From positions 1 to 32,483 of IMG/VR virus record IMGVR_UViG_3300000517_000125: a DNA stretch of 32,483 nucleotides; one strand, given 5' to 3'. Below are positions 1 through 32,483 of the stretch, piece by piece (position 1 is the stretch's first letter; the number at the start of each line of letters is the position of its first letter). Under the pieces are notes generated by a model. That model did no database searches. It had not been told where the DNA came from and saw only the letters and a list, made by a program, of their open reading frames with translations. The position numbers were made by a program, and so were the translations under genes. The DNA comes from a virus.

Positions 1-306
1 ATGACTGTGTTGACTATAAGGATTGCTACCGGGCGTACCTATTTTACCCTCAATCACATAATCTTCTAGCCATTTGTGCATGCGAGTGCCACGACCAGCA
101 GCCTCAGTAGTAATTTCTTGTGCTTTTTGATGTCCTACACGTTTGCGCCATTCATTTAACGCTTGTTTCTTTTCTTCTGACTGCGTAGCATTAAGGATAG
201 TAGTAACGCTGGGTACAGCAAAACCGTCTGGAGTTACGTATTTCCTAGAACCATTTATGTTTTTCTTTTTAAGTTCTTTATAATCATATTTTTGTGTTAA
301 GGTCAT
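1..306 (-). CDS. PD-(D/E)XK-family nuclease, N-terminal part (cut by window edge)
   Basis: The gene begins at ATG 306 and runs off the left edge with no stop, so only about 102 residues are visible. The translated part carries the segment VPSVTTIL (about residues 31-38) and, later, GRGTRMHKWLED, the G-x-x-x-H plus acidic helix typical of the N-terminal part of RecB/Cas4/MGME1-like PD-(D/E)XK exonucleases. The catalytic D-(D/E)xK residues would lie beyond the window. Its ATG overlaps the TGA of the IscA-like gene by four bases, so the two are probably translationally coupled. A role in phage or host DNA processing is an inference from the family. Confidence 0.65.
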   Translation of the reverse strand, partial: MTLTQKYDYKELKKKNINGSRKYVTPDGFAVPSVTTILNATQSEEKKQALNEWRKRVGHQKAQEITTEAAGRGTRMHKWLEDYVIEGKIGTPGSNPYSQHSH

Positions 307-626
307 ACTGTAAAACTTTCACCGCATCCACAACGTGCGGTTTCGTTTGGGTTAATAAATTCAAAATGCTCGTTTAAAAAATTCTTTTGATAATCTAATG
401 TAGAACCCTCTAGATATTTGACAGCTTCACTGTCAATAAACACTTTGCATTCATTGCCTTCAACAACAATATCTGTTTCGGGAGGATTTTCAACAAAGTC
501 AAAAACATACATGTATCCTGAGCAACCTGTTTTTTTAACAGATACTCTAATACCTGAATAGTTCTTTTCTTCTTTGTTTAAGTAATATTTGATTCGGTTT
601 TCTGCGTTTTCTGTTATTGTAATCAT
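303..626 (-). CDS. IscA/HesB-type iron-sulfur assembly protein
   Basis: This is a 107-residue A-type iron-sulfur carrier. The three expected cysteines are present: C35 in TGCSGY, and C99 and C101 in CGCGESF near the C-terminus. Length and spacing match the bacterial IscA/ErpA/HesB family, which carries Fe-S clusters to target enzymes. HesB-like genes are common auxiliary genes of marine T4-like phages. It stands behind a possible sigma70-type promoter and overlaps the next gene, a PD-(D/E)XK nuclease, by four bases. Some nucleases of that superfamily (AddB, Cas4) hold Fe-S clusters, so cluster supply to its neighbour is possible but unproven. Confidence 0.9.
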   Translation of the reverse strand: MITITENAENRIKYYLNKEEKNYSGIRVSVKKTGCSGYMYVFDFVENPPETDIVVEGNECKVFIDSEAVKYLEGSTLDYQKNFLNEHFEFINPNETARCGCGESFTV

Positions 627-648
627 AAAATACCTATAATATCAGTCT

Positions 649-677
649 ATGATAGAACATTTTTGTATTACAGTCAA
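649..677 (-). promoter_or_regulatory. Possible sigma70-type promoter for iscA-like gene
   Basis: On the minus strand TTGACT (672-677) and TATCAT (649-654) are separated by 17 bases, upstream of the ATG at 626. A second candidate -10, TGATATTAT with an extended TG, lies a little further downstream. Either would give a short leader. Confidence 0.45.
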
Positions 678-687
678 GAAAAAAGGA

Positions 688-1032
688 TTAATTTTTCATT
701 GCACTTTTTGCCATCTGTGCAACTACTTTTTTGCTTTCGTCTTCAGGAGCTTCGACATCTGTTTCTTCTTGACCTTTAAACACAACATCATCGCCTTGAA
801 TATTGCTAATTACGCCTTTTAAAGGAGGAACTTTAATCATGTTATATAAATCAGTAACATCCAAAATAACGTCATACGATCTAAAATAATCTAATAAATC
901 GTCAACTTTATATTCTGAAGGTATATTTCCTTCTTCTACGTCTTGTGCTAGCTGGTTGGTAATCGCCGCAATTTTTGTAACTAATGCGCTTTGAGTATCT
1001 TTAACGTCTTCAAAAATCTCATGCAAGCGCAT
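688..1032 (-). CDS. Small acidic protein with capsid-targeting-like N-terminus; probable head protein
   Basis: A 114-residue protein I cannot assign to a named family. Its first residues, MRLHEIFED, resemble the T4 capsid-targeting start (MKTYQEFI-x-EA), which ends in the (L/I)-x-E site cut by prohead protease gp21; here the site would be IFE. The body is acidic with a basic C-terminal tail (KKVVAQMAKSAMKN). It lies two bases after the stop of the acidic head-core-like gene and shares its late promoter. An internal head or core role is inferred from position and N-terminus only. Confidence 0.6.
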   Translation of the reverse strand: MRLHEIFEDVKDTQSALVTKIAAITNQLAQDVEEGNIPSEYKVDDLLDYFRSYDVILDVTDLYNMIKVPPLKGVISNIQGDDVVFKGQEETDVEAPEDESKKVVAQMAKSAMKN

Positions 1033-1034
1033 TG

Positions 1035-1751
1035 TTATCTCTTTTCACGACCTACTACATCAGGCAAAGAATCTTCATCTTCATCTGGTGCCGGAAGTTC
1101 TTCGTCAGTATCAATTTCAGTTTCAGTGTCCATTTCTACTTCTTCTTCACCGGCAGCAGGTAATTCTTCATCAGTACCAAAATCATCAGTAGGCATTTCT
1201 GGCTCTCCTGTGATTGTACCTAAAGCGCCGTCAAGTGCCGCTCGTGCTTCTTGTAATGAAGAATCTAACGAATTAAGTGCCTCGCCTGCTTTTTCTTTAA
1301 ACTGAGCACTTTCATTGACACCAATTTCAGACTGGATAGAATCTACCAATGCTGGCAATTCTTTTACTATCATGTCGTTAATGTTTTCATACATTTTTTG
1401 AACTTGATCAACCATGTCTTGTGCTGCCAAAATCACCTGTGATTTTTCAACTTCTTCGTTTTCGTTGATAATTTCTTCTTCAACAACAACTTGAGGGGAG
1501 GGTTCTAAAGACAGATTTCTATAATGTTTATTGAGTGCTTGCTCCATGAAAACCAATTTCATGTATGAAGGTTTAGTTTGATTTTCATAAAAATTTGGAT
1601 CTGATTTTGCTTCAGTAACCAATTTACTTACTTTTTTAAGCATACTAGCAGTTTTGCTTTTGTTTAATGAAGAAACATCAAAATCTAATTCAAAAGTTTC
1701 TTTTAAAGCAGTTTCAGCGTGCTTTTTATTGTCAAGGTCAGTTAATTTCAT
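1035..1751 (-). CDS. Acidic prohead-core/scaffold-like virion protein
   Basis: This 238-residue protein has a lysine-rich N-terminal third, a helical middle (KSQVILAAQDMVDQVQKMYE, then ELPALVDSI, around residues 103-140), and a long acidic tail rich in Asp and Glu from about residue 180 to the end. Similar proteins are conserved in T4-like cyanophages as structural proteins. The charge pattern and several (L/I)-x-E triplets would suit a core protein processed by the prohead protease. It starts 18 bases downstream of the predicted start of a GATAAATA late promoter and has GGA about ten bases before the ATG. It is not clearly T4 gp22, so the exact role stays open. Confidence 0.6.
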   Translation of the reverse strand: MKLTDLDNKKHAETALKETFELDFDVSSLNKSKTASMLKKVSKLVTEAKSDPNFYENQTKPSYMKLVFMEQALNKHYRNLSLEPSPQVVVEEEIINENEEVEKSQVILAAQDMVDQVQKMYENINDMIVKELPALVDSIQSEIGVNESAQFKEKAGEALNSLDSSLQEARAALDGALGTITGEPEMPTDDFGTDEELPAAGEEEVEMDTETEIDTDEELPAPDEDEDSLPDVVGREKR

Positions 1752-1775
1752 AATTATATTCCAATTGCGTTATTG

Positions 1776-1783
1776 TATTTATC
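1776..1783 (-). promoter_or_regulatory. T4-type late promoter GATAAATA
   Basis: The minus strand reads GATAAATA, one base from the T4 late box TATAAATA. A start six bases downstream gives a leader of about 19 bases with GGAATATAATT before the ATG at 1751. Confidence 0.55.
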
Positions 1784-2281
1784 TTATCTGTGAGAATTTT
1801 GGTTGCTTTTTCGAATCTTAAATCTTTTAAGTTGGATCCGCTTTGAACTATTTATTAATGTTTTTAGTTCTTTGATAAGTTCTTTTTTCTTTCTTATATC
1901 GTCTTGTAGTTTGATTGTCTGTGTCCATCTTGCTTCTTCGTCTAAATTTGAGTTTCTTGACAAAGTTCTGTGTATATCTATATTGACATCTAAACTAGAT
2001 AATTTTCTGTCTAATTTTTCAATATTTTTGGCTTCAATACGCTGATTTGTACTATTTAATGTGCACCAGGCAACTGCATTTTTCAAAGAATTAAACTCTG
2101 CTTTTACATCATCGTTCTTTTTTTCAAAACTAACGTAAAAACCCTTATTGTTCTTAAAAATTCTATATTTTCCAAATAACTCATACTCCCCGTTGTGAGC
2201 GGCAACAGTTACATCTTTTAATTCTGGGGTCAATTCTTGCTTAAAAAATCGTTCTATCTTGTTAAATTGCTTGTTTGTCAT
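1784..2281 (-). CDS. Conserved hypothetical protein, basic, coiled C-terminus
   Basis: A 165-residue protein with no family I can name. The N-terminal half contains a compact segment with the look of a small beta-rich domain (ELFGKYRIFKNNKGFYVSFEKK, roughly 52-75), followed by SLKNAVAWCTL. The C-terminal half is helical and very basic (KKKELIKELKTLINSSKRIQLKRFKIRK), so nucleic-acid or capsid-interior contact is conceivable. Its ATG overlaps the TGA of the preceding gene by four bases, showing translational coupling. Confidence 0.6.
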   Translation of the reverse strand: MTNKQFNKIERFFKQELTPELKDVTVAAHNGEYELFGKYRIFKNNKGFYVSFEKKNDDVKAEFNSLKNAVAWCTLNSTNQRIEAKNIEKLDRKLSSLDVNIDIHRTLSRNSNLDEEARWTQTIKLQDDIRKKKELIKELKTLINSSKRIQLKRFKIRKSNQNSHR

Positions 2282-2715
2282 ATTACCTCAAAGTATATAT
2301 TTCTTAATTCATCGCTGATATCTAAAGTCTCGGGAATTAATTTTGATTGATTGTCAACTACTATCATTGGAACACGGTCGCAATCATTATACAGTGCTCC
2401 CAACATACTCTTTTCATTTTCAAATACGCTAGTATGTTGCACTTCAAATTCAAAGGTCCAGCATTTGTTAATTTTCTTTTCTTTTTGATACAAAAATCCA
2501 AAATAGTCGTAGTTTATTTCTTTTATTAGCTTGGGGCTACTAACTATATCAGGTTGTGATCTTAATGATATAACTTGTAGAATTGTATCAAAATTACATT
2601 GTGTATTTCTTTTAAGTAACCAATCATTATCGTTGTTTTCAGGAGGTTTGGACCTATTTGGTACACCTGTTTCAGTAATATCAAATAGCGTAAAACAACG
2701 AACACGATGAGCCAT
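2278..2715 (-). CDS. Conserved hypothetical phage protein
   Basis: A 145-residue protein of unknown function. It opens with MAHRVRCFTLFDITETGV, a start I associate with conserved unknowns of marine T4-like phages, and contains an aromatic segment (INYDYFGFLYQKEK, CWTFEFEV). No catalytic motif is apparent. There is no Shine-Dalgarno before the ATG. Instead GTTAAATA ends five bases upstream, and a strong terminator closes the preceding transcription unit. The gene therefore probably has its own late promoter and may be translated from a leaderless transcript. It is coupled to the following gene by a four-base overlap. Confidence 0.6.
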   Translation of the reverse strand: MAHRVRCFTLFDITETGVPNRSKPPENNDNDWLLKRNTQCNFDTILQVISLRSQPDIVSSPKLIKEINYDYFGFLYQKEKKINKCWTFEFEVQHTSVFENEKSMLGALYNDCDRVPMIVVDNQSKLIPETLDISDELRNIYFEVI

Positions 2716-2720
2716 ACTTT

Positions 2721-2728
2721 TATTTAAC
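2721..2728 (-). promoter_or_regulatory. Late promoter GTTAAATA placed for a leaderless transcript
   Basis: GTTAAATA is followed by AAAGT and then the ATG at 2715. With the T4 late spacing (start six bases past the box) the first base of the RNA is the A of the ATG. It lies just past the terminator at 2734-2767. Confidence 0.45.
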
Positions 2729-2733
2729 GCTAC

Positions 2734-2767
2734 AAAAAAGCCCGAGCATATTTCTATACTCGGGCTT
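2734..2767 (-). terminator. Strong intrinsic terminator with GAAA tetraloop
   Basis: On the minus strand AAGCCCGAGTATA pairs with TATGCTCGGGCTT (13 pairs, one of them G-T) across a GAAA loop, and the stem is followed by a run of T. It sits 22 bases past the stop of the 123-residue gene and before the next gene's start. Confidence 0.9.
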
Positions 2768-2789
2768 CTAATTTTATTGTAACTTAGAC

Positions 2790-3161
2790 TTAGTTAGAGA
2801 AGGTAGCTGAGGCTGTCACTGTAACAGCGTTTGCCCATCCTGCGTCTTCTAATGCAACTACGATGTCAGCAGTTGAATACTGACCAGTTGGGTAGATAGC
2901 GAAAGACAATGTGTCATCACTTTCGTCATCATACTGATACATGTGAATTGTACCCAATTGTTGGATAGCTTGTACACCGGCTGCTACTTCGTCACCTGTC
3001 AAAGCGCCATTTGCTGTAGCTGTGAAGAAGTCCAACTTTGGACCTTGAGGCTGAACTACTGCCCCATCAACAACTGCGTTTGCGCCTGAATTAGTAAAGC
3101 CATCGCTGTCTAAGCGTAATACTGGTTTAAGATCACCATTAACTCTTGTAAATTGTGCCAT
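2790..3161 (-). CDS. Small, probably abundant virion protein
   Basis: A 123-residue protein beginning MAQFTRVNGDLKPVLRLD, rich in Ala, Thr, Val and Gly with few charges, as in small capsid decoration or tail proteins. I recognise it only as a conserved small protein of marine T4-like phages. The gene forms a one-gene unit: a CATAAATA late promoter, a hairpin right at the predicted 5' end, a good ribosome site (AGGAGATTATAAAA before ATG) and a strong terminator just past the stop. That architecture implies very high late expression and a structural role, inferred rather than shown. Head decoration or tail tube association are both possible. Confidence 0.7.
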   Translation of the reverse strand: MAQFTRVNGDLKPVLRLDSDGFTNSGANAVVDGAVVQPQGPKLDFFTATANGALTGDEVAAGVQAIQQLGTIHMYQYDDESDDTLSFAIYPTGQYSTADIVVALEDAGWANAVTVTASATFSN

Positions 3162-3182
3162 TTTTATAATCTCCTAATAAGT

Positions 3183-3199
3183 TGAGACCTGCTGTCTCA
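3183..3199 (-). promoter_or_regulatory. 5'-end mRNA hairpin
   Basis: TGAGAC and GTCTCA pair around a five-base loop. The predicted transcription start is next to the first stem base, so the RNA would begin with this hairpin, a layout known to protect bacterial and phage mRNAs from 5'-dependent decay. Confidence 0.6.
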
Positions 3200-3205
3200 T
3201 ACTAA

Positions 3206-3213
3206 TATTTATG
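3206..3213 (-). promoter_or_regulatory. T4-type late promoter CATAAATA
   Basis: CATAAATA on the minus strand, about 45 bases upstream of the ATG at 3161; it drives the short unit ending at the terminator at 2734-2767. Confidence 0.6.
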
Positions 3214-3250
3214 CCAATTTACAAAAAATATAGTGTACTATTTTAAAATT

Positions 3251-5251
3251 TTAATTGTTTTTTTGAACGTTTTGAGTGCTGAATAAGCCACGATTAACTA
3301 GTTTAACTAAGCCGTCTGAGGTAGGCACTACGAAACCTTCACCCTCTGCCTTTCCTCCTGTGCTTTGATTTAAACCTTTAACTTGTGACTCTAATTGTTG
3401 TGCTAAGTTTAATTTTAGTCTATATATTGAATTCCAAATTTCAGTCAAACCCTTATACGCTGTGCTAGGAACTACTTTGCCATTTTCTAAAGTAAATAGC
3501 TTGCCAGGCAAATTATCTGAATCAGCACTGTATCTTCCCTTTTCGTCAGGGTTTCCCGATACCAATGCTTGATATTGCTTGGCACTAATTTGACCAGATA
3601 ACCATTTGTGTAAAGGTTCTTTTGTATTGCCTACAATACTTTGATTAAAATAAGTTTTGATTTTGCCACGAGTGCTTGCTGGAATGCTGAATAATAATTC
3701 ATCTACTTCTTTACGATATTTGTTTAGTGTTGATTTAGCAGTATTCAATAGTTCCGATGGCATATTTAATGAAAAATTAATACCAACATTGGGACTAATA
3801 ATTGCTACACCTCCAGAAACATTTTCTAATCCTTTGCCATTCCATACCTCAGCATTTTTATCTCCGAGATTAGCAAATTTTTGATGAACAACAATGCCGC
3901 CTGTTTTGTCTGAAATCATCTTTCCTAAGTCACTGTTTGCTGGAATAGCATATTCAACAGTATTAGGCTTAAATCGATATGCGCCATCTTGTGGTTTTAG
4001 CTGACCAGCCCACATCATGTCTCCCCAATAAAAACCATCGCCTTTTGTTGCTAAATCTAAGCCGGGCCATATCGCATTTAGTTTAGTGTATAAATCTCCG
4101 CGCATTGTGCCAGAGCGTTTGTTTTTATCGTATTTTTTCCAATCTTCAGGGCTTTGTGCGGCATAGCCTGCATCAAACATATACTTGTCCATGACTGCTA
4201 ATTTTCCATTTGGCAGTCTGCCCCAAATTAATGCTGGTTTACCGTCCCATTTGATAGTTACTTTTTCTGCATTATTAACTGAATCTTCTAATTGCTTAAT
4301 TGCATGATCGGCTGCTTCTGAGCCACCTGTTAAAAACGCATCTTCAGGATGGGGTATTCTTGGGTCTTTTCTTTCAGACTCAATAATCATTTCCATGCCT
4401 TGATTAACAATACGATCTCTAAGCCTAGCTAAAAAATGACTGCTGTCTTCACTTACAGGTGGTTCTATGTTTGGTTCTTCAATCCCTTGCTTTTCAATAA
4501 AACCCCTAAAATCAGCAAGTTTTTCATCACGCCTTGGATCGTCTTTTAATGCGTCATAAATCTTTTCTACTGTTCTTAAGTCAGATTTGTCATGCCCTTT
4601 GCCTAACAATACTTGTGCAACATAGTCAGGATCTTTTCCATTTTTTACAGGTTCATTTGTACTACGATCAATTAATCCGTTTCCGCCTAGTTTATATCCC
4701 AATGGCTTTGCTAAACTGCTTAGTAACACATTTCTATAGAAGCCTTTGTACTCAGGACTTGTGCCACTCATGTAAAATTTTGCCCATTTAGTAGAGTCTT
4801 CGTCAGCGTAAAAATTAAAATCTGTTTGAACATATCCCTTGTCAGGATCGCCTGCAATAGGAGTTCTAAAATGCAACTCTCCGGCTTTTTTAATCCATTC
4901 TTTTGGTTCTAAGTTGTTTTTGTTAACAAATGAAAGTAACTTTTGATATAGTTCGTCTTTTGTAGTATCTGTTACTACTAAATCGATGTCTCCAGAATCA
5001 GACATTCTTCCTGTGCTACCTAACCATCTAGTAGGAACACCTGCTTCATCGCGCTCTTGACCTGTCAAATCTAAGCCTGTTAAATTTTCTAGCCAGCGAA
5101 CAGTAGGTAAAACGTCTTCTAACTGTATACGTTGTGTTAGAATATTTCCTTCTTCGTCTTTAAATACGTTTCCGCCTTCATTAAGAACAACTCTTTTTTC
5201 GATGTTTTCTAACGTTCGTGTTAGTTGTGAAAAAGAATCTGAAATACTCAT
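3251..5251 (-). CDS. Pol X-like nucleotidyltransferase fused to ligase-like adenylation domain
   Basis: A 666-residue protein. Residues 77-91 read LGSTGRMSDSGDIDL, the G-S and D-x-D motif of the Pol beta-type nucleotidyltransferase fold (D88, D90); a third acidic strand follows as VQTDFNFY (D144). Residues 160-193 (MSGTSPEYKGFYRN, then LAKPLGYKLGGNGL) resemble the Pol X segment tGSkehN..lR.lAk.kGlkLneyGL. Residues 331-340 (VTIKWDGKPA) give the KxDG of ATP-dependent ligases, with K334 as possible AMP-linked lysine; GFYWGDMM (406-413) recalls motif III, and EGFVV (638-642) with VKLVNR (649-654) recall motifs IV and V. About 225 residues separate motifs III and IV, unusually long. The segment VVLNEGG holds an LNE site (E25) that prohead protease might cut. 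It overlaps the next upstream gene by one base (TAATG). Gap filling plus sealing is an inference; marine-phage relatives are usually left as unknown. Confidence 0.75.
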   Translation of the reverse strand: MSISDSFSQLTRTLENIEKRVVLNEGGNVFKDEEGNILTQRIQLEDVLPTVRWLENLTGLDLTGQERDEAGVPTRWLGSTGRMSDSGDIDLVVTDTTKDELYQKLLSFVNKNNLEPKEWIKKAGELHFRTPIAGDPDKGYVQTDFNFYADEDSTKWAKFYMSGTSPEYKGFYRNVLLSSLAKPLGYKLGGNGLIDRSTNEPVKNGKDPDYVAQVLLGKGHDKSDLRTVEKIYDALKDDPRRDEKLADFRGFIEKQGIEEPNIEPPVSEDSSHFLARLRDRIVNQGMEMIIESERKDPRIPHPEDAFLTGGSEAADHAIKQLEDSVNNAEKVTIKWDGKPALIWGRLPNGKLAVMDKYMFDAGYAAQSPEDWKKYDKNKRSGTMRGDLYTKLNAIWPGLDLATKGDGFYWGDMMWAGQLKPQDGAYRFKPNTVEYAIPANSDLGKMISDKTGGIVVHQKFANLGDKNAEVWNGKGLENVSGGVAIISPNVGINFSLNMPSELLNTAKSTLNKYRKEVDELLFSIPASTRGKIKTYFNQSIVGNTKEPLHKWLSGQISAKQYQALVSGNPDEKGRYSADSDNLPGKLFTLENGKVVPSTAYKGLTEIWNSIYRLKLNLAQQLESQVKGLNQSTGGKAEGEGFVVPTSDGLVKLVNRGLFSTQNVQKNN

Positions 5252-6351
5252 TACTTGCCCGTAAGTTCTTTTGCTATTTCATTATATCTTTTAGGATCTA
5301 TTTTGTGAAGTTGTTTTAATTGATCTCTAATTGTCATCCCTAATTCTCGACTCGACATCTCTTCATTGGGCTCTGAATTATTGTCATCTTGTTTTTGAGG
5401 GATTTCATTTTGATACTGACCTTGATCTACTTTATCGGCTCCTTGTTCTTTTGCAATACTCCAAGCTGCTTTCCCTAGTTTTTGAAGCGCAGGTTTAGCT
5501 TTTCTTGCAGGCCATTCAACTGCGTTAATTAAAGAAGCAATGTCATCTTTGTATTCTGAAAGATCAATTCCTTTTGTATAATTAACAAACCAACTTGTCA
5601 GCCACTGTGTAACGGTTTTCTTGTTAGGTTCTTCATTAAGTAGACTTTCAAATAATGATTCAAATTCGTATTCTAAACTTTCTACAAGATAGTAATTATT
5701 GCTTTCTTTAAGAACAGCAAATCCAGTATCGTCCCAAGAAAAATTTGTATATTCTAGCAGTTTATTGATAAAGTATATTTTCCAAGCCTCTGTCATTGTT
5801 TGACCGGTTTCAAGTCTTTTAACTGCCGATCCTGCAAACGCTTTGTCAATGTCAGCATTTTGGATAATATTTTGAACGGCTTTTTTAGCATTATCCCATT
5901 CAGGATAATCTTTTCTGTCAGCCATAACATTAATGACTTCTTTAACTCGCTTCATTTTTTCTTGCGGATTATTTTCAGCCTTTATGTTTTGTGCAATCTT
6001 TTTGATATAATTGTTTAACTGCTGAATAGACTTTCTTCTATCAGCCTGAGATTGTCCTTTCTTTTTTTGAGACTGTTGCTGTTGCTGATCTTGTTGAGGT
6101 TGTACTGTGTTGGGGTCTACTTTAGATGGCTCATCTTTAGAGTTTGGATCTACGATGCCAGATTCGATTGCATCTTCTAGTCCAGATAATGCATCATCTA
6201 CAAAGTCTTGAATAAAAGTGTTTTTTGCCATTTGAGACTTAACACTTTTTCCTCCAGATATTCCAGCAGTTTTTTGAGCAAATGCTTTTCCAAAATCTCC
6301 TAATAAACTTTCGTCTACTTTTAAGTAACCATTAAGTTCGTTTATCTTCAT
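5251..6351 (-). CDS. Glutamine-rich probable head-interior protein
   Basis: A 366-residue protein without a recognised fold. It starts MKINELNGYLKVDESLL, somewhat like a capsid-targeting start, and has a low-complexity Pro/Gln stretch at about residues 83-101, a basic helical region (about 104-150), a segment dense in L-x-E triplets (LVES, LFES, LLNEE, about 220-240), and a charged C-terminus. Such features are frequent in internal head proteins of T4-like phages. Its ATG lies 20 bases inside the upstream 85-residue gene, with AGGAAAAAG as ribosome site, and its stop overlaps the start of the Pol X/ligase-like gene (TAATG). Co-translation suggests the two proteins act together, possibly in the virion. 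Confidence 0.6.
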   Translation of the reverse strand: MKINELNGYLKVDESLLGDFGKAFAQKTAGISGGKSVKSQMAKNTFIQDFVDDALSGLEDAIESGIVDPNSKDEPSKVDPNTVQPQQDQQQQQSQKKKGQSQADRRKSIQQLNNYIKKIAQNIKAENNPQEKMKRVKEVINVMADRKDYPEWDNAKKAVQNIIQNADIDKAFAGSAVKRLETGQTMTEAWKIYFINKLLEYTNFSWDDTGFAVLKESNNYYLVESLEYEFESLFESLLNEEPNKKTVTQWLTSWFVNYTKGIDLSEYKDDIASLINAVEWPARKAKPALQKLGKAAWSIAKEQGADKVDQGQYQNEIPQKQDDNNSEPNEEMSSRELGMTIRDQLKQLHKIDPKRYNEIAKELTGK

Positions 6352-6589
6352 TATTCTTTTTCCTCAATACTTTGGTAAATTTTTCTTGATTTTTATTTTT
6401 GATAGCATTTAATAGCTTTCTTTCAAGAACTTCTACCTTATCAGAAGAATAATGTTTATCCATTAGTTCAATCAAATTAATAGCACTGGTAATTACATTA
6501 GAGGCTCTGGATTCAATAAAATGATTAATATCTTTATTTTCTCCAATCGATTGTAATTCTTCTAAAAGGCTTTTAGTTTTCTTTTGCAT
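6332..6589 (-). CDS. Small helical head-core-like protein
   Basis: An 85-residue, almost wholly helical, charged protein containing FIESRASNVITSAINLIELM and VLERKLLNAIK. This pattern recurs as a conserved small protein of marine T4-like phages. In size and charge it is comparable to T4 prohead core proteins such as gp67, but I cannot show homology. It is the first gene after an ACTAAATA late promoter and has AAGGA seven bases before the ATG. Its end overlaps the next gene by 20 bases. Confidence 0.6.
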   Translation of the reverse strand: MQKKTKSLLEELQSIGENKDINHFIESRASNVITSAINLIELMDKHYSSDKVEVLERKLLNAIKNKNQEKFTKVLRKKNNEDKRT

Positions 6590-6607
6590 AAGTAAATCCT
6601 TATAGTG

Positions 6608-6615
6608 TATTTAGT
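6608..6615 (-). promoter_or_regulatory. Late promoter ACTAAATA
   Basis: CTAAATA is the late box described for cyanophage S-PM2 and related phages. It lies 18 bases upstream of the ATG at 6589 and would head the head-core, Q-rich and Pol X/ligase-like genes. Confidence 0.6.
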
Positions 6616-6629
6616 CTAATTAGAGGAAT

Positions 6630-8030
6630 TTATTTCTTAAGTGTATTCAGCAAATTTTTTAATTTTGCACTTTGAACGTCTGCTACAACTTTCTTGGATT
6701 CTGGTTCTACTTGATCGTGGACCTCATCATTTACAGTGCTTGTAGTCTTTACTTTGTCTAAAATTTGATTGGGACTAGCTTGGGGCTTGCTGTGACTGGG
6801 TTGCTCAGGGTCATCGTCTGTGATACGCATTGTTTCAACATCGTACTCTAAATCTAGCTTTTGACCGACCCCAGTAGAACTACGAGATTTCATGCACTGA
6901 ATCTGATATTTGCCCCTTTCGCGCATAGAACGAGAAGTAAAAATACCAAAAACATAGTCTGCTGTGTTAATCTTTGAAATACCACCAGCAATATGACTGT
7001 GATCAAACTCGATCTCTTCTACTGCCGACCTATTCAACTGAGAAGCAGTAACCATAACAATGTTTAATTCTTTAGCTAAATTGCGCAGTTCTTCACTTAC
7101 GTATTTGTCTTTGATAAACTGATCGTTAGGATTGACTTTTACAGACACCGGCATAACAAGATCAAGATAATCAACCATTACAAAGTCAATTTTCATACCT
7201 GTTTGAATTTGCAATTCGTTGATATATCCTCGTATTGTGTTTACATTACTTTGCGCTGGCAAACCTTTAACACGATATTTCCCAAACTTTTTGCCTGCCA
7301 TTTTTACTTGTAATTCAACAGAATCCATGTCTCGTCTAATATCTCTAGTGCTCATGTTAGTAAGCATGGCATCTGTTCTTAGCGAAGTCAATTCTTCAGA
7401 AAGTTCTAGTGTAATGTAAACACCATTTAGCCCTTGATTCAAAAAGTTAAGAGCCAAATTCATCATAATAAGAGACTTACCTGAGCCTGAACCACCAGCA
7501 AAAATATTTAGTTCGGCCCTACTCATGCCACCATACATCAATCTATCAAGCTGGGGCCAGCCTGTGCTTACTTGACCACCTTGATTAAAATAACGATTTA
7601 GTCTGTCTTTAGGGTCAATAAAATAGTCTGTGCCCATATCTCTTTGCAAAGATATTTGAACAGCATCTTTGATAATTTTTTCTACAGGATCAAATTCATT
7701 TTTTTCAAGCAAGTCTGCTGATTGCATAATTGCTCTTTCTAATTCGTGTCTTTTAGTAAAGCCTTCAAATTCTTCTAAGAACCATTCTTCTTGATCAGCA
7801 ATCTCAGGAACAGGATCAATTTGTTCGCCAGTTGCCGCTTTGATTTGAACTGGATCTGGCATAATGTTGTATTTTGTAGTGTGCTCTACAATAAATTCAG
7901 CAACCGGACGAAGCGTTCGGTCGAAATTTTGAGGGTTCATAATGTTCAATACACGAGTATAAAGTTCTGCATTGGTAACCATCATTTGCAAGAACACTCG
8001 TTGAACATCAACATTATACTCTTTTAACAA
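6630..8030 (-). CDS. 41: Replicative DNA helicase, DnaB/gp41 type
   Basis: A 466-residue RecA-fold hexameric helicase, the T4 gp41 counterpart that unwinds the lagging-strand template and binds the primase. Walker A is GGSGSGKS (179-186), Walker B VMVDYLD (284-290), and the DnaB-type segment VTASQLNRSAVEE follows. The N-terminal 150 residues are the usual helical collar region. The frame opens at TTG 8030, preceded by AGGAGAAAAC, and no better start is visible; it overlaps the primase gene by 17 bases, fitting the primosome pairing of the two products. The tail after about residue 410 is low-complexity (Pro, Ser, Lys). Confidence 0.95.
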   Translation of the reverse strand: MLKEYNVDVQRVFLQMMVTNAELYTRVLNIMNPQNFDRTLRPVAEFIVEHTTKYNIMPDPVQIKAATGEQIDPVPEIADQEEWFLEEFEGFTKRHELERAIMQSADLLEKNEFDPVEKIIKDAVQISLQRDMGTDYFIDPKDRLNRYFNQGGQVSTGWPQLDRLMYGGMSRAELNIFAGGSGSGKSLIMMNLALNFLNQGLNGVYITLELSEELTSLRTDAMLTNMSTRDIRRDMDSVELQVKMAGKKFGKYRVKGLPAQSNVNTIRGYINELQIQTGMKIDFVMVDYLDLVMPVSVKVNPNDQFIKDKYVSEELRNLAKELNIVMVTASQLNRSAVEEIEFDHSHIAGGISKINTADYVFGIFTSRSMRERGKYQIQCMKSRSSTGVGQKLDLEYDVETMRITDDDPEQPSHSKPQASPNQILDKVKTTSTVNDEVHDQVEPESKKVVADVQSAKLKNLLNTLKK

Positions 8031-8991
8031 GTTTTCTCCTTTTCATTTCTACTTTAATTTTACTATTTGTTGCTGATTCTAATATACTTAGTAACGTGGG
8101 CAGTTTTCCATATTTTAATACAGCATCATTAACATCTTTTATGTCACTAGACCAGTTTGGAATAGACACTTGAAATCCATAGTCTAGTGCCTGGTCACAT
8201 ATGCTCATTCCAGTTTTATCTTGATCTGGAACAACAATCACAGTTTTATGCAAACTTTTTAGTATTTGTGCTTGTTCTTTGCTTATTGTATCATGCGTCA
8301 ACGCACAACCGTTAATACTTAGGGCATCGAACACTCCCTCACATACAATACAAACTTCCCAGTCGGTCTTCTGTAAGTCGATACCAAATACATAACCCTG
8401 TTGCTGATTTTTAATATATTTGGGTATTCTGTTATCTAAAAATCTATCAATATGTCCAACTACTTTGTCTTTAAAAGTGTATGGTATAATAATTTTATTT
8501 GAGTTTCTTCCTTCTTCGTTCGGGGTAATCATAAAAGGATAGTCATCGGGACTAAACCCTCTGCTTTTTAAATAATCAGCAAACATTTTATGATCTGGAT
8601 TTTCTTTTGAAATCAATTCTGCATTTTCAGGCAAATCAACTTCTTTAAAATTAACTTTAAATTTTACTTTTTTCTTTTTGGTATAGTCAACGATATCTTT
8701 GTGCTTTAAACTTTCTAAATTAAACCTAGAAATATCTGCTTCACTGTAACCTAACCAACTTAACAAAAGTCTAAGGCGCTTGCTTAAGGGTTTACCTAAC
8801 TTATAAGCACATTTAAAATTACAATTAAAGCAATGATAAGTCCAATTTTCGTCAGCATCAAATATAATTCCGCCCCTAGATCGCTTGTCAGGATTGTGAC
8901 CGCGGTGATGGCAACACACAGCGTTAAAACTGTGCCAACCACTTTGAGTGATTTTTTTCTTACCAGGGATAACCGAAAGTATATCTAGCAT
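8014..8991 (-). CDS. 61: DNA primase, gp61/DnaG type
   Basis: A 325-residue primase that makes lagging-strand RNA primers with gp41. The N-terminal zinc-binding region has C26/C27, H29 and HCFNC (C54, C57). The TOPRIM core shows CEGVFDAL (E218) and VVPDQDKTG (D256, D258), with later acidic residues at 283-286. Length is close to T4 gp61. The N-terminal segment MLDILSVIPGKKK is conserved in marine T4-like phages. The next gene, helicase gp41, overlaps its 3' end. A TTGAAT/TACAAT promoter lies directly before the ATG and leaves a leader of only a base or two. Confidence 0.93.
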   Translation of the reverse strand: MLDILSVIPGKKKITQSGWHSFNAVCCHHRGHNPDKRSRGGIIFDADENWTYHCFNCNFKCAYKLGKPLSKRLRLLLSWLGYSEADISRFNLESLKHKDIVDYTKKKKVKFKVNFKEVDLPENAELISKENPDHKMFADYLKSRGFSPDDYPFMITPNEEGRNSNKIIIPYTFKDKVVGHIDRFLDNRIPKYIKNQQQGYVFGIDLQKTDWEVCIVCEGVFDALSINGCALTHDTISKEQAQILKSLHKTVIVVPDQDKTGMSICDQALDYGFQVSIPNWSSDIKDVNDAVLKYGKLPTLLSILESATNSKIKVEMKRRKLVKRV

Positions 8992-8999
8992 AGATTGCT

Positions 9000-9029
9000 A
9001 TTGTAACACAGTTTTAAAATAAAATTCAA
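9000..9029 (-). promoter_or_regulatory. Sigma70-type promoter for primase-helicase
   Basis: TTGAAT (9024-9029) and TACAAT (9000-9005) with an 18-base spacer. The -10 is preceded by TGT, the extended -10 form. The expected start falls one or two bases before the ATG at 8991. Confidence 0.5.
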
Positions 9030-9042
9030 CAAATAAGGATAA

Positions 9043-9819
9043 CTATCTAGCCAAAATCTTTTCGACTTCACCTTCTTCACTGACAAAGGTCATTCTAACA
9101 AACGGATGATATCCTTTGATTGTATAACCAAACGTGTCGCTGGTGTTAGCGTAAGTATTTGATGTAATTTCATACCATTCTACATCTGGCTGAGTTGATC
9201 CTTCAACTTTTACTTGACCTTGAAACTCATTAAATTTAGTTTGCAAGGTTAAGATAGGATTATCTTCAGTGTTGATTGTACTAGAATGATACGTATATTC
9301 TGTTAAACCATATGATGCTTCTCCTGAAGATACATTATTTGGAAAATCTTGCATTTGAGGAATTGTAACTTCTTCGGAGGGAACAAAAGTAGGCAATACT
9401 GAGTCTAAAATCATCATGTCTCCTCGGGCACCTGCATCTTGGTCTACAAAAACAGGAAAATCAAATTCACCTTCGGGAATTTCCAAAGAATAATGTGCTC
9501 TTTGTGCTGAAATATTTTCGATGTCGGAGGCATTTAACTCTAGTACAGCAATTCCTTTGAGCGAAAGTGTATTTCGAAGTGCTGTGTTTAGTAATATTTT
9601 GTCTCCTCTAGCATTTAGCAATCTAAATGTAATCGATTTTCCTGTAATATCTACAGGTTTTTGATCTTGATCTAAAAGTTGAAACTGTATTCTGTTGTCA
9701 ACGCCTTTGTTAAGTGTCAGTGGTTTAGCATATTGGGGCATATATTTTCTCGCAGAATTTCCTGTTAGGAGCACAACGGTTTGCTTTTGAATGTAAGTAA
9801 ATACTGATGTTGAATACAC
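9043..9819 (-). CDS. Baseplate/fibre-associated structural protein, BppU_N-like domain
   Basis: A 258-residue protein. Residues about 33-130 (NKGVDNRIQFQLLDQDQKPV, then ITGKSITFRLLNARGD) look like the BppU_N-type beta-sandwich found at the N-terminus of phage baseplate upper proteins and neck or fibre proteins. The rest is beta-rich with many Thr, Ser and Gly residues and ends in a strand-like segment GYHPFVRMTFV. The start is GTG at 9819, supported by AGGAG seven bases upstream. An ACTAAATA late promoter precedes it, as expected for a structural gene. The assignment to baseplate or fibre is by resemblance only. Confidence 0.65.
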   Translation of the reverse strand: MYSTSVFTYIQKQTVVLLTGNSARKYMPQYAKPLTLNKGVDNRIQFQLLDQDQKPVDITGKSITFRLLNARGDKILLNTALRNTLSLKGIAVLELNASDIENISAQRAHYSLEIPEGEFDFPVFVDQDAGARGDMMILDSVLPTFVPSEEVTIPQMQDFPNNVSSGEASYGLTEYTYHSSTINTEDNPILTLQTKFNEFQGQVKVEGSTQPDVEWYEITSNTYANTSDTFGYTIKGYHPFVRMTFVSEEGEVEKILAR

Positions 9820-9837
9820 GCTAAATCTCCTATATTG

Positions 9838-9845
9838 TATTTAGT
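9838..9845 (-). promoter_or_regulatory. Late promoter ACTAAATA
   Basis: ACTAAATA followed by a short leader carrying AGGAG, then GTG at 9819. The box is in the divergent gap between this gene and the plus-strand gene. Confidence 0.6.
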
Positions 9846-9863
9846 CTGGCTGTGCCAAAATAT

Positions 9864-9871
9864 TATAAATG
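9864..9871 (+). promoter_or_regulatory. Possible late promoter TATAAATG, plus strand
   Basis: TATAAATG differs from the T4 late consensus by the last base. It is 27 bases upstream of the plus-strand ATG at 9899 and is the best candidate to drive that gene. Confidence 0.4.
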
Positions 9872-9898
9872 GTAAAAAAAGTGTAAATAACAATAGTT

Positions 9899-10279
9899 AT
9901 GAATTCGGAAGACTTTTTTAATAAACTTAGCGAAGATCACCCCTATATTTCAATATGCTCACACGCAGGACAAGACTATGTGGGCATTATACAAAATCGC
10001 GATGATCTAGTCACTACTTTATATGACTACGGAGCGATTGTGTCTACAGAACTTAAAAAGAAGTTTTTAGAATTAGGAGATACTTGGTGGTGGGAAAGCA
10101 ATCGACAAATACCAATCAATTTATTTTTAAAAGAAGAATGGGACCCGTTTAAGCCTTATTTGAAAACTTTTAATAATAAAAGTTTAACACTACTTCATGG
10201 TCCGGTTATTAGCATGAATGAAATGACGAAAAAAAGAAAAAAGCGCCGAAGTATAACACTAGTTAAACGACTTTCTTGA
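9899..10279 (+). CDS. Conserved hypothetical protein, the only plus-strand gene
   Basis: A 126-residue protein conserved, as far as I recall, in marine T4-like phages but of unknown role. It begins MNSEDFFNKLSEDHPYIS, has a WWWESNRQIPINLFL segment near the middle (about 62-77) and ends in a strongly basic tail KKRKKRRSITLVKRLS, suggesting contact with nucleic acid or ribosome. It runs against all its neighbours, diverging from the structural gene at 9819 and converging on peptide deformylase, whose 3' end it overlaps by 17 bases. No clear Shine-Dalgarno precedes the ATG. Convergent transcription could let it and the deformylase gene interfere with each other. Confidence 0.75.
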   Translation: MNSEDFFNKLSEDHPYISICSHAGQDYVGIIQNRDDLVTTLYDYGAIVSTELKKKFLELGDTWWWESNRQIPINLFLKEEWDPFKPYLKTFNNKSLTLLHGPVISMNEMTKKRKKRRSITLVKRLS

Positions 10280-10769
10280 GTTTTTTTAAATATTTTTTTC
10301 TACGTTCCTTAGCAAATTTCAAACTAAGTTTAGCCACACGCTGATCAAAAGTAACTCCCATCAGATGATCGAACTCATGTAAAAAGACTCGCGCTCTAAA
10401 TCCATAAAATTCTTCTTGTTTGGTTTGCCCAGTAATAGTTTGATATGTCACTACTGCACTGCTAGGTCTTTTTACTTTTAGCCATAGACCTGGAAAACTT
10501 AAACAACCTTCTTCTCCCATAACACGATTGTCAGAAAGAGAAACAATTTTAGGGTTAATGCATGCAATTAGTTCATCTTCATTTCCCATAATAAAAACAC
10601 GCTTTTTTATTCCACACTGCGGCGCCGATAATCCTACACCGTTGTGTAGAAACATCAACCTAGACATTTCTTTAATAAGTTCGTTAGGATCTCCATCTAC
10701 TTCAAAGTCCCAATCGTCTGCTGGTTCTAGTAATACTGGATCATCTTCTTTGACTAATTTTAATTTCAT
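10263..10769 (-). CDS. def: Peptide deformylase
   Basis: A 168-residue enzyme that removes the formyl group from new proteins. All three signature motifs are present: GVGLSAPQ (44-51, with Q51), EGCLS (87-91, metal ligand C89) and HEFDH (131-135, ligands H131 and H135, catalytic E132). The C-terminus is basic. Phage deformylases are a known feature of marine T4-like phages, where they are thought to serve production of short-lived or membrane proteins during infection. It has a late promoter inside the end of the upstream gene, and its 3' end overlaps the convergent plus-strand gene. Confidence 0.95.
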   Translation of the reverse strand: MKLKLVKEDDPVLLEPADDWDFEVDGDPNELIKEMSRLMFLHNGVGLSAPQCGIKKRVFIMGNEDELIACINPKIVSLSDNRVMGEEGCLSFPGLWLKVKRPSSAVVTYQTITGQTKQEEFYGFRARVFLHEFDHLMGVTFDQRVAKLSLKFAKERRKKYLKKLKKVV

Positions 10770-10791
10770 TGTTTTTATATTCCAATTTATA

Positions 10792-11379
10792 TTATTTAGA
10801 ATTTTTATCTAATTGTTCCTTAAGTAAATTCATATGCACTACAACTAAATGTGCATAAGCAACACCATGTGCTTTTTTGAAAGCATATTCATCACTGTCC
10901 TTGTCCCATACAGTTTTACTTATTTCTTTCCATGGTTTACCAATCAAATGTTTTTTAGCTGGTCTAATCATTGCCAAAAACATAGCAAGCCTGGGTATAG
11001 AATTAACAGGTTCAGGTAATTGCTGTAATGTATCAAACTGATTACCTAAATGTATTAACTGCTCAACTACTTCTTTGTTTTTTAATAGAGTCCAATCAGG
11101 CTCTTGCATCAATTGTTCTAAGTGTTCTTCGTCTTTTACTTGAGAATATACGTGAACATTCAATAAATCTAGTTTGAAATATCCACGCTCTTCTGCTTCT
11201 TTGTAATCAATAGAAGCCATATCATTGACTGGATCATATGGAACTTTTGTTATATGTACACCCGTGTTATGCTTGCGTATTGGGTTTACTTTTCGCATAG
11301 CCGCAGGTGTGTGCTCAATCAAAGACAAAACTTTTTCCCTGTCTCCAAAGTCAATATCAATGTCATATTCTAATTTCAT
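10792..11379 (-). CDS. Miniature DnaE-like (C-family polymerase-like) protein
   Basis: A 195-residue protein in which segments align, in order, with the palm and fingers of bacterial Pol III alpha. YDIDIDFGDR (5-14) matches DnaE PDFDVDF, whose last two Asp are catalytic (here D8, D10). RKHNTGVHI (35-43) matches GKHAGGVVI, and YFKLDLLNV (67-75) matches VKFDFLGL with the third catalytic Asp (D71). LAMIRP (135-140) matches ALFRPGP, and FKKAHGVAYA (167-176) matches FNKSHSAAYA. The known protein is over 1,000 residues; here the PHP domain, much of the fingers and all of the C-terminus are absent. It is coupled by a four-base overlap to the upstream DexA-like exonuclease. Whether it polymerises DNA or is a binding remnant cannot be told from sequence. 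Confidence 0.75.
   Translation of the reverse strand: MKLEYDIDIDFGDREKVLSLIEHTPAAMRKVNPIRKHNTGVHITKVPYDPVNDMASIDYKEAEERGYFKLDLLNVHVYSQVKDEEHLEQLMQEPDWTLLKNKEVVEQLIHLGNQFDTLQQLPEPVNSIPRLAMFLAMIRPAKKHLIGKPWKEISKTVWDKDSDEYAFKKAHGVAYAHLVVVHMNLLKEQLDKNSK
10793..10800 (-). promoter_or_regulatory. Late promoter TCTAAATA before deformylase
   Basis: TCTAAATA overlaps the last codons of the mini-DnaE-like gene. The leader of about 18 bases contains TTGGAATATAAAAACA before the ATG at 10769, similar to leaders at 1751 and 29256. Confidence 0.5.
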
Positions 11380-11927
11380 GCCAAACCTGCTTTAATCAAC
11401 TTTTTGTATGCTTTTTGCACAACAATTGCTTGTTTTTCAGCATCATCTACTGCTCTGTGACTAGTTATGTTGCCCTCATCACGCAAACTTACTTGAGCAA
11501 TTTCATAAAGTGTTCTGGTATCACGCATAGACCAAAAAGGCCAAGGTATAGGATTAGGCTTATCGCTAGTTTGACGCCAAGCATTTTCCATAACTACTAA
11601 ATCAAATGGTGCTCCATTTGACCATACTGCTCTACGATTCCAGCAAAACTTATAAAGTATTTCCATACATTCTGCAAAAGGGGTTCTGTTTTCATCACTA
11701 AACGCTTCTTCGCGCGCTTCTGGATTTTGCTCGGACCACCATCTTAGTGTATCTTCACTAATGCTTCTATTATATACTTCAGTCTGATCTTCTATAGTAG
11801 GTCGAAGTTCTAATTTTTCTGCAACGCCATTGCCTTTTGGATTGAACCTTACCGCACCAATAGTAAGCACTACACAGTCTGGATCTGTGTGTAGCGTTTC
11901 TAAGTCAATCATTACGTCATTTGCCAT
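11376..11927 (-). CDS. dexA: DexA/DnaQ-type 3'-5' exonuclease
   Basis: A 183-residue DEDDh exonuclease. Exo I is MIDLET (D8, E10), Exo II lies in NGAPFDLVV (D109), and Exo III is SHRAVDDA (H157, D161 or D162). The best-known relative is T4 DexA, a 3'-5' DNA exonuclease. The gene is followed with a four-base overlap by the DnaE-like gene, recalling the epsilon-alpha pairing of Pol III. There is no Shine-Dalgarno. An extended -10 box TGATATAAT ends six bases before the ATG, so the transcript may be leaderless. Confidence 0.88.
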   Translation of the reverse strand: MANDVMIDLETLHTDPDCVVLTIGAVRFNPKGNGVAEKLELRPTIEDQTEVYNRSISEDTLRWWSEQNPEAREEAFSDENRTPFAECMEILYKFCWNRRAVWSNGAPFDLVVMENAWRQTSDKPNPIPWPFWSMRDTRTLYEIAQVSLRDEGNITSHRAVDDAEKQAIVVQKAYKKLIKAGLA

Positions 11928-11933
11928 AGTTCA

Positions 11934-11942
11934 ATTATATCA
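11934..11942 (-). promoter_or_regulatory. Extended -10 promoter TGATATAAT, leaderless spacing
   Basis: TGATATAAT with six bases between TATAAT and the ATG at 11927, placing the expected start on the A of ATG. The -35 region is weak (TTGTAT at a 19-base spacing), but the extended -10 can compensate. Confidence 0.45.
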
Positions 11943-11977
11943 TTATTATCAAAAAAACATACAAGTGTTTGGGCGAA

Positions 11978-12169
11978 TTATTCCCATCTTAGTCTGAACC
12001 AAAATCTTTCTTTTTCATCTAGTACTCTCCAAACATCTTTTCCAAATCTAGAATCAAAATATTTCGCATTTATATTATATTCTTTGCACCAGTTCCAAAC
12101 TTCACGTCTACTTACATCATTTACAAGGACATCTGTTTCTGGTATCTCCCAAAATCTATCGGGAGTCAT
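11978..12169 (-). CDS. Small hypothetical protein
   Basis: A 63-residue protein rich in Trp, Arg and Asp (FWEIPETDVLV, REVWNWCKEY, RFWFRLRWE at the end). No family is recognised. The ATG follows one base after the TAG stop of the zinc-finger gene (TAGCATG), so it is almost certainly translated from the same mRNA. Confidence 0.6.
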   Translation of the reverse strand: MTPDRFWEIPETDVLVNDVSRREVWNWCKEYNINAKYFDSRFGKDVWRVLDEKERFWFRLRWE

Positions 12170-12170
12170 G

Positions 12171-12884
12171 CTAATACCCAGCTTGAGACAATAAATTTGT
12201 TACTTGTGTTACATCGTCTTTGTTTCTCATAAATTTTAGTGCCCACTGTTCTGGGTTTATGTAATCAAATATCATTCGTTGTTGTGTCTCATCAAGAGTT
12301 TCTAAAAATGCAACACCGCTTTTGCTTTGATATAGCATCCATGGACTTATTCTTCCACCAACAATCAAATGACAAATTTTGTTTCTGTTGCCATATCTTA
12401 AAAAATCACAAGACTGTATTTCTTCTTTTTTGGCATGATTAATAGTTGTTTCTATGCTTCTACTAATAGCATCAAGCGGGTCTTCTTCTCTAAGATATTC
12501 GATTAAGTATCTTTCATAGTGTTGATCATTAGCCCACTTATCGACTTTAATTTGGTTTTTCATCAACCAATCAGCATAACGCATTATATTAATAGCATTG
12601 ATGTTAGCGCAATATGTGCCGAACTTAGTAAAAACAAGATAATAAGGACTTTTAATAAAGTCTAGATATGATTTTTGTTTTTTCGTGGGAGTGTTTTTTA
12701 CATAAAATCGTAACCAGCATTGAAAACCTATTCTATTACCAGGTAAATCTTTTTGTTGCCAGCGTCTTTTGTTTTCACAAAGATGCTTGTACAGGGTAGA
12801 CTCTCGTACAAATTCACGGTTACAAAACTCACACTGATATTTTTCAGTTGCCAAGTTCTTTTTCGTATTTGTCGATGTCTTCAT
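12171..12884 (-). CDS. Zinc-finger protein conserved in marine T4-like phages
   Basis: A 237-residue protein. The N-terminus holds a C2HC-type finger: C18 and C21 in CEFCNREF, H34 and C36 in LYKHLC. The remaining 200 residues are helical and aromatic with conserved-looking stretches (SYLDFIKSPYYLVF, RYLIEYLREEDPLDAI, INPEQWALKF) but no enzyme motif. I recall it as a conserved unknown next to replication genes in cyanophages. Its start lies 41 bases inside the upstream gp62-like gene, and it is followed directly by a 63-residue gene. A DNA- or RNA-binding role in replication or late transcription is possible; the evidence is only the finger and the context. Confidence 0.65.
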   Translation of the reverse strand: MKTSTNTKKNLATEKYQCEFCNREFVRESTLYKHLCENKRRWQQKDLPGNRIGFQCWLRFYVKNTPTKKQKSYLDFIKSPYYLVFTKFGTYCANINAINIMRYADWLMKNQIKVDKWANDQHYERYLIEYLREEDPLDAISRSIETTINHAKKEEIQSCDFLRYGNRNKICHLIVGGRISPWMLYQSKSGVAFLETLDETQQRMIFDYINPEQWALKFMRNKDDVTQVTNLLSQAGY

Positions 12885-13437
12885 CTGTAATTATATCTCC
12901 TAATATTTCTATATCTTCAAATTTCATATTTGGAAATTTGTTTGCTAGATACATTTTTCTTTTATGAACATCTACAAAAACTTTACTTAATTCAGAAAGA
13001 TCACTGTCGTTGGCAGTTTTATAGATTTTTTTATAATATTCTTTGATGTCTTTTTCTTTTGCAGGTTCTTTTAATTTGCTTACTCGTTCTTTAATATGAG
13101 GGATCCACTGATGAAACTGTTTGCCTAAGCCTGGACTAGAAGCACATAACATATACCATTGTAATTTAGGATGCTTTATTATATTTTCGTTGAACAAATG
13201 CGTATTGGCATGTTCATTTGTACTCATTACATAATATCTAGACAAATCCCCATTGCTTTTGATCGCACTCATCCAATGTATCAGCATAAACGGAACAAAC
13301 TTTTTTTGCTGATCGGGTGTTAATCGATCATAATAATCATAATCTTTGTTATCTAACGCGGCTAAGGCTTCAAATAAATTGAAGTCTTGCTTTTCAAACT
13401 TTTCATCTTTTGATACCGCTTTTTTCTTTTTTGCCAT
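12844..13437 (-). CDS. Possible clamp-loader small subunit (gp62-like)
   Basis: A 197-residue helical protein. The segment FNLFEALAALDNKDYDYYDRL, then FVPFMLIHWMSAI (about 20-58), then YVMSTNEHAN and LQWYMLCASSPGLGKQFHQW (about 69-110), follows the order and spacing of T4 gp62 (FFEIIGAINNK, KFMVENALSQF, YAMN, FNYLMAAVPRGKRYGKW). gp62 binds gp44 to load the gp45 sliding clamp. The match is weak and gp44 and gp45 are not in the window, so the call is tentative. The start codon follows immediately after the TAG of the upstream gene (TAGATG). The basic N-terminus (MAKKKKAVSK) is unusual for gp62. Confidence 0.45.
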   Translation of the reverse strand: MAKKKKAVSKDEKFEKQDFNLFEALAALDNKDYDYYDRLTPDQQKKFVPFMLIHWMSAIKSNGDLSRYYVMSTNEHANTHLFNENIIKHPKLQWYMLCASSPGLGKQFHQWIPHIKERVSKLKEPAKEKDIKEYYKKIYKTANDSDLSELSKVFVDVHKRKMYLANKFPNMKFEDIEILGDIITDEDIDKYEKELGN

Positions 13438-13938
13438 CTAAAACACCTGGCTGTAATCTACAATCTCGCAATTCCTACTAATGTCTTTTACAAAATAAAC
13501 GCATCTTGGCTTTGGACCGTTATCGATAGGAACGCATAAAAATTGACCGTTTCGCAATTTGGGTGCATACCAAGTCACTTCTTGATAAACATCGATAATT
13601 TCAATTGGCAAAAAACTAGGCGAGAATGCACTTAAAGGATTAAACTCAAATACGTCAAATCCCCTGTCGTTTAAACTAGTCAATGGTATAGTTTCTAAGT
13701 CTCCAACTTCTTCATCACCTATTAATACTTGCCAGTCCATTGGCATTTTAATTGTTTTTTCTCCTATTCGTACAACTAAAGCAGGTGCATTGAATGACTC
13801 TAAAAAAATTAAAGGTATATAGTGGTAATCTACATTATTTGGATTAGAATTATCCAAAATAGCAAATTGCATATCTTCAACTTCTTCTGGGAGCGTTTCA
13901 AGATTAAAGTATTTGTCTTCTAGTGTTAGTATACGCAT
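13438..13938 (-). CDS. Conserved hypothetical protein downstream of uvsW
   Basis: A 166-residue acidic protein with no recognised domain. It reads as alternating strands (MQFAILDNSNP, YIPLIFLESFNAPALVV, IEIIDVYQEVTWYAPKLRNG), suggesting a compact beta-rich fold, and ends DYSQVF. I recognise it as a conserved unknown near uvsW in cyanophages. There is no Shine-Dalgarno. A TTGACA/TATAAT promoter at the very end of uvsW places the expected transcription start on the A of the ATG. Confidence 0.65.
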   Translation of the reverse strand: MRILTLEDKYFNLETLPEEVEDMQFAILDNSNPNNVDYHYIPLIFLESFNAPALVVRIGEKTIKMPMDWQVLIGDEEVGDLETIPLTSLNDRGFDVFEFNPLSAFSPSFLPIEIIDVYQEVTWYAPKLRNGQFLCVPIDNGPKPRCVYFVKDISRNCEIVDYSQVF

Positions 13939-13944
13939 ATTATA

Positions 13945-13974
13945 ATTATATCATCCTATATTCTTATATGTCAA
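13945..13974 (-). promoter_or_regulatory. Consensus sigma70 promoter, leaderless spacing
   Basis: TTGACA (13969-13974, including the uvsW stop TGA) and TATAAT (13945-13950) are separated by 18 bases, and the -10 has the extended form TGATATAAT. Six bases separate it from the ATG at 13938. Confidence 0.65.
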
Positions 13975-15464
13975 TTATTTAGGTAATCTACTTTTTCCAA
14001 AGTAAATGGATAGTTTGCTTCTTTATAATAGGCTTTTCGTTGCGTCAAATGACGCTTTGCAAACTTGCAAGTAGACGTAATATCCCAAATTTCTACATGA
14101 TCTTTATCTTCTGCTTTTCTAATGCCTCTTCCTATTGATTGAATTACTCTAACAAAACTCTTTCCTGGCTCTAGCAAAAACAAATTAAAAATTCTAGGGA
14201 TATTAATACCAACAGCCGCAACACCATATGTTGCAATTATAACTTTGTTAGTCGAAGTTTTTACATCATCATATTCTTCTTTTCGATCAGTTAGTTTCAT
14301 TGATCCTGATATAAAAGGAACTTCAATGTCTTTATTAAGCAATTTAAAGATGTCTGTTAATCTAGTCTGTAATTCTTTTCCAGCACTGATTCTGTCAACA
14401 AGGATTAGCGTGTTTCCTGTTTTAGACGCTTCTGCAATTAATTGTGCTATGACATCTAAACGCTTTTCGTCTTCTGTCAAAAATTTAAGTTCACTTTGAT
14501 AGTTTGAAAATTCTTTGTCATCTTTTAACTGGACAATATTTACATGACACTTAGCCAAGATTCCTTTTTCTTGCAGTTCACTTGCGGCTAATTTTCCTAT
14601 AACAGGCCCTAAAGACACTGTGATGGACACTTTGTCAAAATCTGCTTTAGGCACTGTTCCAGTTAATCCCCATCTGATGGGTACATTACTAAACACACTA
14701 GTTAGCAAAGTTTTCAAGGCATCTGCTTTTGCCATATGTACTTCATCTACCATTACACACGCAACACCCTCAATAAATTCATTGATTGGAACTTCTGCTT
14801 CGTGTGATCTAGTGTTTTTAAGCATGTTGTTTAGTGACTGCCAAGTACATATTGTGTGTGTTTTATTATACTCTTTTCGATCACCAAAGTATACGCCAAC
14901 ATCTAATCCTAGATTGATATAGTCTGCTTCTGTTTGTACTACTAATGATTTGTTAGGTACAATTACAATCGATCTACCATATTTTTCTACTTTTTTAGAC
15001 AACGCGGCAGTCATTAAAGTTTTGCCTGAACCTGTTGCAACTTCTTGCAATGATTGAGGATTGGCTAGAAAATTGTTTATAATTTCTACTTGATAATCTC
15101 TAAGTACAATTGGTTCGCCTTCTATTTCATGACCCTCAGGCCACTTTGTGTCAGAGAAACTATCTTCGGTTACTTTATCAAACTCAAATGTTTGGCTATT
15201 ATTCCGCAAATCTTCTAGTTCAATTTCATATCCCATTTTATCGATATCAGGAATAATTTCTTCTAGTAAGTGAACAAAAGTGCTACCACCCAAACTAAAG
15301 TAACTAACTTTTCCGTTCCATCTTCCTAGTTTAACACTAGGCAAATATCGAGCACCTGGTTTTTCATACTCGAATTTTCTCATTAATGCTCTACGAGCAT
15401 CTAATTCAAGGCCCTCAATCTTTACGTTTACTTCATCTTTGATAATTATCTTTGCTTGCTTCAT
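13971..15464 (-). CDS. uvsW: UvsW-type SF2 DNA helicase
   Basis: A 497-residue superfamily 2 helicase that in T4 resolves recombination intermediates, regresses stalled forks and unwinds R-loops. The Q-motif region LRDYQ (121-125) precedes Walker A ATGSGKT (143-149). The DEAD-box variant is DEVH (240-243), motif III is GLTGT (266-270) and motif VI QSIGRGIRK (442-450). The N-terminal 110 residues match the UvsW accessory domain. Its ATG overlaps the TGA of the HARP-like gene by four bases, so both are made together. Confidence 0.95.
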   Translation of the reverse strand: MKQAKIIIKDEVNVKIEGLELDARRALMRKFEYEKPGARYLPSVKLGRWNGKVSYFSLGGSTFVHLLEEIIPDIDKMGYEIELEDLRNNSQTFEFDKVTEDSFSDTKWPEGHEIEGEPIVLRDYQVEIINNFLANPQSLQEVATGSGKTLMTAALSKKVEKYGRSIVIVPNKSLVVQTEADYINLGLDVGVYFGDRKEYNKTHTICTWQSLNNMLKNTRSHEAEVPINEFIEGVACVMVDEVHMAKADALKTLLTSVFSNVPIRWGLTGTVPKADFDKVSITVSLGPVIGKLAASELQEKGILAKCHVNIVQLKDDKEFSNYQSELKFLTEDEKRLDVIAQLIAEASKTGNTLILVDRISAGKELQTRLTDIFKLLNKDIEVPFISGSMKLTDRKEEYDDVKTSTNKVIIATYGVAAVGINIPRIFNLFLLEPGKSFVRVIQSIGRGIRKAEDKDHVEIWDITSTCKFAKRHLTQRKAYYKEANYPFTLEKVDYLNN

Positions 15465-16492
15465 GATATTTCTATTGGCCTTGAATTTTTTATTTTAATA
15501 ATTTTACTTGTGTGATTAGACATTATATAATGAAAAGGTGTTCCTTTATGCAACGACCTAAATGATATCAAAACTGCTGGATCACTTCCCAACTCGGTCA
15601 TTTTTTGAATTTCTATACCTTGATTTTTAAATTTGTGTGTTATATCATTGCGCAATGAATTGTCGCTATTTAAATGCAAGTCTTGAAATGAATTGTCGCA
15701 AAGCACAAACTTTTTTATTTTCATTGTATTTAGCCACTTTGCAACTAAATCGATATCTTCTATATCAACTTCTGTATAAAAACTAGAAGCAAATTCTAAA
15801 TCTTTTCTTTCTTTTAACAACGAAGGACTTAACTTTACTTGATAATGTGATAATTCAAATGCCGTTTCAATATCATTTTTGCTGTTTAAATTACTTAGGT
15901 CAATATGTTCTACTGCTTTCAACAAATGTTCGTTTGCGCCTGCTATAATATAATTATTACCTACTTTAACTACAGTGGGCTCCCAAATTAAGTTTTTATA
16001 TTTTTCTACTTCTTCAATTAAACTGTGTAACGCCGGAGAGTAAATAACCGATTTAAAATGTTTTGGCAATTGATTGTATAGTAACTTTAAAGCACCCGTA
16101 GAAAACTTTGCCTTATACATCTTTTCTTCTTTATACCAAACAAACGGGTTTTCTTTGGTTTTAAATTCAGAGATAAATTTTCGATTAAAAGGAACACGCA
16201 AGTTTAGCATGCCATCAATACAATCTACTCTGGCTCCAGTAAACTCAGGAGAACTTTCTATAACTGTAGATCGCCATGGCAATTTCTTTAGGTCATCACT
16301 GTCTAACTTGTTTTTAATTAGCTGCCTTTTATACTTGTAAATTAATGCATCAAACAATTTTGCTTGATTTGAAGTGACCTTTTTGTCTCTATGAATCATA
16401 TTTTGTAGGTTAGACATGAACTTCATGTCGTAGCCACTTAGGCTTATTTTTCCTGTCAGAAAAAAATAAAGTAGCTGTTCTTTATTAACCAT
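15461..16492 (-). CDS. UvsW-coupled protein with HARP-like segment
   Basis: A 343-residue protein not assigned in any family I can name. Residues about 98-145 (LRVPFNRKFISEFK, then FVWYKEEKMYKAKF, LKLLYNQL) follow the pattern of HARP repeats in SMARCAL1-type annealing helicases: hydrophobic N-x-x-F/L-I-x-x-FK, an aromatic-lysine strand, then a short helix. No helicase motif is present. The gene overlaps uvsW by four bases. An accessory DNA-recognition subunit for UvsW is a reasonable inference. A TTGATG/TACAAT promoter following the AAA+ terminator leaves the transcript with no leader, and no Shine-Dalgarno is seen. Confidence 0.65.
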   Translation of the reverse strand: MVNKEQLLYFFLTGKISLSGYDMKFMSNLQNMIHRDKKVTSNQAKLFDALIYKYKRQLIKNKLDSDDLKKLPWRSTVIESSPEFTGARVDCIDGMLNLRVPFNRKFISEFKTKENPFVWYKEEKMYKAKFSTGALKLLYNQLPKHFKSVIYSPALHSLIEEVEKYKNLIWEPTVVKVGNNYIIAGANEHLLKAVEHIDLSNLNSKNDIETAFELSHYQVKLSPSLLKERKDLEFASSFYTEVDIEDIDLVAKWLNTMKIKKFVLCDNSFQDLHLNSDNSLRNDITHKFKNQGIEIQKMTELGSDPAVLISFRSLHKGTPFHYIMSNHTSKIIKIKNSRPIEIS

Positions 16493-16498
16493 CTGTAT

Positions 16499-16527
16499 AT
16501 TGTAACAGTATTCGATTATTCCATCAA
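16499..16527 (-). promoter_or_regulatory. Sigma70-type promoter, leaderless spacing
   Basis: TTGATG (16522-16527), 17-base spacer, TACAAT (16499-16504) with an upstream TG (extended -10). Six bases separate the -10 from the ATG at 16492. It restarts transcription just past the terminator at 16538-16565. Confidence 0.5.
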
Positions 16528-16537
16528 CAATAAAGGT

Positions 16538-16565
16538 AAAAAAGGAGCGCAGTTTCCTGCGCTCC
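16538..16565 (-). terminator. Intrinsic terminator with GAAA tetraloop
   Basis: GGAGCGCAG and CTGCGCTCC form a perfect 9-pair stem closed by GAAA and followed by six T on the minus strand. It lies 23 bases past the stop of the AAA+ gene. Confidence 0.92.
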
Positions 16566-16588
16566 CCGGCTCCGCTGACACAGACGCC

Positions 16589-17614
16589 TTATGCCCTTTT
16601 CATACAAGTATTTTCAGCGAGAACTCTCCAGTTACCACTGATCTTGACCAAGTCAGCAATCTTAAGAGCCATACGAAGTGACAACTCATGCAACCTAGTT
16701 TTGTGTTCCCACATAAAGTCTAGAATTGAATCTTCGACATCGGTTGAGAAATTGTAATTCCCAAACAAACCATGAGTGCTGTCACGGTGAACTTGTTTGA
16801 TACGCAACATTTTGTCACGCTCAGTATCAACAGTCAAATCCAAAAAGTGACAACGAGACTGCAAGGCTTCCAAATGATCCTGCAATTTTTTAGATTTTAC
16901 ATTTTCAAACTTAAGGTTAGTAATAAAGATTGCTGAACCTTTGAACTCAAATGCGTCAGGAATACCCTCTCTACGAAGAAGGCTGCTGTCTGAGTTCCAG
17001 CAAATTTTGCGCTTTTTGCCTGAATCTAATGCAGCCTTTAAGATGTTAAGGCTAAGATCATCGGCGAATACAGAATCGCAATCATCAAACACCAAAACAT
17101 TTTTTTCATCGCTAAAATTGTAAAGTTGAACATACAAACCCAATGCAGTCATTGCACCTTTGACAACTTCGTAACGAACACGGCTGCCTGAAATTTTATC
17201 GAACAGCGATGCTTTTTCTAACTGTTGCTCGACACCATATGATTTGCCTACACCTGGAGGACCTGAAACGATCATAGCACGAATATCACCGTTGATACAA
17301 GCACCAGACATTTCGTCTAAGATGTTAAAGCGGGTAGCAATACGTTCAATTGCCTCTTCTTCTGTTTCAGTAACAACTGGCTCTGCTGTAACAGGCTCAT
17401 CAGCCATAATAGGAGCGCCAGTAAATTCAACATCTTCAATACTGTCAACTTTAACTTTAATCGCGTTGACGTTAATATGCGGGAAGTGACCTTCGTTTTT
17501 AACAGTCACATAGTTACCTTTTTTGTTAGTTTGAAAACCTTTAACCAAAGTGAAATCTGTGTTGATAACATCTTGGTTGCGATAAGAGCCTCGTTTGATT
17601 CTGATAGTAGTCAT
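16589..17614 (-). CDS. AAA+ ATPase
   Basis: A 341-residue AAA+ protein. Walker A is GPPGVGKS (118-125), Walker B VLVFDDCD (173-180), and a sensor-1-like asparagine lies in AIFITNLKFE. Residues 1-85 are a separate N-terminal part with strand-like segments and an acidic, Val/Thr-rich linker (EPVTAEPVVTETEEE). Related ATPases occur in many marine phages without a known function. They are not close to the clamp loader or to MoxR as far as can be read. It has its own strong promoter with an inverted repeat over the -35 box, and a strong terminator, so it forms a single regulated unit at the end of the higher-GC island. The start ATG has AGAGAGGAAAC upstream. Confidence 0.85.
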   Translation of the reverse strand: MTTIRIKRGSYRNQDVINTDFTLVKGFQTNKKGNYVTVKNEGHFPHINVNAIKVKVDSIEDVEFTGAPIMADEPVTAEPVVTETEEEAIERIATRFNILDEMSGACINGDIRAMIVSGPPGVGKSYGVEQQLEKASLFDKISGSRVRYEVVKGAMTALGLYVQLYNFSDEKNVLVFDDCDSVFADDLSLNILKAALDSGKKRKICWNSDSSLLRREGIPDAFEFKGSAIFITNLKFENVKSKKLQDHLEALQSRCHFLDLTVDTERDKMLRIKQVHRDSTHGLFGNYNFSTDVEDSILDFMWEHKTRLHELSLRMALKIADLVKISGNWRVLAENTCMKRA

Positions 17615-17643
17615 AAGTGTTTCCTCTCTGTGTCAGTATGTAT

Positions 17644-17672
17644 ATTATCTCGTACCTGAGGGTAAATGTCAA
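17644..17672 (-). promoter_or_regulatory. Strong sigma70 promoter for AAA+ gene
   Basis: TTGACA (17667-17672), 17-base spacer, GATAAT (17644-17649). The leader is about 22 bases with GAGAGGAAAC as ribosome site. Confidence 0.8.
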
Positions 17673-17678
17673 CCTCAG
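17656..17678. promoter_or_regulatory. Inverted repeat over the -35 box, possible operator
   Basis: CTGAGG and CCTCAG flank an 11-base centre that contains the TTGACA box. A dimeric repressor bound here would cover the promoter. No protein is assigned. Confidence 0.45.
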
Positions 17679-17682
17679 AACG

Positions 17683-17763
17683 CTAACAAAATCAATCACT
17701 TATAACTTTTTTAAAAACCTAATAAAATCAACAACTTACAAACCTAATAAAATCAGTGACTTA
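17683..17763. repeat. Three iteron-like direct repeats
   Basis: Three 20-base copies at 17683-17702, 17719-17738 and 17744-17763 share the pattern CTAAyAAAATCAnnnACTTA on the plus strand. Copies 2 and 3 differ only at the three variable positions. The third overlaps the stop codon of the 250-residue gene. They lie upstream of the AAA+ promoter. Confidence 0.7.
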
Positions 17764-18513
17764 CGAATCTTCTAGCAAATCTTTAATTTCTTGGCGGTAT
17801 TCGGCTTCTACATCTGCCATAAATTGTTCATCGTCATAGGTTTTGTCGTGGCTGTCCCACCATTTGGTGTTGAAAAATCCTGTACAAGCATACATGCCTT
17901 TGCCTATGGTGTCCATAGCATCATAGTTGGGTTCTAGTTGTTCACCATCATACCACACAGTTTCAATCATTTCAGCTAGATTGCTTTCTAAGAGACCAAA
18001 ACCCAGTTTGCGGAAGTCAAAGTCTTCGCCGTCTGTGTCAACAAACCATGCACCCATTCCGCCTTTTTCACTGCTAAATACACTCACACAGCCTACATAG
18101 TCCTCTGAATCTTCGGGTTCATCTGTTTGATGATAGGCTTCACGTGTAAGAACTTGAACGGGTGTGTCGCTGTATCTAACCTCGTCTGATAAACCGTATC
18201 CAAGATCATCTGAACCATCTGCTGGAACTTCTGTGACCAACCATTCGCAATCGCTGAATCCACCCGAGTGATGTTCGAAGTCGTCATACTCGTGCCAGCT
18301 TTTGCCAGGTTCGTCATTTTCTAGTACACGCGGTAAGCCAGTTTCTTCGATAAACGCTTCTACTGAATCAGCATTTTCCCAGGCTTCTAGTGCTTCCCAT
18401 ACAGCATCATCATCGGCATCTAGCATGGCTTCTGCAAACTCCCAATTGACTTCGCCAATGATCAATTCGCCGCCATAGCGATAAGGTTCTACTCTAAAAC
18501 GTCTCTTGCTCAT
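17761..18513 (-). CDS. Very acidic hypothetical protein
   Basis: A 250-residue protein strongly rich in Asp, Glu and Trp, of unknown family. It starts MSKRRFRVEPYRYGGELIIG and has a repeated acidic-aromatic style (EYDDFEHHSGGFSDCEW, WFVDTDGEDFDF, NTKWWDSHDKTYDDE). The extreme negative charge resembles DNA-mimic proteins, but that is only an impression. Its start overlaps the stop of the 278-residue gene by four bases. Base composition is richer in G+C than the flanking replication genes. Confidence 0.7.
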   Translation of the reverse strand: MSKRRFRVEPYRYGGELIIGEVNWEFAEAMLDADDDAVWEALEAWENADSVEAFIEETGLPRVLENDEPGKSWHEYDDFEHHSGGFSDCEWLVTEVPADGSDDLGYGLSDEVRYSDTPVQVLTREAYHQTDEPEDSEDYVGCVSVFSSEKGGMGAWFVDTDGEDFDFRKLGFGLLESNLAEMIETVWYDGEQLEPNYDAMDTIGKGMYACTGFFNTKWWDSHDKTYDDEQFMADVEAEYRQEIKDLLEDS

Positions 18514-19334
18514 GATATTTCTCCACCTTTGTTGTTGATAAAAATCTTTAATGTTTGATCATCGTCTTGTAGACTATATTCAATATGTTCACCTTTGTTC
18601 AAATGCTTGACCAGTTCACGACCTTCTTTACTCTCACTATGATCAATGACTTCAATACGGTTTACACGCTTCATTTTATCATAATCAATGCCGTCGCAGA
18701 TTATATTATGTAAATCCATATAGCCACAATCCATGCCGCGGCCATACATGCTCTCATCAAAGCCAAAAACATCGTATAGAGCATAGCGATAACTGCCGCG
18801 TTCCTTTACCTCAGCCTTGTACATACGCTTGACCACAGCATAGAAAGCATCTTCTCGCTCTTCCTGAGATAAACCCTGCCACCACAGTTCCAACTCACCT
18901 TCGTACTGTTTGCGAGCCTGTGCCATGCTTTCACCTAGTTCGCTGAACATGTCCATGAGTGTTTGACCACGATGTTTGAGTTCGTTTTCCATGGCTGTGC
19001 GAAACTGTGGATACATACCCGGCACATTTTTTATACAGGCTTTGATATGATCTGTTTCCATGTCGCACAATTTTACATAAGTGAGTGGCTCATCGCCATT
19101 AGGACCATATGTACCCCAAGTAAGTGCTTCACGCACTATGTCATGTGGATCATCCAGTGTCACCGTGAGGTCTATTTCATCTCCATTGGCACTGCGTCTG
19201 ATATAACTTAACCCGCCATCTACCATATACTCACAACCATTGGCATCTACATGTGTTTGGTAATCATGCACACTGCGGCTTTCAATGATAGTGCCATCGG
19301 GCGTTTGTAGTGCGTTGCGAATGATGTTGCTCAT
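18510..19334 (-). CDS. Conserved hypothetical phage protein
   Basis: A protein of about 274 residues of a kind I recall from several marine phages, function unknown. The N-terminus reads MSNIIRNALQTPDGTIIESR, then YMVDGGLSYIRRSANGDEID and a helical region DHIKACIKNVPGMYPQF. I take ATG 19334 as the start: GGA lies seven bases upstream, while the longer frame opens only with a TTG that is part of that same site. It is coupled by a four-base overlap to the acidic gene. G+C is visibly higher than in neighbours outside the island. Confidence 0.75.
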   Translation of the reverse strand: MSNIIRNALQTPDGTIIESRSVHDYQTHVDANGCEYMVDGGLSYIRRSANGDEIDLTVTLDDPHDIVREALTWGTYGPNGDEPLTYVKLCDMETDHIKACIKNVPGMYPQFRTAMENELKHRGQTLMDMFSELGESMAQARKQYEGELELWWQGLSQEEREDAFYAVVKRMYKAEVKERGSYRYALYDVFGFDESMYGRGMDCGYMDLHNIICDGIDYDKMKRVNRIEVIDHSESKEGRELVKHLNKGEHIEYSLQDDDQTLKIFINNKGGEIS

Positions 19335-19360
19335 CGATTTATCCAATTCAATTTTATATT

Positions 19361-19693
19361 TTATGTCTGATCACTATAGCATAATAATTTTACAGTTACA
19401 TCATTACTGTCTTTAGCTTGTTCTTGGAGGTTTGAAAACCAATCGCGGGTGGTGCCGGTCATACCTTCTGCCGCATATAGGCATTTGTAGGTGCTTCCAC
19501 TATCGGTAACAAACTCAATATACTGTTTCATTTCGGTTTCATTCACGATAGGACTACTTAAACGCCAGTTATCATTATTCAAATATCCACCATTCCATCC
19601 TGATAATATCTTACGAAATGTTGTGTCTCCGTCTGTGAGTTCAACTACTACCCAACGGTCGGGTGTGATATTTTGCTCTGTTGGCATTTTCAT
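19361..19693 (-). CDS. Small hypothetical protein of the island
   Basis: A 110-residue protein with strands suggested by DRWVVVELTDGDTTFRKIL and MKQYIEFVTDSGSTYKCLY, probably a small beta-rich fold; no family is recognised. AGGAATAATCAAA precedes the ATG. It lies between the 42-residue gene and the conserved gene at 19334, all in one transcription unit. Confidence 0.65.
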   Translation of the reverse strand: MKMPTEQNITPDRWVVVELTDGDTTFRKILSGWNGGYLNNDNWRLSSPIVNETEMKQYIEFVTDSGSTYKCLYAAEGMTGTTRDWFSNLQEQAKDSNDVTVKLLCYSDQT

Positions 19694-19721
19694 TTTGATT
19701 ATTCCTGAATTGTATTTTTAG

Positions 19722-19850
19722 TTATTCTTCTTGTTCGGCGTCATCTGAATTGTCTTTTTTGCCAAATATTTTTTCCCAATTGTCTCGATAAAGATCATTG
19801 TTAGGTTTGCTTTGGATACTGTCACCTGTAATATCATTTGTTGTTGACAT
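19722..19850 (-). CDS. Tiny conserved phage protein (42 residues)
   Basis: A 42-codon frame starting at ATG 19850 with AGGATATTAAAC upstream. The product begins MSTTNDITGDSIQSKPNND and continues with YRDNWEKIFGKK and an acidic end. The SK-x-x-N-x-x-Y-x-x-NW-x-x-IFG pattern recurs in short proteins of T4-like marine phages, which supports it being real despite its size. Function is unknown. Confidence 0.65.
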   Translation of the reverse strand: MSTTNDITGDSIQSKPNNDLYRDNWEKIFGKKDNSDDAEQEE

Positions 19851-19861
19851 TGTTTAATATC

Positions 19862-20143
19862 CTAATATTCAAAGTATTGTGTTGAAGTAATAATTTCGTC
19901 TAATGCTTTATGCATTTTTTTAAGGTTGTCATATACAGTACCAGTCGTTTCGGACTCTTTTAATATCATAAACTTAGAATTAAAAATTTTAATTTCATAA
20001 TTATTACACTGGCATCTGAATTTAATTGAAGTGTATGGAACTCTTGTTTTTTTGTGTTCTTTGATTCCTAATAACGAAACCAAATTTTTGTTTTGGGAAA
20101 GCAAACGGGCTTCAAGCAAGTTTACAATATTTTGTGTTTCCAC
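19862..20143 (-). CDS. Small hypothetical protein, GTG start
   Basis: A 93-residue protein read from GTG 20143, with AAGGA six bases upstream; the overlapping ATG two bases further up is out of frame. It is basic in the middle (KEHKKTRVPYTSIKFRCQC) and helical at both ends. No family is recognised. It is the first gene of the higher-GC island, behind a sigma70 promoter. Confidence 0.6.
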   Translation of the reverse strand: METQNIVNLLEARLLSQNKNLVSLLGIKEHKKTRVPYTSIKFRCQCNNYEIKIFNSKFMILKESETTGTVYDNLKKMHKALDEIITSTQYFEY

Positions 20144-20178
20144 ATCGAATCCTTGAGAAATCAGTGTTTATAGATATA

Positions 20179-20207
20179 ATTTTATACAAAAAGTTCCAAA
20201 TTGTCAA
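20179..20207 (-). promoter_or_regulatory. Sigma70 promoter for the island genes
   Basis: TTGACA (20202-20207), 17-base spacer, TAAAAT (20179-20184), giving a leader of about 30 bases before GTG 20143. Confidence 0.7.
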
Positions 20208-20230
20208 GAAGCAATTTGCCCAAAATTAAC

Positions 20231-20689
20231 TTAGCCAATTGATGCATCTTCCATACCAGATGTTCTTAACCTTACCATATGTCCTAGCATGAAATTTTTT
20301 GATTCTAAGCCCTTTAATATTCCTAAATACTTGTTGCGTAACAAAGCCAATTCATTAATTAACACTTCAAAGTCAATGACTTCTTGCTCACCGTCAACAT
20401 ACTTTTCTGCGTCTCTGGAAGTAAGGGCACGATTATATCCTTCTAAGTACTTTTGAAAGTACTTTCTTCTCATTTTACGCAATCGAATATTTAAGAAATT
20501 AAGTACCGCTTCAATCTCTTGTAATTGATTAAAACGGTACTCGGTTAGCCCTGGAAGTGCGGCGATGTTCTTTTCAATATTACCGTCAACTTTTACTTCA
20601 GTTTTTGCAGTTGCCAATTCGCTTTCAAAGAAAGCAATAAAGTCTGGCAACACAGACAAATCATTAGTTATTTTAGTATACCAATTCAT
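20231..20689 (-). CDS. uvsY: UvsY recombination mediator
   Basis: A 152-residue helical protein matching the UvsY family of T4-like phages. Key segments are EIEAVLNFLNIRLRKMRRKYF, LTSRDAEKYVDGEQEV, LRNKYLGILKGLE and the C-terminal LGHMVRLRTSGMEDA. UvsY loads the UvsX recombinase onto gp32-coated single strands. Its start overlaps the stop of the 91-residue gene by one base, completing the gp32-uvsX-uvsY recombination operon. Confidence 0.88.
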   Translation of the reverse strand: MNWYTKITNDLSVLPDFIAFFESELATAKTEVKVDGNIEKNIAALPGLTEYRFNQLQEIEAVLNFLNIRLRKMRRKYFQKYLEGYNRALTSRDAEKYVDGEQEVIDFEVLINELALLRNKYLGILKGLESKNFMLGHMVRLRTSGMEDASIG

Positions 20690-20964
20690 TAATGTTCATC
20701 ATCATAAAGGTTAAAATAATCATCATCTTCATCTAAAAAATCATCATCGTCTTCAAATGAATCTACGTCTTCGGGCTTTTCTATAAAAAACTTAAGAGCC
20801 TTTTTAACTTCAGGGTCATGTTGAAACAATGATTCAATTTCTTTGCTGTCAAAGTCATTGTCTACCAAATAGTTAACTAATAGTTCAGCCGATTCGTTAA
20901 CATCTCCAACTTCAATGCTGGGCTTGATTGTTTTCCAAAGTCCATGAATTGTTTCTAAACTCAT
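20689..20964 (-). CDS. Small acidic protein between uvsX and uvsY
   Basis: A 91-residue protein ending in a long Asp-rich tail (SFEDDDDFLDEDDDYFNLYDD). Its position between the recombinase and its mediator, joined by one-base overlaps at both ends, suggests a recombination role, perhaps as a gp32-like acidic-tail competitor. I cannot identify a family. It is conserved in this position in cyanophages as far as I recall. Confidence 0.65.
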   Translation of the reverse strand: MSLETIHGLWKTIKPSIEVGDVNESAELLVNYLVDNDFDSKEIESLFQHDPEVKKALKFFIEKPEDVDSFEDDDDFLDEDDDYFNLYDDEH

Positions 20965-22037
20965 TATGTGTCAATCTCCTCCTCTTCAGACACATTATTT
21001 AGTTCAGATTCTTTATTTTTATCTTCGTTGAAATTCAACATTACTTCGTCTAGACAACCATCATCATTGCGTTCCCATGCTTTGCGAAACTTTTTGATAA
21101 TGTCGCCGTCGGCTTTAGTATAAACAAGTGAGTTGCCTTCTTTTTTAAGCAAGTTTGATTTTTCAAACAAATCAACTAGACCCGAGTAAGGATTCATGCC
21201 TGTTTCATAAGGAATCTTAACTTGTACGCCTTCAAACGGTTTAGCATAACGAGTTTTCATTACTTTACATCCCGCTCTGATACCTCTAACATCAGTAACC
21301 TTGTTGCCTTCGGTGTCTTCTTTTAATTTTAGTTTTTTCATTGCAACTACAATCGAACTTGCATAGATAAAGCCTTGTCCGCCTGAAATTTTATCATCTG
21401 GATCAAACATATCTTGTGATGCATAAGTATGATTTGTTGCGACAAGACCAACATTGTGACTACCAAACATGTTTACACAGTTACGAACAAGTGCTGTAAG
21501 TGCTTTAGGCTTACGCCCCATGTCACCTTTTAAATCACCCTTGCCAAACTGATCAACGTCAGTTGGTGTAAGTAGCATGCCCAATGAATCGATTACAAAA
21601 AGAACTTTAGGACGTTCTTCTTCAGACATTTCTTTGTAGCCTTTCATAAATTCGCTTACTGTTTTAGCAACATCATCAATCATTGCCATATTAAGTTTAA
21701 GCAATTTATCACTGTCTGTATTGACATCAAGTCTATGTAACCAATCTTCGTCTAGAGCATTTTCAGAGTCAATTAGTACTACAAAAATTCCTTGATCTTG
21801 TGCTTCTTTTACAATGTTTCCTGCACAAATATAACTTTTACCTGATCCCGATTCTCCGGCAAATACAGTTACTTTGCCAAGAGGGACACCTCTATTAAAA
21901 TCTCCTGAGATCAAATAATTAAGTGCATAGTTTCCTGTTGAAACCCAATCTGTTGGGTCATTGAATCCAATACTTAAGCCATCAATAGCCTTAGTAATAT
22001 CTTTTCTAAATTTAGATACATCAAATGGTTTAGCCAA
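20964..22037 (-). CDS. uvsX: UvsX RecA-like recombinase
   Basis: A 357-residue strand-exchange recombinase. Walker A is GESGSGKS (61-68), Walker B VLFVIDS (145-151), and the L2-like region lies around KISGGQGFIYASS. The C-terminus is acidic (EDKNKESELNNVSEEEEID). The frame opens at TTG 22037 with AGGAGAAAATT just upstream; no ATG or GTG is available near it. gp41 uses the same TTG plus AGGAGAAAA arrangement. Partners UvsY and gp32 are in the same operon. Confidence 0.95.
   Translation of the reverse strand: MAKPFDVSKFRKDITKAIDGLSIGFNDPTDWVSTGNYALNYLISGDFNRGVPLGKVTVFAGESGSGKSYICAGNIVKEAQDQGIFVVLIDSENALDEDWLHRLDVNTDSDKLLKLNMAMIDDVAKTVSEFMKGYKEMSEEERPKVLFVIDSLGMLLTPTDVDQFGKGDLKGDMGRKPKALTALVRNCVNMFGSHNVGLVATNHTYASQDMFDPDDKISGGQGFIYASSIVVAMKKLKLKEDTEGNKVTDVRGIRAGCKVMKTRYAKPFEGVQVKIPYETGMNPYSGLVDLFEKSNLLKKEGNSLVYTKADGDIIKKFRKAWERNDDGCLDEVMLNFNEDKNKESELNNVSEEEEIDT
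20996..21003 (-). promoter_or_regulatory. Possible late promoter inside the uvsX 3' end
   Basis: ACTAAATA within the last uvsX codons, about 30 bases before ATG 20964; AGGAGGAG lies between. It might give late uvsY expression, but it may be a chance match. Confidence 0.3.
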
Positions 22038-22052
22038 AATTTTCTCCTATTA

Positions 22053-22280
22053 TTAATTTCTTGCTTTAAGTTTATCAGTAAAAGAACTTTTATCAAGTAT
22101 TTCGGGACAACTATCTGCAAACCTTTCAATGTCGTAATCGTTTGGATAGTGTTTTAATGCCGCTTTTGCACGATCTCTAACTACACTTGGCACTCTTGGA
22201 GTTTTGCCAGGATCGCAAAGGTCTTCTAAAAGTTTTTTACCTTGTTTTAAAGCACGATACTTTTGATCTGGTAGTGTCAT
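22053..22280 (-). CDS. BPSL0761-like small protein
   Basis: A 75-residue protein starting MTLPDQKYRALKQGKKLLEDL and containing PRVPSVVRDRAKAALKHYP, the pattern of the BPSL0761 family found in proteobacteria and in marine phages. Function is unknown. It sits between gp32 and uvsX in the recombination operon, with GAGGAATAAC as ribosome site and a stable hairpin upstream. Confidence 0.7.
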   Translation of the reverse strand: MTLPDQKYRALKQGKKLLEDLCDPGKTPRVPSVVRDRAKAALKHYPNDYDIERFADSCPEILDKSSFTDKLKARN

Positions 22281-22304
22281 TGTTATTCCTCAGCATGAGA
22301 TATA

Positions 22305-22323
22305 GGGGAGGTTAACCCTCCCC
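22305..22323 (-). promoter_or_regulatory. Intergenic hairpin after gp32
   Basis: GGGGAGG pairs with CCTCCCC around a five-base centre, 15 bases past the gp32 stop. No T-run follows on the minus strand, so it is more likely an RNA-stability or pausing element than a terminator. Confidence 0.55.
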
Positions 22324-22337
22324 TCACTCATATAGAA

Positions 22338-23324
22338 TCAACCATTTTGCCTAGCTTTAATCATAGCTAGAATATCGGCTGCTTTATCGCTAGTGGTATC
22401 TTGCGTTTCAGCAGAATCTTGTGTTGTTTCAGGTTGAACATCACTTTCTGCACTACTGGGAGTTGCATTTGTTTGTGTTGTTGTTTCTGAGGGCGTACTG
22501 TTTGAACTCTCTTGAGGTCTCTTGCTTCCTTCTGGTGCTTCAACTCCATATGGCCGATAATACGCTCCGAACTTGTCAACATCGTAGGGCTTACCGTCAA
22601 CCGATGCTTCAAACAGTTCTTTGATTACACGAAGTTCTGCCTCACTTGGTTTCTTGGGCAAGAAATCTTTTAGATCAAACAAGCCATGTGCTTCAATAGC
22701 CGCTTGTTCTGTTTCTGTTAGTGGGCTTTCTTTACGTGCCCAAGACGAAGTTGAATAATCAGCATACTGACCTTTGCTAGTTTTCTTAATATGAAAATCA
22801 AGACCTCGCATATAATCAGTTGGCAACTCTTCGATCTCAGGATCCATTAAACCATTTTTGATAATAGGAATAATTTGAGGCGAAATGATAAATCTACGAA
22901 TTGGGTTTTCGGGAGTAACATCATCACCTAGTGGATTAGCGCGAACAAAACCTTGAAATAGATATGTACGCTTTTTCCAATACTTTCGACCCATGTCTTC
23001 TAGACTTGCATCCTTGAACCATGGACGAACTTCTGAAAGAATAGGGCAGTTTTCACCAAACATCTCAACGCAAGGAACTTGCACGATTGTTTGTTTAACG
23101 TTTGGATCACCTTTTACGCCGTTGAAGGGAAGTTTGATAACTTGACGTTCTACCCAAAAGAATGTGTTGTCGGGATCAGCATCGGGCAAAAAACGAACTG
23201 TTGCCGTAGAGCCCTCGCTAATGTTCCAGTGTGGGTAGATTGCGTTATCTGATTTGGGTGTCGAACTTTGTGCTCGATTTTCTTGTGCCTCTAAACGGGC
23301 ACGGATGTCTGCTAGACTTGTCAT
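22338..23324 (-). CDS. 32: gp32 single-stranded DNA-binding protein
   Basis: A 328-residue protein of the T4 gp32 family, which coats single strands during replication and recombination. The N-terminus is basic (LADIRARLEAQENRAQ). The OB core includes a Cys pair, VPCVEMFGENCPIL, at the place of the gp32 zinc site, and aromatic-rich segments (TFFWVERQVIKLP, KYWKKRTYLFQGFV). The C-terminal third is Ser/Thr/Gln-rich and acidic, ending AADILAMIKARQNG, as in other gp32 proteins that bind partners through the tail. A strong ribosome site (AAGGAG) and a hairpin-bearing leader precede it. Confidence 0.92.
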   Translation of the reverse strand: MTSLADIRARLEAQENRAQSSTPKSDNAIYPHWNISEGSTATVRFLPDADPDNTFFWVERQVIKLPFNGVKGDPNVKQTIVQVPCVEMFGENCPILSEVRPWFKDASLEDMGRKYWKKRTYLFQGFVRANPLGDDVTPENPIRRFIISPQIIPIIKNGLMDPEIEELPTDYMRGLDFHIKKTSKGQYADYSTSSWARKESPLTETEQAAIEAHGLFDLKDFLPKKPSEAELRVIKELFEASVDGKPYDVDKFGAYYRPYGVEAPEGSKRPQESSNSTPSETTTQTNATPSSAESDVQPETTQDSAETQDTTSDKAADILAMIKARQNG

Positions 23325-23374
23325 ATATTTTCTCCTTGTATAGTGTTTATATTAGCCTAAGTTTAGTTAGATGT

Positions 23375-23393
23375 TTGCTGTCGGAGACAACAA
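23375..23393 (-). promoter_or_regulatory. gp32 leader hairpin, possible autoregulatory site
   Basis: TTGTTGTC and GACAGCAA pair (one G-T) around TCC near the 5' end of the predicted gp32 leader. T4 gp32 represses its own translation through a structure in its leader; this hairpin is a candidate equivalent. Confidence 0.45.
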
Positions 23394-23403
23394 CACAGTA
23401 TTA

Positions 23404-23431
23404 ATTATACACAAATTAATTTCTGTGTCAA
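23404..23431 (-). promoter_or_regulatory. Consensus sigma70 promoter for gp32 operon
   Basis: TTGACA (23426-23431), 16-base spacer, TATAAT (23404-23409). The leader to ATG 23324 is about 73 bases. Confidence 0.85.
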
Positions 23432-23434
23432 GTG

Positions 23435-23442
23435 TATTTATC
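23435..23442 (-). promoter_or_regulatory. Late promoter GATAAATA upstream of gp32
   Basis: GATAAATA lies a few bases upstream of the sigma70 -35 box, giving gp32 a possible second, late start. Confidence 0.45.
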
Positions 23443-23453
23443 CCAGATATGGT

Positions 23454-23480
23454 AAACCGCACAATAATGTGCGGTTTTTT
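23454..23480 (+). terminator. Hairpin with T-run, plus-strand orientation
   Basis: AAACCGCAC and GTGCGGTTT pair around AATAAT. On the plus strand a run of T follows, while on the minus strand only three T follow the stem. It may act weakly for the 612-residue gene on the minus strand, but its better orientation faces the other way. Confidence 0.6.
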
Positions 23481-23499
23481 TGTATTTTAATTTACCCTT

Positions 23500-25338
23500 T
23501 TAAAAGAAACGTTTTAGGTCCTCTAATTCGTCAATTTGGGATTCACCAACAAGTTTGCCTACTGCACCTTTAGAACCTATTTTTTCGTAGGGGCCTAGCT
23601 GACCAGCACGTTTTTGGTTAGCGTCTAAATCTTCATCAAATTCTTCGTCATTGTTTTGTTTAGCAAAACGCTCATCCTCTTCACGTTCTTTACGTGCTTT
23701 TTCTCTTTTGTACAATTCTATGGTATCTTTTCTCAACTGATCATATGTCTCTGGGTCAATGGCTCTAAGGGGTTCTTCATTAACTTTTTCTGAGTCTTCG
23801 TCAAAGTCATCATAGCCATAATGAAGACGATCTTCGGCTCTTTCTATTCCTCTGATACGATTACCAAAGCGGTGGGATTTTGGATGTTCCATATCATAAT
23901 CATACTCAGCACGTGTTTCGGCATCTGCTCGTGCTTTTTTCAAGTATGCTTTGGCTTTTCTTTTAGAAATTTCATTGAGACTGTTATCCTCGTCTTCCTT
24001 GCTATGCCCACGATTCAATTCGTCTAATTGTTTTCCTTCATCAAGACTATAATCATAGATATTTTCTTTTGCATATTTAATAGCATCTGGAACAGAATCA
24101 TGTTCACTGTCTACAAAACCACCAACTGTGTCATAAAAATAAACTTTTAGTGTTTCAGGGTGTTCCAAAACTACATACCCTTCTTGTTTTATTTGCTTAA
24201 GAAATTCTTCATCTTTAATATCTTTAGGATTATCAATTCTTTTTAACTCTTCTAAATCAACATCAATTGATTTACGCTTTGGAGTATATGTTGATGTTGC
24301 TGATTCGTTTAAGATTGCACCTGTAATAATATTACTAGACCATTCTTCTAATTGTTCTACTTCAGGCATCATTTGCATTTCGGGAAGTGTTCTTTTTAAA
24401 CGCGAAAGAATTGGCATTGCACTTTCAATTCTAGGATCAATTGTTTCTTCTACAAACATTTCCGCTACAGACTCATCGCTTTCTTCTTCCATAAGAGCAG
24501 GAGTCCAAGATTCAAAATATTTGTTGTATCCTTTCTTTGTGCGCATTTTTCCTAATGATTCGCGAAGTTTTTTATAATGATTAATTCCTTCGTTAACTAA
24601 AGGTTGTACAGATTCGCTAAACTCGTTGTTTCTAGTAGCACGGACAAATCCTGCCATTTTATTATATTCTTCGCAAATCGTTTTAATATGATTCCAACGT
24701 TCATCGTGCGGTTCTCCGCCTTCTGCTAAATGTCTAGCATATACTTGGGCGATTCCTGGACGAGTTGTTGGTGCTAAAAATCTCTCGCCTTCTTGCGTTT
24801 CTAAAAAGATTTTAGCGACATTTCTGTGCCTTTGTTCGCCTTCTTCGATTTTTCTTGTATGTTGCAAAATAATTTTAACAGTTGGAATGCTGTTGTTACA
24901 ACTTGCTTGCTTACCCATCGGGTAATAACCTTCGTCAACTTTTTGTTTCATTTTCCAATACTCTCTTTGTCTCATATCATAACCAAGACGATCTTTGTTT
25001 GCTAACTCGAAACTTAACTGTTTTCGTTGCGCCCACATCTTTAAATGCTCTAAAAAGCCAGACCAAGAATCGTCATAATCGACACCTCTTGTTTGTCCTT
25101 CAGGGCTTTCTGACTGCTCGTTATCAAAGTAAACTATAACGTTTTGCGCATCGTCAATTGTAGCCCATGATTTACCGTATTCTTCGCCGTCTTTTTTGAA
25201 AGTAAATTCAAATACATGGGCTTCTTGAGGGGTACCTACGTTTTGATTTTTATTGTTTTTGGGTACAGGATTGTATCCTCGAACCTTTAAAAGGTCATAC
25301 AGTTGTTTATTGAATGATTCTTGGTCTATGCCGGCCAT
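23500..25338 (-). CDS. Large acidic probable virion protein
   Basis: A 612-residue protein conserved in T4-like marine phages as a putative structural protein. The N-terminal 130 residues are a mixed domain (SFNKQLYDLLKVRGYNPVP). Residues about 150-290 include RPGIAQVYARHLAEGGEPHD and KMAGFVRATRNNEFSESVQP, the most recognisable block. The C-terminal half is charged helix (ISKRKAKAYLKKARADAETR), ending in LGPYEKIGSKGAVGKLVGES, a motif that recurs at the ends of several marine-phage proteins. Many L-x-E triplets (ILNES, LVNEG) would allow prohead-protease processing. No Shine-Dalgarno precedes the ATG; ACTAAATA plus five bases does. Confidence 0.7.
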   Translation of the reverse strand: MAGIDQESFNKQLYDLLKVRGYNPVPKNNKNQNVGTPQEAHVFEFTFKKDGEEYGKSWATIDDAQNVIVYFDNEQSESPEGQTRGVDYDDSWSGFLEHLKMWAQRKQLSFELANKDRLGYDMRQREYWKMKQKVDEGYYPMGKQASCNNSIPTVKIILQHTRKIEEGEQRHRNVAKIFLETQEGERFLAPTTRPGIAQVYARHLAEGGEPHDERWNHIKTICEEYNKMAGFVRATRNNEFSESVQPLVNEGINHYKKLRESLGKMRTKKGYNKYFESWTPALMEEESDESVAEMFVEETIDPRIESAMPILSRLKRTLPEMQMMPEVEQLEEWSSNIITGAILNESATSTYTPKRKSIDVDLEELKRIDNPKDIKDEEFLKQIKQEGYVVLEHPETLKVYFYDTVGGFVDSEHDSVPDAIKYAKENIYDYSLDEGKQLDELNRGHSKEDEDNSLNEISKRKAKAYLKKARADAETRAEYDYDMEHPKSHRFGNRIRGIERAEDRLHYGYDDFDEDSEKVNEEPLRAIDPETYDQLRKDTIELYKREKARKEREEDERFAKQNNDEEFDEDLDANQKRAGQLGPYEKIGSKGAVGKLVGESQIDELEDLKRFF

Positions 25339-25343
25339 ACTTA

Positions 25344-25351
25344 TATTTAGT
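25344..25351 (-). promoter_or_regulatory. Late promoter ACTAAATA, leaderless spacing
   Basis: ACTAAATA, then TAAGT, then ATG 25338. The T4 late spacing puts the transcript start on the A of ATG. Confidence 0.55.
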
Positions 25352-25356
25352 CCAGA

Positions 25357-26913
25357 CTAGCTTAAGACCGCAAAGAACGGTAAAGGCTCTATCATTTCTT
25401 CGTGATCTCTGATTTGAGATTCTAAATCGGTATGATAATCAGATAAATGCTTCATAATTCTTACTACTAACAAAGAAGCCATTACCAAATCATCTGTGTC
25501 ACCCGGTTTAGCGGCATAACTGCCTCCTGAAGCCACGAACGATTTTAACTCACTAATAAGTGCTTTGCTATGAAGTGTCATTTTTTTGGCTTCAAGCAAC
25601 GATTTGAATTTAGCACAGGCTGCTAATTTTGGTTTTTGTGAAGTATTAAACCCTCTGCGCTTTTTTCCTGTTTCTGATATAAATATTCCTGGTATGTTGC
25701 TTTCGCCATACTCATTCAAAGAAATTAGCGCAGCCTCACCTATTGAATTGTTTTCAATAGAATAGTAAATATTGTTTGGTTCTCCTGTGCATTCTTCGAT
25801 ATACTTGTTAATTTGTGATAATAGTTTAATTTGTTCGGGGATATCTGTTTTATTATGTTTCCATTCACCTATTTGAGTGGTGGTATTTGCTTCATAAATT
25901 TCTATCGCTGAATTATCTCCTCCAGTACCTAATGCAGGATCTAAACCAACAACATAAATATTTCCCTTTGTGGGTTTTTTATACCATCTTATTTGTCCCA
26001 CTCTATCTATAGGTTCTGTTCCTTCTAAATCAATTAAAGTATTTGGATTAATTAAAGTTTCATCTGCAATGATGAATTGGCACTCAATTTCGCGCTTAAA
26101 TCTATCATCGCCAATTTGTGCTCGCATTTGTGTAGCCCATTCTTCATCACGCTCTGGGTGCTCTTTCCAATAAGAACGAAATGCTTTAAAACCGTTCACC
26201 CCTAAATCAGTAGTGTTACCAAACTCATCAATTGTTTTGTTTGCGCCTTTCCAAATTAATGCAAATTGATCTTCATCTGAGTTTGGTGTCGATGTAATAA
26301 TTGCTTTACCACCTGTAGACAGCGTAGGAGTAATAGAAGTCCAAAACTCAGCGGCAATTGTGGGTCTAACAAAAGCAAACTCATCAAGATATAAAAGTGT
26401 AATAGACATACCACGACCGGTATTTTCAGTTGTAGTTGCACTTACAATTCTAGAACCATTTTCAAAGTCTAACGACCCTTTATTATAAGTTGTTACACCT
26501 GCTTTAATATGATCGGGACAATGTTCATATGCATATCTAATTCGTTGCATAATTTCTTGCGCACCAGTGTATTTGTGTGCGGCAATCAATATAGTAGAAT
26601 CAGGAACAAACATAGCATACCATAGCAAGTAACCAGCAGCCGAAGTACTTTTACCAGTCTGCCTAGGCATAAGAGCAATCGAATACCTATAGTTATGATA
26701 AGTTTCGATTAAGCGTTTTTGAAAGTCCCATGGGTGATAGATCATGCTACCAGCAGTAGGATGTTGAATATGAAAAAAGTTATCCATAAAGTGCAAATAT
26801 CCTGTTTTAGGATCACAGCACTTTAAAAAGTCTTGTAATTCTTTATCATCTTTAAAAACCGTTTTGGTATACGGGTCTTTTACTAATGAAACTGAATTTT
26901 TAGAGTTAGCCAT
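25357..26913 (-). CDS. 17: Large terminase subunit gp17
   Basis: A 518-residue packaging motor. The ATPase domain has Walker A MPRQTGKST (82-90) and Walker B LLYLDEF (173-179). The nuclease domain has GLDPA (D325), an acidic residue in IENNS (E387) and DTDDLV (D474 region), as expected for the RNase H-like headful nuclease. It is shorter than T4 gp17 (610 residues). No gp16-like small subunit is obvious nearby. No Shine-Dalgarno is seen; GCTAAATA and five bases lie directly before the ATG, so late mRNA would be leaderless unless read from upstream. Confidence 0.96.
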   Translation of the reverse strand: MANSKNSVSLVKDPYTKTVFKDDKELQDFLKCCDPKTGYLHFMDNFFHIQHPTAGSMIYHPWDFQKRLIETYHNYRYSIALMPRQTGKSTSAAGYLLWYAMFVPDSTILIAAHKYTGAQEIMQRIRYAYEHCPDHIKAGVTTYNKGSLDFENGSRIVSATTTENTGRGMSITLLYLDEFAFVRPTIAAEFWTSITPTLSTGGKAIITSTPNSDEDQFALIWKGANKTIDEFGNTTDLGVNGFKAFRSYWKEHPERDEEWATQMRAQIGDDRFKREIECQFIIADETLINPNTLIDLEGTEPIDRVGQIRWYKKPTKGNIYVVGLDPALGTGGDNSAIEIYEANTTTQIGEWKHNKTDIPEQIKLLSQINKYIEECTGEPNNIYYSIENNSIGEAALISLNEYGESNIPGIFISETGKKRRGFNTSQKPKLAACAKFKSLLEAKKMTLHSKALISELKSFVASGGSYAAKPGDTDDLVMASLLVVRIMKHLSDYHTDLESQIRDHEEMIEPLPFFAVLS

Positions 26914-26918
26914 ATAAG

Positions 26919-26926
26919 TATTTAGC
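26919..26926 (-). promoter_or_regulatory. Late promoter GCTAAATA, leaderless spacing
   Basis: GCTAAATA, then CTTAT, then ATG 26913, the same box-to-start distance as at 25338 and 2715. Confidence 0.55.
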
Positions 26927-26940
26927 GCAATTTAACTTTG

Positions 26941-27588
26941 CTATGACTCTTTGTTTTCCTCGCTTTTTGACTGATATTGCCATTCGTCAGTGTGTGCCAC
27001 ATTCCACTTAGGCTCTGTTTCTACGCGATAATTTTGTGTGCAAACTTTAAAATCTGGCTTTAGCTTATCATTGGGAATCAAACTAGCATCTTGCCATAGT
27101 ATGCGATTATTAGGCTGTGCCGCAAACTGACCGTTGTCTAATTTTATAACATTAAAACTTTTGTGTTCAGGGTCATGTTCTGAGAAATTTTGATCGAGCA
27201 CACCTTTGTCTGGATGACAAGTGTCTATTGTAAACAAATATTCACCATCGTGCATTTTTTTGTCTTTTCCAAACATTTGACATCTTCCTAACATAGGCTT
27301 TTGTATCACTGTGATATGATAATCAAAACAATCCCATAGCTGTAAAGTGTCTAGTGGCAAGTCATAATCAATGTCTGTTTTCCAAACAAATGCGCTTAAA
27401 GGAAGTTTGTCATAAAGAGCACCGTAATCAGTAAGCAAAGTTTCAAAATATAATGCTTTGTTTTGTGTACTTTTTACCGATATCCAAATGCCGGGCGTAA
27501 ATTCACCATGTCCATATTCCATGTCATATAGATATTCTTTTCTAACCATAACTGGAATAGGTGGCAAATTGTGTACTAAAAAAGCCAT
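26941..27588 (-). CDS. Conserved hypothetical protein upstream of gp17
   Basis: A 215-residue protein beginning MAFLVHNLPPIPVMVRKEYLYD, a start I recall from conserved unknowns in marine T4-like phages. It is aromatic- and Asp-rich (FVWKTDIDYDLPLDTLQLWD) and has several His and Cys residues (CQMFGKDKKMHDGEY, TIDTCHPDKG) that could hold a metal, though no named motif fits. Its ATG follows immediately after the TAA of the methyltransferase gene, so the two are co-translated. A role in virion or sugar modification would be a guess. Confidence 0.65.
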   Translation of the reverse strand: MAFLVHNLPPIPVMVRKEYLYDMEYGHGEFTPGIWISVKSTQNKALYFETLLTDYGALYDKLPLSAFVWKTDIDYDLPLDTLQLWDCFDYHITVIQKPMLGRCQMFGKDKKMHDGEYLFTIDTCHPDKGVLDQNFSEHDPEHKSFNVIKLDNGQFAAQPNNRILWQDASLIPNDKLKPDFKVCTQNYRVETEPKWNVAHTDEWQYQSKSEENKES

Positions 27589-28290
27589 TTATTTAATATC
27601 TAAAGGACGATCTTTTGTTACTACAATACAATAATATTTTTCTCTAACAAGTTTAGGCTCTTCATTTTCTTCAGTTGGCATTGTTAAGTCAAATTCAAAA
27701 TTATTAAATTGTTCAATCTTAAATCCGGTTCTAATAAGCAATGCCGCCCACTGGTTGGCTCCTAAAATACTATAATGGTTTAAATTATACTCATGCTTTC
27801 TTTCGCAGTCTGGGGCAGGCACTTCAATGTAAATTTTTCCGCCTTGTTTCAAAACACGATTGTATTCCATAAGAGTAAAAATAGGATAGGGACTATGTTC
27901 TAGTGCATGTCGCAAAAAAATAAAATCTATGCTTTCTTCATAATATCCATCTTTTTGAGGTAAAAAACTAATATCATACTTTTTTATAGTATGTCCTTTT
28001 TCCTCACAAAGTTTAACATCTCCAGGACTTAAAGTGACGCCTTCTAAATTAGTATATCCACGTTCTGTCATTTCATCTAAAAAATAACCTGGACCGCAAC
28101 CCATATCTAAAATTTTAGCGTCTTTGGGAATTTCTAAAGGATCAACGTAAGTTTCTACTGCTTGCTTAGTTAAGGCTTGATGCATTTGACTATCGCCCTC
28201 ATCATAGATGTGTGCGGTGTATAGCCATTCATTATAAAATTTAAGTTTAATTAAATCTAAGGTATTATTAATATCGACTAAATTGTTCAT
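27589..28290 (-). CDS. Class I SAM-dependent methyltransferase
   Basis: A 233-residue methyltransferase. Motif I is ILDMGCGPG (60-68), the acidic residue after strand 2 is replaced by LEGVTLSP, and the post-motif segment FIFLRHALEHSPYP resembles type 11 methyltransferases acting on small molecules or sugars. No DNA-methylase DPPY/NPPF motif is seen. It lies in the same run as the epimerase and the aminotransferase, which suggests modification of a sugar. A palindrome covers the region around its ribosome site (AGGAAC), so translation may be controlled. Confidence 0.88.
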   Translation of the reverse strand: MNNLVDINNTLDLIKLKFYNEWLYTAHIYDEGDSQMHQALTKQAVETYVDPLEIPKDAKILDMGCGPGYFLDEMTERGYTNLEGVTLSPGDVKLCEEKGHTIKKYDISFLPQKDGYYEESIDFIFLRHALEHSPYPIFTLMEYNRVLKQGGKIYIEVPAPDCERKHEYNLNHYSILGANQWAALLIRTGFKIEQFNNFEFDLTMPTEENEEPKLVREKYYCIVVTKDRPLDIK

Positions 28291-28298
28291 TGAAGGGG

Positions 28299-28333
28299 GT
28301 TCCTGTGTATAATTAATTATACTTATCAGGAAC
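28299..28333. promoter_or_regulatory. Long imperfect palindrome before methyltransferase
   Basis: GTTCCTG and CAGGAAC flank a perfect 16-base palindrome (GTATAATTAATTATAC). In the minus-strand RNA it can fold into one hairpin whose 3' arm holds AGGA, the likely ribosome site for ATG 28290; as DNA it could bind a dimeric repressor. Confidence 0.6.
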
Positions 28334-28346
28334 TAAAAGAAAGAAA

Positions 28347-28721
28347 TTATTTTTTATATCCCTTAAAAGGTTTGACAGGGCTATTTTTATGTGTAGATTC
28401 TAATTCATTGCTGTCGAAATCACCTTTGTTTAAATCTTCCCAATTAACACCGGCAGCTTTGTATGCGGCTTTAAGCATATCTTGTTCTTCTTCAGTATAT
28501 GGATGAGACGATTTTAATTTTCCAACAAAAGAGTTCATTGGTGATTCTATTTTGTTTTTGCCATCTGAACAGGCTACAGCCATCATAACTCGATTTAAAG
28601 AATAATCGTTATTAATTTTTTCTGCATCAGAATATACATTCATGCCTCGACTGCCACTGCTTTTTCTTTTAGAAATTTCAGTGTGACCTTTGGCTTCATT
28701 TAAAAATTCATGCGCTCTCAT
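28347..28721 (-). CDS. Small protein with capsid-targeting-like N-terminus
   Basis: A 124-residue protein starting MRAHEFLNEAKG, very close in pattern to the T4 capsid-targeting sequence MKTYQEFI-x-EA, with LNE before A as the likely prohead-protease site. The following KGHTEISKRKSSGSRG is basic, and EISKRK recurs in the 612-residue protein. The middle resembles small T4-like marine phage proteins in which a variable linker joins the targeting start to a helical module (TEEEQDMLKAAYKAAGV). An internal head protein delivered with the DNA is the favoured reading. Its start is one base after the fibre-like gene's stop. Confidence 0.65.
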   Translation of the reverse strand: MRAHEFLNEAKGHTEISKRKSSGSRGMNVYSDAEKINNDYSLNRVMMAVACSDGKNKIESPMNSFVGKLKSSHPYTEEEQDMLKAAYKAAGVNWEDLNKGDFDSNELESTHKNSPVKPFKGYKK

Positions 28722-28722
28722 A

Positions 28723-29256
28723 TCAATCTTCTGTGTTAATAGGAAGCCCAGACTCAGTGGTCATTATGCTATCTGTGTAGCCGTCTAATCCTAAATTGAT
28801 TCCTGGAGTTTCATCTCCCTCGAATAAGATTTGAGAAGAAATAAAGTGAAATAATGGCTGACTACCGATCGGAGAACACAATAATCTAACATTGCCACCT
28901 GACACATCCATATCAAACGATGCTAATGCATTTCCAAAAAATGTGCTTCCGTAGCCAGTAAATTTTACTTGATCTTTACTAGGATTAATTTGTGCATGTA
29001 ACTGAATTGCTTGACTGTCGTCTGTTCCTGGGTCATTTGATCTAACAGTAAAAAGCCCTTGAGTAAACGTATTTGCTGAAGTTTCGAAAATTACTTGATT
29101 TGCTGACCCAGTTGTTGTGTAGTTATTACTTGTAGTAGACGATGTTGAAAAAAGATCAGCAAAATTATTGTTAATTTTGCCAAATGCGACACGTAGTGGA
29201 TCTCCCTCGCCGTCGTTGGGTAAATTTCCTATATTAATAATTTCATAGTCAGACAT
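28723..29256 (-). CDS. Fibre-like structural protein
   Basis: A protein of about 177 residues starting MSDYEIINIGNLPNDGEGDP and then LRVAFGKINNNFADLF. This is the common N-terminal attachment motif of phage tail-fibre and neck proteins (IN-x-G-x-x-PNDG-x-GDPLR-x-AF-x-K-x-NxNF). The rest is Ser/Thr/Gly-rich and beta-like. I place the start at ATG 29256 with GGAATATAGC upstream; the longer frame opens only with a TTG inside that site. A GATAAATA late promoter precedes it. Confidence 0.75.
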   Translation of the reverse strand: MSDYEIINIGNLPNDGEGDPLRVAFGKINNNFADLFSTSSTTSNNYTTTGSANQVIFETSANTFTQGLFTVRSNDPGTDDSQAIQLHAQINPSKDQVKFTGYGSTFFGNALASFDMDVSGGNVRLLCSPIGSQPLFHFISSQILFEGDETPGINLGLDGYTDSIMTTESGLPINTED

Positions 29257-29285
29257 GCTATATTCCAATAGTTTTTGATATATGT

Positions 29286-30365
29286 TTATTTATCAAAAAA
29301 CTTTTTAATCTTTTCTGAAATAAACTCTACTTCTGTGTCTGTTAATTCTGGATATATAGGTAAACTTAATAATCCTCCGCATAACATTACACTTGTAGAT
29401 AGCATGTCAGGGGACTTGTATTTTTGAGTAACGGGCAAATCACTTAGCGGTCTAGGATAATGAACTTTGGCTTCTATTCCTTCAATAAGCAAATAGTTTA
29501 ACAATTTGTCTCTGCTATCACTAGAATATATCACAAACTTCTGATCAGCATGTTTTTCAAAGCCTCTGCTTAAGCATCTAAATGGCAATTCTTTAAACTG
29601 CTCTAACCAATATAATCTAATTTCTTTTCTTCTTTTTTGCCATTCGTCAATGTATTTTGATCTAACTAATAAATGAGCACAATCAACTTCGCTTAACTTA
29701 CTGTTTGACCCAGAAAAAGTGTGACTTTTATATTTTCCGTTGTCTGTATAGTCAAGAGCAAATTCGTACATAAATTTGTTATTTGTAACAATTGCCCCGC
29801 CGTTCCCCGATGAAGGTAAGTTTTTAGTAGGATCAAAACTAATAGCCATGCCTTCTCCAACATTGCCGTCACCAACTAACCAATGTTGTGCACCGTCTAC
29901 AAAAACATGAGATTTGTTATAACTAATAGGATCAACAAAATTTGTTTGCGGGGCGGCTCCATATAATCCTACTACACACTGATAGCCTCGATGATCATCA
30001 TCTTCATATTTGATTATTCCATTGCTATCTGTATCTTTTAATTCTATATCCCATCCTGCATTTATAAAAGCATTTACTGTAGCAGGATAAGTAATATTGG
30101 GTATGTAAACTGTTGGTTGTAATTCGGGGAGATAATGACTTTTTTCAAACAATGCCATTATTTCTAATGCTTGAGTCCCGCTATGCGTAGGCACTGCATA
30201 CCAGGTTCTTGTTTTGCTTTTTAACCATCCTACAAATTCATCGGTGTATTGTCCATTCACCCAAGACCCTGATTGCAAAACTTGATCAGTTGCAACTAAT
30301 AATTCTTCTCTAAGATTATTATATTGTCTTTTTAGACCAAAATGGGGAATTTTGTAACCAGTCAT
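29286..30365 (-). CDS. DegT/DnrJ/EryC1-type sugar aminotransferase
   Basis: A 359-residue PLP enzyme of the family that transfers an amino group to nucleotide-linked keto-sugars. HSGTQA (61-66) binds the cofactor phosphate, VFVDGAQ holds the aspartate (D157), and SFDPTKNL provides the Schiff-base lysine (K181) before the glycine-rich SSGNGGAIV. The C-terminal part includes EAKVHYPRPL and the LSLPIYPELTD segment typical of the family. It overlaps the epimerase gene by 47 bases, so the two are probably consecutive steps on one sugar. Confidence 0.92.
   Translation of the reverse strand: MTGYKIPHFGLKRQYNNLREELLVATDQVLQSGSWVNGQYTDEFVGWLKSKTRTWYAVPTHSGTQALEIMALFEKSHYLPELQPTVYIPNITYPATVNAFINAGWDIELKDTDSNGIIKYEDDDHRGYQCVVGLYGAAPQTNFVDPISYNKSHVFVDGAQHWLVGDGNVGEGMAISFDPTKNLPSSGNGGAIVTNNKFMYEFALDYTDNGKYKSHTFSGSNSKLSEVDCAHLLVRSKYIDEWQKRRKEIRLYWLEQFKELPFRCLSRGFEKHADQKFVIYSSDSRDKLLNYLLIEGIEAKVHYPRPLSDLPVTQKYKSPDMLSTSVMLCGGLLSLPIYPELTDTEVEFISEKIKKFFDK
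29287..29294 (-). promoter_or_regulatory. Late promoter GATAAATA
   Basis: GATAAATA overlaps the last codons of the aminotransferase gene and leads to a leader with TTGGAATATA before ATG 29256. Confidence 0.5.
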
Positions 30366-31287
30366 AGTACGCTTTAAATCCTTCTTCTACATCTACTTTA
30401 GGGTCAAAGTTAAAATCTCTTTTAGCCGCATCAATATTTAATGCGCCTCTGCTAGGAAAATCATTGTCTTTTTGTCTGACTTCTATTGTGCCTTTGCCTA
30501 CAATACTTACTGCTAATTTTGCGGCATCTAAAAGAGTTCTGCTGTGACTTTTAGTAATGTTGTAAGTGTTATTGTTAGTGTTTTCACTAAGTGTTGCTGA
30601 TACTATTCCATCTGCCGCATCATCAACAAATGTAAAGTCTAATGTTTCGTTTTCTCCATTAACTTTAAGCACACCATTACGCATAGCAGTTAGCATAAAC
30701 TTAGAAACAACTCTATCCTCGACATCTAGAGGACCGTATACTGCTGAAGGTCTAATAATAGTGTAATCAAAATAACCTTTTCTAGCGTAGTCTTTTACAA
30801 GCCACTCGCCTGCTAGTTTAAGAATACCATATTGTCCCTGAGGGTTGCAAATAGCATCTTCAGTTACATCATCGGTAAAGTCACCGTAGACCATACTAGA
30901 ACTAATGTAAACAAACTTTTTAACACCATGTTCTTTGCTTAACTCTAATAAGTTAATCAACCCCTCACTCATTACTTGGCTTCCTGCAATAGGATTTACA
31001 TTAACTACTTTTTGTCTGGGAAAACTTGCTAAATGAATTACTGCATCAAATTCATTTCTGCTAAACAGCGAGCGCATCAATAAAGTACTGCTTATATCAA
31101 AATTATAAGAATGATGGTAGTCTATTTTTTTAAGTCGTTCTTCTAATAAATAATCTAATTCATCTTCTGGAATGATGCCATAGTTGGTAACAGTGTCAGT
31201 AACATGAACTTCGTGACCTAATTGCTTAAGTCTAAGAACAACATTATGACCTATTAAGCCTAGTCCACCTGTAACTAATATGTTCAT
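30319..31287 (-). CDS. NAD-dependent sugar epimerase/dehydratase
   Basis: A 322-residue extended short-chain dehydrogenase. The N-terminal Rossmann motif is TGGLGLIG (6-13), the catalytic serine region is YISSSMVYG (127-135) and the Y-x-x-x-K pair is Y153 and K157 in QYGILK. It is most like UDP-glucose 4-epimerases and dTDP-sugar dehydratases; the substrate is undetermined. Its first 24 bases or so are duplicated just upstream, producing a ten-codon decoy frame that ends right at the true ATG. Confidence 0.92.
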   Translation of the reverse strand: MNILVTGGLGLIGHNVVLRLKQLGHEVHVTDTVTNYGIIPEDELDYLLEERLKKIDYHHSYNFDISSTLLMRSLFSRNEFDAVIHLASFPRQKVVNVNPIAGSQVMSEGLINLLELSKEHGVKKFVYISSSMVYGDFTDDVTEDAICNPQGQYGILKLAGEWLVKDYARKGYFDYTIIRPSAVYGPLDVEDRVVSKFMLTAMRNGVLKVNGENETLDFTFVDDAADGIVSATLSENTNNNTYNITKSHSRTLLDAAKLAVSIVGKGTIEVRQKDNDFPSRGALNIDAAKRDFNFDPKVDVEEGFKAYYDWLQNSPFWSKKTI

Positions 31288-31326
31288 TTATACTTTACCT
31301 GTAACTAATATGTTCATTTATACTTT
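31267..31326. repeat. Perfect 30-base tandem duplication across a gene start
   Basis: Bases 31267-31296 are repeated exactly at 31297-31326. The unit spans the end of the 79-residue gene and the first eight codons of the epimerase gene. The upstream copy makes a frame ATG 31317 to TAA 31288 (MNILVTGKV) that abuts the real ATG at 31287. Confidence 0.95.
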
Positions 31327-31553
31327 AAATTCCAATAAGTATGTGTTTTTTCGTCAAAATATGCTACTACTTTGTACAAATAATTATGACTATTTTCGCT
31401 GTATGATCTATTCCAAAAAGGAGTTTCTAAAGAATTTTCAAACACAAATTTCCCTGCATCAGAATTTTCCCAATCGTATAAATGCGCCGCTACGTGAATA
31501 TCTGAATCTTCATATCCAGGAATAGACACTTCATGTACTATAGTTTTAATCAT
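31314..31553 (-). CDS. Small conserved hypothetical after thyA
   Basis: A 79-residue protein of unknown family. It contains VSIPGYEDSDIHVAAHLYDWENSD and ends NLKYK. Coupled to thyA by a four-base overlap. Its last codons lie within the tandem duplication. Confidence 0.65.
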   Translation of the reverse strand: MIKTIVHEVSIPGYEDSDIHVAAHLYDWENSDAGKFVFENSLETPFWNRSYSENSHNYLYKVVAYFDEKTHTYWNLKYK

Positions 31554-32452
31554 ACTGCCATTTTTGCTTTGATTGTTCCATGACTTTGATAATCTACTAA
31601 TTTTATATCGTCCATAGTAAATTTGTCAATATCTTTTATTTCTGGATTTAACCAAAGCGTTGGTGCCGGATATTCTTCACGACTCAATTGTTCTTTTACT
31701 TGTTCAACATGATTATTATAGACATGAGCATCGCCCATACTTATAATCAATTCGCCTACTCCTAAAACAGAAACTTGAGCCAACATGTGTGTTAAAAGTG
31801 CATAGCTAGCAATATTAAAAGGAAGACCCAAAAAAGTATCTACTGATCTTTGATACATGTGACAACTTAATCTGTTATCTTTGCTTACATAAAATTGAGA
31901 CATAACATGACAAGGAGGCAATGCCATTTGGTCTAATTCTCCTGCGTTCCATGCATTTAATATATGTCTACGTGAATGTGGATTATTTTTTAATCCTTGA
32001 ATAAGTTCATTAATCTGATCAACATGCTTGTAATTTGGATCGACCCAATGTTTTCCATATTCATCATCAATGTCAGGTTTGCCTGCGGGAGTGTGAGTTC
32101 TCCAGTTGCGCCATTGAACACCATATACTCTTCCTAAATCGCCTTTAAACTGTGCCTTATCTTTCCAATAAGGTGCTGATGCATTGACAGTCCAAATGGT
32201 ATTAACTTCTTCTCGTGTGCCATGAGTTATTTCTGCTAATCTACGCTCATCCCCGCTTCCCTCTAGAAACCAAAGTAATTCACCTTTACATGCTTTCCAC
32301 GCTAATTTTTTTGTAGTAATCGCAGGAAATCCTTGACTAAGATCAAATCTTAACTGCCGACCGAACACTGATTTTGTTCCTACCCCGGTTCTGTCTTGTT
32401 TGTCTTCTCCGTTGTCGAGAATGTCTTGAATTAAATCGTGATATTGTCTCAT
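31550..32452 (-). CDS. thyA: Thymidylate synthase ThyA
   Basis: A 300-residue folate-dependent enzyme that makes dTMP from dUMP. The motifs are RTGVGT (21-26), RRH (161-163), PPCH with catalytic C181, and the conserved CHMYQRSVDTFLGLPFNIAS block (197-216), followed by DAHVYNNH. It supplies thymidine for phage DNA. Full length matches the bacterial family. Its ribosome site is GGAAAAG; it heads the visible operon. Confidence 0.97.
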   Translation of the reverse strand: MRQYHDLIQDILDNGEDKQDRTGVGTKSVFGRQLRFDLSQGFPAITTKKLAWKACKGELLWFLEGSGDERRLAEITHGTREEVNTIWTVNASAPYWKDKAQFKGDLGRVYGVQWRNWRTHTPAGKPDIDDEYGKHWVDPNYKHVDQINELIQGLKNNPHSRRHILNAWNAGELDQMALPPCHVMSQFYVSKDNRLSCHMYQRSVDTFLGLPFNIASYALLTHMLAQVSVLGVGELIISMGDAHVYNNHVEQVKEQLSREEYPAPTLWLNPEIKDIDKFTMDDIKLVDYQSHGTIKAKMAV

Positions 32453-32483
32453 ATTATCTTTTCCAAATTTGATATATGTGGTC

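Follow-up and report, generated by a model that had tools for sequence, protein, structure and literature searches.

A phage protein joining a Pol X-like nucleotidyltransferase domain to a ligase-like DUF6267 domain

The fusion gene and its surroundings

The window, i.e., the whole stretch of 32,483 nucleotides that was analysed, is a viral contig of 32 kb whose sequence contains a real and complete open reading frame for a protein combining a nucleotidyltransferase (NTase) domain with a DUF6267 domain (Table 1). The start codon of this gene overlaps the stop codon of the upstream one (TAATG). Full-length homologues of the window protein are encoded in other viral contigs, such as those referred to as L002 (99%) and L003 (47%), beyond which about 70 more complete fusions were found. 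Searches carried out with the window protein as a single sequence against Pfam, NCBIfam, PADLOC, and PDB returned either DUF6267 or nothing.

Table 1. Features of the fusion gene and of its upstream neighbours, in positions of the window.
Feature	Position	Strand	Basis
NTase-DUF6267 fusion gene	3251..5251	minus	666 aa; ATG at 5251, stop at 3251 (ORF and translation)
N-terminal leader, residues 1-25, ending L23-N24-E25 before G26-G27	5177..5251	minus	prohead-protease-like site
Pol X-like nucleotidyltransferase domain, residues 26-250	4502..5176	minus	AlphaFold2 and PDB fold matches
GS...GDID metal-binding motif, residues 78-90 (D88, D90)	4982..5020	minus	G78, D88, D90 invariant in 71 sequences
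Q142-T-D144, third catalytic carboxylate	4820..4828	minus	Q142, D144 invariant in 71 sequences
Thumb-like segment, residues 161-217 (YKG..R...LAK..GYKL...GL)	4601..4771	minus	conserved
DUF6267 ligase-like domain, residues 291-666	3254..4381	minus	PF19782, E=2.8e-30; AlphaFold2 pLDDT 94.7
Motif I KWDG (K334)	4241..4252	minus	K334, D336, G337 invariant in 70
Motif III-like GFYWGDMM (D411)	4013..4036	minus	D411 invariant in 70
Motif IV-like EGFVV (E638)	3326..3340	minus	E638, G639 invariant in 70
Motif V-like VKLVNR (K650)	3290..3307	minus	K650, R654 invariant in 70
Upstream gene, virion-like protein	5251..6351	minus	stop overlaps fusion ATG; context only
85-aa conserved neighbour, PHROG virion structural	6332..6589	minus	phrog_11854, E=1.4e-14; beside 56/115 loci
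gp41-type replicative helicase, conserved neighbour	6630..8030	minus	phrog_19, E=2.8e-73; beside 74/115 loci

The fusion gene comes after the genes for the gp41 helicase and a gp61 primase, and the same placement is maintained in most of its relatives. An earlier note on this DNA had located the gene among head genes; genes near it do match PHROG virion-structural families, but the helicase and primase genes precede it, and its immediate neighbours include no capsid, portal, or protease gene, so that the description is correct only in part. Two related long fusions, L070 and L226, have N-terminal extensions before the NTase domain that resemble, by eye, the virion-like upstream gene. No polynucleotide kinase or phosphatase was found when sought among the conserved neighbour clusters, and the seven loci examined for tRNA genes, like the window, contain none.

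Some further genes can be mentioned. A 123-aa protein (MAQFTRVNGDLKPVL...; window positions 2790-3161), without any family match, is encoded downstream of the fusion gene and conserved at 46 of the 115 loci, and a peptide deformylase (PHROG 2890, E=6e-42) lies at 10263-10769. In HTVC008M, a kinase-like gene (Zeta_toxin/AAA_33) is located downstream.

Structure and conservation of the two domains

The alignment of the N-terminal domain included 71 diverse homologues, sharing 22-68% identity with the window protein, and the AlphaFold2 model of residues 1-285 built from it had a mean pLDDT of 90.8 and a pTM of 0.80. A Foldseek comparison of this model with PDB yielded 278 matches at E<=1e-3; the best 50 of them all belonged to DNA polymerase family X (Pol mu, lambda, beta, TdT, and ASFV PolX), with a probability of 1.00 and E of about 2e-5, and several had been solved with gapped or broken DNA. 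This agrees with the Pol beta fold that had been proposed for residues 60-200. Pol X entries are very numerous in PDB, and other members of the Pol beta superfamily may follow beyond the best 50 of the 278. The TM-scores to the Pol X structures, normalised by query length, are 0.3-0.45, and it is therefore likely that the palm and the thumb alone are common to the two.

Six residues (G78, D88, D90, Q142, D144, and G192) are invariant in the 71 homologues, while position 79 is occupied by serine in 65 and by threonine in 6. The motif residues pointed out by the earlier note in this half (G78-S79, D88, D90, and D144) are indeed at those positions and conserved, with the small correction that the MSGT segment begins at residue 161 instead of 160. 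As for the thumb, the Pfam profile DNA_pol_B_thumb (PF14791) matched 4 of the 71 members, with a best E of 0.0095, and did not match the window protein itself. The domain is similar to family X polymerases (Pol beta, lambda, mu, TdT, and ASFV PolX) in having a palm with the GS...GDxD...D arrangement and a thumb-like segment; it differs from them in having neither an 8-kDa nor a BRCT domain, in being fused to a ligase-like partner, and in a sequence match that is weak and limited to the Pol beta thumb.

Residues 300-663 match DUF6267 (PF19782) with 106 bits against a curated cut-off of 27, and match as well PHROG 455, a family without an assigned function; the model of residues 286-666 had a pLDDT of 94.7. 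Ligase motifs I, III, IV, and V are present in this order, with an invariant lysine, and the residues conserved in all 70 homologues are K334, D336, G337, D411, F427, H456, K613, E638, G639, K650, and R654. The four motif residues that had been read by the earlier note from the letters (K334 in KWDG, D411 in GFYWGDMM, E638 in EGFVV, and K650 in VKLVNR) are thus placed as described, and the invariance observed in the 71 N-domain and 70 DUF6267 homologues indicates that the motifs of both halves are not due to chance. Motifs III and IV are 227 aa apart, far more than in ordinary ligases, and the model shows that a helical insertion accounts for the difference. Past VKLVNR, the chain ends after 12 aa, modelled as a single terminal helix following motif V, and it is therefore devoid of an OB domain and of motif VI.

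The evidence concerning the fold of this half is less direct. In PDB, Foldseek found nothing at E<=1e-3 for the DUF6267 model; the best matches, with E between 0.1 and 1, were mostly ligases (adenylyltransferase domains of the fungal tRNA ligase Trl1, the ASFV ligase, human LIG1, and an archaeal RNA ligase). Among predicted viral structures outside its own family, the model matched PA5oct EST35_0228 (3e-5), an Atu_ph07 protein annotated as 'RNA ligase' (3.9e-3), and a Lactococcus phage RNA ligase domain protein (4.1e-3). Pfam ligase families, PF01068 included, were absent from the best 25 of the 44 families matched by the 70 DUF6267 members, and PDB profile searches with three alignments (A6, A7, and A8) gave chance matches only.

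An indirect link to RNA ligases goes through a separate family of ligase-like proteins of jumbo phages (alignment A8, comprising Phosso gp446, Atu_ph07, PA5oct, and others). The comparison of this family with DUF6267 by hhalign gave 95.9% (E=5.8e-9), limited to the N-terminal region with HxED and motif I. Its 14 bridging members matched RNA_ligase (PF09414) in six cases (best E 0.0013), RNA_lig_T4_1 in one, and DUF6267 in five, and PF01068 was absent from the matches listed for them; in the Atu_ph07 member, the RNA_ligase match covers positions 3-169 of the 171 of the profile (E=9.8e-4), all these RNA_ligase scores being below the curated cut-off. DUF6267 shares with the ATP-dependent RNA ligases (PF09414, PF09511, and the Trl1 adenylyltransferase domain) the KxDG, GD, EG, and K motifs in the same order, and differs from them in the long helical segment inserted after motif III and before motif IV, in a conserved HxED near its start, and in showing no direct significant match. 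As a whole, the motif evidence for a ligase is good and the fold evidence is indirect, and the analysis supports a fusion between a Pol X-like domain and a ligase-superfamily-like domain in which the catalytic residues are conserved.

Distribution and linkage of the two halves

At least several hundred uncultured phages of aquatic origin carry the fusion protein. Confirmed scan matches placed the N-terminal domain in at least 582 viral stretches, and nearly all the complete ORFs at the loci examined are fusions. No cellular homologue of this domain was confirmed by a pattern scan of 84,980 species genomes. The DUF6267 matches retrieved from the same genomes belong mostly to marine metagenome-assembled contigs, which are probably phage, and the sequenced phage records with relatives of DUF6267 number at least 469.

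The association of the two halves was evaluated on loci found by the N-terminal domain only, non-redundant and with enough flanking sequence: in 54 of 59 such genes, from unbiased scans, the NTase is fused or adjacent to a ligase-like gene. When the two are split into adjacent genes, most of these overlap by 1-44 bp. Split genes occur with the NTase gene preceding that of DUF6267, mostly with an overlap of 4 bp; in jumbo phages the ligase-like gene comes first, the overlap being mostly of 11-44 bp. A tree of 93 N-domains requires three changes between the fused and the split state, and the association therefore outlasts rearrangement. The halves are nonetheless separable, since DUF6267 exists without an NTase partner in T4-like cyanophages as well as in HTVC008M; Melnitz, S-WAM1, and P-RSM6 also have it alone. 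This architecture exists, is widespread, and has received no name: neither Pfam nor PHROGs assigns a function to DUF6267, and no mention of it was found in the literature searched. A role in a two-step nucleic acid repair would give a name to a widespread unknown.

Other arrangements were observed at single loci. In L221 (6792-9011, minus strand) and in the near-identical L224, L228, and L230, a gene opposite to and overlapping that of the NTase encodes a 739-aa protein in which DUF6267 is joined to a cytidylyltransferase-like domain and to the anti-CBASS protein Acb1 (E=1.2e-18). A 1091-aa protein of L192 (725-4000) consists of a RelA/SpoT-like HD_4 domain, a cytidylyltransferase-like domain, a Pol X-like NTase, and a ligase-like segment with a KIDG motif recognised by eye. 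Phage Phosso harbors a second, diverged NTase homologue (L282, 6240-7196), and the 14 kb examined contain no ligase-like gene. Lastly, proteins with a TD...(I/V)S.K(G/S) pattern, PD-(D/E)XK-like by eye, are encoded beside ligase-like genes in L164 (7309-8328), L004 (8929-9987), and L266 (7459-8793), and the one of S-SCSM1 is annotated as a virion protein.

Proposed reaction, substrate, and packaging

The joining of a polymerase-shaped, nucleotide-adding domain to a ligase-like one makes it probable that the protein refills and rejoins broken nucleic acid, and the reading of the two halves as a pair made of a nucleotidyltransferase and a ligase-like enzyme appears very probable. The N-terminal domain would add lost nucleotides to a broken strand, after which DUF6267 would adenylate itself on K334 and seal the break, both halves presumably being active, in sequence, on one substrate. 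This substrate would more likely be RNA, e.g., a tRNA cut by host defence nucleases, than the phage DNA; to an end-repair enzyme of this kind, with two active sites and with RNA as the likelier target, a probability of roughly one half can be given.

A precedent exists in phages, whose RlaP nucleotidyltransferase and companion RNA ligases have been proposed to replace missing nucleotides and rejoin tRNA after its cleavage by nucleases of the RloC type (PMC7824862). In modules of RlaP (PF10127) with Rnl1 or Rnl2, a Pol beta-superfamily nucleotidyltransferase is likewise linked to an RNA ligase (PMC7824862), and the fusion extends this known partnership. Unlike in those modules, the two activities usually reside here in one chain, the ligase is the unrecognised DUF6267, and the N-terminal domain itself is not an RlaP: PF10127 has no match among the families listed for its 71 members, and true RlaP genes are located at other loci in Atu_ph07 and Lak-A2 (none was found in eight longer contigs).

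The repair of ends or gaps by a polymerase and a ligase is also known for DNA. Bacterial LigD combines a primase-type (AEP) polymerase with a true DNA ligase possessing an OB fold, whereas in viruses PolX and the ligase are encoded as two distinct proteins. The earlier note had viewed the window protein as a fused fill-and-seal enzyme of this sort. In such a reading the Pol X half would fill short gaps and the ligase half would seal nicks or ends in the phage DNA, at the replication fork or on incoming molecules. The fusion itself and the conservation of its catalytic residues are confirmed; the DNA target seems rather unlikely. It is favoured by the N-domain structural matches, the best 50 of which are all DNA repair polymerases, in several cases bound to gapped or broken DNA, by the primase and helicase genes that precede the fusion gene in most relatives, and by the weak C-domain matches, some of which are to the ASFV and human DNA ligases. 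Against it stand the lack of an OB fold and of motif VI past motif V, the profile links, which lead to RNA_ligase and not to DNA_ligase_A_M, and a separate canonical DNA ligase in all eight longer contigs tested, which also led to the rejection of DUF6267 as the replicative DNA ligase of these phages. The same three observations, together with the RlaP precedent, speak for RNA, against which it must be considered that the Pol X-like half resembles DNA and not RNA polymerases and that the gene is beside replication genes. The negative results for kinase, phosphatase, and tRNA genes, and the occurrence of DUF6267 without the NTase, likewise weigh against the end-repair reading. On balance, RNA (tRNA) end repair fits the ligase half better than DNA gap repair, and RNA is placed ahead of DNA as the substrate by about 2 to 1.

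A counter-defence chemistry other than strand repair is less probable still. According to it, the protein would belong to a set of injected anti-defence factors, and its two nucleotidyl transfer sites would act on a protein, a nucleotide signal, or some small molecule. The L221-type protein, with its cytidylyltransferase-like domain and Acb1, and the L192-type one, with HD_4 and a cytidylyltransferase-like domain in the same chain as the NTase, are consistent with this idea, as are the NMNAT-like proteins: genes of one such type adjoin DUF6267 in several cyanophages, and proteins of this neighbouring type are reported to be present in the virions of S-SCSM1 and S-CREM2 (PMC9602691, PMC10665884). 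The L221-type and L192-type fusions come, however, from two lineages only, and the fold and motif evidence favours polymerase/ligase chemistry.

T4 gp21 cuts after L/I-X-E, and the leaders of T4 proteins measure from 7 residues (Alt) upwards (PMC9026906). A (L/I/V)xE triplet with a variable middle residue lies directly before the conserved GG in all 71 readable fusions (LxE in 58, IxE in 11, and VxE in 2), and the LNE site indicated by the earlier note at residue 25 is therefore part of a general pattern, 69 of the 71 fusions having LxE or IxE. The leader before GG, mostly of 5-9 aa across the fusions, reaches 25 aa in the window protein; in L003 and some others, just a few residues are ahead of the site. 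The unfused homologues of Phosso and Atu_ph07 start with MGG and have no LxE site; like the few residues of L003, this counts against packaging. A short N-terminal leader ending in L/I-x-E is also typical of the internal or ejection proteins of T4 (IPI-III and Alt; PMC9026906). The conserved prohead-protease-like site suggests that the protein may be packaged and may enter the cell with the DNA; the chance of its being in the virion can be put slightly below even. The same (L/I/V)xE enrichment occurs in some of the neighbouring virion-like clusters and is absent from others. Of eight long contigs, which may be incomplete, a single one was seen to encode an S77 prohead protease. When published virion proteomes were examined for DUF6267, S-CREM2 had no evident gene for it by annotation. 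The S-SCSM1 virion protein at the expected position (SSCSM1_90) is not DUF6267.

The only mass-spectrometric match is a distant unfused NTase homologue in PA5oct, which carries a structural-protein label; cytoplasmic enzymes, among them ribonucleotide reductase, thymidylate synthase, and GTP cyclohydrolase, bear the same note, and little weight was therefore given to the label. That the protein is a virion structural or ejection component whose enzyme folds are inactive relics, as its virion-structural neighbours, its prohead-protease-like N-terminus, and the PA5oct listing might suggest, is very improbable, since relics would not keep all the expected catalytic residues invariant across very diverse homologues.

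If end repair and packaging are combined, a single virion protein, made of two unrecognised enzyme families of which one is related to gap-filling DNA polymerases, would enter with the genome, restore lost nucleotides, and reseal cut RNA (for instance tRNA cleaved by a host defence) before phage genes are expressed. This combination is, as a whole, doubtful; if the protein is packaged, it would be one of the few instances in which repair arrives together with the genome instead of being made after infection. Elsewhere in the window (28347-28721), a 124-aa protein starting MRAHEFLNEAKG resembles the T4 capsid-targeting leaders with an LxE site.
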